A stretch of 64,000 bases of DNA from positions 186,001 to 250,000 of the forward strand of contig NZ_JOEA01000004.1 in the NCBI RefSeq assembly GCF_000719115.1, given 5' to 3'. The notes beneath the pieces are model-generated. The model was not told the DNA's origin. It saw only the letters and a list, made by a program, of their open reading frames with translations, and ran no database searches. A program made the translations under genes and the position numbers. Source of the stretch: Lentzea albidocapillata. Its GTDB lineage: Bacteria; Actinomycetota; Actinomycetes; Mycobacteriales; Pseudonocardiaceae. Numbering within the stretch: the stretch's first letter is position 1; each line of letters opens with the position of its first letter. Below are positions 1 to 64,000 of the stretch, piece by piece.

Positions 1-1569
1 CGAGGACGCCGAGCTGATCACCAACGGCGAGCGCAGGGACTCGGGCAGGTGGAGTTCGGTCGGCGCGGAGCCTCCGTTCGAGTCCCAGACGAGCACGGCG
101 AACGGCGCCGAGCCGACGAGCGTGCGGACGGCGGGCAGCGGGATCTGCTGCCAGGTCTGGTAGGCGCGGTCCTCGTAGGCGAAGGCGAGCGTGGTGCCCG
201 CGACGGCCTGCGGGTAGACGCGGTCGACGATCGCCCGGTCGACGTTGAGCACCGCGTTGCCTGCCTCGTCGAGCTTGACCGCCGAGAAGTGCTCGTCGTT
301 CATGGCGTCGCCATCGGTCATGACCTTGCCGGGGTTGTCGTTCATCAGTTCGTGGTGACGGCCGTAGTTGGTGTCCCAGTGCCACTGGCTGCCCGAGATC
401 ACGCTGCCGCGCGGCGCCGACCACCAGCGCGCACCCGGCGCCGTCGAGTCGAGACCCTGGTAGATCGCCTTGAGCACGGACGGCATCTTGTCGGAGGTGA
501 AGCCCGAGACGGGGTGGCCGAACTCGGAGACGATCGAGGTGGTGCCGAGTGCCCTCGCGCGGTCGCGGATCGTGCCGAACGCCTGGGTGTACTCGCCGTC
601 CGCCGCCTTGCCCGGCATGAGGACCCCCGACTGCGCCTTGCCGTCGTAGAAGTGCGAGTTGAACACGAACCGTTCGCCGAGGGCGGGCACGAGCGTGAGG
701 CCGCCGGGTTCGGCGAAGAAGTCGACGTTCTGGTTCCAGAACACCAGCGGTTCCACGAACGCGGGCTTGGCCGTCCAGCCCGCCTCGTCCATCTCCGCGC
801 GGAACCGGTGGTAGAACGGCATCAGCAGGTCGCGCTCCCACGTCTGCGAGGTCTGACCGGCGTCGTACTTGCCGGCGTACGGCTCGTTCAGCGGGTCGAC
901 ACCGACGACGAGCTTGAACTCGTTGGCGGGCAAGGCTTCCCTGACGTGCCTGAGTGCCTCGCCGGCCGCGTCGACGAACGAGTCCCGCACACCGTCGCGG
1001 TTGTGCCAGAAGTCGTACGTGGCGGCGGTGACGGCGTTGTTGTTCTTCATGTTCTGGCCCCAGTGGAAGCAGAGGCCGCACGACTCCTTGGGGTACCCGC
1101 TCGCCGCCCACGCCGGTGCGCCGTCGCCGGTGTACCAGCTGTCCTTGTTGAACAGGTGGCGTGAGTAGAGGTCCTGGTGGAAGTCGAGGTAGACGCGGAT
1201 GCCGAGGCCGGTGAAGGCGCGCAGCTGCGCCGTCACGCCGTCGAGGTAGGCGTGGTCGATCTGGCCGCGCTGCGGTTCGATCCACGCCCAGGTCAGCAGG
1301 AACCGCACCGCGTTCGCGCCGGTCAGCTGCTTCATGGCCTGCGCGGACCTGCGCGCGTCCGCGGTGTTCGCGAACGGGAGCCCGCGGTACTCCGCGAGTT
1401 TCGCCGTGCCGGAGACGTTGAAGCCGCGCAACACCACCTCGCGGCCGTGTTCGTCGCGGAAGACCCCGCCGGACACCCGCAGCTCGGAGCCGTCGAACGA
1501 CTCCGCCCGCACGGGTGTGACCGCCAGGGAGAGAAGGAAGAGGACCACCAGGAGAACCGCTCGCCGCAT
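1..1569 (-). CDS. Secreted GH5-family glycoside hydrolase, endoglycosylceramidase-like (partial)
   Basis: The reverse strand is open from an ATG at 1569 to the window edge, so the C-terminus is missing. An N-terminal signal peptide (MRRAVLLVVLFLLSLAVTPVRA) is followed by a GH5-type barrel: VLRGFNVSG near the start, then WAWIEPQRG, a DPLNEP segment carrying the likely acid/base Glu, and a later VSEFGHP segment carrying the likely nucleophile Glu. The RGFN start and DPLNEP context resemble actinobacterial endoglycosylceramidases more than plain cellulases. The tail (LVGSAPFAVLVWDSNGG) looks like the beta-sandwich found at the C-terminus of that group. AAAGG lies 8 bases before the ATG. The substrate is inferred from resemblance only; a cellulase-like activity is possible. 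Confidence 0.8.
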   Translation of the reverse strand, partial: MRRAVLLVVLFLLSLAVTPVRAESFDGSELRVSGGVFRDEHGREVVLRGFNVSGTAKLAEYRGLPFANTADARRSAQAMKQLTGANAVRFLLTWAWIEPQRGQIDHAYLDGVTAQLRAFTGLGIRVYLDFHQDLYSRHLFNKDSWYTGDGAPAWAASGYPKESCGLCFHWGQNMKNNNAVTAATYDFWHNRDGVRDSFVDAAGEALRHVREALPANEFKLVVGVDPLNEPYAGKYDAGQTSQTWERDLLMPFYHRFRAEMDEAGWTAKPAFVEPLVFWNQNVDFFAEPGGLTLVPALGERFVFNSHFYDGKAQSGVLMPGKAADGEYTQAFGTIRDRARALGTTSIVSEFGHPVSGFTSDKMPSVLKAIYQGLDSTAPGARWWSAPRGSVISGSQWHWDTNYGRHHELMNDNPGKVMTDGDAMNDEHFSAVKLDEAGNAVLNVDRAIVDRVYPQAVAGTTLAFAYEDRAYQTWQQIPLPAVRTLVGSAPFAVLVWDSNGGSAPTELHLPESLRSPLVISSASS

Positions 1570-1628
1570 CGCCGCCGCCTTTGGAACGTGAACGAGATTC
1601 GCATTGCGACCGTAGCCGGTGAACGCGC

Positions 1629-1667
1629 GTTCGACCAGCGTTCGACGATCAGCCCTCGTCGTTCGAC
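1629..1667. promoter_or_regulatory. Three GTTCGAC direct repeats on the same DNA face
   Basis: GTTCGAC occurs at 1629-1635, 1640-1646 and 1661-1667. The spacings of 11 and 21 bp are close to one and two helical turns. The array lies 60-98 bp upstream of the GH5 hydrolase start, where an activator or response regulator that binds direct repeats could sit. No adjacent regulator gene identifies the binder. Confidence 0.4.
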
Positions 1668-1678
1668 GGCATCAGAAC

Positions 1679-1713
1679 GGCCTGGAGCAGCTCACGGGGA
1701 ACTGCTCCAGGCC
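1679..1713 (-). terminator. Hairpin downstream of the beta-lactamase gene
   Basis: A perfect 12-bp stem (GGCCTGGAGCAG / CTGCTCCAGGCC) with an 11-base loop begins 23 bases past the beta-lactamase stop. There is no U-tract, as is common in high-GC actinobacteria. It separates this gene from the GH5 promoter. Confidence 0.7.
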
Positions 1714-1735
1714 GCTCTTCGAGCCGTGGGTGCGG

Positions 1736-2617
1736 TCAGCTGAACGTCGCCGCGACGAGCTCCGCCGTCTTGGCGAGCAGCGGTTCGTCGGCGCCGCCGG
1801 TCGGCTCGTCCTTCCTGGTCGACAGGACGGCGATCACGATCGGCGCGCGGCCGGCCGGGAACGCGATGCCGACGTCGTTGGTGGTGCCATAGCTGCCGGT
1901 GCCGGTCTTGTCGCCCCAGCGCCACGCCGACGGCAGCCCGGCGCGGATGCGGTTGCCGCCGGTCGTGTTGGCCAGCAACCACTTCGTGAGCTGGTCGGAG
2001 TCGTTCGAGTTGAGCGCGTGGCCCAGCGTCAGGCGCGCGTAGCTCTGGCCGATGGCGCGCGGTGACGTCGTGTCGGTGATGCGGCCGGGTTCCGCCGAGT
2101 TCAGCTCCGGCTCCCAGCGATCGAGGCGCGTGACCGGGTCGCCGATGGAACGGCTGAAGCGGCTGATCGCCGTGGGGCCGCCGAGTTCCCTGAGCAGCAG
2201 GTTGGCCGCACAGTTGTCGCTGTAGGTGATGGTCGCCTCGCACAGGGCCGAGACGGTCATGCCGTTCGCGAGGTTCTCCGGCTTGCCGGTCTCCGGGCCC
2301 CAGCCCGACTTGTCCACATCGGACTGCGTGTAGGTGATCACCTTGCCCAGCAACGTCCCGTCGCGGTCCTTGCGCAGGATCGCCGCCGCCGCAATGGTCT
2401 TGAAAGTCGAGCACATCGGGAAGATCTCGTCCGCGCGGTGCAGCACCGTGCGACCGGTGCCGGTGTCCGTGGCGAACAAGCCGAGGCGCGCGTTGTGCCG
2501 CTTCTCCAGTTCACGCAGCTTGCCGGTGACCGTCGAGGCCTGCGCCGCGGCGGGCACGGCCACGGCCAGCGCCGCTCCGGCGCCCAATGTCAGCGCGGCA
2601 CGTCGGTTGAAACTCAA
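1736..2617 (-). CDS. bla: Class A serine beta-lactamase, Tat-type signal
   Basis: This 293-residue exported enzyme hydrolyses beta-lactams by a serine mechanism. All class A motifs are intact: S70-T-F-K73, SDN at 133-135, the catalytic Glu of the omega loop in RWEPEL (E169), and KTG at 237-239. The N-terminus (MSFNRRAALTLGAGAAL) has a twin-arginine pair and a hydrophobic core ending at AQA. Cys69 precedes the active serine, but the residues after KTG are T and G, so there is no partner cysteine for the disulfide of KPC-type carbapenemases. The start is TTG, with a strong GAGGAGGGG ribosome site inside an inverted repeat (2618-2660). It is probably an intrinsic chromosomal enzyme. Confidence 0.95.
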   Translation of the reverse strand: MSFNRRAALTLGAGAALAVAVPAAAQASTVTGKLRELEKRHNARLGLFATDTGTGRTVLHRADEIFPMCSTFKTIAAAAILRKDRDGTLLGKVITYTQSDVDKSGWGPETGKPENLANGMTVSALCEATITYSDNCAANLLLRELGGPTAISRFSRSIGDPVTRLDRWEPELNSAEPGRITDTTSPRAIGQSYARLTLGHALNSNDSDQLTKWLLANTTGGNRIRAGLPSAWRWGDKTGTGSYGTTNDVGIAFPAGRAPIVIAVLSTRKDEPTGGADEPLLAKTAELVAATFS

Positions 2618-2660
2618 CGTCCTGTCCCCTCCTCTGGAAACCTCTCCACCAGACAGGACG
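2618..2660 (-). promoter_or_regulatory. Inverted repeat enclosing the bla ribosome binding site
   Basis: CGTCCTGTC (2618-2626) and GACAGGACG (2652-2660) form a 9-bp perfect inverted repeat. Read on the reverse strand, the second arm ends directly against the TTG start of bla, and the GAGGAGGGG ribosome site lies in the 25-base interior. It could be an operator or a leader hairpin that affects translation. It also lies just past the PAP2 stop and might be a weak terminator. Confidence 0.4.
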
Positions 2661-2680
2661 CGCGAGAGATCAACTGGTTG

Positions 2681-3511
2681 TCACGCGATCCGGCGCCAGC
2701 ACGCGAGGTACGTGAGCGCGGCGATCAGCGACCCGGCCGTCGCGAACGTGCCCGCGCCCAGGTAGATCACCCACTCGTCCGCGTTCAGACCCTCGTTCGC
2801 CAGCGAGAACCCCCACAGGATCCCGCCCAGGGCCAGTGTTGCGGCGGCGACGAACGACCAGAACACCACCAGGACCACCCGTCCGGCTCGGCGCGGTCCC
2901 GTGTAGGGCTGCAGGGAACCCTTGCGCTGCAACCACCACGCGGCGAGGGCCGCGACGGCGAGCGCGATGCCGTCGGCGGCGAGGGTGTCGCTCAGGCGGT
3001 GCCACTTCGCGGTCAGCGTGTACTGGCCGATCGCGGTGGCCCACGGCAGCACGAAGAACAGCATCACGCCACGCCACTTCCACGGCACCACGATGATCGC
3101 CGCGAACAACACGGTCATCGCGATCGTCGTGTGTCCACTCGGGAGGCTGTTGTGCGCGTAGTCGCCGGTCACCTCGACGAGCTCCGGACGCGGCAGGACG
3201 AACCGTTTGAGCGCCTGCACGACGACCTGGCCCACGACGATCACGCCGACCGCCGCAACGGTGAGGTCCCAGCGCTTCCTGAGCACGCCGACCAGGGCGA
3301 CCGCCACCACCGCCGCAGCCAGCGAGTAGACGGTGATCTGGCCGAGCGCGTCCCAGGCGGCGTCCGATTCGGTGACGTTGTCCTGGTCGGCGCCGCGCAG
3401 GGCCGCGTTCTCGATGGTCTGGCCGGCCTTCGTCAGCACCGCGAGGACGTACACGACCGCCGCGAAGACGAACCCCGCCGCCGCGACCACGGGCCACCGT
3501 CGATGGTTCAC
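2681..3511 (-). CDS. PAP2-superfamily membrane phosphatase
   Basis: This integral membrane protein of about 276 residues has the three phosphatidic-acid-phosphatase motifs in order: KRFVLPRP, then LPSGHTT, then a final segment with TAKWHRLSD. These bind and hydrolyse a phosphate ester. Likely substrates are undecaprenyl pyrophosphate or phosphatidic acid, but the sequence does not decide. Five or six hydrophobic segments surround the motifs. GTG at 3511 is taken as the start because the open frame beyond it overlaps the upstream TetR gene; a TTG at 3559 is the longer alternative. Confidence 0.85.
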   Translation of the reverse strand: MNHRRWPVVAAAGFVFAAVVYVLAVLTKAGQTIENAALRGADQDNVTESDAAWDALGQITVYSLAAAVVAVALVGVLRKRWDLTVAAVGVIVVGQVVVQALKRFVLPRPELVEVTGDYAHNSLPSGHTTIAMTVLFAAIIVVPWKWRGVMLFFVLPWATAIGQYTLTAKWHRLSDTLAADGIALAVAALAAWWLQRKGSLQPYTGPRRAGRVVLVVFWSFVAAATLALGGILWGFSLANEGLNADEWVIYLGAGTFATAGSLIAALTYLACWRRIA

Positions 3512-3536
3512 GCGGCGAAGTCTGCCGCCATTCGGC

Positions 3537-4196
3537 CTAACGCGCAGTCTGAAGATCAATACGCGTCAGCACGGCCGTGACCGCGAGGTCCACCGTGTAC
3601 TCGAACTCGGCCTCGCGGTCGAACTCCGCCAGGTGCGGTGCCGTCCGCACCACCGCGGGCAACCCCGAGGCCTGGAGTGCTCCGCGGCGTGCGCCGTCGG
3701 CGCCGCCGAACGTCGGCGCCGCCGACACCTCGCGCAGCAACGTGCCGATCAGTGTCGCGAGCAGCATCCGCAGCAGGTGCACGGATTCCTGGGCCGAGGC
3801 GCCCGCTGCCAGCAGCACCTCCAGCACCGCGTCCACCGGAGCGAGGCCCTCCAGCGACGAGAGCTGGCGGGTGAGCACGAGTGGCGCGGCTCCCGGATGG
3901 GCCAGCGCACGAGCCCGGAACGCCTGCGCGATCGCACGCAGGTCGCGGCACGCGTCACCGGTGGGCTCCGGCAGGACCAGGCCGCCCAGCAGATGCTCGG
4001 CCACCGCGTCGAGCAGCCCGTCCTTGCCGTCCACGTGGTTGTAGAGGCTCTTCGCGTCGACCCCGATCGCCCGCGCGACCGACCGCATGCCCACGCCCGC
4101 CACGCCTTCGGCGTCGATGACCTGCAGCGTCGCCGCGACGATCGACTCGCGGGACAGCAGCGGCGTGCGCGGACGGCCTCGGCGCGGTTCAGTCAC
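3537..4196 (-). CDS. TetR/AcrR-family transcriptional regulator
   Basis: This 219-residue regulator has an N-terminal TetR helix-turn-helix (SVARAIGVDAKSLYNHVDGK, about residues 40-59). The LYNHV form and C-terminal layout are like the tetracycline-repressor-type ligand domain. The start is GTG. It is divergent from the MBL-fold gene at 4276 across an 80-bp gap with two identical 13-bp dyads, so autoregulation and control of the MBL/NTF2 pair are likely. The ligand is unknown. It may be transcribed together with the PAP2 gene downstream. Confidence 0.92.
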   Translation of the reverse strand: MTEPRRGRPRTPLLSRESIVAATLQVIDAEGVAGVGMRSVARAIGVDAKSLYNHVDGKDGLLDAVAEHLLGGLVLPEPTGDACRDLRAIAQAFRARALAHPGAAPLVLTRQLSSLEGLAPVDAVLEVLLAAGASAQESVHLLRMLLATLIGTLLREVSAAPTFGGADGARRGALQASGLPAVVRTAPHLAEFDREAEFEYTVDLAVTAVLTRIDLQTAR

Positions 4197-4220
4197 GCGG
4201 CCATTGTGCCTTGCGGATAT

Positions 4221-4262
4221 CCACAGCGTGGGTTTAACCTCGAATTAACCCACAGCGTGGGT
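4221..4262. promoter_or_regulatory. Pair of dyad operators between tetR and the MBL-fold gene
   Basis: CCACAGCGTGGGT occurs identically at 4221-4233 and 4250-4262. Each copy is a dyad (CCAC-AGC-GTGG), and the second extends to CCCAC-AGC-GTGGG. Between them GGGTTTAA and TTAACCC form another partial dyad. The centres are 29 bp apart, about three helical turns. The position between divergent genes fits binding by the adjacent TetR protein. The second copy ends 13 bases before the ATG at 4276. Confidence 0.65.
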
Positions 4263-4275
4263 ATTGGAGGGGACG

Positions 4276-5292
4276 ATGAGCTTCACCCGGATCGACACGC
4301 TCGACCACATGGATGTCGAGGGCGGGCCTGGCGCGCGGCTGCGCGTCGCCCGTGAGCGGGGCGAGGCGTTCCGGCGGGAGTTCGCCACGACCGGCACGCC
4401 GGACAGCATCGTCACGCGTGACCTGGTGACGCTGCCGTATCCCACGCGGTTCGGCCTGTTCAGGGCCTCGCGGGCGATCGCGCCGTTCCTGTCGATCACG
4501 AACCGGATGCTGGTGATCCGCTGGCACGACGACGGCCGCGAGCGCATCCTGCTGTTCGAGCCGAGCGACCACGAGTACGGCCGGTACACGCCGTACTTCG
4601 AGGACCTGTCCGGACGGACGCCGGACGTGATCGAGCGGCGCATGGTCAAGGTCCACGGCACCGTGCCCGGCCACCTGGAACGGCTCGGCATCGCACCCGA
4701 GGACGTCGACTACCTGATGTTCGACCACCTGCACACCCAGGACCTGCGGCGCTGGATCGGCGCCACGCCGTACTTCCCGAACGCCAAGGTGATCGTGCAA
4801 CGCGACGAACTGGCGGCCCTGAGCGAACTGCACCCGTTGCAGAAGCCCTGGTACCAGCCGGCGACCTACCGCGACCTGCCGGCGGAGGCGTTCCTGCCGA
4901 TCGACGGCTCGGTCGTGCTCGGCCCCGGCGTCGCGGTGGTCAAGACGCCGGGTCACGTGTTCGGCAACCAGAGCCTCGTGGTCAACACCTCGACCGGCAT
5001 CTGGGTGAGCAGCGAGAACGTGATCGCCGCCGAGGCGCTGACGCCCGAGCACTCGAAGCTGCCCGGCCTCGCGTCGTGGACGCGCCGGTGGCAGCAGGAG
5101 GTCGTGCTCAACGCGAACACCGTCGAGACCACCGCCGACCAGTACAACTCGATCATCCTGGAGAAGACGCTCGCCGACCGCAGCCAGGCCGACCCGCGGT
5201 TCCTGCAGTTCTTCCCTTCCAGCGAACTCACCGGCGCCTGGACCAACCCCGGCACCAGGCCCACGTTCAGCCACGGCCAGATCGTCCACTGA
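4276..5292 (+). CDS. Metallo-beta-lactamase-fold hydrolase
   Basis: This 338-residue protein carries the HxHxxD metal motif as HLHTQD (residues 151-156), after DVDYLMFD, and a later KTPGHVFGNQ segment supplying another metal His. The usual bridging Asp region reads SSENVIAAE, so the second metal site may differ from the norm. The ATG is preceded by GGAGGGG; an in-frame TTG 12 bases earlier is less likely because it overlaps that ribosome site. It forms an operon with the NTF2-like gene 11 bases downstream. The substrate is unknown; lactone or ester hydrolysis would be typical of soluble family members. Confidence 0.85.
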   Translation: MSFTRIDTLDHMDVEGGPGARLRVARERGEAFRREFATTGTPDSIVTRDLVTLPYPTRFGLFRASRAIAPFLSITNRMLVIRWHDDGRERILLFEPSDHEYGRYTPYFEDLSGRTPDVIERRMVKVHGTVPGHLERLGIAPEDVDYLMFDHLHTQDLRRWIGATPYFPNAKVIVQRDELAALSELHPLQKPWYQPATYRDLPAEAFLPIDGSVVLGPGVAVVKTPGHVFGNQSLVVNTSTGIWVSSENVIAAEALTPEHSKLPGLASWTRRWQQEVVLNANTVETTADQYNSIILEKTLADRSQADPRFLQFFPSSELTGAWTNPGTRPTFSHGQIVH

Positions 5293-5303
5293 GGAGCTCA
5301 GCG

Positions 5304-5864
5304 ATGCCCGACCGCTTCACCCTGCCGTCCGAGGAAGTCCTGCGGGCCCGCGAAAAGCTCGTGCTCGACCACTTCCGCGACGAGGTGGCGCACGACTGGG
5401 ACGCCACGCTCTCGACGTTCCCGCACCCGCACTACGAGGTCATCGCCCAGATGGTCGTGCACGACGGCGACAGCGCCGTCCGCCAGTACTACACCGACAC
5501 GCGCGTGGCGTTCCCCGACCAGCACCACGAGCTGATCTCGTTCCGGCACAGCGTCGACGCCGTGATCGTGGAGTTCTGGCTGATCGGCACGCACCTCGGG
5601 CCGTTGGGCAAGATCCCGGCGACCGGTGGCAAGCACCGCACGCGCATGAACGCGTACTTCATCTTCGACGCCGACGAGAACCTGGTCACCGAGCGGATCT
5701 ACTTCGACCAGCTGTCCGTGCTCAAGCAGGTGATCGGCGGCATCGACCGGCGCAAGCCGAGCGGGCTGCGCAAGCTGCTGCAGGTGTTGCGCGGGATGCT
5801 CGCGATGTCGGGCAGCCAGCCGGATCAGCGGCTCACCCGCACGACGCCGCCGTCGCTGGACTAG
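5304..5864 (+). CDS. NTF2-like (SnoaL/cyclase fold) protein
   Basis: This 186-residue protein looks like the NTF2/SnoaL alpha+beta barrel used by polyketide cyclases, ester isomerases and small hydrolases. Its features are AREKLVLDHF near the start, HYEVIAQMVVHDGDSAVRQY, FPDQHHELI, and a final strand with AYFIFDADENLVTERIYFDQ. Its ribosome site GAGGAG overlaps the stop of the MBL gene, so the two are co-transcribed and may act on one substrate. The stop codon shares the CTAG tetranucleotide with the stop of the convergent response-regulator gene. Confidence 0.75.
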   Translation: MPDRFTLPSEEVLRAREKLVLDHFRDEVAHDWDATLSTFPHPHYEVIAQMVVHDGDSAVRQYYTDTRVAFPDQHHELISFRHSVDAVIVEFWLIGTHLGPLGKIPATGGKHRTRMNAYFIFDADENLVTERIYFDQLSVLKQVIGGIDRRKPSGLRKLLQVLRGMLAMSGSQPDQRLTRTTPPSLD

Positions 5865-6466
5865 AGCCGGATCAGCTTGCGTTCCACGGCGGTCGTCACG
5901 GCCGCCGTCCGCGTCTCCACGCCGAGCTTCACGAAGATCCGCACCAGATGGGTCTTCACGGTGGCCTGGCTGATGAACAGCGCCTTCGCGATCTCCTTGT
6001 TCGCGAGGCCCTTGGCGAGGTTCTGAAGGATCTGGATCTCGCGTTTGCTGAGCTTCGGCGCGGGGTCGCGGACCTGGCCCAGCAGCCGTTGCGCGATGTC
6101 CGGGGAGAGCACGGTCTGGCCCGTCGACGCCGTGTGCACGGCCTTGGCCAGGTCTTCGGGGTCGCAGCCCTTGAGCAGGTAGCCGATGGCACCCGCTTCG
6201 ACGGCGCGCACGATGTCGGCGTCCGCGTCGTAGGTCGTCAGGATCACGACCTGCGGGCCGTTGTCCATGGCACGGATCTGCCTGGTGGCCTCCACACCGT
6301 CGATTCCCTTGCCCAGCTGGAGATCCATCAGCACGACGTCCACCGTGGACGCCTTGGTCAGGGACTCCTCGCCGGTCGCGGCCTCGATCACCTCGAAGTC
6401 GCGCGACAACAACCCGACCAGCCCGAACCGGACCACCGGGTGATCGTCGACCACCAGCACCCTCAT
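5861..6466 (-). CDS. NarL/LuxR-type response regulator, SenR-like
   Basis: This 201-residue two-domain regulator has an N-terminal receiver with the acidic pair D7/D8 and phosphoacceptor D48 (VVLMDLQ), followed by a C-terminal LuxR helix-turn-helix (LSKREIQILQNLAKGLANKE, ATVKTHLVRIF). Its ATG overlaps the kinase stop (ATGA), so kinase and regulator are translationally coupled. The divergent HbpS-type gene makes this arrangement resemble SenS-SenR-HbpS of Streptomyces, a haem and redox-stress sensing system. Candidate binding dyads lie in the 7426-7536 gap. Confidence 0.93.
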   Translation of the reverse strand: MRVLVVDDHPVVRFGLVGLLSRDFEVIEAATGEESLTKASTVDVVLMDLQLGKGIDGVEATRQIRAMDNGPQVVILTTYDADADIVRAVEAGAIGYLLKGCDPEDLAKAVHTASTGQTVLSPDIAQRLLGQVRDPAPKLSKREIQILQNLAKGLANKEIAKALFISQATVKTHLVRIFVKLGVETRTAAVTTAVERKLIRL

Positions 6467-7425
6467 GGCGTCGGCACCGTCACGGCCACCGCGGTTCCCT
6501 CCCCCGGCGCGCTCTCCACGGACACGGTGCCACCCAGCTCGGTGATGCGCCCGCGGATGGACGCCAGGCCGTAGCCGCGGCCCTCCTCCGGCTTCACCTC
6601 CTCCGGGTCGAACCCGCGGCCGTCGTCCACGACGTCCATCGTCACCGCGTCTCCCAGGTACGACAGCGTGATCGCCACCCGCCCGGCGCCCGAGTGCTCG
6701 AAGACGTTGGCCACGGCACCCTGCGCGACCCGCAGCAGCGCCACCTCGGTCTGCACGCTCAGGGCGTACGGGTCGCCGTCCACCTCCACGTGCGGGACCA
6801 GCCGGTGCAGCGCGTCGACCAGCGTGCCGTGGATCGGCGTCAGGTCGCGCACGAACCGCCGCGCCTCGCCCAGGTTCTCGCGTGCGACCTCGGCGGCTCT
6901 CCTGGTTTCGCCCAGGGAGAGCAGCAGGTTGATGCTGGAGAAGCCCTGGGCCAGGGTGTCGTGGATCTCGCGGGCGAGGCGTTGGCGTTCCTCCAGCACC
7001 CCGGCCTCGTGCAGCAGGCGGGCGCGGTCGAAGAACACCGCCGCCGTCAGCACCGCGACGCCCACCGGACCGAGCACCAGCGACCAGTCGAACGTCGTGG
7101 CCAGCCTGATCTGGGCCAGCACCACTGCTGCCGTCAGCACGGCCGCGATCGGCAGCGCCACTCGTGGCCTGAGCTGGCGCAGGCACTGGAAGAACAATGG
7201 GATCGCGCACCAGCCGAAGCTCGGCGCGAGCCACACCAGCACCAGCCACACGGAGAGCACGACCGGCAACGCCCGCGTCCACCGCACGCCCGCGGGATAG
7301 AGCGCGCCGAGAGCGAGAGCGAGGCCGAGCACGACCAGGTCGGCACCGTGGTACGCGACGTACCGCGCCGCCGACGCCGTCAACAGCACGTAGAAACCCG
7401 CATGCATCGCCCTGTGCAGCCACAC
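6463..7425 (-). CDS. Membrane sensor histidine kinase (HisKA_3 type), SenS-like
   Basis: This 320-residue kinase has four or five hydrophobic segments in the first 130 residues and no large extracellular domain. A HisKA_3 dimerisation box follows with phosphoacceptor H155 in LAREIHDTLAQ. The C-terminal HATPase domain has VANVFEHSG (N box), DDGRGFD (G1) and GYGLASIRGR (G2). GTG 7425 is taken as the start, with ATG 7407 as an alternative. The small membrane sensor and neighbouring HbpS-type gene suggest it senses signals through that secreted partner; this is inference from the Streptomyces precedent. Confidence 0.92.
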   Translation of the reverse strand: MWLHRAMHAGFYVLLTASAARYVAYHGADLVVLGLALALGALYPAGVRWTRALPVVLSVWLVLVWLAPSFGWCAIPLFFQCLRQLRPRVALPIAAVLTAAVVLAQIRLATTFDWSLVLGPVGVAVLTAAVFFDRARLLHEAGVLEERQRLAREIHDTLAQGFSSINLLLSLGETRRAAEVARENLGEARRFVRDLTPIHGTLVDALHRLVPHVEVDGDPYALSVQTEVALLRVAQGAVANVFEHSGAGRVAITLSYLGDAVTMDVVDDGRGFDPEEVKPEEGRGYGLASIRGRITELGGTVSVESAPGEGTAVAVTVPTP

Positions 7426-7461
7426 CTCGGCGACATTAGGCGACTCGGCAGGTCTGGCGGG

Positions 7462-7491
7462 TCAACCAATGGGTTGAACCGAGGTTCGACC
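7462..7491. promoter_or_regulatory. Overlapping dyads between the kinase gene and the HbpS-type gene
   Basis: TCAACC-aatg-GGTTGA (7462-7477) is a perfect 6-bp-arm inverted repeat. It overlaps GGTTGAACC-ga-GGTTCGACC (7472-7491), an 8-of-9 imperfect inverted repeat. Both lie in the short gap between divergent genes. They are candidate sites for the response regulator encoded at 5861-6466, controlling both directions. Confidence 0.5.
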
Positions 7492-7536
7492 ATCACCACC
7501 ATGGCACGCAGCCCTGAACAGGGAACCGTAGTAGCC

Positions 7537-8025
7537 ATGGACCTCAAGAAGATCGCAATCGCCACCCTCGTCGTGCTGAGCATCGGCGGCGGCTACGCGG
7601 CAGCCGACCAGCACACCACCACCCGCACGGAGAAGGTGCTGACCATCGACGCGGCAATCAAGGCCGCGCAGGCCACGCTCGACGCCGCCGAGAAGGAGAA
7701 CCAGCGCGTCACGGTCGCCGTCGTGGACCGCAGCGGCGACGTCGTGGTGCTGCTCGCCGGCGACGGCGCGGGCCCGCAGACCGAGGAGTCGGCGCGCCGC
7801 AAGGCGTTCACCGCGGTGTCGTTCAACGCCCCGACCTCGGAACTCGCCGGCCGTGTCACGGGCCAGGGCGCGACGCTGCGGGACATCCCCGGCACGTTGT
7901 TCCTGGGTGGCGGCGTGCCGGTGGCGATCGACGGCACGTCCGTCGCGGGCATCGGCGTCGGCGGCGCGCCCAGCGGCGACCTGGACGAGAAGTACGCGAA
8001 GGCCGGCCTCGCGACCCTGAAGTGA
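7537..8025 (+). CDS. Secreted HbpS/GlcG-family haem-binding protein
   Basis: This 162-residue protein has a short signal peptide (MDLKKIAIATLVVLSIGGGYAAA) and then the GlcG/HbpS fold. Family features are VLTIDAAIKAAQATLDAAEKE, VAVVDRSGDVV, RRKAFTAVSFNAPT, FLGGGVPVAIDG and AGIGVGGA. In Streptomyces reticuli the secreted octameric HbpS binds haem and modulates SenS. The divergent NarL-type kinase/regulator pair next door supports the same role here. The cytosolic GlcG relatives lack a signal peptide, which favours the HbpS reading. Confidence 0.85.
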   Translation: MDLKKIAIATLVVLSIGGGYAAADQHTTTRTEKVLTIDAAIKAAQATLDAAEKENQRVTVAVVDRSGDVVVLLAGDGAGPQTEESARRKAFTAVSFNAPTSELAGRVTGQGATLRDIPGTLFLGGGVPVAIDGTSVAGIGVGGAPSGDLDEKYAKAGLATLK

Positions 8026-8037
8026 GCTTCTCGGGAA

Positions 8038-8068
8038 CCGAACGGCGCCGGTCAGCGGCGCCGGTCGG
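8038..8068. terminator. Possible terminator between convergent genes
   Basis: Two GGCGCC hexamers (8044-8049 and 8057-8062) can pair across a 7-base loop, and flanking ACCG/CGGT can extend the stem. The structure lies between the HbpS-type stop and the stop of the reverse-strand gene, which it overlaps. The stem is short, so confidence is low. Confidence 0.35.
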
Positions 8069-8447
8069 TCGCGCCCCAGCCGGGCGGAGCGATCCGCTCG
8101 GTCGCCTCGGGGTCGATGGCGTGCCGGGCCACGTGCCGGCCGGGCTTCGGCTTCCGGCCCATCAGCATGAGCACGACGGCCACGATCAGGCCGATGGTGG
8201 CGAGACCGGCGGCGACGGCGCGGGCGGCCGGGTGTTCGAGGATCAGGGTGCTGATCGTCAGGGCGAGCACGAGCGCGGCGATCGGGCCGATGACGGCGAG
8301 GTCGGAGCGGTCCTCGGCTTCCGGGGCGGGCTCGGCCTGCACCGGCACCTGCGCGACGGGCGCGTACACCTCGATCGTCTCGAAGTTCCCGCGCGGCTGT
8401 TCGTAGGGCGGGGGCCGTAAGCCGGGAGGGACCGTCACCTCAGCCAT
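8052..8447 (-). CDS. Small two-helix membrane protein of unknown function
   Basis: This 131-residue protein has a proline-rich N-terminal tail (about 45 residues, PPGLRPPPYEQPRG), two hydrophobic segments (LAVIGPIAALVLALTISTLIL and AVAAGLATIGLIVAVVLMLMG), and a basic C-terminal tail ending in DRRR. No family is recognised. Such tails and helices are common in actinobacterial cell-envelope accessory proteins. The IS element begins about 50 bp upstream of its start and may have displaced part of its promoter region. Confidence 0.7.
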   Translation of the reverse strand: MAEVTVPPGLRPPPYEQPRGNFETIEVYAPVAQVPVQAEPAPEAEDRSDLAVIGPIAALVLALTISTLILEHPAARAVAAGLATIGLIVAVVLMLMGRKPKPGRHVARHAIDPEATERIAPPGWGATDRRR

Positions 8448-8517
8448 GCTGCCCGAGGAGGGCGCGTCGCCGCAAACCTCCCGTTCCGGTCTGCTACCGG
8501 TAGTGCGGGCTAGTGCG

Positions 8518-8533
8518 CCGGGCTTCAGCCCGG
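8518..8533. repeat. Left-end hairpin of the IS200/IS605 element
   Basis: CCGGGCT-tc-AGCCCGG is a perfect 7-bp stem with a 2-base loop just beyond the tnpA stop. Y1 transposases recognise such subterminal hairpins as single-stranded DNA. The true left end should lie a short distance to its left. Confidence 0.6.
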
Positions 8534-8575
8534 TGGTGAAGGCCCGCGTGGGCGGCCGGTACGGCCGAGCGTGTC

Positions 8576-8992
8576 CTAGACCGGCCGGTTCTGCTGTTCG
8601 ATGTACTGGTGCAGCACGCTGATCGGCGCACCTCCGACCGAACCGGCGAAGTACGACCCGGACCAGAGTCGTTGTGCCCGCCAGTAGTGGCGGGTCAGTT
8701 CGGGGAATTCCTGGCGCATCCTGCGGGAGGAGACGCCCTTGAGGCTGTTGACCAGCTTCGAGATCGCGACCTTGGGCGGGAAGCTCACCAGCAGGTGTAC
8801 GTGATTGTTTTCGCCGTTGAACTCGACCAGCTCGGTCTCGAAGTCGGCGCAGACCGCCCGCATGATCTCTTCCAGCCGCGTCAGATGCCGGTTGCTGAAC
8901 ACCTTGTGCCGGTACTTCGTCACGAAGACCAAGTGCGCGTGAAGCGCAGAAACGCAATGCCGGCCAGTGCGAACATCAGCCAGATCTGCCAT
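8576..8992 (-). CDS. tnpA: IS200-like Y1 transposase TnpA
   Basis: This 138-residue protein is the right length for a single-domain HUH transposase. The HUH metal site is H64-V-H66 in NNHVHLLV, and the nucleophile is Y130 in LHQYIEQQN. ATG 8992 gives the standard start just before the conserved GRHCVSALHAHLVFVTKYR region. The gene is divergent from tnpB with only 25 bases between the starts. No frameshift is seen, so it should be able to cut and join single-stranded ends. Confidence 0.93.
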   Translation of the reverse strand: MADLADVRTGRHCVSALHAHLVFVTKYRHKVFSNRHLTRLEEIMRAVCADFETELVEFNGENNHVHLLVSFPPKVAISKLVNSLKGVSSRRMRQEFPELTRHYWRAQRLWSGSYFAGSVGGAPISVLHQYIEQQNRPV

Positions 8993-9017
8993 GAAACCAA
9001 CCGTATAGGATCGGGTT

Positions 9018-10253
9018 GTGCAGCTTCGGTACAACTTCCGCGTCTATCCGGCGCCGGGCCAGCGGGACGCGCTGGCGCGGGCGTTCGGGTGTGCGCGGGT
9101 GGTGTTCAACGATGCGCTGCGCGCACGCCAGACCGCCCGTGAGAACGGCCGGCCATACCTGTCGGACGGAGAACTGTCCAAGCAGGTCATCACCCTGGCC
9201 AAGGCGACGCCGCAACGGGAGTGGCTGGGTGAGGTGTCGGCGGTGGTGTTGCAGCAGGCACTGGCGGATCTGAACACCGCGTACCGCAACTTCTTCGCCT
9301 CAGTCACGGGTAAACGCAAGGGCCGCAAGGTCGCCCCGCCCCGGTTCCGGTCCCGCAAGGACAACCGGCAGACTGTCCGGTTCACCCGCAATGCCCGGTT
9401 CGCGGTGCTGGGTAACCGACGGTTGCGGTTGCCGAAGATCGGTGACCTCGACGTGCGCTGGTCGCGTGAGCTGCCCGCTGAACCGTCCTCGGTGACGATC
9501 GCGAAGGACGCGGCAGGCCGGTACTTCGCCTCGTTCGTCGTCACGACGGGGCGGGACGAGGCACTGCCGACGGCCGAGTCCGAGGTCGGTATCGATCTGG
9601 GCCTGACGCATTTCGCGGTGCTCTCGGACGGTACAAAGGTGGCCGCGCCGAGGTTCCTGCGCCAGGCGGCACGCAGGCTGGCGCGGTTGCAGAAGTCGCT
9701 GAGCCGCAAGGTCAAGGGCTCGAACAACCGCAAGAAAGCCGTCGTCAAGGTTGCCCGCGCGCACGCGAAGGTGGCCGACAGGCGACGGGACTGGCAGCAC
9801 AAGCTGTCCACGGCGATCATCCGCGACAACCAAGCGGTCTACGTCGAGGACCTGTGCGTGGCTGGTCTCGGTCGCACCAGGCTCGCGAAGTCCGTGCACG
9901 ACGCCGGGTGGGCCGGTTTCACCGGCATGCTGCAGTACAAGGCGGACCGGTACGGACGTGTCTTCGCCCGGATCGACCGATGGCTGCCGACCTCGCAAAC
10001 CTGTTCGGAGTGCGGGCGGATCGACGGGCCGAAACCGCTGTCCGTGCGGTCGTGGACGTGCCCGTGCGGCAGCGTCCACGACCGGGACATCAACGCCGCC
10101 AGGAACGTGTTGGCCGCCGGGCAGGCGGACAACTCAAACGACCGTGGAGCGCAGGTAAGAGCAGCACCCGTGCTGGCACCGCGCCGCGAAGCGGTAACCC
10201 ACTCAGACGCCGCGCCGTCCACGCGCAGCGTGGAGAGAATCTCCACCCATTAG
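9018..10253 (+). CDS. tnpB: RNA-guided nuclease TnpB
   Basis: This 411-residue TnpB has the complete split RuvC site: D193 (GIDLGLTHFAVL), E277 (VYVEDL) and D357 (VHDRDINAARN). A four-cysteine zinc ribbon lies between them (CSEC at 329-332, CPC at 348-350). The N-terminus (LRYNFRVYPAPGQRDALARAFG) is typical of the family. GTG 9018 is the start. TnpB proteins use an RNA from the element's right end to cut DNA, favouring retention of the element. The last 35 residues overlap the region expected to encode that RNA. Confidence 0.95.
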   Translation: MQLRYNFRVYPAPGQRDALARAFGCARVVFNDALRARQTARENGRPYLSDGELSKQVITLAKATPQREWLGEVSAVVLQQALADLNTAYRNFFASVTGKRKGRKVAPPRFRSRKDNRQTVRFTRNARFAVLGNRRLRLPKIGDLDVRWSRELPAEPSSVTIAKDAAGRYFASFVVTTGRDEALPTAESEVGIDLGLTHFAVLSDGTKVAAPRFLRQAARRLARLQKSLSRKVKGSNNRKKAVVKVARAHAKVADRRRDWQHKLSTAIIRDNQAVYVEDLCVAGLGRTRLAKSVHDAGWAGFTGMLQYKADRYGRVFARIDRWLPTSQTCSECGRIDGPKPLSVRSWTCPCGSVHDRDINAARNVLAAGQADNSNDRGAQVRAAPVLAPRREAVTHSDAAPSTRSVERISTH

Positions 10254-10290
10254 GACGGAGAGGATGTCAAGTGTTCCCCTGTAGCACTGG
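10130..10290 (+). ncRNA. Candidate omega (reRNA) guide RNA with guide at 10271-10290
   Basis: The right end of IS605-type elements yields the guide RNA for TnpB. Here the 3' part of tnpB and the following bases hold a 7-bp hairpin (10230-10246), an alternative TCTCC/GGAGA pairing (10240-10244 with 10257-10261), and the conserved closing GGATGTCAA. The 20 bases after it, GTGTTCCCCTGTAGCACTGG, would be the guide at this locus. The 5' boundary is an estimate. The assignment rests on the known layout of the family. Confidence 0.6.
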
Positions 10291-10308
10291 GTGTTCAGGA
10301 GGTTCGAC

Positions 10309-11133
10309 ATGTGCAGGTGGCTCGCGTATTCCGGTTCGCCGGTCCTGCTGGAGGAGTTGCTCTACGCGCCCGAGAACTCGCTCGTCATGCAGTCGAAGCA
10401 CGCCCGGCTGGGCGCGACCGCCGTGAACGGTGACGGGTTCGGCATCGGCTGGTACGGCAGCACGAGCGCGCCCGGTCTCTTCCTGAGCACCGAACCGGCG
10501 TGGAACGACCGCAACCTGCGCGAACTCTCCGCGCAGATCACCGCCGACCGGGTGTTCGCGCACGTGCGGGCCTCCACGGGCGGAGCGGTGCAGCGGTCGA
10601 ACTGCCACCCGTTCCGGCACGGGAGCTGGTTGTGGATGCACAACGGGCTCATCGCGAAGTTCCCGCTGGTGCGGCGCGAGCTGATGCTGGCGATCGACCC
10701 CGTGCTGTTCCCGCTGATCGAGGGGTCGACGGACTCGGAGATCATGTTCTACCTCGCCGTCAGTTTCGGGCTGGAGCAGGACCCGCCGGCCGGGGTGGCG
10801 CGCATGGTCGAGTTCGTCGAGGACGTCGGCCGGCGGGCGGGCGTGGAGTACCCGGTCCAGATGACGGTCGCGGTCACGGACGGCTCGACGACCTGGGCGT
10901 TCCGGTACTCGAGCCGGGGCAAGTCGCGGTCGTTGTTCCACAGCACCGACGTGTCGACGCTGCGCCGCCAGTACCCGGACAACCCGGCGCTGCACGACCT
11001 CACCGACGACTCGCGGCTGATCGTGTCCGAGCCGCTGGGCGATCTGGTCGGGGCGTGGCAGGAGGTGCCGGAGTCGACGTGCGTGGTGGTCAGGACCGGC
11101 GTCGAGGAGGAACTGCTGCCCTTCAAGCCATGA
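10309..11133 (+). CDS. Class II glutamine amidotransferase
   Basis: This 274-residue protein begins MCRWLAYSG, so Cys2 becomes the N-terminal nucleophile after removal of Met. Further family features are GDGFGIGWYG, FAHVRASTGG and SNCHPFRHGSWLWMHNG, which build the glutaminase pocket. The ATG has AGGAGG 7 bases upstream. No synthase domain is attached, as in YafJ/EgtC-like hydrolases, so it may act as a stand-alone gamma-glutamyl amidase. The IS element inserted just 38 bp upstream, so the guide RNA region runs into this gene's leader. Confidence 0.9.
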   Translation: MCRWLAYSGSPVLLEELLYAPENSLVMQSKHARLGATAVNGDGFGIGWYGSTSAPGLFLSTEPAWNDRNLRELSAQITADRVFAHVRASTGGAVQRSNCHPFRHGSWLWMHNGLIAKFPLVRRELMLAIDPVLFPLIEGSTDSEIMFYLAVSFGLEQDPPAGVARMVEFVEDVGRRAGVEYPVQMTVAVTDGSTTWAFRYSSRGKSRSLFHSTDVSTLRRQYPDNPALHDLTDDSRLIVSEPLGDLVGAWQEVPESTCVVVRTGVEEELLPFKP

Positions 11134-11212
11134 ATCGTCAGGGAACCGTCAGGCGCATCGCCGCTACCGTCTGAGGCGGCCGCCGCCCACGACTCCTCGG
11201 AGAGGTTCCCCC

Positions 11213-11791
11213 ATGCTCACCACGGCAGCGGCAACACTCGTCGCCCTGTCCGCTCTGGCACCGGCCGAGCAGCCGGCGCCGTTCCTCGAAGTCGTCACCG
11301 TCAACGGTTCGGGCTGCCCGGCCGGCGACGCCGACGTCGAGACGGACGACCGAACTTTCACGATCGGCTACCACACGTTCCTGGCGCGGGCGGGCAACGG
11401 CTCGTCCCCGCTTGACCAGCGCAAGAACTGCCAGGTCAACCTGCGGGTGAACGCGCCGCAGGGCTACACCTACGGCCTGGCGCGGACCACCTACGAGGGC
11501 TACGCGCACCTGCAGGACGGCGCGACCGGGCTGAGCCGGGTCAGCACCTACCTGCAGGGCACCTCGCCCACCGCGACGGTGACCCAGCCGTTCACCGGGC
11601 CGTTCAGTGACAGCTGGCAGACCCGCTACCGCCCGGACGCGACCGAGATCCAGTGGGTGCCGTGCGGCGAGCAGCGGAACATCAACATCAACGCCGAGGT
11701 CCGCGTCACGCTCGGTGCCGCGGACCCCGACCGGCTCAGCTTCGTGATCGTGGAGTCGAGCCGAGGCCTCGTGCGGACCAAGCGCTGCTGA
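11213..11791 (+). CDS. Secreted DUF4360-type protein
   Basis: This 192-residue protein has an N-terminal hydrophobic export signal ending near APAEQPAP, then a domain resembling DUF4360: NGSGCPAGDADV near the N-terminus, RKNCQVNL in the middle, and two Cys near the C-terminus (WVPCGEQRNININAEVRV and a final Cys). The four cysteines probably form two disulfides. Function is unknown; family members are small secreted actinobacterial and fungal proteins. The last 56 bases overlap the convergent GT87 gene. Confidence 0.8.
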   Translation: MLTTAAATLVALSALAPAEQPAPFLEVVTVNGSGCPAGDADVETDDRTFTIGYHTFLARAGNGSSPLDQRKNCQVNLRVNAPQGYTYGLARTTYEGYAHLQDGATGLSRVSTYLQGTSPTATVTQPFTGPFSDSWQTRYRPDATEIQWVPCGEQRNININAEVRVTLGAADPDRLSFVIVESSRGLVRTKRC

Positions 11792-13019
11792 GTCCGGGCC
11801 TGGCGGCCAGCACGACGAGCGCGCCGATCGCGACCCATGTGTACGCGTCGCCGTAAATGTGCTGCTGCCAGGTCCACAGCATCTCCTTGTCGCCGGTGCT
11901 CGGCAGCCAGCTGAAGGGGCGCACGAGGAAGATCACCAGCAACGCGCCGAGCGTCGGCCTGGCCCAGCGCCCGCGCGCGAAACCCAGTGCCAGGAACGCC
12001 GGCACGCACCAGACCCAGTGGTGCGACCAGGAGACCGGCGAGACGAGCAGGCCCGCCGCCGCGATCGTGGTCAGCGCCGCGACCTCGTCGCGCGCCTTGT
12101 GCGCCGCCACGACCGCGAGCATCACGACGACCACCGACAACCCCATCCACAGCAACGACTCCGCGTGCTCGCCGGGGTTGATCCGGTGCAGCACACCGCG
12201 CAACGACTGGTTCGCCATGTACGCGAGGCCACCGGCACGGCCCGGGTCGAGCAGCGCGTGGAACCAGAACTCCGCGGAGTCCTTGGCGGCCAACAGGAAT
12301 CCCAGCGCGGCCATCCCGGCGAAGGCCACCATCGACATCGCCGCCGCACGCCATTCCCTGCGCACCAGGAAGTACAGCAGAAAGATCAGCGGGGTCAGCT
12401 TGATCGACGCGGCCACGCCGACCAGCAGTCCCCGGAAGCGCGGGTCGCGCACCGCCAGGCAGTCCACCACCACGAGCGCCATCAGCACCAGGTTGATCTG
12501 TCCGAAGAGGAACGTCGAGATCACCGGTTCCAGTGCCACACCGAGGACCGCGACGGCGGGCCCGACGGTCCACACGACGTCCGAACGTTGTGTGAGCCGT
12601 GCGGTGACGAGAACGCTGACCACCGACAGACACAGGAAGTTCACGACCACCACGAGCGAGTTCACCGCCCACAACGGCAGGAACGTCAGCCCGCTGAAGA
12701 TCACCGCGGCGACCGGCGGATAGGTGAACGGCAGGCGCGGACCGTCCAGGGCGCCGGGGAAGCCGACGTAGAGCGCCTGCCCCTGCAGCCACGCCTCCCC
12801 GCCCGTGCGGTAGACCTGCAGGTCGAGGAAGTAGAAACCCATGACGGCCAGGGAGATCGGCACCGCGGCCAGTGCCACGAACCACAGCACGCGCACGATC
12901 CGGCGTGCGGCCACCCAGCGGTGCCGGGTCAGCAGACGTCTGCGGCCCGATTCGAACGCCTCGGCGGACATCGGCGGGACCACGTCGGCGAGCCGGCTGA
13001 TCAACAGCATCTCGTTCAC
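11736..13019 (-). CDS. GT87 (DUF2029) polyprenol-phosphate mannosyltransferase-like membrane protein
   Basis: This 427-residue protein has about ten transmembrane helices and GT87 features: DLQVYRTGGEAWLQGQALY near the first loop (the Asp is a typical catalytic candidate), PFTYPPVAAV, FGQINLVLMALV and SWSHHWVWCVP. Such enzymes transfer mannose from a polyprenol donor on the outer face of the membrane. Residues 10-32 (ADVVPPMSAEAFESGRRRLL) are a cytosolic extension closely resembling the N-terminus of the sigma partner at 14735. GTG 13019 is used as the start. It overlaps the DUF4360 gene tail to tail by 56 bases. Confidence 0.88.
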   Translation of the reverse strand: MNEMLLISRLADVVPPMSAEAFESGRRRLLTRHRWVAARRIVRVLWFVALAAVPISLAVMGFYFLDLQVYRTGGEAWLQGQALYVGFPGALDGPRLPFTYPPVAAVIFSGLTFLPLWAVNSLVVVVNFLCLSVVSVLVTARLTQRSDVVWTVGPAVAVLGVALEPVISTFLFGQINLVLMALVVVDCLAVRDPRFRGLLVGVAASIKLTPLIFLLYFLVRREWRAAAMSMVAFAGMAALGFLLAAKDSAEFWFHALLDPGRAGGLAYMANQSLRGVLHRINPGEHAESLLWMGLSVVVVMLAVVAAHKARDEVAALTTIAAAGLLVSPVSWSHHWVWCVPAFLALGFARGRWARPTLGALLVIFLVRPFSWLPSTGDKEMLWTWQQHIYGDAYTWVAIGALVVLAARPGLSSAWSARGLGSTPRSRS

Positions 13020-13114
13020 GTCAGTACTTGGCCGGTAGGCGCATCAGCGTTTCGACAAAGGGAATGTGACAGTCCTCATGGGAACGCGCGGAGGTACATC
13101 GACCAAGAGGGTGC

Positions 13115-14155
13115 ATGACCCACGAGCAATTCCTTGCGCTGAAGCGCTTTCCGGCGCTGGACGGCGTGCGTGCCATCGCCGCGTTGATGGTCGTTTTCTT
13201 CCACTACGGCGGGCCGCAGTGGCTGCAGGGATGGCTCGGGGTCCAGATCTTCTTCGTGCTGTCCGGCTTCCTGATCACCACGTTGCTGCTGCGCGAACAG
13301 GCGCGCACCGGGCGGATCAGCCTCAGGGACTTCTACCGCCGCAGGGCGTTCCGCATCCTGCCGGTCTACTTGGTGGTCCTGCTCGTCACGGCCGCGGGGC
13401 TGCTGGTCGCCGGGCAGTTCTGGCAGAACCCGCTCGGCCGTGACTTCCCGCTGTACCTGACGTTCCTCAACGAGTTCGGGCACGGCGGCGCGTACGGGCA
13501 TTCGTGGTCCCTTGGTGTGGAACAGAAGTTCTACCTCGTGTGGCCGCTGCTGGCGTTCGCGCTGCTGCCCCGCCGGCGACCGGCCGTGACCGTCGGGCTG
13601 ATGGCGCTCGCGTTGGCCGTCGTGCCGTTCACCGTGTCGTCCGACCCGAAGGGCTGGTCGGTGCACTACTTCACCGTGCTCGTCGGCTGCGCGCTGGCGT
13701 TGCTCATGAACAACAGGCGGGGGTTCGCGTTGGTCAGGCCGTTCACGACGCCGTGGGTGATCTTGCTGTTCCTCGGTGTGCACCTGTCGGTTCCGCTCAT
13801 CTCCGGCGCGCTGGACGGCGTGATCCCCGGTTTCGTGTCGGTGGTGCCGATCTACGCCGTCGCGGTCGGGCTGGCTTTGCCCTCGCTGCTGACTCCCGGA
13901 CGGGTGCAGCGGTTGCTCTCGGCGCGCCCGATGGCGTGGCTCGGCGAGCGGTCGTACTCGATCTACCTGGTGCAGTCGATCGCACACTCCGTCGTGCTGC
14001 TCACGGGCGCGTCGGGCCTGGTCATGGCACTGTTGACGTCGTTGGTGGCGATCGGGATCGCCGATCTGACCTACCGGTTCGTCGAGCTCCCGATGATCGA
14101 GAGGGGCAGGTCACACCGCCGAGCCGGGAACGCTCCGGCGCCGATCGGCCAATAA
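13115..14155 (+). CDS. Acyltransferase-3 family membrane O-acyltransferase
   Basis: This 346-residue protein has about ten transmembrane helices. The start LKRFPALDGVRAIAALMVVFFHYGG carries the family's catalytic-type His in FFHYGG, followed by GVQIFFVLSGFLIT and the FYRRRAFRILP motif. OafA/YrhL-type enzymes O-acetylate surface sugars, antibiotics or peptidoglycan; the acceptor is not evident. The ATG has AGAGG 5 bases upstream. It is divergent from the GT87 gene and may share regulation with it. The sigma gene follows 50 bases later. Confidence 0.9.
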   Translation: MTHEQFLALKRFPALDGVRAIAALMVVFFHYGGPQWLQGWLGVQIFFVLSGFLITTLLLREQARTGRISLRDFYRRRAFRILPVYLVVLLVTAAGLLVAGQFWQNPLGRDFPLYLTFLNEFGHGGAYGHSWSLGVEQKFYLVWPLLAFALLPRRRPAVTVGLMALALAVVPFTVSSDPKGWSVHYFTVLVGCALALLMNNRRGFALVRPFTTPWVILLFLGVHLSVPLISGALDGVIPGFVSVVPIYAVAVGLALPSLLTPGRVQRLLSARPMAWLGERSYSIYLVQSIAHSVVLLTGASGLVMALLTSLVAIGIADLTYRFVELPMIERGRSHRRAGNAPAPIGQ

Positions 14156-14205
14156 GTTCCGTGAGCACCGAGACAGCGCCGCCGGCGCGATCAGGAGGAC
14201 CGGGG

Positions 14206-14742
14206 GTGACGAAGCCTCTGGACAGGGACGCCTGGGTCGAACTGTACGACCGCCACGCCCGCGATCTGCACCGCTACCTGGCGCTGCGGGTGGACGCCGT
14301 GATCGCGGACGACCTGGTGTCCGAGGCGTTCCTCATCGCCTGGGAACGCCGTGAGAGCTTCGACCCTGCCCGCGCGAGCGTCAAGGCGTGGCTGTTCGGG
14401 ATCGGGACCAACCTGCTGCGCCAGCACGTGCGTTCCGAGGGCAGACGCCTGCGGGCCTGGGCGCGTGATCACGGCAGGCGCGCGGTGACCGACCACGTCG
14501 ACGACCGCACGGCGGCGGCGGTGGACGCCAAGTCGCTGATGAGCGACCTGACCGAGGCGCTCGCGGACCTGCGGCCCGAGGAACGGGACGTGCTGCTCAT
14601 GGTGGCGTGGGCCGACCTGAGCGCGGCCGAGGTGGCCGAGGTGACCCGCACGCCGGTGGCGACGGTGCGGACCCGGTTGTTCCGGGCGCGGGCCAGGCTG
14701 CGGGCGAGGATCAACGGACAGGAGGGTGACGACGATGCGTGA
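14206..14742 (+). CDS. ECF-type RNA polymerase sigma factor
   Basis: This 178-residue protein has sigma region 2 (WVELYDRHARDLHRYLALRV, ADDLVSEAFLIAWERRESFD) and region 4 (LTEALADLRPEERDVLLMVAWADLSAAEVAEVT, then TVRTRLFRARARLRARI). GTG 14206 is chosen because AGGAGGA lies 7 bases upstream; GTG 14161 lacks such a site. It overlaps the next gene by 8 bases, so the two are made together. There is no C-terminal SnoaL-type domain, so it is not an ECF41 member. The downstream membrane protein probably controls it. Confidence 0.92.
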   Translation: MTKPLDRDAWVELYDRHARDLHRYLALRVDAVIADDLVSEAFLIAWERRESFDPARASVKAWLFGIGTNLLRQHVRSEGRRLRAWARDHGRRAVTDHVDDRTAAAVDAKSLMSDLTEALADLRPEERDVLLMVAWADLSAAEVAEVTRTPVATVRTRLFRARARLRARINGQEGDDDA

Positions 14743-15745
14743 CGAGATTCGCCAGGTCGAGGACGAGACGGTCAAGTGGGCGATGTCGGACGTCGCCCCG
14801 ATGAGCGACGAGGCGTTCGAGCGGGGTCGCACAGCACTGCTCGCCCGGATCGACGCCGAGCAGCCGGGCGAGGTGGTTCCACTGGCGCCACGTCGCCGGC
14901 GCCGGATCCCGGTGGTGGCCGCGGCCGCCGCCATGGTCGTCATCGCGGGCGCGGCCCTGGTCGGCCCCTCGCTGATGTCGCGTGACAAGGGCCCGAGTGT
15001 GGGTAGCGCCGCCGCGGCCGGGCTGCTCAACCAGGCCGCCGGTGTCGTCGGTGACGCGCACCAGGGGCCAGGCCAGTACCTGTACGTGCTGCAGTACACC
15101 CGCCGGGCGGTGAAGGACGACGGCTACAGGTGGATGTTCCTCGCGGACCAGTCGCGGATCACGTGGATCCCTGCCGACCGGCGCGGCACGTGGCTGCATC
15201 GCCGCATCGACACGGGCGAGAGGCAGTGGCTGATCGGGTCGGAGAAGGACCTGCCGCCCGGCTTCGACCGCGCCGAGGGCGAGTGGAGGGCCGAGGGCGG
15301 CCGCTGGTTCGGCGACGAGGTCCCGGTGAGTTTCACCAACCCGACGGCCGAGTACATCGCCGCACTGCCCCGCGACCCGCGCGCCCTCTACGAGAAGCTG
15401 CGCGACGAGGACCGCGGCGGCAACCTCGTCCTCATGGTCACGAGCGGCCTCGACACCGGCATGTACCCGGCCGACGTGCGGTCCGCGGTCTACCAGGCGC
15501 TGACGCGCGTGCCGGGTCTAGAGATCGTCGACAGGGCCGCGGTGCTGAACAGCCGCACGGGCACCGCGCTGGGCCTGACCACGCACGGGGTCACCTCGCA
15601 GATCGTGATCGACCCCGGCACCGGCGAGTACCTCGGTTCCCGCTCGGTGCAGGCCGAGGACGCGCACGGGCTCAAGGCCGGCACGGTCATCGGAACCAGC
15701 GCGATCGAGATACGGGTCGTGTCCGGCATGGGCGAGCCGTACTGA
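14735..15745 (+). CDS. Single-pass membrane partner of the ECF sigma factor (CU044_5270-like)
   Basis: This 336-residue protein has a cytosolic N-terminal segment with DVAPMSDEAFERGRTALLARI, one transmembrane helix (about residues 50-72, VVAAAAAMVVIAGAALVG), and an extracytosolic domain of about 260 residues. No zinc HxxxCxxC anti-sigma motif is present, so it would hold or sense the sigma factor differently. ATG 14735 has GGAGG 9 bases upstream and overlaps the sigma stop. This pairing is frequent in actinobacteria, and the anti-sigma role is inferred from it. Confidence 0.75.
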   Translation: MRDEIRQVEDETVKWAMSDVAPMSDEAFERGRTALLARIDAEQPGEVVPLAPRRRRRIPVVAAAAAMVVIAGAALVGPSLMSRDKGPSVGSAAAAGLLNQAAGVVGDAHQGPGQYLYVLQYTRRAVKDDGYRWMFLADQSRITWIPADRRGTWLHRRIDTGERQWLIGSEKDLPPGFDRAEGEWRAEGGRWFGDEVPVSFTNPTAEYIAALPRDPRALYEKLRDEDRGGNLVLMVTSGLDTGMYPADVRSAVYQALTRVPGLEIVDRAAVLNSRTGTALGLTTHGVTSQIVIDPGTGEYLGSRSVQAEDAHGLKAGTVIGTSAIEIRVVSGMGEPY

Positions 15746-15769
15746 CGATCAGGTCGCGAATTCCGGCGT

Positions 15770-15796
15770 TGTCACAAACCGGCGCGCTGCGTGGTC
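15770..15796 (+). promoter_or_regulatory. ECF-type promoter for the tandem cupins, probably leaderless
   Basis: TGTCACA at 15770-15776 is followed after 16 bases by GGTC at 15793-15796. This nearly matches the TGTCACA-N16-CGTC promoter known for ECF41 sigma factors. Transcription would begin at about the ATG at 15805, which has no Shine-Dalgarno sequence, fitting a leaderless mRNA. The sigma factor encoded nearby is not of the ECF41 type, so another sigma may be used. Confidence 0.45.
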
Positions 15797-15804
15797 TTTC
15801 TGAC

Positions 15805-16218
15805 ATGAGCGAACTTCCGCACCATCCAGCGGCCTCGGACGGCCCGCCGGCGAGGGTCGAGATCCTGGCCGAGACACCGGCTACCGCGCCCGTGCCCGAG
15901 GGCCTGGTGGGCCGCACGATCCTGGTGTCCTTCCCGCCGGGCAGCCCCGGCGCGCCACCGCACCGCCATCCCGGCCCGATCTACGGCTACGTCGTGAAGG
16001 GCGCCATCGCGTTCCAGCTGGAGGGCGAGCCGGAACGGGTGATCAAGGCCGGTGAGGCGTTCTTCGAGCCCGGCGGTGACGTGATCCACCTCAAGGGCGC
16101 GAACCTCCTTCCCGACGAGGAGTCCGCGCTGCTCGCGACCATGATCTGCGAGCCGGGCGCACCGGTGCTCACGTTCGTGAGCACCGAGGAACTGAAGGCG
16201 CGGGGGCACCTGGCATGA
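15805..16218 (+). CDS. Cupin-domain protein, first of a tandem pair
   Basis: This 137-residue single cupin has its first motif in GAPPHRHPGPIYGYVVKGAIAFQLEG (metal His residues in HRH) and a second motif with EPGGDVIHLKGANLLPDEE. The PHRHPG metal site and GYVVKG turn are typical of small actinobacterial cupins that act as isomerases, oxygenases or binding proteins. It is about 60 percent identical over the core to the next gene, whose ATG overlaps its stop. The start lacks a ribosome site, consistent with a leaderless transcript. Confidence 0.85.
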   Translation: MSELPHHPAASDGPPARVEILAETPATAPVPEGLVGRTILVSFPPGSPGAPPHRHPGPIYGYVVKGAIAFQLEGEPERVIKAGEAFFEPGGDVIHLKGANLLPDEESALLATMICEPGAPVLTFVSTEELKARGHLA

Positions 16219-16649
16219 GCCACGAACACACCCACCACCTGGACAACCCCGACAAGAGCGGCCCTCCGCCGAAGATCGACGTCATCGGCACCGTGCCGGG
16301 AGCGCCGCAGATCCCGGACGGCGCCGAGGCCATGACGATCCTCGTGACGCTGCCGCCGTCGAGTCCGGGCGCGCCGCCGCACCGGCATTCCGGGCCCGCG
16401 TACGGCTACGTCGTGAAGGGCGCCATCGTCTTCGAACTGGAAGGCGAGCCGGAGCGGGTCGTCCGCGCGGGCGGGACGTTCTGGGAGCCGGGCGGCGACG
16501 TCATCCACTACCAGGACGGCAACCACCTGACGGACGAGGAATCAGCTTTCGTCGTCACGATGTTCTGCGCGCCCGGCCAGCCGATGCTGACGGTCGTGGA
16601 GCAGGACGAACTGGAGGCGCGCAAGCACCTCAGGGCGCCCCGGCCGTAA
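16215..16649 (+). CDS. Cupin-domain protein, second of a tandem pair
   Basis: This 144-residue cupin repeats the layout of its neighbour (GAPPHRHSGPAYGYVVKGAIVFELEG, then EPGGDVIHYQDGNHLTDEE) and adds a His-rich start, MSHEHTHHLD, that may bind metal. The ATGA overlap couples its translation to the first cupin. A local duplication is the simplest origin. The two proteins may form a mixed oligomer or handle related substrates. A strong hairpin follows 24 bases after the stop. Confidence 0.85.
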   Translation: MSHEHTHHLDNPDKSGPPPKIDVIGTVPGAPQIPDGAEAMTILVTLPPSSPGAPPHRHSGPAYGYVVKGAIVFELEGEPERVVRAGGTFWEPGGDVIHYQDGNHLTDEESAFVVTMFCAPGQPMLTVVEQDELEARKHLRAPRP

Positions 16650-16672
16650 AATCAGCTCTGCCGTGACGAGCG

Positions 16673-16704
16673 CGTAGGGGCGGGGATCGCTCCCCGCCCC
16701 TACG
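16673..16704. terminator. Bidirectional terminator, 14-bp perfect stem
   Basis: CGTAGGGGCGGGGA pairs perfectly with TCCCCGCCCCTACG around a 4-base loop. It lies between the convergent cupin and flavoprotein genes, 4 bases from the flavoprotein stop, and can end transcription from both sides. Confidence 0.85.
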
Positions 16705-16707
16705 TGG

Positions 16708-18432
16708 TCACTCGACCAGCTTGCCGGCCGTGTCGACCTCCCGCATCAGCGACGCGATCTCGTCCGGCACCGGAGGGATCTCCTCCCGGACGACCCGGCC
16801 GGGGCCCGCCCAGACGAGGTTCACCTGCTGCGCGGGATCGAGGTCCGGGTGGTCGGACCGGTTGTGGCAGCCGCGGGTCTCGCGGCGTTCGAGGGCGCAC
16901 TCCAGGGTCGCGCGGGCGGAGAGCGCCGAGGCCAACAGGTCGAAGGCGTGGGCGAGGTCCTGGAACCCGGCGAGGTCGGGGTGCACGCCGACGTCGCGGA
17001 TGCGGTCCTCCAGCTCGTCCAGCTCGGCGAGTCCCTTGCGCAGACCGGCTTCGTCGCGGACGACGCCCGCGTGCTCGGTCATGGTGTTGCGCAGCGCGCG
17101 TTGCAGGGCACGGACGTTCTCCGGGCCGTCTGCGGCGAGCAGCTCGTCCACTTCGGACCGTGCTTCGCCGAGCGCGACGTGCGAACGTCGTTGCGCGTCC
17201 AGGGAAGCCGAGTACTCGGCCGCCGCCTCGCCGACGATCCGGCCGTAGACCAGCAGTTCGATGAGCGAGTTGCCGCCGAGCCGGTTCGCGCCGTGCAGGC
17301 CGCTGGACGCCTCGCCGATCGCGTACAGGCCTTCCACGCCCGTCGAGTGGTCCGCGGGCGACACCCACACGCCGCCCATCGAGTAGTGCGCGGTCGGCGC
17401 GATCTCGACGGCCTCCCGGGTGATGTCCTTCATCTGCAGTTCCAGCAGCGTCTGGTACACCCTGGGCAGCCGTTGCATGATCTGCTCGCGCGGCAGGTGC
17501 GACACGTCGAGCCACACGCCGCCGTTCGGGGTGCCGCGGCCCTCCTTGATCTCCGTGTACGCGGCGAGCGCCACTCTGTCGCGTGTGGACAGTTCCATCC
17601 GCTGCGGGTCGTAGCGGGCCATGAACCGCTCGCCGGACGCGTTGGTCAGGACGCCGCCCTCACCGCGCGCGGCCTCCGAGACCAGGGTGCCCGCCGCGTT
17701 CTCCGGTTCGATCAGGCCGGACGGGTGGAACTGCACGAGCTCGGGGTCGCGGATCCTGCCGCCCGCGAGCACGGCCAGGCGGAACGAGTCGCCGGTGTTC
17801 TCGTCGCGGCGGCTCGACGTGCGGCGCCAGATCCGGGTGTGCCCGCCGGCCGCGAGGATCACGACGTCCGCGTGGAAGACGTACCTCGTACCGGTGTTCA
17901 GGTCGAACCCGTACGCGCCGAACACCACGTTGTCCTGCACCAGGATCCGCGTGATGTAGCAGGTGTCGTGGATCGGAATGTCGAGCTGCGTGGCCCGGTT
18001 CACGAGCGTGCGCTGGATCTCCAGGCCGGTGTAGTCGCCGGCGAACGACGTGCGGCGGAACGTGTGCGCGCCGAAGAACCGCTGCGAGATGCGCCCGTCG
18101 GCCTCCCGCGCGAACGGCATGCCATAACGTTCGAGGTCCTCGATGCCGCGCGCCGCCTGCTCGGCCACGACCCGCACGATCTCGGGGTTGGCGAGCAGGT
18201 AGCTCTCCTTGATGGTGTCCGCCGCGTGCTGCTGCCACGTGTCGGACGGGTCCATCGTCGCCAGCGCCGCGTTGATGCCGCCTGCGGCGAGTGCGGTGTG
18301 CGCGTCGGTCTTGGGGCGCTTGCCGACGACCAGGACGTCGACGCCTCTCTCCGCGAGTTCGATGGCGGCGCGCAGTCCCGCGCCACCGCTGCCGATCACC
18401 AAAACCGAAGTGGCTAGCTGATGTTCAGTCAT
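16708..18432 (-). CDS. Fumarate reductase/succinate dehydrogenase-type flavoprotein
   Basis: This 574-residue protein has an N-terminal FAD dinucleotide fold (VLVIGSGGAGLRAAIELAE), the segment DAHTALAAGGINAAL whose His is placed like the covalent FAD-linking His of SdhA/FrdA, and active-site regions RTSFAGDYTG, QFHPSG, HYSMGGV and GLHGANRLGGNSL. It lacks the C-terminal markers of L-aspartate oxidase, though NadB is related. No iron-sulfur or membrane-anchor subunit gene is adjacent, so it acts alone or with subunits encoded elsewhere. ATG 18432 with GGAGG upstream is preferred over GTG 18435. Confidence 0.88.
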   Translation of the reverse strand: MTEHQLATSVLVIGSGGAGLRAAIELAERGVDVLVVGKRPKTDAHTALAAGGINAALATMDPSDTWQQHAADTIKESYLLANPEIVRVVAEQAARGIEDLERYGMPFAREADGRISQRFFGAHTFRRTSFAGDYTGLEIQRTLVNRATQLDIPIHDTCYITRILVQDNVVFGAYGFDLNTGTRYVFHADVVILAAGGHTRIWRRTSSRRDENTGDSFRLAVLAGGRIRDPELVQFHPSGLIEPENAAGTLVSEAARGEGGVLTNASGERFMARYDPQRMELSTRDRVALAAYTEIKEGRGTPNGGVWLDVSHLPREQIMQRLPRVYQTLLELQMKDITREAVEIAPTAHYSMGGVWVSPADHSTGVEGLYAIGEASSGLHGANRLGGNSLIELLVYGRIVGEAAAEYSASLDAQRRSHVALGEARSEVDELLAADGPENVRALQRALRNTMTEHAGVVRDEAGLRKGLAELDELEDRIRDVGVHPDLAGFQDLAHAFDLLASALSARATLECALERRETRGCHNRSDHPDLDPAQQVNLVWAGPGRVVREEIPPVPDEIASLMREVDTAGKLVE

Positions 18433-18543
18433 CACGGCCTCCGTTGCCCGTCTCTTCCATTAAGTAGGACCAGGCAGCGCATCGGCTTGTGACTGTTAGC
18501 TGCGCGACAGTGCGTTCGTGGCCACATCAGTAGGATCGGTGGT

Positions 18544-19149
18544 GTGTTCGTGAAGCTGTGCGGTCTGCGCACCGAGTCCGATGTCACCGTCGCGATCGAG
18601 ACGGGGGCCGACGCCGTCGGGTTCGTGCTCACGAGCAGCCCGCGCCAGATCGACGTCGACCTGGCCGCGCGGCTCGTCGCCGAGGTGCCGGCGGACGTCC
18701 TCACCGTCGCCGTGGTGCGCGGCATCACCGCCGCCGAGGCCGGTGAGATGGCGCTGAAGACGGGCGTGCGCGCGTTGCAGCTGCACGGCGACTACCCGCG
18801 CGAATCGTTCGACGAACTGGCCGAGTTGCCGTTCGGACTGGTGAGGGCCACGGCGCTCGGGCCGGAGACCGACGTGCGCACCGGAGCGTTCGGCGAGGAG
18901 CTGCTGCTGATCGACTCCCCCGTCGCGGGGTCCGGCGAGCAGTGGGACATCACGCGGCTCGCCGAGAACCCGCCCACCGGCAAGTGGATGCTGGCGGGCG
19001 GGCTGTCGCCGGAGACGGTCGCCGGGGCGATCAGCGTCGCGCGGCCGTGGGGCGTGGACGTGTCCAGCGGCATCGAGTCGAGCCGTGGCGTGAAGGATCA
19101 CGGCCGGATGCGCGAGTTCGTTCTGGCCGCACGCGGTCAGGGCCTGTAG
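18544..19149 (+). CDS. trpF: Phosphoribosylanthranilate isomerase
   Basis: This 201-residue TIM-barrel enzyme catalyses the third step of tryptophan synthesis. Diagnostic segments are VKLCGLRTESDV (active-site Cys), ALQLHGD, LAGGLSPETVAGAI (phosphate binding) and GVDVSSGIE (catalytic Asp). It stands alone, not among other trp genes. Actinobacteria often use PriA for this step, so a separate TrpF is notable. GTG 18544 is the start. Its last 13 bases overlap the convergent DUF4406-type gene. Confidence 0.88.
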   Translation: MFVKLCGLRTESDVTVAIETGADAVGFVLTSSPRQIDVDLAARLVAEVPADVLTVAVVRGITAAEAGEMALKTGVRALQLHGDYPRESFDELAELPFGLVRATALGPETDVRTGAFGEELLLIDSPVAGSGEQWDITRLAENPPTGKWMLAGGLSPETVAGAISVARPWGVDVSSGIESSRGVKDHGRMREFVLAARGQGL

Positions 19150-19496
19150 CCGGGGACGTCCTCGACCCGGTGGTAGACCGGCAGTCCTCGTTCTCGCGCG
19201 ATCCGCACGTCCTCGTCCGCGCCGGCCGACTCGCCGGGCAGCCGCAGCACCGCCTCGCAGTGCCGCAGCAGGCGTTCCGCGGTCGGGTACATGATCTCCG
19301 ACGCGATCGGGTCGGTCGGCGCGCTGCCACCGGCGCCGCGCAGCACGGGCAACGCCACCCACTCGCCGATCATCGGCACGTGCCCGCTGCGGAACAGCGG
19401 CCACGCCGCCTCCTCCAGCCGTTCGAGGTTGCGCGCCATCAACGCGGGGTCATCCGCCGTGCCGGAACGGTAGGGCCCGGCGATCAGAATCAGCAT
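19137..19496 (-). CDS. DUF4406-type nucleotide-binding protein
   Basis: This 119-residue protein begins MLILIAGPYRSGTADDPALMARNLERL, the glycine-rich start of the DUF4406/nucleoside deoxyribosyltransferase-like fold, and contains SGHVPMIGEWVALP and GADEDVRIARERGLPVYHRV. The family is related to enzymes cleaving N-glycosidic bonds of nucleosides, but activity is not shown. ATG 19496 is used because it abuts the first beta strand; ATG 19508 adds four residues. It is divergent from the DeoR-type regulator, which may control it. Confidence 0.8.
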   Translation of the reverse strand: MLILIAGPYRSGTADDPALMARNLERLEEAAWPLFRSGHVPMIGEWVALPVLRGAGGSAPTDPIASEIMYPTAERLLRHCEAVLRLPGESAGADEDVRIARERGLPVYHRVEDVPGYRP

Positions 19497-19545
19497 GCGA
19501 CCGACCATAATGTGCAACACTCGGCAAAAACAAGGAGAAACGTGC

Positions 19546-20286
19546 ATGCTCGCCGCCCAGCGCCGTGACCTGCTGCTCGAACGACTGCGCACCGACGGCC
19601 GGATCGTCGCCAAGGACCTCGCCGCCGAAGTCGGCATCTCCGAGGACACCATCCGCCGCGACCTGCGCGATCTCGCGGCGGCGGGGCTCTGCCAACGCGT
19701 GTACGGCGGCGCACTGCCCGTATCCCCCGCTATCGCCGACTACGCCACGCGTCAGGGCGTGCAAGTCGATGGCAAGCAACGGGTCGCACGGGCGGCGGCA
19801 GCGTTGATCGAACCGGGCAGCACGGTGATCCTCGACGGCGGCACGACCACCCTTGCCGTCGTGCGCGCGCTACCGCTCGATCTGCACGCAACGGTCGTCA
19901 CGCACAGTCCGACGATCGCGAGCGCGTTGGAGGAGCACCAGCACGTCGAGGTCTACGTCATCGGCGGACGGCTCTTCAAGCACTCGATGGTCGCCTGCGG
20001 TGCCGCTGCCGTGGAGGCCGCACTGGGCGTGCACGCGGACCTCTTCTTCCTCGGCGTCACGGGCGTGCATCCCGAAACGGGTCTCACGACCGGTGACGCG
20101 GACGAGGCCGCGATGAAACGCGCGCTCGCTCACCAGGCAGCGGACACCTACGTGCTGGCGAGCTCGGAGAAGATCGGCACGGCGTCGAGGTTCTCCGTGC
20201 TGCCGTTCGCCGAGGTCGCCGGCGTGATCACGGACGCGGACAACGAGACCGTGCGCGCGCTGGAGGTGCCCGTCATCCAGGCCTGA
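19546..20286 (+). CDS. DeoR-family transcriptional regulator
   Basis: This 246-residue regulator has an N-terminal DeoR winged helix (RRDLLLERLRTDGRIVAKDLAAEVGISEDTIRRDLRDLAAAGL) followed by the DeoR C-terminal sugar-phosphate sensor domain (ILDGGTTTLAVVRAL, VIGGRLFKHSMVACG, FLGVTGVHPETGLTTGDADEAAMKRAL). The ATG has AAGGAGAAA upstream. It is divergent from the DUF4406 gene with a 49-base gap, and may sense a phosphorylated nucleoside or sugar. The P450 gene 18 bases downstream may be in the same transcript. Confidence 0.93.
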   Translation: MLAAQRRDLLLERLRTDGRIVAKDLAAEVGISEDTIRRDLRDLAAAGLCQRVYGGALPVSPAIADYATRQGVQVDGKQRVARAAAALIEPGSTVILDGGTTTLAVVRALPLDLHATVVTHSPTIASALEEHQHVEVYVIGGRLFKHSMVACGAAAVEAALGVHADLFFLGVTGVHPETGLTTGDADEAAMKRALAHQAADTYVLASSEKIGTASRFSVLPFAEVAGVITDADNETVRALEVPVIQA

Positions 20287-20304
20287 TGTCAGAGATTGTC
20301 CTAA

Positions 20305-21687
20305 GTGGACTCCCCGTTCGACCGGATGGGCGAGACCTTGACTCGCGGCGGCGTACTGGGCACGCTGCGAACCGTGACGAGCCTGGCTGAGGAGCACGTC
20401 AAACCGGCGGTGCGCTGGGGCATCGGCCACGCGCTGCCGCGTGCCGTCCTGCGCCTGGCCGCCCGCCGCGGCGACCTGCAGGGCCGCATCACCGTCGAGG
20501 CCTCCACCGGCGCCGACCTGACGGGCCTGTTCGACGAGATCCGCGCCCGAGGCCCGCTCGCCGCCACGAAGATCGGCCACACCACCACGCGGCACGAGGT
20601 CGTCAGGGCGGTGCTGTCCGACGACGCGTTCGTGACGGCCCGCCCGCGCTTCGGCGCCGGCATCCTCGGCAAGCTCGCCGCGTGGTCCGCCACCGACGTC
20701 ATGCATCCGGTCCAGCCGCCGTCGCTGCTGGCCGTCGAACCCCCGGCGCACACCCGCTACCGCAAGCTCGTCACCCGCGTCTTCACCGCCCGCGCCGTCG
20801 AACAGCTGCGCGTCCGCACCCAGCAGATCGCCGACGACCTGCTCGACGGCCTCGACCCGGCCAGTCCGGTCGACCTGATCGAGACCTACTGCGGCCTGCT
20901 GCCGGTCACCGTGATCAGCGAGATCCTCGGCGTGCCACCGCAGGAACGCGCCACCGTCCTGGCTCTCGGTGCCGCCGCCGCGCCCAGCCTCGACCTCGGT
21001 CTGTCGTGGCGCGTGTTCCGTGACGTGGAGACGACGCTCAGCTCGTTCGACGCCTGGCTCTCCCGTCACCTCGACGCATTGCGCGCCAACCCCGGCGACA
21101 ACCTGCTGAGCCGCCTGATCACCGCCCGCGAGGACGGCGCGGGCCTGTCCGAACGGGAGCTGAAGGCCACCGCGGGCCTGGTGCTGGCCGCCGGTTTCGA
21201 GACCACCGTCAACCTCCTGGGCAACGGCATCTCGTTGCTCACCAGGCATCCCGCGCAACTGGACCTGCTCCGCGCCCGCCCGGAACTGTGGGGCAACGCC
21301 GTCGACGAGGTGCTGCGGCACGACCCGCCGGTTCTGCTGACCGGACGCATGTGCGCCCGCGACACGACGGTCGCCGGCATTCCCGTGCGCCGGGGCCAGC
21401 TCGTCACCACCGTGCTCGCCGGGGCGAACCGCGACCCGTCCGTGTTCGAGGACCCCTCGGCGTTCGACGTCAGCCGCGCCAACGCACGCGACCACGTGTC
21501 GTTCGGCGCCGGCCGCCACTACTGCCTCGGCGCCCAGCTCGCGCGCATGGAGGGTGAGATCGGGCTGCGCACGATCTTCGACCGCTTCCCCGGCCTCGCC
21601 CCGCTGCCCGGCGCGCGCCGTCGTCCGACCCGCATCCTGCGCGGCTTCGAACGCCTGCCTGCCAGCCTCACCACGATCGGCCGATGA
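20305..21687 (+). CDS. Cytochrome P450 (460 aa)
   Basis: This bacterial P450 has the oxygen-binding I helix with LVLAAGFETTVN (Glu-Thr pair), an EVLR motif for the K-helix ExxR, and the haem-thiolate loop FGAGRHYCLGAQLAR. An N-terminal extension of about 60 residues precedes the catalytic domain. No ferredoxin gene is adjacent, so electrons must come from elsewhere. GTG 20305 is the start. Its stop overlaps the ATG of the esterase gene (ATGA), so the two are coupled. The substrate cannot be inferred. Confidence 0.92.
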   Translation: MDSPFDRMGETLTRGGVLGTLRTVTSLAEEHVKPAVRWGIGHALPRAVLRLAARRGDLQGRITVEASTGADLTGLFDEIRARGPLAATKIGHTTTRHEVVRAVLSDDAFVTARPRFGAGILGKLAAWSATDVMHPVQPPSLLAVEPPAHTRYRKLVTRVFTARAVEQLRVRTQQIADDLLDGLDPASPVDLIETYCGLLPVTVISEILGVPPQERATVLALGAAAAPSLDLGLSWRVFRDVETTLSSFDAWLSRHLDALRANPGDNLLSRLITAREDGAGLSERELKATAGLVLAAGFETTVNLLGNGISLLTRHPAQLDLLRARPELWGNAVDEVLRHDPPVLLTGRMCARDTTVAGIPVRRGQLVTTVLAGANRDPSVFEDPSAFDVSRANARDHVSFGAGRHYCLGAQLARMEGEIGLRTIFDRFPGLAPLPGARRRPTRILRGFERLPASLTTIGR

Positions 21688-22757
21688 GCACACAGCATGA
21701 TCAAGGCATGTCAGTCCGCTTTCGCATGATCGCCGCCGTGACCGCCGTGATGGCGTTGTCCAGTCCTGCCGCCCAGGCCACCGAGGCGCCACCGCGGTTC
21801 GCCGACGGGTTCGGCCTCACCGTCACGAGCCAGCCCCGCTGGGTGGACGCGAACCGCCGCACGTTCATCTTCAGCGTGTCCACCGGCCAGGTGCCCACGC
21901 CGACTCTCCTGGACGGCCAGGAACCCGGCAGGCACGCCATCGTCGTCACTCTGCCGGACGACTACGACGAGACGACCAGGAGCTACCCGGTCCAGTACTA
22001 CCTGCACGGCCATCCCGACCGCCCGGACGCCGCCTGGAACCAGCGGGTCGTGGAGAAGGCGACGGCCGGCACCGGCCTGATCACCGTGCAGCCCAACGGC
22101 AGTGGCCGCGGCTGGTACTCGAACTGGGTCAACCCCGGCGCCGCGGGCCCGCAGAACTGGGAGACCTTCCACCTGGAGCAGGTGATCCCGTTCGTGGACG
22201 CCAACCTGCGCACGAAGGCGGCCAAAGCGGATCGCGCGATCGTCGGGCACTCCATGGGCGGGTTCGGGGCGTTGCACTACGCCGAGCACCGGCCCGACCT
22301 GTTCGGCTACGCCGGCAGCTTCTCCGGTGGCCTCGACCTGCGGAACTCCGAGATGCGCGCGGCGATCACGACCACCCTGGTCAACCCGGCGAGCGGCACG
22401 CCGACCGTGAACGCCGACGCGGTCTTCGGGCCGCCGGTCTGGCCGTTCGACGGTGTCTGGAACGCGCAGAGCCCGGCGCACCACGTCGCGTCGCTGAGGG
22501 GCATGGGCGTCGCGCTGTACACGGGTAACGGTGGCGATCTGACGGTCAACCCGATCCAGGCCGTGCTGGAGAACCGGGCGCGCGAAACGGCGCTGGTGAC
22601 GGCGGCGAACCTCCGGGCCCAGAACATCCCCTTCCACTTCTCCGACTACGGCGACGGCAGCGGCTGGGCGCCGGGCTGCACGGGCAAGCACGCCGACGAA
22701 GAGTGCGTGCAGGCCGACATGAACCACTTCGTCGGACTGTTCACTCGGCACGCCTGA
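21684..22757 (+). CDS. Secreted alpha/beta-hydrolase, esterase D/Ag85-like
   Basis: This 357-residue exported hydrolase has a signal peptide (MSVRFRMIAAVTAVMALSSPAAQA within the first 33 residues). Its serine elbow is GHSMGGFGALHYAEHRPDLFGYAGSFSGG. A later NHFVGLF segment near the C-terminus supplies the His candidate. The fold group includes feruloyl esterases, S-formylglutathione hydrolase and mycolyltransferases; the latter activity is unlikely if the host lacks mycolic acids. ATG 21684 overlaps the P450 stop; ATG 21708 is an alternative that begins at the signal peptide. Confidence 0.85.
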   Translation: MSTQHDQGMSVRFRMIAAVTAVMALSSPAAQATEAPPRFADGFGLTVTSQPRWVDANRRTFIFSVSTGQVPTPTLLDGQEPGRHAIVVTLPDDYDETTRSYPVQYYLHGHPDRPDAAWNQRVVEKATAGTGLITVQPNGSGRGWYSNWVNPGAAGPQNWETFHLEQVIPFVDANLRTKAAKADRAIVGHSMGGFGALHYAEHRPDLFGYAGSFSGGLDLRNSEMRAAITTTLVNPASGTPTVNADAVFGPPVWPFDGVWNAQSPAHHVASLRGMGVALYTGNGGDLTVNPIQAVLENRARETALVTAANLRAQNIPFHFSDYGDGSGWAPGCTGKHADEECVQADMNHFVGLFTRHA

Positions 22758-22823
22758 CGTGCGACGTTCGTAGTGAGCCGAACGGGGCATCTTGAAAACG
22801 CCGCGTCCCGAATGCCGTCCTGG

Positions 22824-22889
22824 CTCCTCTAAGGACTTTGACGGGCCCCTGCACCCGCGCGAAGTGCGCGGGCATCGCCCGCTTAGGAG
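22824..22889 (+). promoter_or_regulatory. Structured 5' leader of the S8 protease gene
   Basis: CTCCTcTAAG (22824-22833) can pair with CTTAGGAG (22882-22889), enclosing two hairpins: CCCGCGC-gaagt-GCGCGGG (22854-22872) and, in an alternative fold, GGGC-atc-GCCC (22870-22880). The closing arm ends two bases before the TGGAGG ribosome site. A closed multi-hairpin leader so near the ribosome site suggests translational control, or a stabilising leader. It matches no riboswitch class recognised here. Confidence 0.4.
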
Positions 22890-22901
22890 TTGGAGGAATC
22901 C

Positions 22902-24620
22902 GTGTTCCTGGGTTCACGATCTCGCCTGCGCGCCGCGGTCATCGCCGCGGCCGTGGGCGCCGGTGTGCTGACGGCGGCCACCCCCGCCGCTGCCGCACCT
23001 GCCGCGGGTACGCGTTCTTACCTGGTCATCACGGCGCCCGGTGCCACCGCCGGTGCCGCGACGGCTGTGGGCAGCAACGGTGGCACTGTGTGGACGAGCT
23101 ACGACGCCATTGGCGTCATCGTCGCGCACTCGGGTGCCGCTGACTTCGCCACCAGGATGCGCGCCATCACCGGTGTGCAGAAGGTCGGTGCCACGCGCAC
23201 CAGCGACATCCCGGCCGAGGCGGCGAATCCGCCGATTCCCGCCGCGCCCGCGCAGGCCACCCCGGCGGCCGGTGAGCCGTTGCGCACGGACATGACCCAG
23301 ATCGGCGCCGACAAGGCGTGGGCGATCAACCAGGGGTCGTCCAGCGTCACGGTCGGTGTGCTCGACACGGGCGTCGACGACCAGCACGCCGACCTCAAGC
23401 CGAACTTCGACACCACCAACTCCGCGTCCTGCGCCTACGGCAAGCTCGACACGCGTACCGGTTCGTGGCGTGACACCGGCACCCACGGCACGCACGTCGC
23501 CGGCACCGTCGCGGCGGCCAAGAACGGCAGCGGCATGGTCGGCGTCGCTCCCGGCGTGAAGATCGCCTCGGTGCGCATCGCCGAGAATCCGAGCGGGCTG
23601 TTCTTCCCGGAGAACACCATCTGCGCCATGGTCTTCTCCGGTGACCGCGGCTTCGAGGTGACCAACAACAGCTACTACACCGACCCGTGGCTGTTCAACT
23701 GCCCGGACAACGCCGACCAGGACGCGATCCTGGAGGGTGTGAAGCGCGCGGTGGCCTACGCCGAGGGCAAGGGCGTGCTCAACGTCGCCGCGGCGGGCAA
23801 CGAGAACTACAACCTCGCGAACAAGACCCGCGACGCGACCAGCCCCAACGACTCCACGCCGGCGACGCGCACCATCACCAACGCCTGCCTGAGCGTCCCG
23901 ACCGAGGTCACGGGCGTCGTCAGCGTCTCGTCGATCAGCTCGACGAACAGCAAGTCGTCGTTCTCCAACTACGGCACCGACAAGATCCACATCGCGGCGC
24001 CCGGCGACAGCGTCTACTCGACGGTTCCCGGTGGCCGCTACGGCTCCAAGTCCGGTACGTCGATGGCCTCCCCGCACGTCGCGGGCGTCGCCGCGCTGCT
24101 CAAGTCGACCAACCCCACCGCCACCCCGGCCCAGCTGCGCACGTTGCTGGCGACCCAGGCGGACGACCTGAGCTGCTCCGACAGCCGGTGCGCCGGCACC
24201 ACGGCGAAGAACAACTTCTTCGGTGAGGGCCGCGTCGACGCGCTGGCCGCGGTCGGCACCGGCACGCCTCCCGGCCGCTCGTTCGAGAACACGGACGACG
24301 TGGCCATCCCGGACAACGGCGCGGCCGTGACCAGCTCCATCACGGTCTCCGGCATCACCGGCAACGCCCCGGCCACGCTGAAGGCCGATGTCAACATCGT
24401 GCACACCTACCGAGGCGACCTGGTCATCGACCTGATCGCCCCGGACGGCACCGCGTACCGGCTCAAGGCTTCCAGCAGCAGCGACGGAGCCGACAACGTC
24501 GTGACGACCTACACCGTCAACGCCTCGAGCGAGGTCGCGAACGGCACCTGGAAACTGCGGGTCAAGGACGTCGCGGCGCAGGACGTCGGGCACATCAACT
24601 CCTGGAAGCTGACCTTCTAG
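22902..24620 (+). CDS. Secreted subtilisin-like serine protease with C-terminal P domain
   Basis: This 572-residue S8 protease has a signal peptide (to about residue 32, ending in TPAAAAPAA), an inhibitor-type propeptide to about residue 125, and a catalytic domain with D155 (VGVLDTGVDD), H195 (GTHGTHVAG) and S387 (SGTSMASPH). The last 110 residues are a proprotein-convertase P domain (HTYRGDLVIDLIAPDG, then GHINSWKLTF) common in actinobacterial exported proteases. GTG 22902 is chosen because GGAGG lies 6 bases upstream. A structured leader precedes it. It probably degrades protein outside the cell. Confidence 0.95.
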   Translation: MFLGSRSRLRAAVIAAAVGAGVLTAATPAAAAPAAGTRSYLVITAPGATAGAATAVGSNGGTVWTSYDAIGVIVAHSGAADFATRMRAITGVQKVGATRTSDIPAEAANPPIPAAPAQATPAAGEPLRTDMTQIGADKAWAINQGSSSVTVGVLDTGVDDQHADLKPNFDTTNSASCAYGKLDTRTGSWRDTGTHGTHVAGTVAAAKNGSGMVGVAPGVKIASVRIAENPSGLFFPENTICAMVFSGDRGFEVTNNSYYTDPWLFNCPDNADQDAILEGVKRAVAYAEGKGVLNVAAAGNENYNLANKTRDATSPNDSTPATRTITNACLSVPTEVTGVVSVSSISSTNSKSSFSNYGTDKIHIAAPGDSVYSTVPGGRYGSKSGTSMASPHVAGVAALLKSTNPTATPAQLRTLLATQADDLSCSDSRCAGTTAKNNFFGEGRVDALAAVGTGTPPGRSFENTDDVAIPDNGAAVTSSITVSGITGNAPATLKADVNIVHTYRGDLVIDLIAPDGTAYRLKASSSSDGADNVVTTYTVNASSEVANGTWKLRVKDVAAQDVGHINSWKLTF

Positions 24621-24688
24621 GACGGCATTCGGAGGAACCTCGGCGGCCACGGCTAACCAACGTCCCTGCCTGCAGCGATAGCAGTGAC

Positions 24689-25330
24689 GTGGAACCCGAT
24701 CTGTGGTCGTCGGCCGCCGAGGCCCTCGACGAGCACGAACACGCCCTCGTGATGGCCCGGCTGGCAGGCACGATCGTCGGTCCCGGCCAGACCGAGCGCC
24801 TGGCCAGGGGCGAACGCGACGTCGTGTTCCTGCTGCCCGACCGGCTGGTGCTGGTGCGGCCGGAGCCGTTCTGGTCGGGTTCGTACGACCGCGGGCAGAT
24901 CGTGCGCATCATGCTCGCCGCCGGGCACGTCCAGTTCGACGTGACCGGCGGCGACAGCCTCGAGTTCTGGATCGACACCGACCTCTCCCCCGCCGAGCCG
25001 TTCGTCGAGCAGGCCCAGAACTGGCTGGCCCCGCGCAGGAGCTCCGCCGGCGGCGCGATCATCGGGTTCGGTCTCGCGATCATCATCGCTTTCCTGTTCA
25101 TCCTCGGGCCGGTGGACCTGATGCCGTCGGACGACCGGCTCACCGTCAAGTCCAGCTGCGGCGACTTCCTCCGTGCGGGCGTCGACGAGCAGGTCGAGCT
25201 GCTCAGACGGCTCTTCGGGCAGGTCGGCACACCCGCCGAGGCGGACAAGCCGATGACGCTCGACGCGTCCCGCCGCCACTGCGGTGAGCACAACGGCGCG
25301 ACGCTCGACTCGCTCGTCACCGGAAAATGA
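24689..25330 (+). CDS. Membrane-anchored protein of unknown function
   Basis: This 213-residue protein has an N-terminal region of about 120 residues with alternating short strands (RDVVFLLPDRLVLVRPEP, VQFDVTGGDSLEFWIDTD) that looks like a small beta domain, then one transmembrane helix (AIIGFGLAIIIAFLFILG), then an external tail with two Cys (SSCGDFL, RRHCGEH) that could form a disulfide. GTG 24689 has no clear ribosome site. No family is recognised. Its stop lies 6 bases before the inverted-repeat element at 25336. Confidence 0.7.
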   Translation: MEPDLWSSAAEALDEHEHALVMARLAGTIVGPGQTERLARGERDVVFLLPDRLVLVRPEPFWSGSYDRGQIVRIMLAAGHVQFDVTGGDSLEFWIDTDLSPAEPFVEQAQNWLAPRRSSAGGAIIGFGLAIIIAFLFILGPVDLMPSDDRLTVKSSCGDFLRAGVDEQVELLRRLFGQVGTPAEADKPMTLDASRRHCGEHNGATLDSLVTGK

Positions 25331-25335
25331 CGCCC

Positions 25336-25437
25336 AGGGTCTGTATCGAAGTCTGGTTCGATGAGAGCTGCGCTTGAGGTGGTTCCTGGGGCCGCCTCGG
25401 GCCCGGCTGTCGCGGACCAGACTTCGAGACAGGCCCT
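25336..25437. repeat. 102-bp element with 21-bp terminal inverted repeats (MITE-like)
   Basis: The first 21 bases (25336-25356) and the last 21 bases (25417-25437) are inverted repeats with 19 of 21 matches. Both contain the CGAAGTCTGG / CCAGACTTCG core. The interior of 60 bases has no coding sequence. Size and structure fit a miniature inverted-repeat element or collapsed IS end, placed neatly between two genes. A target-site duplication is not clear. The stem can also act as a terminator for the gene upstream. Confidence 0.65.
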
Positions 25438-25448
25438 AAAGTGCGAGG

Positions 25449-26351
25449 GTGTTCGATACCCGCCAGCTTGAGGTCTTCGCGACGGTGGCCAGGACCGGCT
25501 CGTTCAGCGCCGCCGCCCGGCTGCTGCACTGCTCCCAGCCCGCCGTGAGCCAGCAGATGCGCACGCTGGAGCGGCAGGTCGGCGGGCCGCTGTTCGTGCG
25601 GACGGGCCGGGGACTGCACCTCACCGAGGCCGGCCGGATCCTGGCGGAACGCGGGTCGGACCTGCTGGACCGGCTGGCGACGACCCACCAGCAGGTCAGC
25701 GCGATAGCCACGCACGACATCGGCACGATCCGGATCTGCGCGTTCCCGAGCGCCAACGTGTCACTCGTGCCCGCGGCGGCGGCGATCCTGGCCGAGGAAC
25801 GGCCCCAGCTGCGGCTCGAGCTGGTCGAGGAGGAGCCGCCGGACTCGTTCGCGCTGCTGCGGCGCGGTGAGGTCGACCTGGTGCTGAGCTTCAGCTACCT
25901 CGACGAACCGCAGGACGAGGCCACCGTGAACGGCATGTTGAGCGTGCCGTTGCTGCGGGAGCCGCTGGCGTTGCTCGTGCCCGCCGGTCATCGGCTCGCC
26001 GGCCGTGAGCGCGTGTCGCTGACCGAGGCGGCCGAGGAACGCTGGATCGCCGGTTGTGTGCGGTGCCAGCGCGCGCTGCACCAGGCGTGCGCGGCGGCCG
26101 GGTTCGTCCCGGACATCACCTGCTCGACCGACGACAACCTGGCCATCCAGAGTCTCGTCACCGCTGGTCTGGGCGTCGCGCTGGTGCCCAGACTGCTGCT
26201 GTCGTTCCTGCAGCACCCCGGTCTGACCGCGGTCGAGGTGGAGTCGGCGGCGCAACGGCTCACCTCGCTCTACACCTGGCCGGACCTCATCCAGCTGCCG
26301 ATCATGCGGGCGACCGTGGACGCGTTGATCTCCGCGTCAGCCAAGGCATAA
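25449..26351 (+). CDS. LysR-family transcriptional regulator
   Basis: This 300-residue regulator has the LysR winged helix (RQLEVFATVARTGSFSAAARLLHCSQPAVSQQMRTLE) and an effector-binding domain. It precedes a YeiH-type exporter gene in the same direction, an arrangement like the E. coli yeiE-yeiH region, where YeiE is a LysR regulator linked to sulfite. WIAGCVRCQRALHQAC has an unusual run of three Cys in the effector domain, a possible redox or thiol sensor. GTG 25449 is the start, 11 bases beyond the inverted-repeat element. A dyad overlaps its stop codon. Confidence 0.92.
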   Translation: MFDTRQLEVFATVARTGSFSAAARLLHCSQPAVSQQMRTLERQVGGPLFVRTGRGLHLTEAGRILAERGSDLLDRLATTHQQVSAIATHDIGTIRICAFPSANVSLVPAAAAILAEERPQLRLELVEEEPPDSFALLRRGEVDLVLSFSYLDEPQDEATVNGMLSVPLLREPLALLVPAGHRLAGRERVSLTEAAEERWIAGCVRCQRALHQACAAAGFVPDITCSTDDNLAIQSLVTAGLGVALVPRLLLSFLQHPGLTAVEVESAAQRLTSLYTWPDLIQLPIMRATVDALISASAKA

Positions 26352-26363
26352 GCGCGCCTTATG
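26347..26363. promoter_or_regulatory. LysR-type dyad before the YeiH-like gene
   Basis: CATAAG-cgcgc-CTTATG is a perfect 6-bp-arm dyad with the T-N11-A spacing typical of LysR sites. It overlaps the stop codon of the LysR gene and lies 58 bases before the exporter start. Binding by the adjacent LysR protein is the simplest reading. Confidence 0.55.
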
Positions 26364-26420
26364 GACCTCCAAGAAATGGTCATCTACTGCGCATAGCCCG
26401 CGCTGGCCATCGTTATCGGT

Positions 26421-27416
26421 ATGGGCATCGTCAGGACGACCCCGCGCACGGCCGACTCGGTGTTGCCCGGCCTCGCGCTGGTCGCGGCCGGTGTCGCGGT
26501 CGCGATGGTCGTGTCCTGGCTGCAGCCCTCGGTCAGCGCGCTCACCGTCGCCGTGCTGCTCGGCGCCGTCGTGGCCAACGTCGTGACGCTGCCGCCGTCG
26601 GTCACTCCGGGGATCAAGGTCGCCGGACGCCGCCTGCTGCGCCTGGGTGTCGTGCTGCTCGGGTTGAAGCTCGTGTTCCAGGACGTGCTGAAGCTCGGCT
26701 ACGAGATCCTGCTGCTCGCGGTGATCGCCGTGGTCGTCACGTTCGTCGTGACGCGCTGGCTCGGGCGGCTGCTCGGGGTCAGTGAGGGCCTGTCGCTGCT
26801 CATCGCGACCGGGTTCTCGATCTGCGGCGCCTCCGCGGTGGCCGCGATGAACAGCGTCCGCCAGCAGGACGAGGAGGACGTGGCGAAGGCGCTCGGCCTG
26901 GTCACGCTCTTCGGCACCGTCGCGATGTTCGCCCTGCCCGCGTTGTTCCCGCTGACAGGCCTCACGCCCGCGCAGTACGGGGTGTGGGCGGGTGGCAGCG
27001 TGCACGAGGTCGCGCAGGTCGTGGCCGCCGCCGGACCTGTCACCGGCGCTCTGGCCATCGCCGTCGCGGTGAAGCTGACGCGGGTCGTGCTGCTCGCGCC
27101 GATGCTCGCCGCCGTGAGCTTCGCCGAGCGCCTCAAGTACCCGGCGTCCGGGCAGCGTCCGCCGATCGTGCCGTTGTTCGTGCTCGGTTTCCTCGCGATG
27201 GCGGCGGTGCGGGCGACCGGCCTGCTGCCGGACGTCGTGCTGTCGGCGGCGACGTTCGTCGACAACATGCTGCTGGCGGCGGGCATGTTCGCGCTCGGCA
27301 CGGCGGTGCGCCTGCGTTCCCTGATCCGTTCCGGCCCGGCGGTGCTGCTGCTGGGCCTGCTCTCGACCACGGTGATCGTCGTCCTGGTGCTGACCGGCAC
27401 GGTGTTGATCGGCTGA
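26421..27416 (+). CDS. YeiH-family putative sulfate/sulfite exporter
   Basis: This 331-residue membrane protein has about ten helices and the family features LLRLGVVLLGLKLVFQDV, ATGFSICGASAVAAMNS, GVWAGGSVHEVAQVVAAA and VDNMLLAAGMFALGTAVRLRSL. YeiH-type proteins (UPF0324) are predicted to export sulfate-type anions. The next gene, 30 bases downstream, is a cysteine dioxygenase whose pathway ends in sulfite, so a role in removing sulfite or a related oxyanion is plausible. Control by the upstream LysR protein is likely. Confidence 0.85.
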   Translation: MGIVRTTPRTADSVLPGLALVAAGVAVAMVVSWLQPSVSALTVAVLLGAVVANVVTLPPSVTPGIKVAGRRLLRLGVVLLGLKLVFQDVLKLGYEILLLAVIAVVVTFVVTRWLGRLLGVSEGLSLLIATGFSICGASAVAAMNSVRQQDEEDVAKALGLVTLFGTVAMFALPALFPLTGLTPAQYGVWAGGSVHEVAQVVAAAGPVTGALAIAVAVKLTRVVLLAPMLAAVSFAERLKYPASGQRPPIVPLFVLGFLAMAAVRATGLLPDVVLSAATFVDNMLLAAGMFALGTAVRLRSLIRSGPAVLLLGLLSTTVIVVLVLTGTVLIG

Positions 27417-27446
27417 TCTCCGCTTTCCTCAGAGGAGGACCCGCTC

Positions 27447-27980
27447 ATGACGCACAGCCTGCTCTCCCCCACGGCCACGCTTCTGGTGGGCTCGCTCCGG
27501 GTCGCGATCGCCGGCGGCGGCGATGACCGGGCCGTCGCCGCTCGGGTGGCGCGAACCCTGGAGGGCCACCTCACCGACCCGTTCCTGCTGAGCGCGGCGC
27601 AGCGGGAACCCGACCCGAACGCCTACCGCCAGCACGTCCTGCACGTCGAGCAGGACGGCAGCTTCTCGGTCGTCGCGCTGGTGTGGTTGCCGGGTCAGGA
27701 GACCTGCATCCACGACCACGTCTCGTGGTGCGTCGTCGGCACGTACGTCGGCGAGGAGGAGGAGACCACCTACCGGCTGAGCGGCGATCGGCTGATCCCG
27801 TTGCGCGTCAACAAGACCCCGGAGGGTGTGGCGTCCTACCTGGTGCCGCCGGGCGACATCCACAAGGTGTGCAACAACTCCAGCTCCGTGGCGATCTCGA
27901 TCCACGTCTACGGCGCCGACGTCAGCATCCTCGGCACGAGCATCCGGCGGCGCTACGACCAGCCCGTCAGCGGGCGATGA
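27447..27980 (+). CDS. Cysteine dioxygenase-family enzyme
   Basis: This 177-residue cupin has the three-His iron site of thiol dioxygenases: H89 and H91 in [14 protein letters not shown] and H139 in [10 protein letters not shown]. These enzymes add O2 to the thiol of cysteine or a similar thiol, giving a sulfinate that later releases sulfite. The ATG has GAGGAGG upstream and follows the YeiH-like gene closely. The last 14 bases overlap the convergent TetR gene. The exact thiol substrate (cysteine or mercaptopropionate) cannot be told from sequence alone. Confidence 0.87.
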
Positions 27981-28581
27981 CGCCCCGCTCGATCGCACCG
28001 GTGGCGAACTCGACCAGCTGAGCCGGCTTGACCCGGTTGACGCGGGCGCCCTGCAGCAGCAGGTCGTCCGCGAGGCCGATCAGCGAGTCCCAGACCCAGT
28101 GCGGCAGCGCGGGATCGTCGATCAGCTCCTGGCCGCACGCCTCGGCGGTCTCCTTCAACGCCTTCGCGAGCGCCTTGAGCGTCTTGCGGTAGTCCTGGGC
28201 CGATCCGGCGACCTCCCTGCCCCTGCGGCCGCCGGAGAGCACCTTGGCCTCCCACTGCGCGGCCGACCGCCCGAACCGCCGCCAGAGCTCGGTGATCTGC
28301 GGCTCGACCTCCCTGAGCACGCCCGCGATGCCGAGGCCGCGGTCGACCGTGGCGAGGGTGCGCTGCAGCTCGTCCAGGCGCCGTTCCATCAACGCCGCGA
28401 AGACATCCTCCTTGCCGGAGAAGTACTGGTACACGGTGCCGGAACTGACGCCCGCGCCGACCGCGATCGCGCGCATGGTCAGGCCCGCGTAGCCCTGCTG
28501 TTCGAGGATCAGCTCGGCGGACGACAGGATGTCACGCCGCCTGCCCTCCGCGTCCCCCCAGGCCGTCTGCTCGGTGCTCAC
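27967..28581 (-). CDS. TetR-family regulator of the sulfation operon
   Basis: This 204-residue regulator has an N-terminal TetR helix-turn-helix ([35 protein letters not shown]). GTG 28581 is the start. It is divergent from cysD, and the gap holds two TTGAAC-type dyads arranged as a 13-bp perfect inverted repeat. A third copy lies before the DUF1214 gene at 31421. The protein therefore probably represses itself, the PAPS genes and the sulfotransferase genes, and responds to an unknown, probably hydrophobic, ligand. Confidence 0.92.
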
Positions 28582-28596
28582 GGCGTTCAGCCTACT

Positions 28597-28633
28597 TTGA
28601 ACAACGTTCAAAAGCATATTGAACGTTGTTCGG
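28597..28633. promoter_or_regulatory. Double TetR operator between tetR and cysD
   Basis: TTGAACAACGTTCAA (28597-28611) and TTGAACGTTGTTCGG (28619-28633) are two TTGAAC-N3-GTTC dyads. Together they form a 13-bp perfect inverted repeat, GAACAACGTTCAA against TTGAACGTTGTTC, with a 7-base spacer. The first begins 15 bases upstream of the tetR start. The layout fits two TetR dimers controlling both divergent genes. Confidence 0.75.
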
Positions 28634-28698
28634 TTTGCTCGCTACTCTCGGGTGCATGGCGGAGACCGATGCCGCCCGGAACTGGCGGGGGTGCTCGC

Positions 28699-29586
28699 AT
28701 GAACCACCTCGACCGGCTGGAAGCGGACAGCATCGACATCTTCCGCGAGGCCGTGGCGGAGAGCGAACGACCGGTGCTGCTGTACTCGATCGGCAAGGAC
28801 AGCTCGGTGCTGCTCCACCTGGCGCGCAAGGCCTTCTACCCGTCGAAGACGCCGTTCCCGTTGCTGCACGTGGACACCACGTGGAAGTTCCGGGAGATGA
28901 TCGAGTTCCGGGACGCGACGGTCGCCTCGCTCGGGCTGGAGCTGATCGTGCACCGCAATCCGGACTGCGTGGCCGAGGGCATCAACCCGTTCGACCACGG
29001 CTCCGCACGCCACACCGACCTGTGGAAGACGCAGGGGCTGCGGCAGGCGCTGGACGAGCACCGCTTCGACGTGGCGTTCGGCGGCGCGCGGCGCGACGAG
29101 GAGGCCTCGCGCGCCAAGGAAAGGGTGTTCTCGTTCCGGACCGCGCAGCACCAGTGGGACCCGAAGAACCAGCGGCCGGAACTGTGGCGGCTCTACAACA
29201 CGCGGGTCGCGCCCGGCGAGAGCATCAGGGTGTTCCCCCTGTCGAACTGGACCGAGCTCGACGTGTGGCGCTACGTCGAACGCGAGCGGATTCCCGTGGT
29301 GCCGCTGTACTTCGCGGCAGTGCGACCGGTGGTCGACCGTGACGGCACGCTGATCATGGTCGACGACGACCGGATGCCGTTGCACTCCGAGCCGCGGCAG
29401 GAGCTGGTCCGGTTCCGGACGCTCGGCTGCTATCCGCTGACGGGCGCGGTGCGCAGCGAGGCGCGCACGGTCGCGGAGATCGTCGAGGAGATGCGGGCCG
29501 CGACGACGTCGGAGCGGCAGGGCCGGGTGATCGACCACGACCAGAGCGGGTCGATGGAGCGCAAGAAGCGGGAGGGGTACTTCTGA
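28699..29586 (+). CDS. cysD: Sulfate adenylyltransferase subunit 2
   Basis: This 295-residue protein is the catalytic subunit of ATP sulfurylase, which joins sulfate and ATP to give APS. The PP-loop is [21 protein letters not shown]. Other markers are [39 protein letters not shown] and [18 protein letters not shown]. The C-terminus ([12 protein letters not shown]) is characteristic. The stop overlaps the cysNC start (TGATG), so the two subunits are coupled. The location before a sulfotransferase operon, with no reductases nearby, suggests dedicated PAPS supply. Confidence 0.96.
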
Positions 29587-31361
29587 TGGAGCTTCTGCGG
29601 TTCATCACCTGCGGCAGCGTGGACGACGGCAAGAGCACGCTCATCGGGCGGCTGCTGTACGAGTCGAAGCTGCTGTACGCCGACCACCTCGCGGCCCTGG
29701 AGGCGGATTCGCGCCGGGTCGGCACGCGCGGCGGCGAACTGGACTTCGCGCTGCTCGTGGACGGGCTGGCCGCCGAACGCGAGCAGGGCATCACGATCGA
29801 CGTCGCCTACCGGTTCTTCGCGACCGAGGCACGGCGGTTCATCGTCGCGGACACTCCGGGGCACGAGCAGTACACGCGCAACATGGTCACCGGCGCTTCC
29901 ACCGCCGATGCGGCGGTTCTACTGCTCGACGCGCGCAAGGGTGTGCTCAGTCAGACGCGCCGGCACGCGCGGATCGTGTCGCTGCTGGGCATCCGGCACG
30001 TGGTTCTGGCCGTGAACAAGCTCGACCTCGCGGACTATTCACGGGAGCTGTTCGAGGAGGTCAGCGCGTCGTTCACGGAGTTCGCCGCGGAGCTGGACTT
30101 CACGGAGATCACCTGTGTGCCGATGTCGGCGACCGAGGGCGTCAACGTGGTCGGCCGCAGCGAGCTGACGCCCTGGTACAACGGGCCGACCCTGCTGCAG
30201 TGGCTGGAATCGGTCGAACCGCAGCCGCGACGAGACGTATCGTCTCGCTTCCTCGTGCAGTGGGTGAACAGGCCGGACGCGACGTTCCGCGGGCTGTCCG
30301 GGCGCGTGCTGGGCGGGACACTCCGACGAGACGAGACGGTCCGTCTCGGCAACCGGACCACCACCGTGGCCCGGATCGTCACGATGGACGGCGACCTGGA
30401 CGAGGCGCCGACCGGATCGTCGGTCACGGTGGTGCTGGCGGACGACGTGGACGCGAGCCGGGGCGACGTCCTGGGCGCCGCGCAGGATCCACCGGGCATC
30501 GCAAGCGAGTTCCAGGCGCGGCTGGTGTGGCTGCACGAGAACGGACTGCTGCCCGGCCGCCGGTACCTCGCCAAGATCGGCGCGCGCACGGTCGGCTTCA
30601 CCGCAGCCAAGGCCTTGCACCTCAACGAGATCGGCGTCGACAACGTGCACTTCGACGCACCCGTGCCGTTCGAGAGCTACCGCACCAACCGCGATCTGGG
30701 CTCGTTCGTGGTGCTCGACCGGCTGTCCAACGCCACCGTCGGCGCCGGGATGATCGATTTCGCATTGCACCCGCACAACGCGCGCTGGCAGACGCTCACC
30801 GTCGACAAGCAGGCCCGGGTCGCGCGCAACGGGCACCGGCCGTGCGTGGTGTGGCTGACCGGGTTGTCCGGCGCGGGCAAGTCCACGATCGCCGACCTGG
30901 TCGAGAAGGCGCTGCACGCCGAGGGCAGGCACACGTTCCTGCTCGACGGCGACAACGTGCGGCACGGACTCAACTCCGACCTCGGGTTCACCGACGCCGA
31001 CCGCGTCGAGAACATCCGGCGCATCGCCGAGGTCGCCGCGCTGATGGTCGACGCGGGGCTGATCGTGCTGGTCTCGTTCATCTCGCCGTTCCGGGCCGAG
31101 CGGGCGCTGGCGCGAGAGCTGGTCGGCGAGAACGAGTTCTGCGAGGTCTTCGTGGACACGCCACTGGCCGTGGCCGAACAGCGCGACCCGAAAGGCCTGT
31201 ACCGCAAGGCCCGCAGGGGTGAGCTGGCGAACTTCACCGGCATCGACTCGCCCTACGAACCACCGCGACGACCCGAGGTGCGGCTCGACACAACGGCATT
31301 GAGTCCACAGGCCGCCGCCGAGGTCGTGCTCCAGCGGCTGCGCGCGCTCGGCGTCTGTTGA
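29586..31361 (+). CDS. cysNC: Fused sulfate adenylyltransferase GTPase subunit / APS kinase
   Basis: This 591-residue fusion has an N-terminal CysN GTPase (G1 GSVDDGKST at 10-18, [12 protein letters not shown]), EF-Tu-like beta barrels, and a C-terminal CysC APS kinase (P-loop GLSGAGKST at about 425-432, then [15 protein letters not shown] and [13 protein letters not shown]). With CysD it converts sulfate to PAPS. Fusion of CysN and CysC is common in mycobacteria and relatives. The stop codon lies inside a TTGAAC-type dyad that begins the control region of the next operon section. Confidence 0.96.
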
Positions 31362-31403
31362 ACGTTGTCCAAAATCGTGTACGTTCAGCTAGAACACGTT
31401 CTA
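31358..31403 (+). promoter_or_regulatory. TTGAAC dyad plus KstR-like palindrome before the DUF1214 gene
   Basis: TTGAACGTTGTCCAA (31358-31372) repeats the operator found before cysD with one arm mismatch and overlaps the cysNC stop. TAGAACACGTTCTA (31390-31403, flanked by C and G) fits the 14-bp KstR consensus TnnAACnnGTTnnA known from mycobacterial sterol catabolism. The start codon follows at 31421. The two sites suggest dual control of the downstream genes. Confidence 0.65.
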
Positions 31404-31420
31404 GATTCGGGAGGCATCCA

Positions 31421-32476
31421 GTGCCGGACCAGGCGTGGTCGCAGTTCTGCCGGGCGTTGGAGAAGGCCGGTGAGGTGATCCTCGCCGACCCGGCACCGGA
31501 CGCCCCGCTCGACCGCGCGGAGGGCTACCGGTACCTCTCCCGGCTCACCCGCGAGATGCTGTACTCCTGTCTGGACAACGCCGATCCCGACTTCCCGCGC
31601 TTCCACGAGCTCGACCTCGTGAAGATCGGCGCGGACAACCCGGACAACGTCTACCTGTCCGCGAACATCCGCGGCGACCGGACGTACCGGATCACCGGGA
31701 CCCGCGGCACCATCGCGTACTTCAGCATCGGGTCGAAGGCGAACCGGTACGCCAAAGACGGCACGATGGCGTCCACCGGTGAGCTGTCCGACGCCGACCT
31801 CACGATCGCGCCGGACGGCACCGTGGAGATCTTCGCCAGTGCCGAACCCCAGGCCGGGAACTGGCTGCCGCTCGCGCCCGACTCCACCGGCCTGGTGGTG
31901 CGCCAGACCTATCTCGACCGCACGACCGAAACGCCGGGACAGTGGCACATCGAGCAAATCGGTGGCCCCGCGGAACCCGCTCCCCTGACCCCCGAGTTCC
32001 TCACCAAGGCGTTGCAGCGGGCGGCTTTGTCAGTGCATGGCACCGCCGCCACGTTCGCGCACTGGACGCGCACGTTCATGGCGCGTCCCAACGAGCTGCC
32101 CGACTTCGGCCAGGAGATGTTCCAGCGGGCCGGCGGCGACCCGGAGATCTTCTACCTGCACGGCTACTGGGCGTTGGAGCCCGGCGAGGCGTGGGTGATC
32201 GAGACCGACGTGCCGGACTGCCCGTACTGGAACTTCCAGCTCGGCAACTGGTGGATGGAGTCGCTGGATCATCACCGCCAGATCACCGTCAACAAGCACA
32301 CGGCGTCGTTGTCCGGCGACCGGTTGACCATCGTGGTGGCCGCCGAGGATCCCGGTGTCGGCAACTGGATCGACACCTGCGGTCACAGCACGGGCACCGC
32401 GTTGCTGCGCTGGCTCGGTGCTGCCGTCCACCCCATCCCGAAGTGCCGCGTGGTTCCCCTGGAGGAGGTTCGATGA
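31421..32476 (+). CDS. DUF1214-containing protein
   Basis: This 351-residue protein has a C-terminal DUF1214-like region (about residues 235-345: YLHGYWALEPGEAWVIETDVPDCPYWNFQLGNWW, then LTIVVAAEDPGVGNWIDTCGH). Its N-terminal half contains DRAEGYRYLSRLTREMLYSCLDNADPDFPRFH. The function is unknown. From memory, mycobacteria place a similar hypothetical gene next to a sulfotransferase and an SDR (Rv3529c-Rv3531c) near sterol catabolism genes; this should be checked. GTG 31421 has GGGAGG 6 bases upstream. Its stop overlaps the sulfotransferase ATG. Confidence 0.8.
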   Translation: MPDQAWSQFCRALEKAGEVILADPAPDAPLDRAEGYRYLSRLTREMLYSCLDNADPDFPRFHELDLVKIGADNPDNVYLSANIRGDRTYRITGTRGTIAYFSIGSKANRYAKDGTMASTGELSDADLTIAPDGTVEIFASAEPQAGNWLPLAPDSTGLVVRQTYLDRTTETPGQWHIEQIGGPAEPAPLTPEFLTKALQRAALSVHGTAATFAHWTRTFMARPNELPDFGQEMFQRAGGDPEIFYLHGYWALEPGEAWVIETDVPDCPYWNFQLGNWWMESLDHHRQITVNKHTASLSGDRLTIVVAAEDPGVGNWIDTCGHSTGTALLRWLGAAVHPIPKCRVVPLEEVR

Positions 32477-33621
32477 CGGTCACGACAGCGCTGAACGTGT
32501 CGGAGTTGCTGGACAAGGCCTGTGCCAAGACCGGGCTCTCGGACTTCGGCGACGACTGGTTCCGCGAGCCGCTGGACGTGCTCGTGCGCAGCCTCAACAC
32601 CGAGGCCGCGCTGTCGCCGCTGGGATTCGAGCTGACGAAGCACCGGCTGACCGCGCTACTGTCCGACCGCCTGCGGTTGCGGGAGCTTCAACGCTCGAAC
32701 CCCGAGGTGCTCGACGTCGAAGTCCGGGTGGCCGCCGAGATCTGCGGCCTGCCGCGCACCGGTTCGACATTGCTGCACCGGCTTCTCGCCGCGTCGCCCC
32801 AGGTGACGTCCACGCTGTCATGGGAGGTCGCGTACCCGCTGCCGTTCCCCGGCGAGGGCCCCGGCGCCGAGCAGCGCAAACGTCGTGCGCAGGAACGCAT
32901 GCGGGCGTTCGCGCAGCTCTCCCCCGACTTCGGCGACCTGCACACCGTCGTGTGGGACGGGCCGGAGGAGGACGTGATCCTGCTGGACCGGACGTTCGTG
33001 TCGATGAGCTTCGACTCGTTCTACTGGGTGCCCACCTACGGCGACTGGTTGCGGTCGGCCGACCAGCGGCCCGCCTACCGCGAGTTGCGTGAGTGGCTGC
33101 AGGTGTTGCAGTGGCAGAACTCTTCCCGATCGGCGCCGTGGGTGCTCAAGTCGCCGCACCACCTGACCGCGGTCGACACCGTGCTGGACGAGTTCGCCGA
33201 CTGCAAGATCGTGATGACGCACCGGTCCCCCGTCAACGCCGTGCCGTCGTACGCGTCGATGGTGCGCGCGATGTCCTCGCAGTACAGCGAGAACGTCGAT
33301 CCGGTCCGGATCGGACGGTACTGGTCCCGCAGGTTCGCCACGACGCTGCAGGGTTTCGCGGCGGCCCGGTCCGCGCGTCCGGACCGGTTCGTGGACGTGC
33401 GGTTCGCCGACACCGTCAGCAAACCGCTGGAGGTGGCCCGCCAGGTGCTGGACGCGCTGGGTCTGCCCGCCGGCCCCGCCGACGACGCCGCGTTCGAGGC
33501 CTACCTGGCGCGGAACCGCACCGAACGGCACGGCTCGCACTCCTACGCGCCACCGGACTTCGGGCTGTCCGAGGACCAGCTGCGCCGGGACTTCGCCTTC
33601 TACTCGGAGGTCTACCTGTGA
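32473..33621 (+). CDS. PAPS-dependent sulfotransferase
   Basis: This 382-residue protein belongs to the Sulfotransfer_3-like group. The 5'-phosphosulfate loop is GLPRTGSTLLHRLLAASP (from residue 92), and the 3'-phosphate site is in VMTHRSPVNAVPSYASM. WVLKSPHHL is another typical segment. It moves a sulfonate group from PAPS to an acceptor hydroxyl. The ATG overlaps the DUF1214 stop and has GGAGGAGG upstream. The cysD-cysNC pair directly upstream makes PAPS. The acceptor is unknown; lipid or sterol-like alcohols are guesses from the neighbours. Confidence 0.9.
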   Translation: MTVTTALNVSELLDKACAKTGLSDFGDDWFREPLDVLVRSLNTEAALSPLGFELTKHRLTALLSDRLRLRELQRSNPEVLDVEVRVAAEICGLPRTGSTLLHRLLAASPQVTSTLSWEVAYPLPFPGEGPGAEQRKRRAQERMRAFAQLSPDFGDLHTVVWDGPEEDVILLDRTFVSMSFDSFYWVPTYGDWLRSADQRPAYRELREWLQVLQWQNSSRSAPWVLKSPHHLTAVDTVLDEFADCKIVMTHRSPVNAVPSYASMVRAMSSQYSENVDPVRIGRYWSRRFATTLQGFAAARSARPDRFVDVRFADTVSKPLEVARQVLDALGLPAGPADDAAFEAYLARNRTERHGSHSYAPPDFGLSEDQLRRDFAFYSEVYL

Positions 33622-34400
33622 TGCTGCAAGACGAGGTCGTGGTGATCACCGGCGTCGGTCCCGGGCTGGGCTCGAAGCTCGCCGTCCGCGCCGCCGCCGA
33701 AGGCGCGAAGGTCGTCATGGCCGCCCGCTCCGCCGACGTGATGAAGCAGGTGGAGAAGGACGTCGCCGCGGCCGGTGGCGAGGCCGTCGGCGTGCAGTGC
33801 GACGTGCGGCGGCCCGAAGAGGTGGCACGGCTGGCCGAGACGGCCGTCGAGCGGTTCGGCACGATCACCGGGCTGGTGAACTCGGCGTTCGGGCACCCCG
33901 GCTGGTTCGACCTGCTGGAGACGCCCGAGAAGGCGGTCCGCCGGTCGATGGACATCATCCTGTTCGGCGCGCTGAACGTGACCCGCGCGGTGGTGCCGCA
34001 CATGAAGGCCGCCGGGCGCGGTTCGATCGTCAACGTGGGCACGATGACCACCCGCAAGCCCATGCGCGGCGAGGGCGGGTACGCCGTGGCGAAGGCCGCG
34101 ATGGCGACCGCGACCCAGTTCCTGGCACTGGAACTGGGCGAGCACGGCATCCGCGCGAACCAGGCCGTGATGGGCTGGCTGGACGGACCGGGCGTGCGCT
34201 TCTACCTCAAGTTCACCGCCGAGGCGCGCGGCATGAGCGAGCAGGACGTCTACGACGAGATCGCCGCCCGCAACCCGCTGGGCCGCATCCCGACCGACGA
34301 CGCCTGCGCCGGAGCGGTGCTGTTCCTGTTGTCCCGGCACGCTTCCGAGGTCACCGGTGCCGTGCTCGACGTCAACGGCGGGGAGTACATGCCGGCATGA
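33621..34400 (+). CDS. Short-chain dehydrogenase/reductase
   Basis: This 259-residue classical SDR has a Rossmann motif (TGVGPGLG at 10-17), NSAFG in place of the usual NNAG, and the catalytic pair Y154-xxx-K158 in GYAVAKAA. The serine normally 13 residues before the Tyr is replaced by T141 (NVGTMTT), which can still support catalysis. The ATG overlaps the sulfotransferase stop (TGATG); GTG 33618 is an in-frame alternative. It probably oxidises or reduces the same hydroxyl or ketone handled by the pathway. Confidence 0.92.
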   Translation: MLQDEVVVITGVGPGLGSKLAVRAAAEGAKVVMAARSADVMKQVEKDVAAAGGEAVGVQCDVRRPEEVARLAETAVERFGTITGLVNSAFGHPGWFDLLETPEKAVRRSMDIILFGALNVTRAVVPHMKAAGRGSIVNVGTMTTRKPMRGEGGYAVAKAAMATATQFLALELGEHGIRANQAVMGWLDGPGVRFYLKFTAEARGMSEQDVYDEIAARNPLGRIPTDDACAGAVLFLLSRHASEVTGAVLDVNGGEYMPA

Positions 34401-34849
34401 GCCATGTGATCGAGTCCGTCGTCGTCGAGATCGACGCGCCCGCCGCCTTCGTCTGGGACGTCCTGCTCGACTACCCGCACTATCCACAATGGAATCCCTA
34501 CACGCTGGCGGTCGCCACCACGCTGGCCGTCGACTCGCCGATCGACCTCACGCTGCCGCGCCCGGACGGCGGCGAGGGGACGTTCGTCAGCCGCGAGTAC
34601 ATCCGAGTGGTGGAGCCGCCCCGATTGCTGCGCTACGACACCGGCGACACGTTCCCCGGCCTGCTCGGGGTGCGCGACCAGCTGATCACGCCGCTCACCG
34701 CGGACCGGTGCGGCTACCGGACTTTCGAGACGTTCACGGGCAAGTACGCCGACGCCGTGTTCGAGGTACAGGGCGCCTATGTCAAGCAGGGCTTCGACTC
34801 GGTCGCGCACGCACTGAAGGAGCGAGTCGCCGCTCTGCTCAAAGTGTGA
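34397..34849 (+). CDS. SRPBCC (START-like) ligand-binding protein
   Basis: This 150-residue protein has the SRPBCC layout: VVVEIDAPAAFVWDVLLDYPHYPQWNPYT at the start, middle strands with PPRLLRYDTGDTFPGL, and a long C-terminal helix (GAYVKQGFDSVAHALKERVAALL). The fold wraps a hydrophobic ligand such as a lipid, polyketide or sterol. The ATGA overlap with the SDR gene places it in the same operon. It may bind or present the hydrophobic substrate; catalysis is not excluded. Confidence 0.85.
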   Translation: MSHVIESVVVEIDAPAAFVWDVLLDYPHYPQWNPYTLAVATTLAVDSPIDLTLPRPDGGEGTFVSREYIRVVEPPRLLRYDTGDTFPGLLGVRDQLITPLTADRCGYRTFETFTGKYADAVFEVQGAYVKQGFDSVAHALKERVAALLKV

Positions 34850-34896
34850 GTAGTTGTACCGATGCCGTCGCGGACCAGCGGCGGCACTCTCGACGT

Positions 34897-35211
34897 GTGA
34901 CCGAAATCGACCGTGGCCGCCTCGCCGCACTGGCCGGGTTCGCCACCACCGCCGTCCTGCTCGTCCTGACCGTCGTCGCGTTCCTGAACGACGCCCTGGA
35001 TTCGTTCGGCTGGCAGGGCGGCGAATACGCCTACTCGTTCATCTGGATCGCGCTCGGCTCGGCCGTCGCCGGCCTCGTCGTGAAGGTGACCGCGCCCGCG
35101 CCGTGGCGTTCCGCCGGGACGGGAATGGTGCTGGCCGGCACGGTCGGCGTGGTCGTCGTGATCACGCTGGTCATCGTGTTCATGTGGGCGCTCTCGAACC
35201 TCTCGGTGTGA
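34897..35211 (+). CDS. Small three-helix membrane protein, unknown function
   Basis: This 104-residue protein has three hydrophobic segments (LAALAGFATTAVLLVLTVVAFL, YAYSFIWIALGSAVAGLVV and GTGMVLAGTVGVVVVITLVIVFMWAL) joined by short loops. GTG 34897 is the start and lacks a clear ribosome site. It follows the SRPBCC gene by 47 bases and may belong to that operon or be transcribed separately. No family is recognised. Confidence 0.65.
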   Translation: MTEIDRGRLAALAGFATTAVLLVLTVVAFLNDALDSFGWQGGEYAYSFIWIALGSAVAGLVVKVTAPAPWRSAGTGMVLAGTVGVVVVITLVIVFMWALSNLSV

Positions 35212-35306
35212 CTAGTGGCGCGACCCGGAACGTCGGCGAGGTAATCCACGCTCAGCAGGGCACCGTCTGACCCCGAATTCCCCCGGCAACGTTCCAGGCC
35301 ACACCA

Positions 35307-35945
35307 CTAGAACACCTGCGACAGGCCACGCAGCGCGGCGGCGATCTGCTCGCGATGCCCTTCGAGGGTCTCCCTCGTGACGCCGTCCGCCGCGGCCCTG
35401 GCCACGTCGTCGGTGGCGACCTTGAGCACCGCGCTCATCGCGGCGGCCTGCACCCTCACCTCGATGGCGTTCCGCGGCAGCCCCGCCCGTTGCGCGAGCA
35501 CGTCCGCGAGCGCGTCCTCCGCCCGTTCGCGCAACATCAGGTACGGGGCGCGCAACGCCCGTTCGCTTTGGGTCAGCCGCACGACGGCGAGGACCGCTTC
35601 GATGTCCTCGTCGGACGCCGCGTCCAGCAACGGGCTGTAGGCCTCGCGCAGGTGGTCGATCAGCTCGAGTTCGCGCGGCCAGGCACGCACCACCGCGCAG
35701 AAGGCGTCGACCATCTTGGTCAGCAGCGGTTCGACGCAGCTCTCCTTGTGCGGGAAGTGGCGCCAGAACGTGCGTTCGGAGACGCCCGCGGCCTGCGCGA
35801 TCTGCTCGCCCGACGTGGCGGCGACGCCCTGCTCGGCGAACAACCGGACCGCGTGCCGCGAGAGGTCGAGGCGCTGACGCTGACGTTGCTCGTCGCTGAC
35901 CGGCGGCCGGCCACGGCGAGGCTTTTCGGTCGCAACGTCCGTCAT
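35307..35945 (-). CDS. TetR-family regulator divergent from the P450 gene
   Basis: This 212-residue regulator starts MTDVATEKPRRGRPPVSDEQ and has a TetR helix-turn-helix (SGEQIAQAAGVSERTFWRHFPHKESCVEPLL). It is divergent from the P450-ferredoxin pair across 74 bases with a TGGCA-N5-TGCCA dyad, so it probably represses that pair. The C-terminal ligand domain has no recognised class. The gene faces the small membrane protein gene tail to tail across about 95 bases. Confidence 0.92.
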   Translation of the reverse strand: MTDVATEKPRRGRPPVSDEQRQRQRLDLSRHAVRLFAEQGVAATSGEQIAQAAGVSERTFWRHFPHKESCVEPLLTKMVDAFCAVVRAWPRELELIDHLREAYSPLLDAASDEDIEAVLAVVRLTQSERALRAPYLMLRERAEDALADVLAQRAGLPRNAIEVRVQAAAMSAVLKVATDDVARAAADGVTRETLEGHREQIAAALRGLSQVF

Positions 35946-35984
35946 CGGGCGATTTAAGCACGTCACCCGACAGGCAACATTTAT

Positions 35985-35999
35985 TGGCACCATCTGCCA
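35985..35999. promoter_or_regulatory. Dyad TGGCA-N5-TGCCA between tetR and the P450 gene
   Basis: TGGCA (35985-35989) and TGCCA (35995-35999) are perfect 5-bp arms with 5 bases between them. The dyad lies 21 bases before the P450 start and 40 bases from the tetR start, a suitable place for repression of both. Confidence 0.45.
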
Positions 36000-36019
36000 T
36001 TAAGCGCTACGGTCAGTGC

Positions 36020-37234
36020 ATGAGCATTGACGCAGAGCGCCTGAAGCTGCCGCTGGCCAGGCCGAACGTCCTCGACCTCGCTCCGCTCTACGAGGTGCTG
36101 CGGCGCGAGGCACCGATCGCGCCCGTGACGACGCCGGCGGGCGACCCCGCCTGGCTCGTGACCCGGTACGAGGAGGTCCGCCTCCTGCTGGGAGACAAGC
36201 GCTTCGGCCGTTCCCACCAGGAGCCGGAGAAGGCCTCCCGCATCTCGACCGCCGCCGTGCAGGACGGCCCGACCGGCGAGTACGCGACGGAGGAGGCCGA
36301 CCACACGCGCATGCGCCGCCTGCTCACGCCCGCGTTCTCCGCCAAGCGGATGCGGATGCTGGGCGAGAACATGGAGGAGCTGGTCGACAGCTGCCTGGAC
36401 GCGCTGATCGCCGAGCACGAGAAGACCGGCGTGGTCGACCTGCACCGCGGGCTCGCGTTCCCGTTGCCGGTAGCCATGATCTGCGGCCTGCTCGGCGTCC
36501 CAGAGGAGGACAACGAGCTGTTCGCGTCGCTGTCCGAGCGCATGGCGGGCACCGAGATCGGCGAAGAGTCGCACAAGGCGCGCGAGGAGTTCTTCCGGTA
36601 CATGGTCGGGCTCGTCGAATCCAAGCGCGGTGCGCTCGGCGAGGACGTGATCTCCGACCTCGTGCGCGCGCAGGCCGAGGACCCGTCGTTCGACTACGTG
36701 GAGATGGTCCGGCTGTGCGTCGGACTGCTGTTCGCGGGCCACGAGACCACGGTCAACCGCATCGGCCTGGGCGTGCTGTTCCTGCTCACCGACCGGTCGC
36801 ACTGGGACGCCCTCGTCGCCGACCCGGACGGCCGCGTCGACGCGGTGGTCGAGGAGGTCATGCGCCTCGGCGCACCCGGCGACCTCGGCCTGCTGCGGTA
36901 CGCCCGCGAGGACGTCGACATCGCGGGCGTGACCATCAAGGCAGGTGACGCGCTGGTCCTGTCGATCAACGCGGCCAACCGCGACGTGTCCGTGTACTCC
37001 GAAGCCGAGGAGTTCAACCCGGACCGTCCAGAAAGGACACACCTCGGTTTTGGCCATGGCGCGCACTTCTGCATCGGCGCGTCGCTCGCCCGCACGGAAC
37101 TGCGCGTGGTGTTCGCCGCGCTCGCCAAGCGCCTGCCGTCCATGCGGCTGGCCAAGGAACTCGACCAGCTGCAGGTCCGTGCGACGCTCACCGGCGGCGT
37201 GGCGGAGCTGCCCGTCACCTGGAGGTCGGCGTGA
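36020..37234 (+). CDS. Cytochrome P450 (404 aa) with its own ferredoxin
   Basis: This P450 has I-helix LLFAGHETTVN, the ExxR helix in VVEEVMRLG, and the haem loop FGHGAHFCIGASLARTELR. The length and features match actinobacterial CYP105/107-like soluble enzymes, many of which hydroxylate macrolides, fatty acids or terpenoids. ATG 36020 is used. The stop overlaps the GTG of a ferredoxin gene (GTGA), so the redox partner is co-translated. A TetR gene is divergent. Proximity to the sulfotransferase cluster allows a model in which it makes the hydroxyl to be sulfonated. Confidence 0.95.
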   Translation: MSIDAERLKLPLARPNVLDLAPLYEVLRREAPIAPVTTPAGDPAWLVTRYEEVRLLLGDKRFGRSHQEPEKASRISTAAVQDGPTGEYATEEADHTRMRRLLTPAFSAKRMRMLGENMEELVDSCLDALIAEHEKTGVVDLHRGLAFPLPVAMICGLLGVPEEDNELFASLSERMAGTEIGEESHKAREEFFRYMVGLVESKRGALGEDVISDLVRAQAEDPSFDYVEMVRLCVGLLFAGHETTVNRIGLGVLFLLTDRSHWDALVADPDGRVDAVVEEVMRLGAPGDLGLLRYAREDVDIAGVTIKAGDALVLSINAANRDVSVYSEAEEFNPDRPERTHLGFGHGAHFCIGASLARTELRVVFAALAKRLPSMRLAKELDQLQVRATLTGGVAELPVTWRSA

Positions 37235-37425
37235 ACATCGTGGTGGACCAGGGGAAGTGCGTCGGAGCCGGGCAGTGCGTGCTGGCCGCGGACGACGTGT
37301 TCGACCAGCGCGACGACGACGGCCTCGTCGACCTGCTGGACGCGAGCCCTCCGGCGGAGCGCCTGGCCGACGTCCGGCACGCGGCGGCGGTGTGCCCGGC
37401 CTCGGCGATCGCGGTCTCGGAGTGA
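37231..37425 (+). CDS. Small 3Fe-4S-type ferredoxin
   Basis: This 64-residue ferredoxin has three cysteines placed C-x5-C ... CP (residues 10, 16 and 54). The middle position that is His or Cys in many P450 ferredoxins is Gly, so a [3Fe-4S] cluster is expected. It overlaps the P450 stop by four bases and would pass electrons to it. A reductase is not encoded nearby. Confidence 0.9.
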   Translation: MNIVVDQGKCVGAGQCVLAADDVFDQRDDDGLVDLLDASPPAERLADVRHAAAVCPASAIAVSE

Positions 37426-37457
37426 TGCAGGTGCCGTCCGGTCCTGGTCGAGGCCTG

Positions 37458-37483
37458 GGCCGGGCGCGGGGTCGCGCCCGGCC
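37458..37483. terminator. Terminator between convergent genes, 11-bp stem
   Basis: GGCCGGGCGCG pairs perfectly with CGCGCCCGGCC around a GGGT loop. It lies between the ferredoxin stop and the stop of the reverse-strand membrane protein gene, serving both directions. Confidence 0.8.
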
Positions 37484-37489
37484 TGTTCG

Positions 37490-39541
37490 TCACTCGTACC
37501 AGTCGCGGGACCACCGTTCGCGGCGTTCCTGCTCCCGGTCGATCCAGTCGCTGCCCTCCGCCGCGACGGCTTCGAGGATCGGCAGGGCCGCGTCGATGCC
37601 GGAGGTCTGCAGCGCCACGAGGAACAACTCGGACTCGTCCTCCAGCACGGAGTCGTTGGCGTTGCGGAAGTTCTCCGCGACGACGGTGATGTCGCGGCCA
37701 TTGACCAGGGTGAGGCAGAACCTGCGGCTGCGCAGCCGTTCGACCTCCCTGGTGCAGTCGCCCTCGCCTCGGGTGGCGCGCAGGCCGACCTCGGTGACGC
37801 TGGCGGACGCGAGGGCGTCGTAGCGGAAGAGGTTGCGGCGTTCGTTGCGCGCCTCTCCGGTGAGGAAGTTCAGTTCCACGCGCATTTCGCGCACGCCACT
37901 GCGGGTGAGCAGGAAGATCTGCACCTCGTAGTTCGAGTAACGCGGCGGACCGTGCAGCACCCTGGCGCGCTTCGCGCCGTTCGCGCCCTCGGTCATGACA
38001 ACGTGCGTCACGAGGTCATGCGTCGTGAGGTTGTTGCGGCGCACCAAATCGTTCTTCAGGCACACTTTGTCCATCGACAGCCAGCGGGCCATCTCGCCGT
38101 CGGACGGGCGGTCGGCCAGCAGCCGCAGCCATTCCTCGTAGCCCTGCGTCTCGGCGGCGAAGATCTGCTCGTCGTGGGCACGTGCCAGGGCACTCATCCG
38201 GTGCAGGCCGCGGATCTTCGTCACGCCCTTGACGACGAGGAAGCAGCCGGGAGCCAGGAAGATCGCCGCGCCGAAGCCGCCGGCGAAGACCAGTACGAAC
38301 AGTCCGGCGATGGCGGCGCCCATGCCCGCGCGGTACAGCATGGTGTCGCGTTCCGGCGATCGGACGGAGGTGTGGAACAACGCGTTGCTGCCCCAGCCTT
38401 CCGCCACCTTGAGGGCGTGCCAGCGCGCGAGCCAGCTCACGGCGCCCGCCGGAACCTGCGCGTTGCCGTAGAGAGCCACGAAACGGTGCTTGAGGTGCGC
38501 TCTGATGCCCGCGGTGTAGCCGGGCCAGTCCCCTGCGACGTGCGGCCGCGCCTCGGTGAACCGGCTGTCGACGATCCGGTGGATCTCCCGGACGAACGCG
38601 GTCGACACCCAGTGGCCCGGTGAGCGCGGCTCCGGCTGGCGTGGCGGCGGCGTGACCTGGTTCAGCCGGATCTGGCTCCACATCGACGCGCCGGCCCGCC
38701 ACGCGCCGTGATGGGCCATGAGAATGGCACCACCGATGATCATCGGCAGGGCGAGCAGGACGCCGAGCACCGACGTGCCGAAGAAGCTGCTGCTCAGGCC
38801 GATGAAGGCGGCGAACCCGCCGAAGCCGACGGGAAGCCAGTCCCTTGGCTCGGGCTTCGTGGCGGCCGCCACGAACGGGCGTGGCGGCGCGGGCTCCGCT
38901 TCGAAGAACTTCCATGCCCGCTCGGCGCGGCCGTTCGACATCCGCTGGGTCACGACGCGGTGGGCGTAGACGCCTTCCAGGGCGGCCTGCGTGACGCCGT
39001 CCTGGATCGTGGCGAGGTGCTGGGTGATCTCTTCCTGGCGGTCCGGGGGCAGCGCGCCGAACGCCGCAAGGACCTCGTCCACGTTCTCGCGCGGACGGTG
39101 TGCCCCGGATTCACCGCGCACGAGGTGCAGCAGGCGCCACACCAGGGTGAACGCGTCCTGCCACGGATCGTCCGGCAGCGACTGCGCGATCTTCCGCGCG
39201 TCGCGGACGTTCTTGAACAGCTCGCCGCCCACCTCGCCGCAGGAGCGTCCGCTGACGACGGAAAGCGCGTAGTAGTAGGCCCTTTGCGAGGTGACATGGC
39301 CTTCCCGCAGCAGGTCACCGAAGAGGCGTTCGGCCTCTCGAGGGACACCGGCGGCGAGGAAGTTGCGCGCGACCTCGTTGCGGCGCTCGGGCGGGTCGCC
39401 CTGGTTGACGTGGTAGATCGCCTCGACGTGGAACGCCGTGTCGCCGTAGTTGACCGCGTTCTGCTGGCCGACGGTGGCGCCCGGCTGTGCGACGTTGTGG
39501 TTGTCCATGGGCGGCCACATGCCGTCCGCTGGGTGGTTCAT
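37490..39541 (-). CDS. Four-helix membrane protein with N-terminal GATVGQQN motif, unknown function
   Basis: This 683-residue protein is not a recognised family. Residues 10-34 hold the motif PPMDNHNVAQ-GATVGQQNAVNYGD, followed by helical sequence (about 37-200: HVNQGDPPERRNEVARNFLAAGVPREAERLFGDLL). Two hydrophobic hairpins follow, at about 236-277 and 405-440, then a charged region and a C-terminal beta-rich domain (about 545-645). The ATG overlaps the nucleosidase stop (ATGA), and that nucleosidase ends with the same motif. The shared short motif suggests that the two proteins bind each other homotypically, as in effector/receptor pairs of conflict systems. It may be a membrane target or regulator of the nucleosidase. 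Confidence 0.75.
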   Translation of the reverse strand: MNHPADGMWPPMDNHNVAQPGATVGQQNAVNYGDTAFHVEAIYHVNQGDPPERRNEVARNFLAAGVPREAERLFGDLLREGHVTSQRAYYYALSVVSGRSCGEVGGELFKNVRDARKIAQSLPDDPWQDAFTLVWRLLHLVRGESGAHRPRENVDEVLAAFGALPPDRQEEITQHLATIQDGVTQAALEGVYAHRVVTQRMSNGRAERAWKFFEAEPAPPRPFVAAATKPEPRDWLPVGFGGFAAFIGLSSSFFGTSVLGVLLALPMIIGGAILMAHHGAWRAGASMWSQIRLNQVTPPPRQPEPRSPGHWVSTAFVREIHRIVDSRFTEARPHVAGDWPGYTAGIRAHLKHRFVALYGNAQVPAGAVSWLARWHALKVAEGWGSNALFHTSVRSPERDTMLYRAGMGAAIAGLFVLVFAGGFGAAIFLAPGCFLVVKGVTKIRGLHRMSALARAHDEQIFAAETQGYEEWLRLLADRPSDGEMARWLSMDKVCLKNDLVRRNNLTTHDLVTHVVMTEGANGAKRARVLHGPPRYSNYEVQIFLLTRSGVREMRVELNFLTGEARNERRNLFRYDALASASVTEVGLRATRGEGDCTREVERLRSRRFCLTLVNGRDITVVAENFRNANDSVLEDESELFLVALQTSGIDAALPILEAVAAEGSDWIDREQERRERWSRDWYE

Positions 39542-40422
39542 CGGTTCTCCCGCGTCACGTTCATGGTGAAGTCGCCGGTGTTCACGCCGTTCTGCTGGCC
39601 GACGGTGGCGCCCGTCGAGGCCATGTTGCGGTTGCGGATCGGCGGCAGTTGCCCGGCCGTTTTCCTGGCGTTCTCCGGTGCCTCGTGGATCGCGGCGGCG
39701 AGGGCGACGGTGAAGGCGGCGGCGTTGCGCGCCGCCCGCCGCTGACCGCCCTGGCCGTCCGTGACGGACTTGGTGCCGTCGGCGTGGTCGCTGATGCCGC
39801 GCACGGTCGCCGTGGCGACCCGGCCGGCGAGGTGCGCCGCGAGGGCGGACCCGGCGCTCTCCATCTCGACCGCGACGGCGTCGTTGTAGTTGCGGTGCAG
39901 GGCGTTCGCCACCGGCGAGGTCGTGGAGTTCAGCACCACGTCCCCTGCGGCGATCGCCTCGAAGTGGACCTCTGGTCGTTGCGCCTCACCGGGTGGCGCG
40001 AGCGGCTCGCACCAGGCGCGGGTGCGGCGGATCCGGCGGGCGAGTTGTTCCAGGTCGTGCGAGATCTCCCAGGAACGGGGCCGTACGAGGAACTCCTCGT
40101 CCTCGCTCTTGCCGCCGTGGTAGGCGTAGACCTTGGTCGCGACCACGACGTCACCGATCTCCAGCTTGGGCCGCAACCCTCCGGCGATCCCGGAGAACAG
40201 CACCGCGGAAGGCGAGAACTCGGCGATCGCCCGCTCGGTGAGCGCGGCGGCGGCCAGGGTCCCCTGCCCGGTCACTCCCAGGGCGACCCGCCGATCCGGC
40301 CGGCCGGCGAGCGTGCCGACGTCGAACAGCGTGCCCTGGGCGTGCCGGTGCTCGCGGACGTCCACCAGGTGCTCGAGCACCGCTTCCTGCTCGACCGGCA
40401 GCGCGGTCAGAATCACGATCAT
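39538..40422 (-). CDS. MTA/SAH nucleosidase-type enzyme with C-terminal motif shared with its neighbour
   Basis: This 294-residue protein is a PNP_UDP-type nucleosidase. Conserved features are TALPVEQEAVLE (base-binding Glu region), FSGIAGGLRPKLEIGDVVVATKVY, VEMESAGSALAA (the catalytic Glu pair region) and VRGISDHADG (catalytic Asp). After the domain, residues 260-284 carry the motif PPIRNRNMAS-TGATVGQQNGVNTGD, 17 of 25 identical to the start of the next protein. ATG 40422 is chosen at the first strand MIVILTAL. Such phosphorylase-fold domains occur as effectors in bacterial and fungal defence receptors. Ordinary housekeeping nucleosidases lack this tail. Confidence 0.85.
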   Translation of the reverse strand: MIVILTALPVEQEAVLEHLVDVREHRHAQGTLFDVGTLAGRPDRRVALGVTGQGTLAAAALTERAIAEFSPSAVLFSGIAGGLRPKLEIGDVVVATKVYAYHGGKSEDEEFLVRPRSWEISHDLEQLARRIRRTRAWCEPLAPPGEAQRPEVHFEAIAAGDVVLNSTTSPVANALHRNYNDAVAVEMESAGSALAAHLAGRVATATVRGISDHADGTKSVTDGQGGQRRAARNAAAFTVALAAAIHEAPENARKTAGQLPPIRNRNMASTGATVGQQNGVNTGDFTMNVTRENR

Positions 40423-40676
40423 CGTTTCACCCCAACATGATTCGCCCACGGTGGGGCGTGTCTACGCGCGACGAACATGCGGAGGGCGAGTCCGCGACAC
40501 GGCCGGTTCGGTCAGGTGGAGATTCAGTGAGAACAGGTGGAGACAGCACCCGGTGCGAGTGGGTGTCGAGCGAGGGATCGCGGAGCATCGGCCCGCGGCG
40601 CGGAGGAGACTAACCCCGGCACACGTTTCGCGTCAAACATCTGCCGGAGGATTTCGCGGAGGTCTGGAATGGACAT
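40423..40676. other. Intergenic region upstream of the nucleosidase operon
   Basis: This gap of about 250 bases between two reverse-strand genes must hold the promoter of the nucleosidase operon. No convincing open frame, dyad or terminator is visible. A weak ribosome site (GGGGTGAAACG) precedes the nucleosidase ATG. Confidence 0.5.
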
Positions 40677-41174
40677 TCAGATCCGGCGAAAGTGGACATC
40701 CGCCAGGGATTCCACGCGATGACGAAAGCCGAACCTGCTGACGACCGCATCCGAGACGATGGCGCGGTGGTCGAACGCGACCGCGGCGTGCACGTTGAAG
40801 AACTCGGTCAGAGCGACCCAGCGGGCGGCCGCGGCGTCCCCTCCCTCCGTCGCGGGAGGAGCCCCGGTGAGGTACCCGTGGAACGCGACGCTCTCGATGA
40901 CGCCCCGCGGGTCACGGCCGGGGGTCTTGTAGGAACCGAAACGCTTCAGCCGATCCTTCGCCACCTCGATTCCCGTCTCCTCGCGGACCTCGCGTGCCGC
41001 CGCGTCGACTGCGCGCTCCCCCGGTTCCACGAAGCCTCCGGGGAGTGCCAGCGCGCCTTGGAACGGGTCTTTTCCGCGCTGTACCAACAGAACCGCCAGC
41101 GCGCCGTCCTGTTTGGTGAACAGCACGACGTCCGCGGTCAACCGGCGCCGGCCGGGTTCCGTGTCATCAGCCAT
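40677..41174 (-). CDS. NUDIX hydrolase, NrtR-regulated
   Basis: This 165-residue protein has a complete NUDIX box (GGFVEPGERAVDAAAREVREETGIEV), preceded by ALPGG, and an N-terminal strand region VVLFTKQDGALAVLLVQRG. It is likely an ADP-ribose pyrophosphatase or related nucleotide-sugar hydrolase. Two NrtR-type operators lie directly upstream (41192-41263), and nrtR itself is the next gene upstream in the same direction. This links it to NAD turnover, as in known NrtR regulons. Confidence 0.9.
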   Translation of the reverse strand: MADDTEPGRRRLTADVVLFTKQDGALAVLLVQRGKDPFQGALALPGGFVEPGERAVDAAAREVREETGIEVAKDRLKRFGSYKTPGRDPRGVIESVAFHGYLTGAPPATEGGDAAAARWVALTEFFNVHAAVAFDHRAIVSDAVVSRFGFRHRVESLADVHFRRI

Positions 41175-41191
41175 GCCCGAAGAGTAGGTTA

Positions 41192-41263
41192 TTGTCAGAT
41201 CGACATCAAGTGCCGTTCCGCCAGAACCCGTTATTACAAGCCAATTGTCAAACTGACATCAAG
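41192..41263 (-). promoter_or_regulatory. Two NrtR-type operators before the NUDIX gene
   Basis: TTGTCAGATCGACATCAA (41192-41209) and TTGTCAAACTGACATCAA (41245-41262) match at 14 of 18 positions and each contains the GT-N7-AC core of NrtR sites with TTGTC/GACA arms. They are 53 bp apart, about five helical turns, between nrtR and the NUDIX start. Occupation by NrtR would block NUDIX transcription. Confidence 0.7.
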
Positions 41264-41275
41264 GAGCCCCGGTCG

Positions 41276-41977
41276 TCAGGAAGCCGCCGGCCGCGGGCGC
41301 ATCATCGGCGGCGACAGCGTGGACGCGCCGCCCGCTCGGTACAAAGCAGCCGGCCTGCCGTTGGGACTGGGGCGTTTCGCGCCACTCGGCTCGACGAAGC
41401 CGGCGGACTCGGTCACCTTGCGGTGGAAGTTCGGCTTGTCCAGGTCCACACCCCAGACCGCCTCGTAGACCTCGCGGAGCTCGCCGATGGTGAACTCGGC
41501 GGCGCAGAAGGCCGTCGCGATCGTGCGGAACTGCAGTTCGGCACGGGCCAGTTCCAGGGCGTCGCCGAGGATTTCGTCGTGGTCGAACGCGAGGCCGGAG
41601 CGTTGCACTTCGGACACCGGGAGCCAGTGCGCCGCCCGTGCGTCGGTGCCGGCCGCGGGGAAGGGGAGGTCCGGGGCGATCGCCAGATAGGCGCAGGTCA
41701 CCACGCGGGGACGCCGGGGGTCGCGGTCCGGGGCCGAGTAGACGCCCACCTGTTGCAGGTGGAGCTGCGTGGCGTCCAGACCGGTTTCCTCGGTCAGCTC
41801 CCGCGCGGCTGTTTCGTCGAGGCTCTCCTCGCCTCGCAGGAAGCCACCGGGCAAGGCCAGTCGTCCCGCGAAGGGGTCGTTGCCGCGTTCGACGACGAGG
41901 GCGCAGAGAACGCCGTCGCGGATCGTCAGGATCACGAGGTCGGCAGTGATCGCGACTGTCTGCCGGGGGCGGCTCAT
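41276..41977 (-). CDS. nrtR: NrtR-type NUDIX-related transcriptional regulator
   Basis: This 233-residue protein joins an N-terminal NUDIX domain (box GGFLRGEESLDETAARELTEETGLDA) to a C-terminal winged helix (about residues 150-220: FTIGELREVYEAVWGVDLDKPNFHRKV and ESAGFVEPSG). This is the NrtR layout; such proteins sense ADP-ribose or related NAD metabolites and repress NAD genes. The operators downstream in front of the NUDIX gene carry the expected GT-N7-AC core. ATG 41977 is used as the start. Confidence 0.88.
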   Translation of the reverse strand: MSRPRQTVAITADLVILTIRDGVLCALVVERGNDPFAGRLALPGGFLRGEESLDETAARELTEETGLDATQLHLQQVGVYSAPDRDPRRPRVVTCAYLAIAPDLPFPAAGTDARAAHWLPVSEVQRSGLAFDHDEILGDALELARAELQFRTIATAFCAAEFTIGELREVYEAVWGVDLDKPNFHRKVTESAGFVEPSGAKRPSPNGRPAALYRAGGASTLSPPMMRPRPAAS

Positions 41978-42000
41978 GGCACGGAGCCTACAAGGCGGGT

Positions 42001-42030
42001 GGAGGCCGACAGAGGGATGCGTCGGCCTCC
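42001..42030 (-). terminator. Terminator after the EF-hand gene
   Basis: GGAGGCCGAC and GTCGGCCTCC form a perfect 10-bp stem around a 10-base loop, 10 bases past the EF-hand gene stop. It also separates that gene from nrtR downstream. Confidence 0.75.
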
Positions 42031-42039
42031 GCGCCCAGG

Positions 42040-42594
42040 TCAGATGCGCTGCAGTGCCCTCGGGTACAGCCAGCTGCCAGGCGTGTCCTCCGCCGGGTTC
42101 GTGTAGTAGTCGCGCACGGCCGTCACGTATTCCTGCACGCTGATCGCGCCGTCGCCGTCGGTGTCGAGGTGCGTGAACGCCCGGCCGCACTCCTCCGCCG
42201 ACAGCCCGCGCGCCTTCAGCAGGACCCCGAACTCGGACGCGTCCACCCGGCCGTCGCCGTTCGTGTCCATGAGGTCGAGCAGGGACTGGACGACCTCGAG
42301 GAAGTCCATGTTGATCGGGCCGCCCTCGACGAACGCCTCGTTCATGGCGTCGCGGTACTCCACCGGGCCGATCCTGCCGTCGCGGTCTGTGTCGCAGTGT
42401 TCGGCCAGCATCTCCCAGAACCGGTCGTAGGCCTCCACGAGCTCACGGCCGCGCTCCGAGGACGCCGGTTCGCCGAACGCCTGCAGCAGCCGGTTGGCCA
42501 GCGCGTAGATGTCCGCTAGTTCGATGACGCCGTTGCGGTTGACGTCGTAATGGGCGAAGGTCGAGTCGATCCTGTGCTGCAGCACCTGCTTCAT
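42040..42594 (-). CDS. Calcium-binding EF-hand protein (calerythrin-like)
   Basis: This 184-residue protein has four EF-hand loops: DVNRNGVIELAD, DTDRDGRIGPVE, DTNGDGRVDASE and DTDGDGAISVQE, each with acidic or Asn ligands at positions 1, 3, 5 and 12. The overall layout matches calerythrin-like bacterial calcium buffers or sensors. No signal peptide or membrane segment is present, so it is cytosolic. The first loop is the least standard (Asn at 3, Arg at 4). The role is inferred as calcium buffering or signalling. Confidence 0.92.
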   Translation of the reverse strand: MKQVLQHRIDSTFAHYDVNRNGVIELADIYALANRLLQAFGEPASSERGRELVEAYDRFWEMLAEHCDTDRDGRIGPVEYRDAMNEAFVEGGPINMDFLEVVQSLLDLMDTNGDGRVDASEFGVLLKARGLSAEECGRAFTHLDTDGDGAISVQEYVTAVRDYYTNPAEDTPGSWLYPRALQRI

Positions 42595-42676
42595 GACCAG
42601 GCACTGTGGTGATGTGTCCGGGCCGGCGCAACGCCCGTCCCCCTCCTGGGTGGTGTTGTTCAGCCGTCTCCGCGAA

Positions 42677-42696
42677 GCCGGTATAGTTATACCGGC
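42677..42696. promoter_or_regulatory. 20-bp palindrome before the methionine aminopeptidase gene
   Basis: GCCGGTATAGTTATACCGGC consists of 9-bp perfect arms around GT. It lies 22-41 bases upstream of the TTG start and contains TATAGT, which could serve as a -10 box, so a bound protein would block transcription. No cognate regulator gene is adjacent on either side. Confidence 0.6.
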
Positions 42697-42717
42697 ACCC
42701 GCTGATGGAGGAACACG

Positions 42718-43536
42718 TTGATCGAGCTCAAGTCACCCGCCGAGATCGAGCGCATGCACGTCACCGGCCAGTTCATCGCGGAGGTGCTCGACGAGCTCTC
42801 CGCCAGGGCCGCGGTGGGGGTGAACCTGCTCGACCTCGAACACCACGCGCGCCACATGCTCGAGGAGCGCGGCGCGGTGTCCTGCTACTGGGACTACTCG
42901 CCGTCGTTCGGCCGCGGCCCGTTCCGCAACGTGACCTGCCTGGCCGTCAACGACGCGGTGCTGCACGGACTGCCCAAGAGCTACGTGCTGCAGGACGGTG
43001 ACGTGCTGACCATGGACATCGCCGTCACCATCGGCGGGTGGGCGGCCGACTCGGCCATGACCGTCATCGTCGGCACGCCCCGCGAGGAGGACCAGCGCCT
43101 GGTCCGCACCACCGAGGTGGCGCTGGCGGCGGCGATCGAGGTGGCACAGGTCGGCAACAAGCTCGGCGACATCTCGGCGGCGATCGGTGAGGTCTGCGGT
43201 CAGTCCGGCTACACGCCCAACCTGGAGTTCGGCGGGCACGGCATCGGCCGCACCATGCACGAGGCCCCGCACGTCGCGAACAACGGCAGGCGCCGGCACG
43301 GCATGAAGCTCAAGCCCGGCCTGACCATCGCGATCGAGCCGTGGCTCGCGGCGACGACCGACCAGATCATCTACGACGAGGACGGCTGGACGCTGCGCTC
43401 GGCCGATGGTTCGCGCACGGCCCACTCCGAGCACACCGTCGCGATCACCGAGGACGGGCCGCTCGTGCTGACCCGCCGCAAGAGCGAACTCAAGGCCCAA
43501 GCCGATTCCGGCGCATCACAGGCGCGCTTGCCCTAG
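42718..43536 (+). CDS. map: Type I methionine aminopeptidase
   Basis: This 272-residue enzyme removes N-terminal Met from new proteins. All five metal ligands are visible: D100, D111, H174 (FGGHGIGR), E207 (IAIEPW) and E238 (AHSEHTVAIT). TTG 42718 is the start because GGAGG lies 6 bases upstream and the protein then begins IELKSPAEIERM. Actinobacteria usually carry more than one map gene; this copy has a distinctive palindromic promoter and is not in the ribosomal operon, so it may be a conditionally expressed paralogue. Confidence 0.93.
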   Translation: MIELKSPAEIERMHVTGQFIAEVLDELSARAAVGVNLLDLEHHARHMLEERGAVSCYWDYSPSFGRGPFRNVTCLAVNDAVLHGLPKSYVLQDGDVLTMDIAVTIGGWAADSAMTVIVGTPREEDQRLVRTTEVALAAAIEVAQVGNKLGDISAAIGEVCGQSGYTPNLEFGGHGIGRTMHEAPHVANNGRRRHGMKLKPGLTIAIEPWLAATTDQIIYDEDGWTLRSADGSRTAHSEHTVAITEDGPLVLTRRKSELKAQADSGASQARLP

Positions 43537-43545
43537 TCACGCGGA

Positions 43546-44664
43546 CTAGCGGCGCGGTGCCAGCATCGTGCGGACGGCGGAGGCGATGCGCCCGGACGGT
43601 GAGCCGGTACCGTACGGCGACGGGATCTCGCGCAGCGCGGCCCGATGCCCCTCCACGTCGTCCAGCCACGCCAGCACCGAGCTGCCCACCAGCGGACCGG
43701 GCGGAACGAGCGTGCCGAACGTGCCCTCGATCTCCGGGCGTTCGGTGCTGCGCCGCACGACCACGACGGGCCGCTTCAGCACGCTCACCTCCTCCTGGAT
43801 GCCACCCGAGTCCGACACGATCACCGCAGCGCCGTGAGCCAGGGCCAGGAACGGCCGGTACGGCTGGGGTTCGATCACCTGGAGGCCGTGCAGCAGCGCT
43901 TCCAGGCCGAACGCGGTGATGCGCTGTGCGGTCCGCGGGTGCAGCGGCAGCACGACGGGCAGCGGCAGTCCGCCGAGCTCGCGCAGGATGGTCTCCAGGT
44001 TGGCCGCGTCGTCCACGTTCTCCGGGCGGTGGATCGTGGCCAGGACGTAGCTGTCGGGCTTCAGGCCGAGCTCGCCCAGGACCACGTCCTCCTCGTCCGC
44101 GGAGGGCAACGCGTGCGCCAGCGCCTCCACGACGGTGTTGCCGGTGACGGCGATGCGGCTCGGCGCGACGCCTTCGCCCAGGAGGTTGCGGCGGTTCAAC
44201 GGCGTCGGCGCGCAGCAGAGGTCGGAGAGGTGGTCGATGAGCACGCGGTTGTGCTCTTCCGGCATCGCGCGGTCGTAGCTGCGCAGGCCCGCCTCCACGT
44301 GCACCAGCGGCACGTCGCAGGCGTTGGCGGCCAACGCTCCCGCGAGTGCGGAGGTCGTGTCGCCCTGCACGATCACGGCGCCCGGCCGGTCTGCGGCCAG
44401 TACCTCGTCCACGGCCGAGACGGCGCGGCCGAGCTGGTCGCCCCGGCGCAGGCCTCCCAGCCGCAGTTCGTGGAAGGCGCCCGGTTCCGGCACCTCGCGG
44501 CGGATGAGCGAGTACATCGAGCGGTCGTAGTGCTGGCCCGTGTAGATCATGCTGCACGCGCTGCCGAAGTGGTCGACCAGCGGCGCGAGTTTGATCAGTT
44601 CGGGCCTGGTGCCGCAGACGATCGTGACGATGTTCGTTTCCCGCACCGCGGCAAGGTACTTCAT
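43546..44664 (-). CDS. wecB: UDP-N-acetylglucosamine 2-epimerase (non-hydrolysing)
   Basis: This 372-residue protein has the WecB/GT-B layout: IVCGTRPELIKLAPL, QHYDRSMYS, VIVQGDTTSALAGALAA, VHVEAGLRSYDRAMPEEHNRVL, ATIHRPENVD and SDSGGIQEEVSVLKRPVVVVR. It interconverts UDP-GlcNAc and UDP-ManNAc, giving a ManNAc donor for surface polymers. It is divergent from the polysaccharide genes starting at 44771. ATG 44664 is taken; the upstream ribosome site is weak. Confidence 0.92.
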   Translation of the reverse strand: MKYLAAVRETNIVTIVCGTRPELIKLAPLVDHFGSACSMIYTGQHYDRSMYSLIRREVPEPGAFHELRLGGLRRGDQLGRAVSAVDEVLAADRPGAVIVQGDTTSALAGALAANACDVPLVHVEAGLRSYDRAMPEEHNRVLIDHLSDLCCAPTPLNRRNLLGEGVAPSRIAVTGNTVVEALAHALPSADEEDVVLGELGLKPDSYVLATIHRPENVDDAANLETILRELGGLPLPVVLPLHPRTAQRITAFGLEALLHGLQVIEPQPYRPFLALAHGAAVIVSDSGGIQEEVSVLKRPVVVVRRSTERPEIEGTFGTLVPPGPLVGSSVLAWLDDVEGHRAALREIPSPYGTGSPSGRIASAVRTMLAPRR

Positions 44665-44770
44665 CGATCTTGACGAATCCGGGCGAATCCCGCACACGTT
44701 CACTCGAAAGAGTTGCCTCGGATATCGCTCGAAAGTGTTGCCGCACAAGCGTGTCGTAGTGTCCGCGCTC

Positions 44771-45598
44771 ATGTCCGGTCATCTGGCACTTGCGGTGTCC
44801 ACTGTGCTCTACGGCCTGGGGATAGTCGCGCAGACCGTCGCCGCGCGGAGGGCCGATGAACGTCCCGGCACCGGCGTGGGGCTGCTCGCCCGCCTCGCCG
44901 CGGACCGGTTGTACCTGCTCGGGTTCACCGGGCAGGTCGGCGGGTTCCTGTTCGCGTTCCTGGCTCGCGAGGACCTGCCCCTGTACCTGGTGCAGGCCGG
45001 TTCGTCGTGCGCGGTCGGCCTCGCCACCGTGATCGGCGTGCTGCTGCTCGGCTGGCGGATCCGGCGCGTCGAGATCGCGGTGCTGGTGGTGATGGCGTGC
45101 GGGCTGCTGTTGCTGACGGGTGCGGCGGCGCCGTCCACGGCCCGTGAGCTCCCGCTGGTGCCCGCGCTGGTGGCGCTGGGGCTGTTGACGCTCGCGGTGC
45201 TGCCGCTGGCACGGGTGTTCAAGGCCGCGACGCCGGTGCTCGCCGGTGTCGCGTTCGCCGTAGTCGCGGTGGCCGCGCGCAACGTCGCCGGCAAGCCGCT
45301 GCTCGACCTGGTGCTGCACCCGCTGACCTGGGTGATGGTGGTCGCCGCGTTCGTCGGGCAGGCGTGCCTCGCGACGGCGTTGCAACGCGGTTCGGCCACG
45401 TCCGCGGTGGCGTCGATGGACGCGACCACCGTCGTGATCGGCTCGGCGGCCGGGCTCGCGGTGATGGGCGACCAGATCGCGGCCGGGCGTGAGTGGTGGG
45501 TCGTGCTGGGCGTGCTGCTGGTGGTGTCCGGCGTGCTGGTGCTCGGGTCCGCCGCGTTGCCCGCCCGGGAACTGGTCCCCGCCAGAGGTGAGCGGTGA
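44771..45598 (+). CDS. Drug/metabolite-type multi-helix membrane protein
   Basis: This 275-residue protein has nine or ten hydrophobic segments and looks like a DMT/EamA-type transporter (LALAVSTVLYGLGIVAQTVAARR at the start; ATTVVIGSAAGLAVMGDQ near the end). It overlaps the deacetylase gene by GTGA and heads the polysaccharide operon. It could move a lipid-linked or nucleotide sugar, or be unrelated to the polymer. ATG 44771 has no strong ribosome site, and GTG 44759 is in frame. Confidence 0.75.
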   Translation: MSGHLALAVSTVLYGLGIVAQTVAARRADERPGTGVGLLARLAADRLYLLGFTGQVGGFLFAFLAREDLPLYLVQAGSSCAVGLATVIGVLLLGWRIRRVEIAVLVVMACGLLLLTGAAAPSTARELPLVPALVALGLLTLAVLPLARVFKAATPVLAGVAFAVVAVAARNVAGKPLLDLVLHPLTWVMVVAAFVGQACLATALQRGSATSAVASMDATTVVIGSAAGLAVMGDQIAAGREWWVVLGVLLVVSGVLVLGSAALPARELVPARGER

Positions 45599-46539
45599 AG
45601 CCCGTCGCCAGTGTGTCGCTGGATCTCGACAACCTGTGGGCATACCTGCGCACGCACGGCGATCCCCGGTGGGAGAGCAGGCCGAGCTTCCTGCCGTCCG
45701 CGGTGCCGCGCCTGCTGGACGTCTTCGGCGAGCAGCGGTTGACCACCACGGTCTTCGTGGTCGGCGCGGACGCGGAACGCGACGACGGAGCCGAGGCGGT
45801 CGCGGCGATCGTCGCGGCCGGGCACGAGATCGCGAACCACTCGTTCTGGCACCAGCCGTGGCTGCACCGCTTCTCCGACGAGGAGGTTGAGAAGGAGGTC
45901 ATGCGCGCGGAGGAGGCGATCATGGCCGCCGGGGCGCCACGGCCCGTGGGCTTCCGCGGTCCCGGCTACAGCGTCACGCCCGCGTTGCTCGACGTCCTGC
46001 GGCGGCGCGGTTATCGCTACGACGCCAGCGTGCTGCCGACGTGGATCGGGCCGCTGGCTCGCGCGTACCACAACCGCTCGGCGGGGTCGACGGACGGCGG
46101 CGAGGACCTGTTCGGCGGGTTCGGCAAGGTGCGCGCCCCGAACACCGCGTATCGCTGGCGGGACAACGGACTGGTCGAGCTCCCGGTGACGACGATGCCG
46201 TTGCTGCGGGTGCCGATCCACGGCGCGTACCTGTTGCAGCTGCACCAGATCTCGCCCCGGCTGGCGCGCGGGTACTTCCGCACGGCGTTGCGCTTGTGCC
46301 TGGCGCGCAAGGTGTCCCCGTCGTTGCTGCTGCACCCGACCGACGTGCTCTCGGGTGCCGAGGCGCCCGGGATGGAGTTCTTCCCCGGCATGGCCGTGCC
46401 GGGCGCGCGGAAGGTCGAGCTGCTGGGCTGGGTGCTGTCGTTGCTGCGCAAGCACTTCGATGTGGTCGGCACGGGCGAGCACGTCGAGCGGATCGCGGGT
46501 TCTCCGTTGCGCGAACGGGATCCGGTCGCATGTGGCTGA
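45595..46539 (+). CDS. Polysaccharide deacetylase (NodB-like)
   Basis: This 314-residue protein has the deacetylase features SLDLDNLWAY (metal Asp region), TTTVFVVGADAE, AGHEIANHSFWHQPWLHRFSDEEV (metal His ligands) and FRGPGYSVTPALLDVLRRRGYRYDAS. It removes N-acetyl groups from surface polysaccharide or a related sugar polymer. No signal peptide is clear, so it may act on a lipid-linked intermediate at the membrane. GTG 45595 overlaps the previous stop, and the end overlaps the Wzy-like gene by 10 bases. Confidence 0.87.
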   Translation: MKPVASVSLDLDNLWAYLRTHGDPRWESRPSFLPSAVPRLLDVFGEQRLTTTVFVVGADAERDDGAEAVAAIVAAGHEIANHSFWHQPWLHRFSDEEVEKEVMRAEEAIMAAGAPRPVGFRGPGYSVTPALLDVLRRRGYRYDASVLPTWIGPLARAYHNRSAGSTDGGEDLFGGFGKVRAPNTAYRWRDNGLVELPVTTMPLLRVPIHGAYLLQLHQISPRLARGYFRTALRLCLARKVSPSLLLHPTDVLSGAEAPGMEFFPGMAVPGARKVELLGWVLSLLRKHFDVVGTGEHVERIAGSPLRERDPVACG

Positions 46540-47702
46540 CGGTCCTGCTGCGCGTCTTGGCCTGCGGGACGGTGGCGCTGGCGCCCCTGGAAGGGTATCT
46601 GCTGCAGGTGCACGGGCAGTCGGCCAAGGTTCTGCCCGCGCTGCTGATCGGCGTGTGGCTGTTCTCCCTGTACCGGCAACGACGTCTGCCCGCGCCGCAC
46701 CCGCTGCACCTGGTCGTCGCGCTGCTGGCGGTGGTGCTGCTCACGACCTCCGCGGTGCACGAGGCCGAGCCGTTCACGCTCGAGTACCTGGTGCGGTGGG
46801 TGCCGTTCCTGGTGATCACGGTGGTGCTCGCCGACGTGGCCGCGCGGGAGGTGCCGGTCCGCGCGCTGCTCGCGGCGACGGTCGCCGGCGCGGTCGTGGC
46901 GGCGGCGGGCGGGCTGCTCAGCGTGGCCGGTGGTTCGTTGCGTGCCACCGGGCCGCTGGAGGATCCCAACGACCTGGCGTTCTTCCTCGTGGCGGCGCTG
47001 CCGTTGCTGGTCGCGCTGCCGGCCAGGGGCCGGTCGCGGATCGTGTTGTTGTTGCTGGGCGCGGTGCTGGTGGCCGGTGCAGCGGCGACGTTCTCACGCG
47101 GCGGCGGGATCGCGCTGGCCTGCGCGCTGGTGTGGCTGATCGTGCGCCGGGCGCTGCCGGTCCGCGCGGTGGTCGTGACGGCCGCTGTCGCCGGTGTGGC
47201 GGCGCTGGTGTTCGCCTCGGCGGCGCAGGCCGAGCTGTCCCGGGCGTTGCAGGAGAAGAGCCACATCGCGGGCACCAACGCCGACACCCGGATGCTGCGC
47301 TGGCAGGCGGCCTCGCGGATGCTCGCCGACAACCCGGTGCTCGGTGTCGGGCCCGGCGGATTCCGCCAGGAGTACGCGGCGGCCGGGCACAACGCGGAGA
47401 TCGACGAGCAGACCCCGGTGGCGCACAACCTGTTCCTCGAAGTGGCCGCCGAACTAGGGGTTCCGGGGTTCGCGCTGCTGATCGCGTTCGTCGCGATCGG
47501 CTTCATGGCCAGCGAACGGGCGTTGCGCCGCGTGGCGGACCGGCGTGAGGCCGTGGCCGTGCAGGCGGCGCTGATCGCCGTGCTGATCGCCTCGATCTTC
47601 CTGTCCGAGCAGTACTACCTGCCCCTGTGGTCGCTCGTCGCCATCGCGGTCGCGATCGAGCGGCGTTCTCAGAAGGAGTCTCGATGCGCGTTCTCCACGT
47701 GA
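46530..47702 (+). CDS. O-antigen ligase/polymerase (Wzy)-like membrane protein
   Basis: This 390-residue protein has about ten helices and the Wzy_C/O-antigen ligase features: GPLEDPNDLAFFLVAALPLLVAL, FSRGGGIALACALVWL, and a large outer loop with RMLRWQAASRMLADNPVLGVGPGGFRQEY and VAHNLFLEVAAELGVPGF. It joins repeat units or attaches a polymer to its carrier outside the membrane. ATG 46530 overlaps the deacetylase gene. Its last 19 bases overlap the glycosyltransferase gene. Confidence 0.87.
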   Translation: MWLTVLLRVLACGTVALAPLEGYLLQVHGQSAKVLPALLIGVWLFSLYRQRRLPAPHPLHLVVALLAVVLLTTSAVHEAEPFTLEYLVRWVPFLVITVVLADVAAREVPVRALLAATVAGAVVAAAGGLLSVAGGSLRATGPLEDPNDLAFFLVAALPLLVALPARGRSRIVLLLLGAVLVAGAAATFSRGGGIALACALVWLIVRRALPVRAVVVTAAVAGVAALVFASAAQAELSRALQEKSHIAGTNADTRMLRWQAASRMLADNPVLGVGPGGFRQEYAAAGHNAEIDEQTPVAHNLFLEVAAELGVPGFALLIAFVAIGFMASERALRRVADRREAVAVQAALIAVLIASIFLSEQYYLPLWSLVAIAVAIERRSQKESRCAFST

Positions 47703-48718
47703 TCAGCGAGATGGGCGCGGGTGGCGCCGAGGCGCTCGTGGCCGGGATGGCCCTGGCGGGCGGTGACGTCGGCTGGGAGTCCGCGGTGGCGAGCGGTGGC
47801 GGGTTCCGCGTCGACGCGTTGCGTGCCGGCGGTGTCTCCGTTTTCGACGTGCCGGTGGCCCGGCGTTCGCCGCTGGGTGTGGTGCGCGCGGCCTGGGCGG
47901 TGCGGGTGGCCGTGCGCCGGTTCCGGCCCGATGTCGTGGTGGCGCACAACGTCTCCGCGTCGCTCGTCGCGCGCATCGCCTCGCCGCGGCGGCCGGTGGT
48001 GACGGTGTTCCACGGCGTCGCCGAGGCTGACGTGCCCGGTGCGGTCAAGGTGCTGCGGCGGGTGTCGACCGTCGTGGTGACCGTTGCCGCGGCCGCGTCG
48101 GCCCGGCTGCGCGACGCCGGGCTCGGCTCCGTGGTCGTCATCCCGAACGCAGTCTTTCCTTCCGCACCCACGACCGACCGGGCGACCGTGCGAGCCCGGC
48201 TCGGCACGCCGCTCGACGTGCCCGTCGCTCTCTGCCCTGCCCGGCTGGAACCGCAGAAGCGGCACGACGTGCTGCTCGACGCGTGGTCCCAGGTGCCCGG
48301 CGACTGCGAACTGTGGCTGGCCGGCGACGGCAGCCTGCGTGCGGAACTGGAGGCGCGCGCACCCGGACGGGTCCGGTTCCTCGGCACCCGCACCGACGTG
48401 CGCGACCTGCTCGAAGCCGCGGACGTCACCGTGCTCACCAGCGACTGGGAGGGCATGCCGATCGCGCTGCTCGAATCACTGGCGGCGGGCCGGCCCGTCG
48501 TCGCGTCCGATGTGGACGGTGTGCGGGAGGTGCTGTCCGGCGGTGGTGGCGTACTGGTCCCCCGCCGCAGCCCCGGGCAGACCGCGAAAGCGTTGCGCGG
48601 CCTGCTCTTCTCCCCCGCCGCGCGTTCGGTGGCCGCGTCCCACGACGGCTCGGCCGACGCGCACACCCTGATGAAGTCCTACGACGAACTGCTTCGTACC
48701 GTCCTGGAGGGACGATGA
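47684..48718 (+). CDS. GT4-family glycosyltransferase
   Basis: This 344-residue GT-B enzyme starts MRVLHVISEMGAGGAEALVAGM, has LCPARLEPQKRHDVLLDAW at the start of the second Rossmann domain, and the donor-site segment SDWEGMPIALLESLAAGRPVVASDVDGVREVL (Glu of the EX7E pair). It adds a sugar to the growing repeat unit in the cytosol. Its ATG has AGAAGGAG upstream and lies inside the Wzy-like gene end. The stop overlaps the next gene (ATGA). Confidence 0.9.
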   Translation: MRVLHVISEMGAGGAEALVAGMALAGGDVGWESAVASGGGFRVDALRAGGVSVFDVPVARRSPLGVVRAAWAVRVAVRRFRPDVVVAHNVSASLVARIASPRRPVVTVFHGVAEADVPGAVKVLRRVSTVVVTVAAAASARLRDAGLGSVVVIPNAVFPSAPTTDRATVRARLGTPLDVPVALCPARLEPQKRHDVLLDAWSQVPGDCELWLAGDGSLRAELEARAPGRVRFLGTRTDVRDLLEAADVTVLTSDWEGMPIALLESLAAGRPVVASDVDGVREVLSGGGGVLVPRRSPGQTAKALRGLLFSPAARSVAASHDGSADAHTLMKSYDELLRTVLEGR

Positions 48719-49569
48719 AAGCTCGCAGAGCTGTGCTGGAAGGCGTGCTGGCCGCCGTGCTGGTCGGTGCGGCCGTGCTGCTGGCCGTCGCACTGCGCGA
48801 CGGCGTGACCGAGGGCAGGCTGACCCTGCTCGCCACCCCGTCCGCACCGGACAGCGCCCAGTTCGGCGAGGTCACGTCGCTGGCCGCGCCGGCGGTCGTG
48901 CAACTGGTCCGCAGCCCGTCCGTGCTGGACGCGGCCGCCGGCGCGGCGGGCACGACGCCGGACCGCCTGGCCGACGCCATCGCCGTCGAACTGGTCCCCG
49001 CGTCCGGCGTGGCCCGCATCTCGGTCCGCGCCGACTCGGCCGCGCACGCCGCCTCGGCCGTCACCGCGGTCGCCCGGGCGGTGATCGAGGCCGACCTGCT
49101 GGCGCCCGCCGCCAGGTTCCGTCTCGTGGACCCGCGCCCCGAGACCACGCAGGTGACGCCGGACTGGCGCCTCGCCACGGGTCTCGCCCTGGTGGCCGCG
49201 GTGATCGCGGGTGTGGCCGTGGTGGCGGTGCGCCGCCTGCGCGCCAACGTGGTGGGTGCGGCTCTGTCGACCGCGGGCATCAGGCACCCGGTCGTCGTCG
49301 CTGCCGACGACGACCCCGACCTGACCGAACGGCTCACGGCGTTGTGCGTGGCGGCGGCCCGCCCGGTGCGGGTGCTGCCGGTGAGCCCGGCGCTGGCAGA
49401 ACGTGCGGAGGAACTCGCGCGGGCGTTGCCGGACAAGGCTTCCGAGCCGGCGGACGGCACGGCCGTGATCGCCGTCGCGTCGAACGACCGCGCGCGGCGC
49501 AACGACCTGGCGACTGCCCTCGCGGTACTGCCGGCCTCGTCGGTGCTGGTGGCGGTGGTGCTGGCGTGA
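48715..49569 (+). CDS. Wzz-like polysaccharide chain-length protein
   Basis: This 284-residue protein has the Wzz/copolymerase topology: one helix near the N-terminus (VLEGVLAAVLVGAAVLLAVAL), an external domain of about 120 residues, a second helix (LATGLALVAAVIAGVAVVAVRRL), and a cytosolic C-terminal region of about 95 residues without Walker motifs or a tyrosine tail. It would set polymer length or aid export without a kinase domain. Similarity is structural rather than motif-based, so the call is moderate. Confidence 0.65.
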   Translation: MKARRAVLEGVLAAVLVGAAVLLAVALRDGVTEGRLTLLATPSAPDSAQFGEVTSLAAPAVVQLVRSPSVLDAAAGAAGTTPDRLADAIAVELVPASGVARISVRADSAAHAASAVTAVARAVIEADLLAPAARFRLVDPRPETTQVTPDWRLATGLALVAAVIAGVAVVAVRRLRANVVGAALSTAGIRHPVVVAADDDPDLTERLTALCVAAARPVRVLPVSPALAERAEELARALPDKASEPADGTAVIAVASNDRARRNDLATALAVLPASSVLVAVVLA

Positions 49570-49715
49570 CGATCTCCTCCCGCTGGGCCGCCCTCGTACG
49601 CCAGGTGGACCTCCGGACCGCACTCACCGTCGCCGGCCTCGCCACCCTCGCCGCACTGGCCGCGGTCACCGCGGTGGCCGCGACCTCGATCGTGGTGGCG
49701 GTGATGCCGGAATGA
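49566..49715 (+). CDS. Small single-helix membrane protein in the polysaccharide operon
   Basis: This 49-residue protein has a basic N-terminus (MTISSRWAALVRQVDLRTA) and one helix (VAGLATLAALAAVTAVAATSIVVAV). It overlaps its neighbours at both ends (GTGA and ATGA), so it is translated within the operon and is likely real despite its size. The function is unknown; a stabiliser of the adjacent chain-length protein or GT87 enzyme is a guess. Confidence 0.65.
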   Translation: MTISSRWAALVRQVDLRTALTVAGLATLAALAAVTAVAATSIVVAVMPE

Positions 49716-50962
49716 TCACCACGACCAGCCGGGCCGGCCTCGCCAAGACGATCGGCCTCGCCCTCGTCGCCCTGACCGGCGCCCTCAGCGCGTTCCGCGC
49801 TCTCAAGCCGTCGTGGGAGGTGCCGCTCCCCACCGAGGCGAACCTGCCGGAAGAACGCATGCAGGACTTCCGGGACGCGCTGTACTTCCCGATCCGCGAG
49901 TTCCTGGGCGGCGGCAACCCGTACGACCCGGCGGTGATGTTCGAGCACTGGCCGGTGCGCCAGAACTTCAACCTCTACCAGCCCTACCACCTGGTGCTGC
50001 ACCTGCCGTTCGCGCTGCCGGAGTACCGGGTGGGCGCGGTCGCGTTCGCGCTGGCGTGCCTGGTGCTGCTGGTGGGTCTCGCCGTCATGGCCGCGGGACG
50101 GGCGAAGCTGCCCGTGGTCGCGGGCACGATCGTGATCAGCACGCTGCTGGTGACGAGCCAGGTCGGCAAGGCCCAGATGTACGTGGGGCAGGTCAATCCG
50201 CTGATCGCGGTCGGCGCGGCCGGGGCGTTGCTGCTGCGCACGAAGAGCCCGGCGTGGGCGTCGGTGGCGCTGGCGCTGGCCTGGCTGAAGCCGCAGTTCG
50301 GGCTTCCGCTGGCGTTGCTGCTGTTCGTGCGCGGTGACCGGAAGGTCGCGCTGCTGGGCACGGCGATCGCGGCGGCGGCCAGTCTGCCCGTGGCCGCGCT
50401 CCTCGTCATCAGGGGCGGCGGGATCGGCGAGTTCCTCGACGTGATCTCGCGGAACCTGGAGTGGGCCGGCAGCACCGGGTACGGCGCGGTCGACTCCATG
50501 ACGGCGCAACGGGTCGACCTGCCGGCGGTGTTCTTCCGCACGACCGGGTGGCTGCCGCCTGCGGCGGAACTGCTGGCGCTGTGCGGGGTTCTCGCGGTCA
50601 CCGCGCTGCTGGCCCGCAGGCTCGACCGCACCGCGAACGGGTCGGAGGCGGCGGATCTGCTGACCTGCCTGGGCATCGTGGTCGCGCTCGTGCACCAGCC
50701 TGGCGACGTGCTGATCGCGGTCCCGGCGATGACGGCGCTGGCCGTCGTGTGCTGGCGGCGGCGCAAGGACAGCCACTGGCGGTGGGCCGGCGTGGCCACC
50801 CTGCTGCTCGTGGTTCCGTTCGCGCACCTGTACTTCGTGGACACGGCCATCAAGAGCGTTCTGGGAGCGCGGGCCGCCGTCACGCTGGACGGGGTCGCGG
50901 TCGTGGCTGCCTGGCTGGTGCTCACGGTGTTCGCGACACGGCACGTCCGGCGCGCCGCATGA
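49712..50962 (+). CDS. GT87-family membrane glycosyltransferase
   Basis: This 416-residue protein has about ten helices and GT87 (DUF2029) features: DFRDALYFPIREFLGGGNPYDP in the first outer loop (acidic catalytic candidate), YQPYHLVLHLPFALPEY, YVGQVNPLIAVGAAGALLL and LALAWLKPQFGLPLALLLFV. It would use a polyprenol-linked sugar outside the membrane, decorating the polymer. It overlaps the flippase gene by ATGA. Confidence 0.85.
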   Translation: MITTTSRAGLAKTIGLALVALTGALSAFRALKPSWEVPLPTEANLPEERMQDFRDALYFPIREFLGGGNPYDPAVMFEHWPVRQNFNLYQPYHLVLHLPFALPEYRVGAVAFALACLVLLVGLAVMAAGRAKLPVVAGTIVISTLLVTSQVGKAQMYVGQVNPLIAVGAAGALLLRTKSPAWASVALALAWLKPQFGLPLALLLFVRGDRKVALLGTAIAAAASLPVAALLVIRGGGIGEFLDVISRNLEWAGSTGYGAVDSMTAQRVDLPAVFFRTTGWLPPAAELLALCGVLAVTALLARRLDRTANGSEAADLLTCLGIVVALVHQPGDVLIAVPAMTALAVVCWRRRKDSHWRWAGVATLLLVVPFAHLYFVDTAIKSVLGARAAVTLDGVAVVAAWLVLTVFATRHVRRAA

Positions 50963-52359
50963 CAGACGTGGCGGTGCGGGGGTCGCTGTGGCTCTTCGCG
51001 GTCAACCTGGTGAGCAAGAGCAGCCAGATCGTGGTGACCCTCGCGCTCGCCCTGTTCCTCACGGAGGCCGACCTCGGCGCGGTGGCGCTGGTCGTGTCGG
51101 TCGTCAACATCGGCCAGGTCGTCCAGGCCATGGGCGTCTACGACATCGTCAGTCGCACCGCCCTGGATCCCCTCAGGACCGCGGGGACCGTGCTCACGAT
51201 GAGCGTCGCGACCGGAGCGGCACTCACGGCGATCATCATCGCCGCCGCGCACCCGATCGCCGCCGCGCTCGGGGCGCCGGAGGCCGCCGGGATGCTGCGG
51301 CTCGCGGCACTGACCCTGCCGTTCACCGCGGCGGGCGGGGTGCAGATGGCGTTGATGCACCGCGACCTCGACTTCCGGCGGCGCATGCTCCCCGACGCGG
51401 GCGGCATGCTCGTCGGCGCGGCGGTCACGGTCACGCTGGCGGCGAACGGAACCGGGCCCACGGCGTTGGTCCTGGGCCTGCTCTGCACGGCGGTCGCACA
51501 ACCCGTGCTCGCCGCTGTGGCCGGAGCGCGGATCCGCCCGGTCTGGGACCAGGAAGCCGCGGCGGAAGCGGCGAAGTGGCTGGCGGTCGTGGGACCTGGC
51601 GCGTTGATCGCCGTGCTGCTGATCAACGTCGACTACCTCGCGATCGGGCACGTCCTCGGCCCCGAGGCGGTGGGCGGGTACTCACTCGCGTTCCGCATCG
51701 CCTGGGTGCCGTACATCATGATCGCGGTCGTGCTGGGCGGGGTGCTGTTCCCGATCTGCGCCGAGCTGGTCCGAAGTGGACGGAGAGACCGGCTGCCCGC
51801 CACCCTGCACCGGTTCACCATCGCCACCCTGGTGGTGACCGGCGGCCTGTACGTCGTGGTCGCGCTGTCCGCGCAGGGAATCGTGGTCCTCGGCGAGCAG
51901 TGGGCCGGCGCGGCCGGGTTGCTGGTCCTGCTGTGCGGCTACGGACTCGGCCTGAGCCTGCTGCACGTCTGGTACCAGGTGATCAGGGCCGCCGGGCACG
52001 CCCGCCAGTACCTCGCCCTCGAAGCCGCCCACCTCGTCCTGCTGCTGACGGCGCTGGTCTTCACCACGCAACGGGGCCCGGCGGCGGTCGCCCTCACCCA
52101 GGTGACCGTGGTGTGGCTGCTGGTGCCGGTGACCTGGCTGGTCCTCGCCCGCAACGGCCTCGCGTTCCCCGTGCCGCTGCGCGCCATCGCCGGGGTCGGT
52201 GGGGCGGCGGCCGCCTGTCTCGCCATCAGCACCGTCCTGCCGGACAGCACCACCGTCACCGGGCTGATCGCCACCGGCCTGCTGCTGCTCGCCACCTACT
52301 GCGCGATCGCCCTGCCGCTGAACCGCACCGTCCTCATCGGACTGAAGGAGCGCGCGTGA
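50959..52359 (+). CDS. Wzx-type oligosaccharide flippase
   Basis: This 466-residue protein has 12-14 predicted helices and the polysaccharide-exporter start VRGSLWLFAVNLVSKSSQIVVTLALALFLTEADLGAVALV. It belongs to the MATE-like MVF superfamily that flips lipid-linked repeat units. VDYLAIGHVLGPEAVGGYSLAFRIAW is a typical central segment. Together with the Wzy-like and Wzz-like proteins it completes a Wzx/Wzy pathway. GTGA overlap follows with the next glycosyltransferase gene. Confidence 0.88.
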   Translation: MTDVAVRGSLWLFAVNLVSKSSQIVVTLALALFLTEADLGAVALVVSVVNIGQVVQAMGVYDIVSRTALDPLRTAGTVLTMSVATGAALTAIIIAAAHPIAAALGAPEAAGMLRLAALTLPFTAAGGVQMALMHRDLDFRRRMLPDAGGMLVGAAVTVTLAANGTGPTALVLGLLCTAVAQPVLAAVAGARIRPVWDQEAAAEAAKWLAVVGPGALIAVLLINVDYLAIGHVLGPEAVGGYSLAFRIAWVPYIMIAVVLGGVLFPICAELVRSGRRDRLPATLHRFTIATLVVTGGLYVVVALSAQGIVVLGEQWAGAAGLLVLLCGYGLGLSLLHVWYQVIRAAGHARQYLALEAAHLVLLLTALVFTTQRGPAAVALTQVTVVWLLVPVTWLVLARNGLAFPVPLRAIAGVGGAAAACLAISTVLPDSTTVTGLIATGLLLLATYCAIALPLNRTVLIGLKERA

Positions 52360-53423
52360 AGATCGTCCACGTGACGCAGCCGGTCGAGGCCGGGGTCGCC
52401 GTCGTGGTCCTGGACCTGGCCAAGGCCCAGCAACGGCGCGGCTGGGACGTCAGCATCGCCTGCCCGGCCACCGGCTGGCTGCCGGACGAGGCCGCCAGGG
52501 CCGGGATCCCGCTGCACCCCTGGCAGGCCACCCGAAGCCCCGGCCCCCGGACCGCGCTGGAACTCCGGGAACTCCGCAGGACCCTCAAAAACCTCCGGCC
52601 CGACGTCGTCCACCTGCACAGCTCCAAGGCCGGTCTGGCCAGGCTCGTCCTGCGCGGCCGCATCCCGACGCTCTTCCAGCCGCACCTGTGGTCGTTCCGC
52701 GTCGCCACCGGACTGCTCAGCCGGGCCTGCCGGTTCTGGGAGGCCCGAGCGTCCCGCTGGACGACCCTGCTCCTGTGCGTCAGCGACGACGAACTCCAAG
52801 CCGGGCGCGCCGCACAGGTGACCGCACGAGCCGAGGTCGTCTGCAACGGCGTCGACACCCAACGCCTGAGCCCGGAACCCAAGCCCCACGACACCCCCAC
52901 GGCGGTGTGCGTCGGACGGCTGGCCTTCCAGAAGGGCCAGGACCTCCTGCTCGAAGCCTGGCCCCAGGTGCTCGCGAAGGTCCCGGACGCCGAACTCCTG
53001 ATCGTCGGCGACGGCCCGATGGCCGCACAGCTGCGCGCCACCGAATCCCCGAGCACCCGCTGGCACGGTCACAGCGACTCGGTCGCCGGCTTCTACGCCG
53101 AGGCCGACGTGGTGGTCCTGCCCTCCCGTGCCGAAGGCATGGCGCTGGTGCCGCTGGAAGCCATGGCCTGCGGACGCTCCGTCGTCGCGTTCGACGTCGA
53201 AGGCGTCGAGCAAAGCCTCGGCGACGCAGGCGAAGTAGTCCCCGCAGGCGACACGAAAGCCCTGGCGCAAGCGATTGCGCTCCGGCTCGCCGACCCGGAA
53301 CTCGCGGCCGCCGAAGGAAAACGCGGCCGGCTCCGGGCCGAGACCCTGTTCGACCGCGAACGCATGACCGGCCGGATCGCGACGCTCACCGCGAGACTGG
53401 TCACCGAGGAAGGACGACGATGA
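52356..53423 (+). CDS. GT4-family glycosyltransferase
   Basis: This 355-residue GT-B enzyme has VTQPVEAGVAVVVLDLAKAQQRRGW at the start, LRPDVVHLHSSKAG, CVGRLAFQKGQDLLLEAW, LLIVGDGPM and the donor-site SRAEGMALVPLEAMACGRSVVAFDVEGVEQSLG. It adds one sugar of the repeat unit. GTG 52356 overlaps the flippase stop, and its own stop overlaps the next gene (ATGA). Confidence 0.92.
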   Translation: MKIVHVTQPVEAGVAVVVLDLAKAQQRRGWDVSIACPATGWLPDEAARAGIPLHPWQATRSPGPRTALELRELRRTLKNLRPDVVHLHSSKAGLARLVLRGRIPTLFQPHLWSFRVATGLLSRACRFWEARASRWTTLLLCVSDDELQAGRAAQVTARAEVVCNGVDTQRLSPEPKPHDTPTAVCVGRLAFQKGQDLLLEAWPQVLAKVPDAELLIVGDGPMAAQLRATESPSTRWHGHSDSVAGFYAEADVVVLPSRAEGMALVPLEAMACGRSVVAFDVEGVEQSLGDAGEVVPAGDTKALAQAIALRLADPELAAAEGKRGRLRAETLFDRERMTGRIATLTARLVTEEGRR

Positions 53424-54517
53424 CACGGATCGCCTACCTGCTCACCCAGGACAGCGGTGGCCCGGTGGACGTGACGGTGCGCCTGGCCGCCGCGCTGGCC
53501 AAGTCGGGCGACGCCGAGGTGCGGGTGTTCGGCCCGCGGCCCCGGCGCGGCGCGGAGCTCATCGACCCGTACTTCGAAGAGACCCTGGTGACGCGCAAGG
53601 GGGACGTGGCCGCCGCACGGCAGGCGCGGGCCGCGATCAAGGCCTGGCGCCCGGACGTCGTGCACGCCCAGGACCGCCGGTCCGGACTGGTCAGCGCGGC
53701 ACTCGCGACGACCGGCACCAAGATCGTGCACACCTACCACGGCGTGCCCGACGAGGTGGCCGAGCCGTGGTTCCGCAACGTCCGCGGCGCCACCCCTCCC
53801 CCGGCCTACACCAGGGCGGTGCTGGCCGCCGACGCCGCCGTCGCCCGGGTCGTGCACCGCACCGTGGTCCCGGCCAGGGAGATGGGCCGGTTCCTGCGCG
53901 AACGGCTCTACGTGCCGCCGCACCGCATGACCCACATCGACAACTGCGTCGAGGTCGGTGCCGCGAGCCCGCCCGCCGAACCCGTGCGCAAACTGGTGTT
54001 CGTCGGGCTTCTGGTGGAACGCAAAGGTCTGCTGGACCTGCTGGACGCGCTGGAGAGCACCATGCCGGAGGACGCGACGCTCACCGTCGTCGGCGACGGT
54101 CCGCAAAGGACCCAGGCGGAGGGCCGGGTCACCCGCCGCGGCCTCGCGAGCAGGGTGGAGTTCCTGGGCTTCCGCACCGACGTCCCCGCACTGCTGCTGC
54201 AACACGACGCCCTGGTGCTGCCGTCCACAATGGAGCAGCAGCCGCTCGTCGTCGCGGAGGCCATGGCCGCGGGCAAGCCCGTGGTCGCCACGGACACCGG
54301 CGGTGTCGCGGACATGCTGGGCATCCCCGGCGACGACTGCCCGAAGCCCGGCGACGTGCCGGCGCTGGCCGCGCGGCTGCGCGCACTGTTCGCCGACCCC
54401 GACCCCGCGAGCACCGGACACCGGCTCGCCACGAGGGCACGGGAGCGGTTCACCCCGGAGGTCTGCGCCCGCAGGCACCTGGACCTCTACCGCAAGCTCA
54501 CCGCTTCGGGCCGTTGA
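53420..54517 (+). CDS. GT4-family glycosyltransferase
   Basis: This 365-residue GT-B enzyme starts TRIAYLLTQDSGGPVDVTVRLAAALAKSG, has VFVGLLVERKGLLDLLDAL, VVGDGPQR and the donor-site STMEQQPLVVAEAMAAGKPVVATDTGGVADML. It is the last gene of the forward polysaccharide run and overlaps the convergent hydrolase-like gene by 20 bases. Donor and acceptor are not known. Confidence 0.92.
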   Translation: MTRIAYLLTQDSGGPVDVTVRLAAALAKSGDAEVRVFGPRPRRGAELIDPYFEETLVTRKGDVAAARQARAAIKAWRPDVVHAQDRRSGLVSAALATTGTKIVHTYHGVPDEVAEPWFRNVRGATPPPAYTRAVLAADAAVARVVHRTVVPAREMGRFLRERLYVPPHRMTHIDNCVEVGAASPPAEPVRKLVFVGLLVERKGLLDLLDALESTMPEDATLTVVGDGPQRTQAEGRVTRRGLASRVEFLGFRTDVPALLLQHDALVLPSTMEQQPLVVAEAMAAGKPVVATDTGGVADMLGIPGDDCPKPGDVPALAARLRALFADPDPASTGHRLATRARERFTPEVCARRHLDLYRKLTASGR

Positions 54518-55736
54518 CCAGCACCACCGCGTCGGCCGCCGGCAGGTCGAGCTGGGTAGGCACCGGTTCGCCCTTCAGCGTGACGAGGCCCGGCGGCGGC
54601 GTCAGCAGCACGGACGTCTTCGTCGGGTTCACGGCCACCCAGCCACCCGAGTAGCGGCGGTTCCACACCCCGCTTGGCAGGCGGTTGGCCGTCTCGACCG
54701 CCTCGCCGAGCCGTGCGTCCTGGTACAGCGACCAGTACGGGTTCTTGTAGTCGGGTTGCGCCCTCGTCCAGCAGGTGTGGGGGCTCGCCAGGAGCGCGGC
54801 GGAGGCGTACCCGACGCGTTCCTCCTTGTCCGACTTCGTGTGCGTGATCAGCAGCAGCCAGGACTCGCCGAGCGCGGCCTGCGCGCGCTGTTCCTTGAAC
54901 TGGTTGCCCTGGAACGTGATCAGCTCGCCGGTGCCGTCGTCGCCCCGCAGGCCGAAGTTCTCCTCCATCGCGCCCGCGTACCGGGAGTGCGCCGACCAGC
55001 GGCCGGGGGTCAGCTGTGACTCCGACACGTTGGGGATCAGCATCTTCCCGGACTTCTCCAGGGCGTCGCCGGTGAGTTGGAGCATGGCGTCGAGGCCGTC
55101 GCGCAGCAGCCGGTCGGACCCGGCGGCGTCGGCGGTGCCCGCGATCACCGCGCTCGAGTAGTACTTGAGTGAGCTGAAGTCGTTGTCCGCCAGCACGCCG
55201 TCCCAGCCCTCGCGCAGCACCTCGCCGACGACCGCGTCCGCCCAGGCCTTCTGGTAGGCCGGGTCCCAGACCGTCATCTGCCAGTGCTTCGGGTAGCCGT
55301 CCCACTCGATGCGCTGCCCGAGCGTGCTGATCGCGAACCACCCCGGCTGGGTCCGTTCCGCGGCGTGGTACCCGATCCCGGTGGGCAGGTACCTGGCGTC
55401 GCGGTCGCCCTCGACGGCGCCGGAGTAGTTGCGCGTACTGGAGAAGTCCTTGTACACGAGCACTTTGACCTTGGGGTTCAGCTCGTGCAGCTTGCGCATG
55501 GCCGCCGTCTCCCACGCGTTGAGCACGACGACGTCGTAGCTCTTGGCGGCGGACCTGATCTCCCACTGCGTCGGCGAGTCGCCGATGCCGTACCACCACG
55601 CGCAGGGCGCCAGCGGTTTCGGCACCGGCCCGGTGACGGTCGGGTCCGGGTCCGCCGCACTGACCATGCACGCACTCGAAAGAAGCACGAGAGCGACAGG
55701 TGCGAATCGACGTATCAGCGATTTCTCCGACAACAC
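54498..55736 (-). CDS. Exported glycoside-hydrolase-like protein (GHL15-type)
   Basis: This 412-residue protein has an export signal (FAPVALVLLSSACMVSAA, either a weak lipobox at SSAC or a Sec site) and a predicted TIM barrel with WYGIGDSPTQWEIRSAAKSYDVVVLNAW, VKVLVYKDFSS, VWDPAYQKAWADAVVGEVLREGWDGVLADND (acidic catalytic candidate), and a C-terminal beta part. This matches the putative glycosyl hydrolase family GHL15. It might trim or process the surface polymer. GTG 55736 lies inside the end of the sugar transferase gene. Confidence 0.7.
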   Translation of the reverse strand: MLSEKSLIRRFAPVALVLLSSACMVSAADPDPTVTGPVPKPLAPCAWWYGIGDSPTQWEIRSAAKSYDVVVLNAWETAAMRKLHELNPKVKVLVYKDFSSTRNYSGAVEGDRDARYLPTGIGYHAAERTQPGWFAISTLGQRIEWDGYPKHWQMTVWDPAYQKAWADAVVGEVLREGWDGVLADNDFSSLKYYSSAVIAGTADAAGSDRLLRDGLDAMLQLTGDALEKSGKMLIPNVSESQLTPGRWSAHSRYAGAMEENFGLRGDDGTGELITFQGNQFKEQRAQAALGESWLLLITHTKSDKEERVGYASAALLASPHTCWTRAQPDYKNPYWSLYQDARLGEAVETANRLPSGVWNRRYSGGWVAVNPTKTSVLLTPPPGLVTLKGEPVPTQLDLPAADAVVLVNGPKR

Positions 55737-57157
55737 AACTCACCCGCTGTCATCAGTAGAATCCTCAGGTCGAGCCACAACGACCAATTCGCGATGTAGT
55801 AGTTGTCGTATCGAGACCTGTCGGCAATGGAAGTGTCACCTCGCAGACCGTGCACCTGGGCTAGTCCAGTCAAGCCGGTCGGAACGCGATGGCGTGCCCA
55901 ATATAGCTCGTGAATGGAAGAAAACTCGCGAACGAAACCGGGACGCTCCGGGCGTGGCCCCACGACGCACATGTCGCCGCGCAGCACGTTCCAGAGCTGG
56001 GGCAGTTCGTCGAGCGAGGTACGGCGCAGGAACCGGCCGACCGGACCGACCCTGGAGTCACCGACGACCGACCACTTCACCTGCGAGTCGTCCTCGCCGG
56101 ACTGCCGGACGCTGCGGATCTTGTAGAGGGTGAACGTGCGGTCGTCCATGCCGACGCGGACCTGCCGGAAGAACAGCGGCCGGCCGCTCTCGACCAGCAC
56201 CGCGAGCGCGCACAGGCCGATCAGCGGCGACAGCACGACCAGGGCGACCGCCGCCAGCAGCAGGTCGGCCGCGCGCTTGATCCACCAGGTGGGCCTGCTG
56301 GTCGGCGCGGTGCCGAGGCGCATCAGCGGGTAGCTGCGCAGCCGTTCGATGCCGGGGCCGTCGGGGTGCAGTTCGTACATGCGGGGCACGACGAGCGTCG
56401 AGCAGCCGAGCCGGTGCGCGGTGATCGCCGCGTCCACCAGCGGCGAGTCGCGGGTGTGCGAGAACGCGAGCACGACGGTGCCCGCCTTGAGCCGCACGAT
56501 CGCGTCGGCCAGGTCGCCGTCGACGACCTCGAGCATCGGCGGCTGCCGGTCCGGGTCGGGGCCGGAGTCGGCGAACGCGACGGGCCGCAGACCGAACTGG
56601 GGGTGCTCCAGCATGGTCCTCGCGAGGTTCACGCCGACCTCGCCCGCGCCGACGATGATCGTGCGGTCGCAGCGGTCGAACCTGCGCCGGCACCACCGGC
56701 CGAACGCGAACACGCACCACCGCACCGGCTCGATGACCAGCGCGAACACGATCATCGCCCACTGCGCGGCGGCGAGGCCGGCCGCGTCGGAACCGCTGAT
56801 CAGGCCGATGCCGGACAGCAGCGCGAAGGCCAGTGCCGTGCTCGCCGCGGACCGGGGCAGATCCTGCAGCCACGACAGCCACAGCCGCCGCCGGTAGAGC
56901 CGCCAGGCTCCCCTGATCGTGACCACCGCGGCCAGGACCGCGCTGCTCCAGCCCCAGCCGAGACCGCGCTGCACGCACACCACGGCGAGCGTCATGGTGT
57001 CGGCGAGGACGAGCAGCACCGCGACCGCGTTCACCCGGCTGAGCAGGTCCCTGCCCACCGACGACGGCTTGAGGGGGCGCTGCGGCAGGCGTCCGGGATC
57101 AGCCTCGCGCGCGTGAAGTGGTCCAGCTGGAACGGCAACCGCCGAGAATCGCCTCAT
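55715..57157 (-). CDS. Polyprenyl glycosylphosphotransferase (priming sugar transferase)
   Basis: This 480-residue protein has an N-terminal part with four helices and a CoA-binding-like domain (TIIVGAGEVGVNLARTM), then a fifth helix (WWIKRAADLLLAAVALVVLSPLIG) and the bacterial sugar transferase domain: LFFRQVRVGMDDRTFTLYKIRS, GRFLRRTSLDELPQLWNVLRGDMCVVGPRPE and TGLTGLAQVHG. It begins a repeat unit by moving a sugar-phosphate to undecaprenyl phosphate. It is transcribed away from the GT2 gene across a low-GC gap. Confidence 0.93.
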   Translation of the reverse strand: MRRFSAVAVPAGPLHAREADPGRLPQRPLKPSSVGRDLLSRVNAVAVLLVLADTMTLAVVCVQRGLGWGWSSAVLAAVVTIRGAWRLYRRRLWLSWLQDLPRSAASTALAFALLSGIGLISGSDAAGLAAAQWAMIVFALVIEPVRWCVFAFGRWCRRRFDRCDRTIIVGAGEVGVNLARTMLEHPQFGLRPVAFADSGPDPDRQPPMLEVVDGDLADAIVRLKAGTVVLAFSHTRDSPLVDAAITAHRLGCSTLVVPRMYELHPDGPGIERLRSYPLMRLGTAPTSRPTWWIKRAADLLLAAVALVVLSPLIGLCALAVLVESGRPLFFRQVRVGMDDRTFTLYKIRSVRQSGEDDSQVKWSVVGDSRVGPVGRFLRRTSLDELPQLWNVLRGDMCVVGPRPERPGFVREFSSIHELYWARHRVPTGLTGLAQVHGLRGDTSIADRSRYDNYYIANWSLWLDLRILLMTAGELCCRRNR

Positions 57158-57396
57158 TGAAAGATCATCCGATCGAAGGAGTTATGGCCGCAGGAGCGCA
57201 CGAAAGAGTGAATGAACTCTGAGAAATCATCTCTTCGGGTATCAACATCCCTCTTCAGTGTCCCGCGCGAACGCAATTAGTGAGGTTTCGACGTTGTTCC
57301 TGCCCTGAACTCACCCAGGGCCGCACTCAAAGCTTTAGCACGCCGTGTCAATAATTCACGCCACCAACCACGAGCCACCGAAGAGGGGGCGCCAGA
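57158..57396. promoter_or_regulatory. Low-GC divergent promoter region of the polysaccharide locus
   Basis: This 239-base gap between the sugar transferase and GT2 genes is clearly lower in GC than its surroundings (for example TGAGAAATCATCTCTTC and GTCAATAATTCACG). It must hold the promoters for both directions. No strong dyad or terminator is evident. The base composition is typical of a regulated promoter hub. Confidence 0.55.
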
Positions 57397-58221
57397 GTGA
57401 GAGTCGACGAACACGGCATCCGGCATGCGGCCGGTGAACCGGTCGCGATCGTGCAGAAGCCGATCCGCACGTGTGGCGACGTGCACGTCGTCCTGCCCGC
57501 CTACAACGAGGCCGTGGCGCTGCCGTCACTGCTGGCGCGGATCGCCCGTACCGACCTCGCCGACCGGATCACGGTGTGGGTGGTCGACGACGGCTCGTCG
57601 GACGGCACCGGCGACAGCGTGACCGGCGTGCACGGGCTCGACGTCCGCCTGGTGACCCACCCGGTCAACCTCGGGCTCGGCCAGGCCGTCCAGTCCGGAC
57701 TGCGAGCGGCGCTCGCGGAAGCCGCTCCCGAGCACGTGCTGATCGTCATGGACGCCGACGACACGCACGACCCCGGCGTGTTCCCCGCGATGCTGGCCGA
57801 GATCAAGGCCGGCGCGGACGTCGTGATCTGCTCCCGTTTCGTCGAGGGCGGCGACGACTCGACCGCGCCGCAGTGGCGCCGGTTGCTCTCGCGTGGCGCC
57901 CGCGTCGTGTTCGGCAAGGTGCTGCACTTCGACGGGGTCCGCGACTTCACCAGCGGCTTCCGCGCCTACCGGGTCAGCCTGCTGCGCCGGGCGACCGCGC
58001 ACTGGGGCGAGCGCCTGGTCGAGGAACGCGGTTTCGCCTGCATGGTCGAGCTCCTGCTCAAGCTCCGGCACTGCGGGCCGATCGTCAGCGAGATCCCGCT
58101 GCATCTGCGCTACGACCGCAAGCCCGGCGCCAGCAAGCTCCGGCTCGGCCGCACGCTGCGGCAGTACCTGCTCCTGCTCACGCGTGACCGCCTCGCGCCC
58201 GTGCCGTTCCGGAAGCTCTGA
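57397..58221 (+). CDS. GT2-family glycosyltransferase (dolichol-phosphate mannosyltransferase-like)
   Basis: This 274-residue GT-A enzyme has VHVVLPAYNEAVALPSLLARI, WVVDDGSSDGTGDSV, VNLGLGQAVQSGLRAAL and VLIVMDADDTHDP (metal DxD), then DFTSGFRAYRVSLLRR. These are typical of polyprenol-phosphate sugar synthases. It may make the lipid-linked donor used by the GT87 enzyme in the locus. GTG 57397 has GAGGGGG upstream. Its stop overlaps the next ATG (TGATG). Confidence 0.9.
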   Translation: MRVDEHGIRHAAGEPVAIVQKPIRTCGDVHVVLPAYNEAVALPSLLARIARTDLADRITVWVVDDGSSDGTGDSVTGVHGLDVRLVTHPVNLGLGQAVQSGLRAALAEAAPEHVLIVMDADDTHDPGVFPAMLAEIKAGADVVICSRFVEGGDDSTAPQWRRLLSRGARVVFGKVLHFDGVRDFTSGFRAYRVSLLRRATAHWGERLVEERGFACMVELLLKLRHCGPIVSEIPLHLRYDRKPGASKLRLGRTLRQYLLLLTRDRLAPVPFRKL

Positions 58222-59555
58222 TGCCCCAGCGCGTCGTCGTGATCGGCGGCGGCATCTGCGGCCTCGCCACCGCGCACCGTCTCGCCCGCGAGGGCATGGC
58301 CGTGACGCTGCTGGAGGCGAGCGACCAGCTCGGCGGCCTCGGCACGTTCTTCACCTCGCGGGGCCGGTCGGTGGAACGCTTCTACCACTGCGTGATGCCG
58401 ACCGACACGGCGTTGCTGGCGTTGCTGGACGAGGTCGGCCTGCGCGAGAGCGTCGGCTGGAACCCCACCTCGATGGGCATGATCGTCGAGGGCGAGCACC
58501 GCTCGTTCAACTCCGCGCTGGACCTGCTGCGGTTCCGGCCGCTGAGCCTCGTGAACCGGATCCGCTTCGGCGTGGTCTCGTTGCTGCTGCGCCGGCTGGG
58601 CAAGGGCAAGGACCTCGACGGGATGCGCACCGAGGACTGGCTGCGCGGCCTGTACGGCGACAGGATCTGGGAGCTGCTGCTCGCGCCGCTGTTCGGCGCG
58701 AAGTTCGGCGCCGCGTTCGGTGACGTGCCCGCGCTGTACGTGTGGCAGCGCCTGGGCCGCGAGAGCAACGAGTCGGTGCGCGGCTATCCGGCCGGTGGCT
58801 ACGAGAGCGTGATCGACGCGCTGAGGGCGTCCATCGAGGCGCACGGCGGCGAGGTCCGCACCTCGGCACCGGTCGGGCGGCTCGAAGCCGGCGAGGACCG
58901 GGTGCTCGTCACGCTGTCCGGCGGCGAGACGATCGAGGCGGACCACGCGGTCTCCACGGTCCCGCTGCCGGCGTTGCGGGCCATCGCGGACCCCGATCTC
59001 GTGCCGCTGCTGCCCGACGTCCAGCTGCCGTACCAGGGCGTCGTCAACACGTTGTTCTTCCTGCGCAAGCCGTTGTCCGGGCACTACTGGGCACCGGTGA
59101 TCCGCTCGGGCACGGACTTCGACGGCGTGATCGAGATGACGCCACTGACGGGTTCCGAGCGGTACGGCGACCGGCACCTCGTGTACGTCATGCACTACAC
59201 CGATCGCGAGTCAGCGCTGTACCGCGAGGATTCCGAGAGCATCGCCCAACGGTGGACCGAGCAGCTGCTGAGCCTCCATAAAGGACTCACGCCGGACGAC
59301 GTCGACGAGGTGCGCGTGTTCAAGGCGCCGTTCGTCGAACCGGTGTACCCGCTCGGGTATCTCACGAAGCGCCCGGCCGTCGAGGTGCCCGGCACGCGGC
59401 TGCTGCTCGCCACCACGGCCCACGTCTACCCCGACGTCACGAGCTGGAACTCCAGTGTCGAGCTCTCCGGCTCGGTGACGAACACGCTCCTGCGCGCCGC
59501 CAGGAGTTCCTCGCCCCAGGAGAACGCCGCATGGTCAGCAGATTCGGCGCGGTGA
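58221..59555 (+). CDS. FAD-dependent oxidoreductase, amine oxidase/UDP-galactopyranose mutase-like
   Basis: This 444-residue flavoprotein has the dinucleotide fold VVVIGGGICGLATAHRLAREGMAVTLLEASDQLGG, then RFYHCVMPTDTALLALLDEV, WELLLAPLFGAKFG, PAGGYESVIDAL and a C-terminal FAD segment with LLLATTAHVYPDVTSWN. It resembles protoporphyrinogen oxidase-like and UDP-galactopyranose-mutase-like enzymes often found in polysaccharide clusters next to GT2 genes. The reaction is not certain. It overlaps the lysyl-oxidase-like gene by 25 bases. Confidence 0.82.
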   Translation: MPQRVVVIGGGICGLATAHRLAREGMAVTLLEASDQLGGLGTFFTSRGRSVERFYHCVMPTDTALLALLDEVGLRESVGWNPTSMGMIVEGEHRSFNSALDLLRFRPLSLVNRIRFGVVSLLLRRLGKGKDLDGMRTEDWLRGLYGDRIWELLLAPLFGAKFGAAFGDVPALYVWQRLGRESNESVRGYPAGGYESVIDALRASIEAHGGEVRTSAPVGRLEAGEDRVLVTLSGGETIEADHAVSTVPLPALRAIADPDLVPLLPDVQLPYQGVVNTLFFLRKPLSGHYWAPVIRSGTDFDGVIEMTPLTGSERYGDRHLVYVMHYTDRESALYREDSESIAQRWTEQLLSLHKGLTPDDVDEVRVFKAPFVEPVYPLGYLTKRPAVEVPGTRLLLATTAHVYPDVTSWNSSVELSGSVTNTLLRAARSSSPQENAAWSADSAR

Positions 59556-60487
59556 TCGCAGCTCTGGCGATCACCGCGGTCAACCTCGTCTCCTCGCAGC
59601 ACGTCCAGGCCGATCCCGCGCCGCTGCTGCCCGACCTCCGCCAGGCGCCCATCGGCTGCCCCGGCGGCCACGACGGCTCCCCGTTGCTGTGCCGCGCCTG
59701 GGACGTGTGCCTCGTGGAGGACGCCTCGGCGCCGCGCGGCAAGTGCATGTCCCGCGGCGGCAGCGCACAGGCCGTGCGGCTGAGGTTCACCACCTCGATC
59801 GACAACGTGGGCGACGGCCCGTTGCTGCTGCACGCGCACCGCGACAGCACCGCCACACCGACGATGAACGTGCGTCAGGCCATTCAGTCCGGTGTGGACG
59901 GTTCGATCGCCGGGTCGTACAACGAGGCGCGCCGCGAGACCAAGTCCAGCGCCTACTACGAGCCCGCTCCCACGCACACGCACTGGCACCTGCTCAACTT
60001 CGAGTACTTCCAGCTGCGCGCGCCCGACGGCAGCGTGGTCGAGACGGACCGCAAGAACGGTTTCTGCATCGGCGACCGCTACACGGTGTCCGACCGCCTC
60101 CCGCGCCGGCCCGCCGATCCGGAGAGCCCGGAGGGCAAGCTCGCGCAGCGACTGGACGGTCACATGTGCGAACACCACAACCCGTCCGCTTTGGACGTCA
60201 TGTTCGGCATCTCGGTCGGTTCCGGCGACGACTACAAGCACGAGGTCGACTTCCAGTGGCTCGACCTGACCCACGTGAAGTCCGGTGTGTACGACGTCGT
60301 GAACGTCGTGAACTCCGACCGTGCATTGCTGGAGAAGAACTACGACAACAACGCGTCGTCGATCGCGATCTCCGTGCAGTGGCCCGGCGGCGCGGTGAAC
60401 CCGCCCGGCACGATCGACGAGGCGCCGTCGGTACGAATGATCCGCAGTTGTCCCGGCAAAGCGAAGTGCGCGAAGCCGAGGGGCTGA
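59531..60487 (+). CDS. Secreted lysyl-oxidase-like copper protein
   Basis: This 318-residue exported protein has a signal peptide (FGAVIAALAITAVNLVSSQHVQA) and a lysyl oxidase domain: THTHWHLLNFEYFQL with the copper-type His cluster, KNGFCIGD (quinone-cofactor region), and KHEVDFQWLDLTHVKSGVYDVVNVVN followed by NYDNNASSI. Eukaryotic relatives oxidise lysine side chains to cross-link matrix proteins. Here it is at the end of a polysaccharide operon and could modify amines in surface polymer or protein. A strong terminator follows 20 bases later. Confidence 0.85.
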   Translation: MVSRFGAVIAALAITAVNLVSSQHVQADPAPLLPDLRQAPIGCPGGHDGSPLLCRAWDVCLVEDASAPRGKCMSRGGSAQAVRLRFTTSIDNVGDGPLLLHAHRDSTATPTMNVRQAIQSGVDGSIAGSYNEARRETKSSAYYEPAPTHTHWHLLNFEYFQLRAPDGSVVETDRKNGFCIGDRYTVSDRLPRRPADPESPEGKLAQRLDGHMCEHHNPSALDVMFGISVGSGDDYKHEVDFQWLDLTHVKSGVYDVVNVVNSDRALLEKNYDNNASSIAISVQWPGGAVNPPGTIDEAPSVRMIRSCPGKAKCAKPRG

Positions 60488-60507
60488 ACAGTTTCCGAAC
60501 CAGCCCC

Positions 60508-60542
60508 AAACGGGGGTGTCCGCGCCGCGGACACCCCCGTTT
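60508..60542 (+). terminator. Strong terminator, 17-bp perfect stem
   Basis: AAACGGGGGTGTCCGCG is matched by its exact complement across a single central base (effectively a 7-base loop), beginning 21 bases past the lysyl-oxidase-like stop. It closes the polysaccharide operon. Confidence 0.9.
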
Positions 60543-60861
60543 GTTCTGTACCGGGACAAACGGGCGCGATGCGGACGCTTTACCACGTGGGCCACTAATC
60601 GCACAAACCTTACTCTGCGACACCATCAGCCGCCGCGCATAGCACACTCGTACGTGCAGACGCAATTACCCGCGAGAACAGTCGAAACGGTCAAGTCAAT
60701 AGACCGAGTGGTGCAATCTTCATCACAGCGCAGAGTGTCGCACGCAACCCCCTTGGCTCTTGACCTGGGCATGTGGCGGGTTGAGACAATTCACTTCGCG
60801 ATTCCACCCCGTCAGGATTGCGACCCGACCTGATTCCCCGGCCGATCAGGAGTGCCCCATC
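60543..60861 (+). promoter_or_regulatory. Promoter region of the prenyltransferase-tryptophanase operon
   Basis: This 319-base non-coding region is lower in GC than its flanks. A possible promoter is TTGACC (60760-60765) with GACAAT (60785-60790) after 19 bases, a slightly long spacing. AGGAG at 60848-60852 is the ribosome site of the TTG start at 60862. No clear operator dyad is seen. Confidence 0.45.
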
Positions 60862-61956
60862 TTGAGCGCGCCAGCCGTCTCGTTGCACGATTTCGCCATT
60901 GGCCAGTTACGCAACCTCCTGCGCGCCGTCGGTTTGGCGGACTCCGCTAATACGGCGACAAAACTGCTGGGTGAGGCATTAGGCCCCGGCTGCCGGCTGC
61001 CCCTCTCCGCAGTTCCCCATTGGCCCTCATTCGTCGCCGACGACCACTCTCCCGTCGAATTCTCGGTGGCTTTGGCCCAAAACGAACGGCCCGCCGTTCG
61101 CATGATCGTCGAGTCGCTCGCCGAGCAGCCCGGCAGGCAGGCCAACCTGGCCGCCGCGCTCGGCGTCCTGGACCGCCTCGCGGACCGGCACGACCTGCGG
61201 CTCGGGCAGTTCGACCGGGTGCGCGACCTGTTCCTGCCGGACGACCCGCAGGGCGCGTTCGCGTTCTGGTACTCGCTGATCATCCAGCCGTCGGGCACGC
61301 CGGGCGTCAAGGTCTACCTCAACCCCGAGGCGCGCGGCCGGGACAGCGCGACCGGCCTGGTCGCGGAGGCACTCGCCCGGCTCGGCCTGGACTCGGCGTT
61401 CCCCGTCGTCGCCGAGCACGGGCTGCGGCGCGAGGGGCTGGACCGGTTCTCCTTCTTCGCCCTCGACCTCACCGACGAGAACCGGGCACGGGTGAAGACC
61501 TACGTGTCGCACGACGGCGCGATGGCCGCGGACGTGGTGCGGGCCGCGGCGGCGACCCCGGACGTCGATCCGGCGCTCCTGGCGGACGTCTGCGAGCTCG
61601 CCCGCGGCGGCGACGGGGCGTTCACCCGGCGCCCGCTGATGTCGAGCTACACGTTCCTGTCCGGCGACACCGACCGGCCCAGCGGCTACTCCCTCTACAT
61701 CCCGGTGCGGGACTACGTGCAGGACGACCTGGAGGCCTGCGCACGCGTGCTGGCGATCATGGCGCGGTGCGGGCTCGACACCACGCCGTTCGTCATGGCG
61801 CTCGCGAGCCTCGTCCAGCGGCCGCTCGGCGACGGCGTGGGGCTGATCGCCCACGTGTCCCTGCGGCTGGGCCGGCCGAAGCCCGGCGTCTCGGTCTACC
61901 TGTCCTCCGAGGCCTACGACGTCACGCCACCCCGCACCACCGCACTATCCGTTTAA
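60862..61956 (+). CDS. DMATS-type aromatic (indole) prenyltransferase
   Basis: This 364-residue protein has the ABBA-fold prenyltransferase layout of bacterial DMATS enzymes: PVEFSVALAQNERPAVRMIVESLAEQPG near the first strand, GVKVYLNPEARGRD, FFALDLTDENRARVKTYVSHDG, PLMSSYTFLSGDTDRPSGYSLYIPVRDYVQDDLEA and KPGVSVYLSSEAYDV at the C-terminus. Arg, Lys and Tyr residues in these segments bind the diphosphate. It moves a dimethylallyl group onto an indole ring. TTG 60862 is the start, with AGGAG 9 bases upstream. The following tryptophanase gene indicates indole or tryptophan as acceptor. Confidence 0.9.
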   Translation: MSAPAVSLHDFAIGQLRNLLRAVGLADSANTATKLLGEALGPGCRLPLSAVPHWPSFVADDHSPVEFSVALAQNERPAVRMIVESLAEQPGRQANLAAALGVLDRLADRHDLRLGQFDRVRDLFLPDDPQGAFAFWYSLIIQPSGTPGVKVYLNPEARGRDSATGLVAEALARLGLDSAFPVVAEHGLRREGLDRFSFFALDLTDENRARVKTYVSHDGAMAADVVRAAAATPDVDPALLADVCELARGGDGAFTRRPLMSSYTFLSGDTDRPSGYSLYIPVRDYVQDDLEACARVLAIMARCGLDTTPFVMALASLVQRPLGDGVGLIAHVSLRLGRPKPGVSVYLSSEAYDVTPPRTTALSV

Positions 61957-61980
61957 CGCTGCACCAGGAAGGCCACCGCC

Positions 61981-63342
61981 GTGGAGCCGTACCGCATCAA
62001 GGTCGTCGAGCCCATTCCCATCACCACCCGTGAGTACCGGGAACGCCGCTACGCCGAAGCCGGGTACAACCAGTTCAACCTCACGGCGGAAGACGTCACG
62101 ATCGACCTGCTGAGCGACTCCGGCACCGGCGCGTTGTCCGCGGAACAACAGGCCGCCGGCATGCGCGGCGACGAGACGTACGCGGGATCGCGGTCCTGGT
62201 TCCGGTTCCGCGAGGTGACCGAGGAACTGACCGGGTACCGCCACATCCTGCCCGTGCACCAGGGCCGGGCCGCTGAACGGATCCTGTTCAGCGCCTTGCT
62301 GAAGCCGGGACAGCTCTCGGTCAGCAACACGCACTTCGACACCACCCGCGCGAACGTCGAACTGGCCGGCGGTGTGGTGCGGGACCTCCCCTCGCCGGCC
62401 TTCGCGGACCTCGACAGCGACGAGCCGTTCAAGGGCAACATCGACCTCGTCGCGCTCGAGGAGGTGCTGGAGGGGCCCGAGGACGTCGGCCTGGTGCTGA
62501 TGACGATCACCAACAACGGCGGCGGCGGGCAGCCGGTGTCGATGGCGAACCTCAAGGCCGTGCGGAAGTTGTGCCGCAGGCACGGCGTCCCGTTCATCCT
62601 CGACGCGGCCCGGTTCGCCGAGAACGCGTGGCTCGTGACGCAGCGGGAGGAGAAGTACCGCGGCCACAGTCCGCGCGAGATCGCGAAGAAGGCGTTCCGG
62701 CTCGCCGACGGCTGCGTGCTGAGCCTGAAGAAGGACGGCATCGTCCACATCGGAGGGATGCTCGGGCTGCAGGACACCGAGCTGGCCAAGCGGTGCGAAC
62801 TCCTGCTGATCGCCACCGAGGGGTTCAGCACGTACGGCGGGCTGTCCGGCCGCGACCTCGACATGTGCGCGCAGGGCCTCATCGAGGTCACCGACCCGCT
62901 GTACCTGCGCGAGCGCGCCGAGGCCACCGCGTACCTCGCCGACTGCGCGCGTGAGGCCGGTGTGGACAGTGTGCGGCCGGCGGGTGTGCACGCGGTCTAC
63001 CTCAACGCGGGCAGGCTGCTGCCGCACATCCCGCCGAGCAGGTTCACCGGCCACGCGCTCGCGTCCGAGCTCTACCTCGCGGGCGGAATCCGTTGTGCCG
63101 AGGTGGGTTCGCTCTACCTCGGCGACATCGACCCGTCCGGCGACCTGATCACGCCCGCGCCGTTCGAACTGGTGCGGCTCGCGATCCCGCGCCGCGTCTA
63201 CACCCGCAGTCACCTGGAGTACGTGGCGGAGACGCTGGCGGGCATCGCCAAGGATCCCGAGCGGGTGCCCGGCTACCGGCTCACCGAGGTGCCGCCGATC
63301 CTGCGGCCGTTCCGGTGCAGGCTGGAGCAGGTAAGGCCATAG
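61981..63342 (+). CDS. tnaA: Tryptophanase (beta-eliminating lyase)
   Basis: This 453-residue PLP enzyme has LLSDSGTGALS, PVHQGRAAERILFSALL, TNNGGGGQPVSMANL, FILDAARFAENAW and the PLP-lysine segment SLKKDGIVHIGG (K250/K251). It splits tryptophan, or prenylated tryptophan, into indole, pyruvate and ammonia; tyrosine phenol-lyase is the near relative. GTG 61981 has AGGAAGG upstream, 24 bases after the prenyltransferase stop. Prenyltransferase/tryptophanase pairs make 6-dimethylallylindole-type compounds in Streptomyces (IptA/IptB), the likely model. Confidence 0.9.
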   Translation: MEPYRIKVVEPIPITTREYRERRYAEAGYNQFNLTAEDVTIDLLSDSGTGALSAEQQAAGMRGDETYAGSRSWFRFREVTEELTGYRHILPVHQGRAAERILFSALLKPGQLSVSNTHFDTTRANVELAGGVVRDLPSPAFADLDSDEPFKGNIDLVALEEVLEGPEDVGLVLMTITNNGGGGQPVSMANLKAVRKLCRRHGVPFILDAARFAENAWLVTQREEKYRGHSPREIAKKAFRLADGCVLSLKKDGIVHIGGMLGLQDTELAKRCELLLIATEGFSTYGGLSGRDLDMCAQGLIEVTDPLYLRERAEATAYLADCAREAGVDSVRPAGVHAVYLNAGRLLPHIPPSRFTGHALASELYLAGGIRCAEVGSLYLGDIDPSGDLITPAPFELVRLAIPRRVYTRSHLEYVAETLAGIAKDPERVPGYRLTEVPPILRPFRCRLEQVRP

Positions 63343-63348
63343 CACGAA

Positions 63349-63383
63349 CTGAAGCCCTTGGCGCACGGCACCAAGGGCTTCAG
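63349..63383. terminator. Bidirectional terminator, 13-bp stem
   Basis: CTGAAGCCCTTGG pairs perfectly with CCAAGGGCTTCAG around a 9-base loop. It lies between the convergent tryptophanase and GTPase genes, 7 bases past the first stop and 12 from the other. Confidence 0.85.
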
Positions 63384-63394
63384 GAACAGCTGTG

Positions 63395-64000
63395 TCAGGC
63401 CATCACGTCGAGCCGGTTCATCGCGTGCTCGATCACGCGGACCAGCACCGCCTTGCACGACTCGCGGTCGCGGGCGTCGCACAGCACCAGCGGCACCGTG
63501 TCGGCGACGTCGAGCGCCACGCGCATCTCCTCCGCCGTGTAGGAGTGGCTGCCCTGGAAGCAGTTCACCGCCACGACGAACGGGATGCCCCTGCGCTCGA
63601 AGAAGTCGATCGCGCCGAAGCCGGCGTCGAGCCTGCGGGTGTCGACCAGGACGACGGCGCCGATCGAGCCGATCGAGAGCTCGTCCCACAGGAACCAGAA
63701 GCGGTCCTGGCCCGGTGTGCCGAACAGGTAGAGGACCAGTTCGGGGTTGATCGTGATGCGGCCGAAGTCCAGCGCGACCGTCGTGGTGGTCTTGCCCTCG
63801 ACGCCGTAGAGGTCGTCGATCTCCTCGCCGGCCTCGGTGAGCAGTTCCTCGGTCCGCAGCGGGGTGATCTCGCTGACCGCGCCGACCATCGTGGTCTTGC
63901 CGACGCCGAAGCCACCGGCGACGACGATCTTGACCGACGAGGGGACCAGGACCTCTTCCCCGCCCTGCCCGGAACCGGGCCGATCAGATTGCACGGACAC
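63395..64000 (-). CDS. Conservon (CvnD-like) GTP-binding protein
   Basis: This protein of about 201 residues has a P-loop (VVAGGFGVGKTTMVGAVSEI), TTTVALDFGRI (switch region with Thr), LYLFGTPGQDRFWFLWDEL (G3 variant) and VAVNCFQG (G4). This matches the MglA/CvnD GTPases encoded in actinobacterial conservons after a histidine kinase-like protein, a roadblock protein and a DUF742 protein. GTG 64000 is at the window edge, so the real start may be here or just beyond. The rest of the conservon should lie to the right. Confidence 0.87.
   Translation of the reverse strand: MSVQSDRPGSGQGGEEVLVPSSVKIVVAGGFGVGKTTMVGAVSEITPLRTEELLTEAGEEIDDLYGVEGKTTTTVALDFGRITINPELVLYLFGTPGQDRFWFLWDELSIGSIGAVVLVDTRRLDAGFGAIDFFERRGIPFVVAVNCFQGSHSYTAEEMRVALDVADTVPLVLCDARDRESCKAVLVRVIEHAMNRLDVMA

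Follow-up and report, generated by a model that had tools for sequence, protein, structure and literature searches.

Why would a nucleosidase and the membrane protein encoded beside it carry nearly the same short peptide? The question arises at one locus of the window analysed here, a 64,000-nucleotide stretch from Lentzea albidocapillata. The nucleosidase, which is the proposed effector (39538..40422, minus strand; 294 residues), belongs to PF01048 (E 3.3e-34). The membrane protein, the proposed sensor or receptor (37490..39541, minus strand; 683 residues), was delimited by its open reading frame and its family alignment and has no Pfam family at E <= 1. Its reading frame runs over the nucleosidase stop codon with a 4-bp overlap. 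Residues 260-284 of the nucleosidase (PPIRNRNMASTGATVGQQNGVNTGD) and residues 10-34 of the membrane protein (PPMDNHNVAQPGATVGQQNAVNYGD) are identical at 17 of 25 positions, as a preliminary description of this DNA had stated; shuffling the nucleosidase 200 times gave at most 12 in any 25-mer. The putative signalling motif in the nucleosidase tail covers residues 262-287 (IRNRNMASTGATVGQQNGVNTGDFTM; 39562..39639, minus strand) and its cognate in the membrane protein covers residues 12-37 (MDNHNVAQPGATVGQQNAVNYGDTAF; 39431..39508, minus strand). The tail is predicted, at low confidence, to lie outside the enzyme fold; both motifs fall in segments of low predicted confidence in the structure models.

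A motif profile matched the nucleosidase tail (E 3.4e-9) and the membrane-protein segment (E 9.4e-9) and no other protein in their own genome, the next match being at E 0.56. Across 120 genomes of the family, all 30 matches at E <= 1e-4 lay within genes of this operon type; in the genomes searched with the profile, the motif did not turn up elsewhere at that level. An ordinary low-complexity linker was ruled against. The motif pair proposed from the window is real, conserved and co-diverging. The GATVGQQN form on which the proposal was built is a local version within a wider range of forms, VGIQAxxVxNSTVY and VGVQAGxIHGxV among them.

The similarity might have arisen at the level of DNA, by repeated gene conversion between the neighbouring genes without any functional contact of their products. 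An exact 27-bp repeat is indeed present in the membrane-protein gene (39457..39483, plus strand) and in the nucleosidase gene (39588..39614, plus strand), as first described, and it sits within a 76-bp repeat of 79% identity. Among codons at identical residues in the window, 14 of 19 are the same against 11.2 expected from codon usage. The repeat alone is therefore no proof of recent spread, and the recent copying once suggested for this motif is unneeded here. Over all pairs, 506 of 926 codons at identical residues agree (437.5 expected; 49% in non-cognate pairs). This moderate excess still allows some gene conversion, which may have been a minor contributor. Most pairs agree in residues and differ in codons, and copying alone would not keep the segment where it is while the sequences diverge widely and the effector changes. 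As a full account of the motif pair, DNA-level copying is therefore very improbable.

The pairing is conserved far beyond the window. In Pseudonocardiaceae, 66 of 79 related nucleosidases sit directly upstream of the same membrane protein, and 60 of these 66 pairs overlap by 4 bp when a script picks the start codon closest to the nucleosidase stop. Starting from the membrane protein in GTDB species, 74 of 80 loci lie downstream of a nucleosidase, 71 of them directly and three as the second copy of a tandem. At two of the 80 loci (L118 and L125), the nucleosidase is replaced by a TIR protein whose motif matches. Direct adjacency at 66 of 79 and 71 of 80 loci agrees with the expected coupling of a phosphorylase-fold protein with a membrane protein, and the swap to TIR keeps the motif. 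The nucleosidase is also adjacent at all 14 further loci found at class level, each with a NUDIX open reading frame; their raw motif scores range from 34 to 81. Near two membrane proteins (L221 and L222), neither a nucleosidase match nor a second motif match was found within 12 kb. Four irregular loci were kept as found: two with short membrane-protein frames (L056 and L074), one with a stop inside the nucleosidase (L098) and one at a contig edge (L166).

Thirteen of the 79 nucleosidases lack the membrane protein, and 11 of these have more than 200 residues after the enzyme domain. For five of the 13, neighbouring proteins were searched for a tail-like segment with 200 shuffles each. WD40 neighbours at two loci (L052 and L067) share such a segment with the nucleosidase (0/200 shuffles reach the score), and a STAND-like neighbour (L063) also has one (3/200). 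The segment in an NB-ARC-TPR neighbour (L059) was no better than chance (22/200), and the neighbours at L055 had none (196/200). Long-tail nucleosidases do not stop at the motif but continue for about 110 residues beyond it.

The motifs diverge widely yet in step within pairs. In the first set, cognate motifs score 56.6 against 36.4 for non-cognate ones, and 61 of 66 pairs exceed the 99% shuffle level. The corresponding scores in the second set are 60.6 and 44.6, with 74 of 80 pairs above that level; five and six pairs, respectively, do not exceed it. When motifs were permuted by clade, the observed value was reached 0 times in 20,000 with either 23 or 12 clades, 41 times with 6 clades, and 174 times for the long-tail enzymes with 5 clades. 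The last two counts are near the lowest possible values because the clades are so few. The residue between the conserved V-G and Q is identical in 81 of 109 pairs against 26 expected; this column comparison used the 109 distinct anchored motif pairs, with 37 of 146 pairs excluded as duplicates or for a missing anchor. Two pairs (L037 and L041) differ in the core, where the enzyme reads GQQN and its partner GQQI.

The same pairing and covariation would be expected of any direct contact. The motif could accordingly be a static docking tag: the two copies would join the proteins as a plain heterodimer, tying the nucleosidase to the membrane or keeping it inactive, and nothing amyloid-like would assemble or pass on a signal. 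Docking partners need not look alike, yet the two sides are near-copies across very different sequence versions, which fits homotypic stacking. Both motifs also lie in the low-confidence segments noted above, and the arrangement matches that of BASS signalosomes. We regard a docking tag as unlikely. The reading that we favour, and consider fairly probable on comparative grounds, likens the pair to the amyloid signalosomes of bacteria, but without an NLR: the membrane protein would recruit and activate the nucleosidase or TIR protein via homotypic assembly of the motifs.

The enzyme itself is well defined by its fold. A Foldseek search assigned it to the MTAN fold (3dp9, E 3.9e-21), and PF01048 was found in all 29 nucleosidases scanned. 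Residues E11, E188 and D212, which we take to be active-site residues, align with those of a solved MTAN structure and are invariant in 29 relatives, so the intact catalytic site first reported for this protein stands. The PNP_UDP_1 fold together with conserved active-site E, E and D, as expected of a housekeeping MTA/SAH nucleosidase, is present. PADLOC matched the protein to its general PN-superfamily effector model (E 1e-17) and to the candidate PDC-M60C (5e-21). The nucleosidase probably destroys nucleotides.

These features raise the option of a metabolic operon, in which a salvage or MTA/SAH-type nucleosidase would be under NrtR-like control, the membrane protein would be unrelated or serve transport, and the motif would be an incidental trace of past gene overlap or fusion. 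The MTAN fold and the conserved active-site residues would suit such an operon, as would the neighbouring genes. NrtR-like regulators control metabolism, and 117 of 123 distinct paired nucleosidases have a NUDIX-family frame nearby, the family being conserved upstream of the nucleosidase. Several observations argue the other way. The nucleosidase scores below the equivalog cut-offs of housekeeping MTAN models (NF004079, 91.2 against 169 bits; TIGR01704, 45.1 against 73.8), occurrence is patchy (nucleosidase in 69 of 249 genomes of the family, membrane protein in 15 of 246 genomes of the class), and a TIR protein can replace the enzyme with the motif still matched. A purely metabolic operon is therefore improbable.

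The favoured signalosome reading has to accommodate the NUDIX genes. The preliminary description had overlooked them, and also how the membrane protein is built from domains and how varied the motif sequences are. In the window, an NrtR-like NUDIX-wHTH protein (41276..41977, minus strand; 233 residues from the ATG at 41977) is encoded in an open frame reaching 42190. The product of this frame (41276-42190) combines a NUDIX domain (PF00293, E 5.7e-17, 62.4 bits against a cut-off of 21.1) with an NrtR winged helix (NrtR_WHD, PF21906, E 4.6e-15, 56 bits against 27), the composition of NrtR-type regulators, and its best solved relative is AraR (5bs6, E 3.1e-29). The difference from the known NrtR/AraR-type regulators is its linkage to a nucleosidase that carries a signalling motif. 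A second NUDIX protein (40677..41174, minus strand; 165 residues; PF00293, E 5.9e-25) is encoded between the regulator and the nucleosidase. Of the two motif proteins, it is the nucleosidase that the NUDIX-wHTH protein accompanies: no NUDIX-family frame was found at the six loci without an intact nucleosidase. A strict NUDIX box is present in 42 of 166 NUDIX-family frames. PADLOC matched the NUDIX proteins to the candidate PDC-S07 only, and among the families listed, neighbouring genes other than NUDIX included no recurrent defence gene.

The membrane protein is predicted to consist of a TPR-like domain, two transmembrane hairpins (four transmembrane segments) and a PH-like domain. In the structure model, residues 1-42 are disordered and are followed by the TPR-like helical domain (about residues 48-200; 38942..39400, minus strand). 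The hydrophobic hairpins (about residues 234-283, 38693..38842, and about residues 397-446, 38204..38353, both on the minus strand) were placed by hydropathy and by helices in the model, hairpin 1 using the hydropathy of the window protein and a 30-member average. The PH-like beta domain covers about residues 505-625 (37667..38029, minus strand). A Walker A pattern occurs in 6 of 132 distinct members, and no PADLOC model matched the three members scanned. Phage records gave no match and plasmid records gave one, from Streptomyces (31% identity over 59%, E 7e-23); on this count a mobile origin was rejected. The class-level search also returned two fragment matches (G455:C159 and G336:C1:1301138).

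BASS signalosomes are the closest known arrangement. In filamentous actinobacteria they pair a short motif at the effector C-terminus with one at the N-terminus of an adjacent or overlapping gene product, with NLR receptors and BELL, less often CHAT or TIR, effectors, as set out in parts of PMC7889193. The window operon shares the C-terminal and N-terminal motifs in adjacent or overlapping genes, and matching motifs in adjacent genes recur in the 61 of 66 and 74 of 80 pairs above the shuffle level; TIR effectors occur in both, those at L118 and L125 being of the minority type in that portion of the literature. The differences lie in the components. The receptor here, a membrane protein of TPR-like/4-TM/PH-like build, showed no NTPase family (NB-ARC or NACHT STAND ATPase) in the 25 Pfam families, out of 37, that were listed for 30 members. 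The usual effector is a nucleosidase, PF01048 in all 29 scanned, where BASS mostly uses BELL, and NUDIX genes are attached. By eye, the motif resembles an aggregating Methanothrix BASS3-like peptide (...VIGQQINVAGD...).

Similar logic is known from fungi, where the PUASM motif at the C-terminus of a PNP_UDP effector is matched at the N-terminus of a NACHT NLR encoded nearby, with the pattern FxGxGxQxxGxGxF (PMC9815663, in part). The window shares the C-terminal motif of a nucleosidase-type effector matched by a nearby-encoded N-terminus; the PUASM pattern is absent from both window motifs, and the membrane-protein partner has no NACHT match. For the PP motif, the same paper gives, in the part concerned, the core NxGxQxGxN, and by eye the window core VGQQNGVN shows its GxQxGxN part. 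Membership in RHIM/PP was rejected: PF17046 (PP) was unmatched in 29 nucleosidases and does not appear in the 25 families, out of 37, listed for the 30 membrane proteins. Two small motif proteins match PF17046 below the cut-off (L122, E 0.027; L127, E 0.081). The RHIM core tetrad, (I/V)Q(I/V)G, is absent, and both window motifs read ATVG at that place.

Phosphorylase-type enzymes also serve as defence effectors elsewhere. Detocs carries an ATP nucleosidase effector, and CBASS has a PN-superfamily effector. The enzyme described here shares the PNP/MTAN-type domain and the PADLOC match to the PN-superfamily model; it differs in being tied to a membrane protein through a short motif. No known defence partner (CBASS cyclase or Detocs components) was recognised in the operon when three membrane-protein members and the NUDIX proteins were run through PADLOC. 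The NTP-dependent conflict systems of multicellular bacteria (Kaur et al. 2020; PMC7159879, in part) are actinobacterial and combine nucleoside-phosphorylase-superfamily and TIR effectors with Trypco domains. Both effector types recur here, and one of the 29 nucleosidases, of the long-tail type, matches Trypco2 below the cut-off; no NTPase switch, MoxR-vWA or VMAP component was recognised in this operon.

Read as a signalosome, the operon in the window would join an effector to its receptor. The MTAN-fold nucleosidase carries the motif at its C-terminus and the membrane protein carries the cognate at its N-terminus; the genes for the NrtR-like NUDIX-wHTH protein and the second NUDIX protein lie upstream of both. 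The membrane protein would sense a membrane or intracellular trigger, which would cluster its N-terminal motifs. We infer that the nucleosidase motif would then bind and co-assemble homotypically. With less certainty, this assembly would most likely take the beta-arch amyloid form of BASS, PP and PUASM signalosomes; the gathered nucleosidase would turn active and cleave an adenine nucleoside or nucleotide pool, and growth stop or cell death would follow as a form of defence. The NUDIX-wHTH protein, at the same lesser certainty, probably senses a nucleotide-derived metabolite and governs expression of the operon.

If so, bacterial amyloid-signalling logic would operate here with a membrane receptor without a detected NTPase domain and with a nucleosidase effector, a motif-paired effector type already reported for fungal motifs in the PUASM part of the literature. 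Tags that change together, as these do in many soil bacteria, are expected of a switch that works by mutual sticking, akin to fungal and animal immune signalling. The more than 100 natural pairs (123 distinct paired nucleosidases and 109 distinct anchored motif pairs) form a data set on short-motif specificity, and the swap between nucleosidase and TIR effectors makes modularity directly testable. For actinomycetes at large, we see an even chance that NLR-free, membrane-anchored amyloid-type signalosomes are widespread, with a TPR-like/4-TM/PH-like receptor, an exchangeable effector (nucleosidase or TIR), a motif serving as a co-evolving insulating address, and a nucleotide-sensing NUDIX regulator accompanying the nucleosidase version.

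The motif lies in an operon on the reverse strand, in which transcription would pass through an NrtR-like NUDIX-wHTH gene (41276-41977), a second NUDIX gene (40677-41174), the nucleosidase gene (39538-40422) and the membrane-protein gene (37490-39541); the last two genes overlap by 4 bp at the nucleosidase stop. The preliminary description had counted 17 of 25 residues common to the nucleosidase tail and the membrane-protein N-terminus, and had noted an exact 27-bp DNA repeat in the two genes; both were borne out on rechecking. Elsewhere in the window, a 416-aa ORF that is cytochrome P450-like by eye (35984-37234, +) and a 64-aa ferredoxin (37231-37425, +) are located beside a TetR-family regulator (35307-35993, −).

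The nucleosidase has an MTAN fold (Foldseek, best match 3dp9, E 3.9e-21), and its residues 2-241 span PF01048. Residues E11, E188 and D212, which we take to be those for catalysis and base binding, do not vary in 29 relatives and can be aligned with a solved MTAN. Against housekeeping MTAN models, the protein scored under the curated cut-offs (91.2 vs 169 bits and 45.1 vs 73.8). Its tail beyond approximately residue 250 is of low confidence in the predicted structure. In long-tail nucleosidases, such as L068:6036-7169(+), the motif is followed by an extension of ~110 residues, and one of these enzymes has a Trypco2 match below the cut-off. A nucleosidase relative at L055:5933-7819(+) carries C-terminal RCC1 repeats.

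A Pfam search of the membrane protein returned no family at E ≤ 1, and no PDB chains were found with a profile of 27 relatives. In the predicted model (mean pLDDT 77), the N-terminus that includes the motif (residues 1-42) is of low confidence; after it come a TPR-like helical domain, a pair of hydrophobic hairpins and a PH-like beta domain. The hairpins, at residues ~234-283 and ~397-446, are also present in the average of 30 relatives. Because their loops are short and uncharged, the other domains are suggested to face the cytosol. No NTPase family was found in 30 membrane proteins among 25 of 37 Pfam families listed, and a Walker A pattern occurs in 6 of 132 distinct family members.

Pairing of the two genes is widely conserved. 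With the nucleosidase as query (E ≤ 1e-40), 249 Pseudonocardiaceae genomes yielded 79 places in 69 genomes, own genome counted, and inspection of all 79 neighbourhoods placed the membrane protein directly downstream in 66. When the start codon closest to the nucleosidase stop was picked by script, the genes overlapped by 4 bp in 60 pairs and by 1 bp in five, with a gap in one short-ORF locus. In the reverse direction, a membrane-protein alignment was searched against contigs of 84,980 GTDB species using one peptide pattern. The best 80 of 125 relatives are spread over many Actinomycetes genera; a nucleosidase directly precedes 71 of these 80, and three others come second in a tandem pair of membrane proteins that follows one nucleosidase. 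Such tandem proteins after a single nucleosidase (L036, L038, L046, L111-L113) each have their own motif version. A class-level draw found the membrane protein in 15 of 246 genomes, including that of the window, and all 14 other carriers have an adjoining nucleosidase and a NUDIX ORF; the three locus sets partly overlap. The operon is thus accessory and patchy, given 69/249 family genomes for the nucleosidase and 15/246 class genomes for the membrane protein. A decayed copy (L223, ~4793-7354) retains an open NUDIX frame and a legible motif beside fragmented nucleosidase and membrane-protein genes.

Of 123 distinct paired nucleosidases, 117 have a NUDIX-family ORF no more than 1.35 kb upstream; it is codirectional in 103 (0 to 39 bp off in 83 of these) and divergent in 14, and the match extends to the wHTH end in 113/117. 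Where the membrane protein is absent, 5 of 14 distinct nucleosidase-domain ORFs likewise have a divergent NUDIX ORF beside them. The window NUDIX-wHTH protein matches PF00293 and NrtR_WHD, as well as the solved structures of AraR (5bs6) and NUDIX protein 3gz5, presumably Shewanella NrtR. Of 166 ORFs, 42 keep a strict NUDIX box, as do both window copies when read by eye. This component seems to go with the nucleosidase rather than with the receptor, since none of the six loci lacking an intact nucleosidase has a NUDIX ORF (one, L166, ends at a contig edge) and genes with HTH domains take its place before the TIR genes of L118 and L125.

The preliminary description had held that the signalling model would fail if the motif occurred widely outside paired genes; for this family, at the threshold used and with an insensitive profile built from 25 motifs, it does not. 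Across the whole own genome (8.64 Mb), the two best matches of the profile were in the nucleosidase tail (E 3.4e-9) and at the N-terminus of the membrane protein (E 9.4e-9), whereas the third had E 0.56. Among 120 Pseudonocardiaceae genomes, 30 matches at E ≤ 1e-4 were obtained in 19 genomes, none in an unrelated protein: 27 fall by position in nucleosidase or membrane-protein genes seen before, and the others comprise two membrane proteins (L221, L222) and one decayed operon. Around L221 and L222, neither a nucleosidase match (E ≤ 1e-3) nor another motif match was found within 12 kb.

If the motifs had split once and then drifted, an enzyme motif would be no closer to that of its own partner than to others. 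This is contradicted by mean Smith-Waterman scores of 56.6 for cognate and 36.4 for non-cognate motifs (shuffled tails, 24.8) in 66 family pairs, 61 of which exceed the 99% shuffle level. Upon permutation of whole clades, the observed value was reached in 0/20,000 trials with 23 clades, in none with 12, and in 41/20,000 with six (floor ~1 in 720); when restricted to short-tail enzymes (12 clades) the count was 0/20,000, and to long-tail enzymes (five clades) 174/20,000 (floor ~1 in 120). The best 80 of 125 relatives gave mean scores of 60.6 for cognate vs 44.6 for non-cognate motifs, with 74/80 pairs over the 99% level; the permutation for this set ignores relatedness. In a column test of 109 pairs, which ignores relatedness and uses the best anchor, 81 pairs share the residue between the conserved V-G and Q (26 expected), and 81 share the one after Q (43 expected). 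Examples of membrane-protein and nucleosidase motifs are STVGIQASHVENSPVF and GQVGIQAAHVTGSPVW (L069), VQVGVVNGGAVF and AIQAGVINGGIWF (L061), and VGIDADNVVGSNVYQDS and VGIQAVNVVGSNVYQNS (L103); pairs L037 and L041 are discordant. Identical residues share codons in 506/926 cases vs 437.5 expected from codon usage (49% between non-cognate pairs), and because this excess is moderate, the agreement is upheld mainly at the protein level.

The motif match outlasts an effector swap, as it is kept where the catalytic domain has changed. TIR proteins lie directly upstream of the membrane protein in L118 (Actinomadura; PF13676, E 1.2e-10) and L125 (Catellatospora; PF13676, E 4e-7), and both carry a motif that matches their partner's, e.g. 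VVNNATGNAQVGIQGIVHGNPRFD vs VHNEAGDHATIGVQGIVYGDVRYE in L118. L122, L124 and L127 encode small motif proteins, in which no enzyme domain was found, with an extension like that of long-tail nucleosidases by eye; L166 keeps a matching motif. These six loci (of the best 80 of 125) score 43 to 60 vs a 99% shuffle level of 41.

Other motifs accompany some nucleosidase relatives. One without the membrane protein has a RHIM-like tail, ISGQLVIGTGNQV (about L063:6879-7928(-)); its divergent STAND-like neighbour (L063:7854-10412(+); PF25199 below cut-off) has a similar N-terminal stretch (3/200 shuffles reach the score). Nucleosidases that carry a longer fused C-terminal part (L052:4931-6466(-), L067:4861-6219(-)) have another segment (e.g. 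GNSVGDIVATGPVNIKQRVVNYAGRHP) in common with an adjoining WD40 protein (0/200 shuffles).

Bacterial amyloid signalling sequences (BASS) 1-10 were reportedly defined by Dyrka 2020. BASS signalosomes place the motif at the effector C-terminus and the neighbour N-terminus, with adjacent or overlapping genes, as in the present operon; their effectors are BELL, less often CHAT or TIR, and their receptors are NLRs (PMC7889193). The receptor here differs in having no NTPase family among those listed for its 30 members. Fungal PNP_UDP effectors are also paired with such motifs, and PUASM peptides formed amyloid-like fibres (PMC9815663). The Methanothrix NLR-side peptide KSRFDQRGQKVIGQQINVAGDATLP, which the window motif resembles by eye, aggregated (PMC8086366). 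Titles and abstract openings, including few subscription papers or preprints, contained no description of the pair, the receptor or the NUDIX-nucleosidase-membrane operon. We infer that homotypic co-assembly of the motifs, most likely amyloid, would switch on the nucleosidase. The operon may have a role in defence, because TIR and PNP-family domains act in this way elsewhere, as stated in PMC12881547 and PMC7159879.
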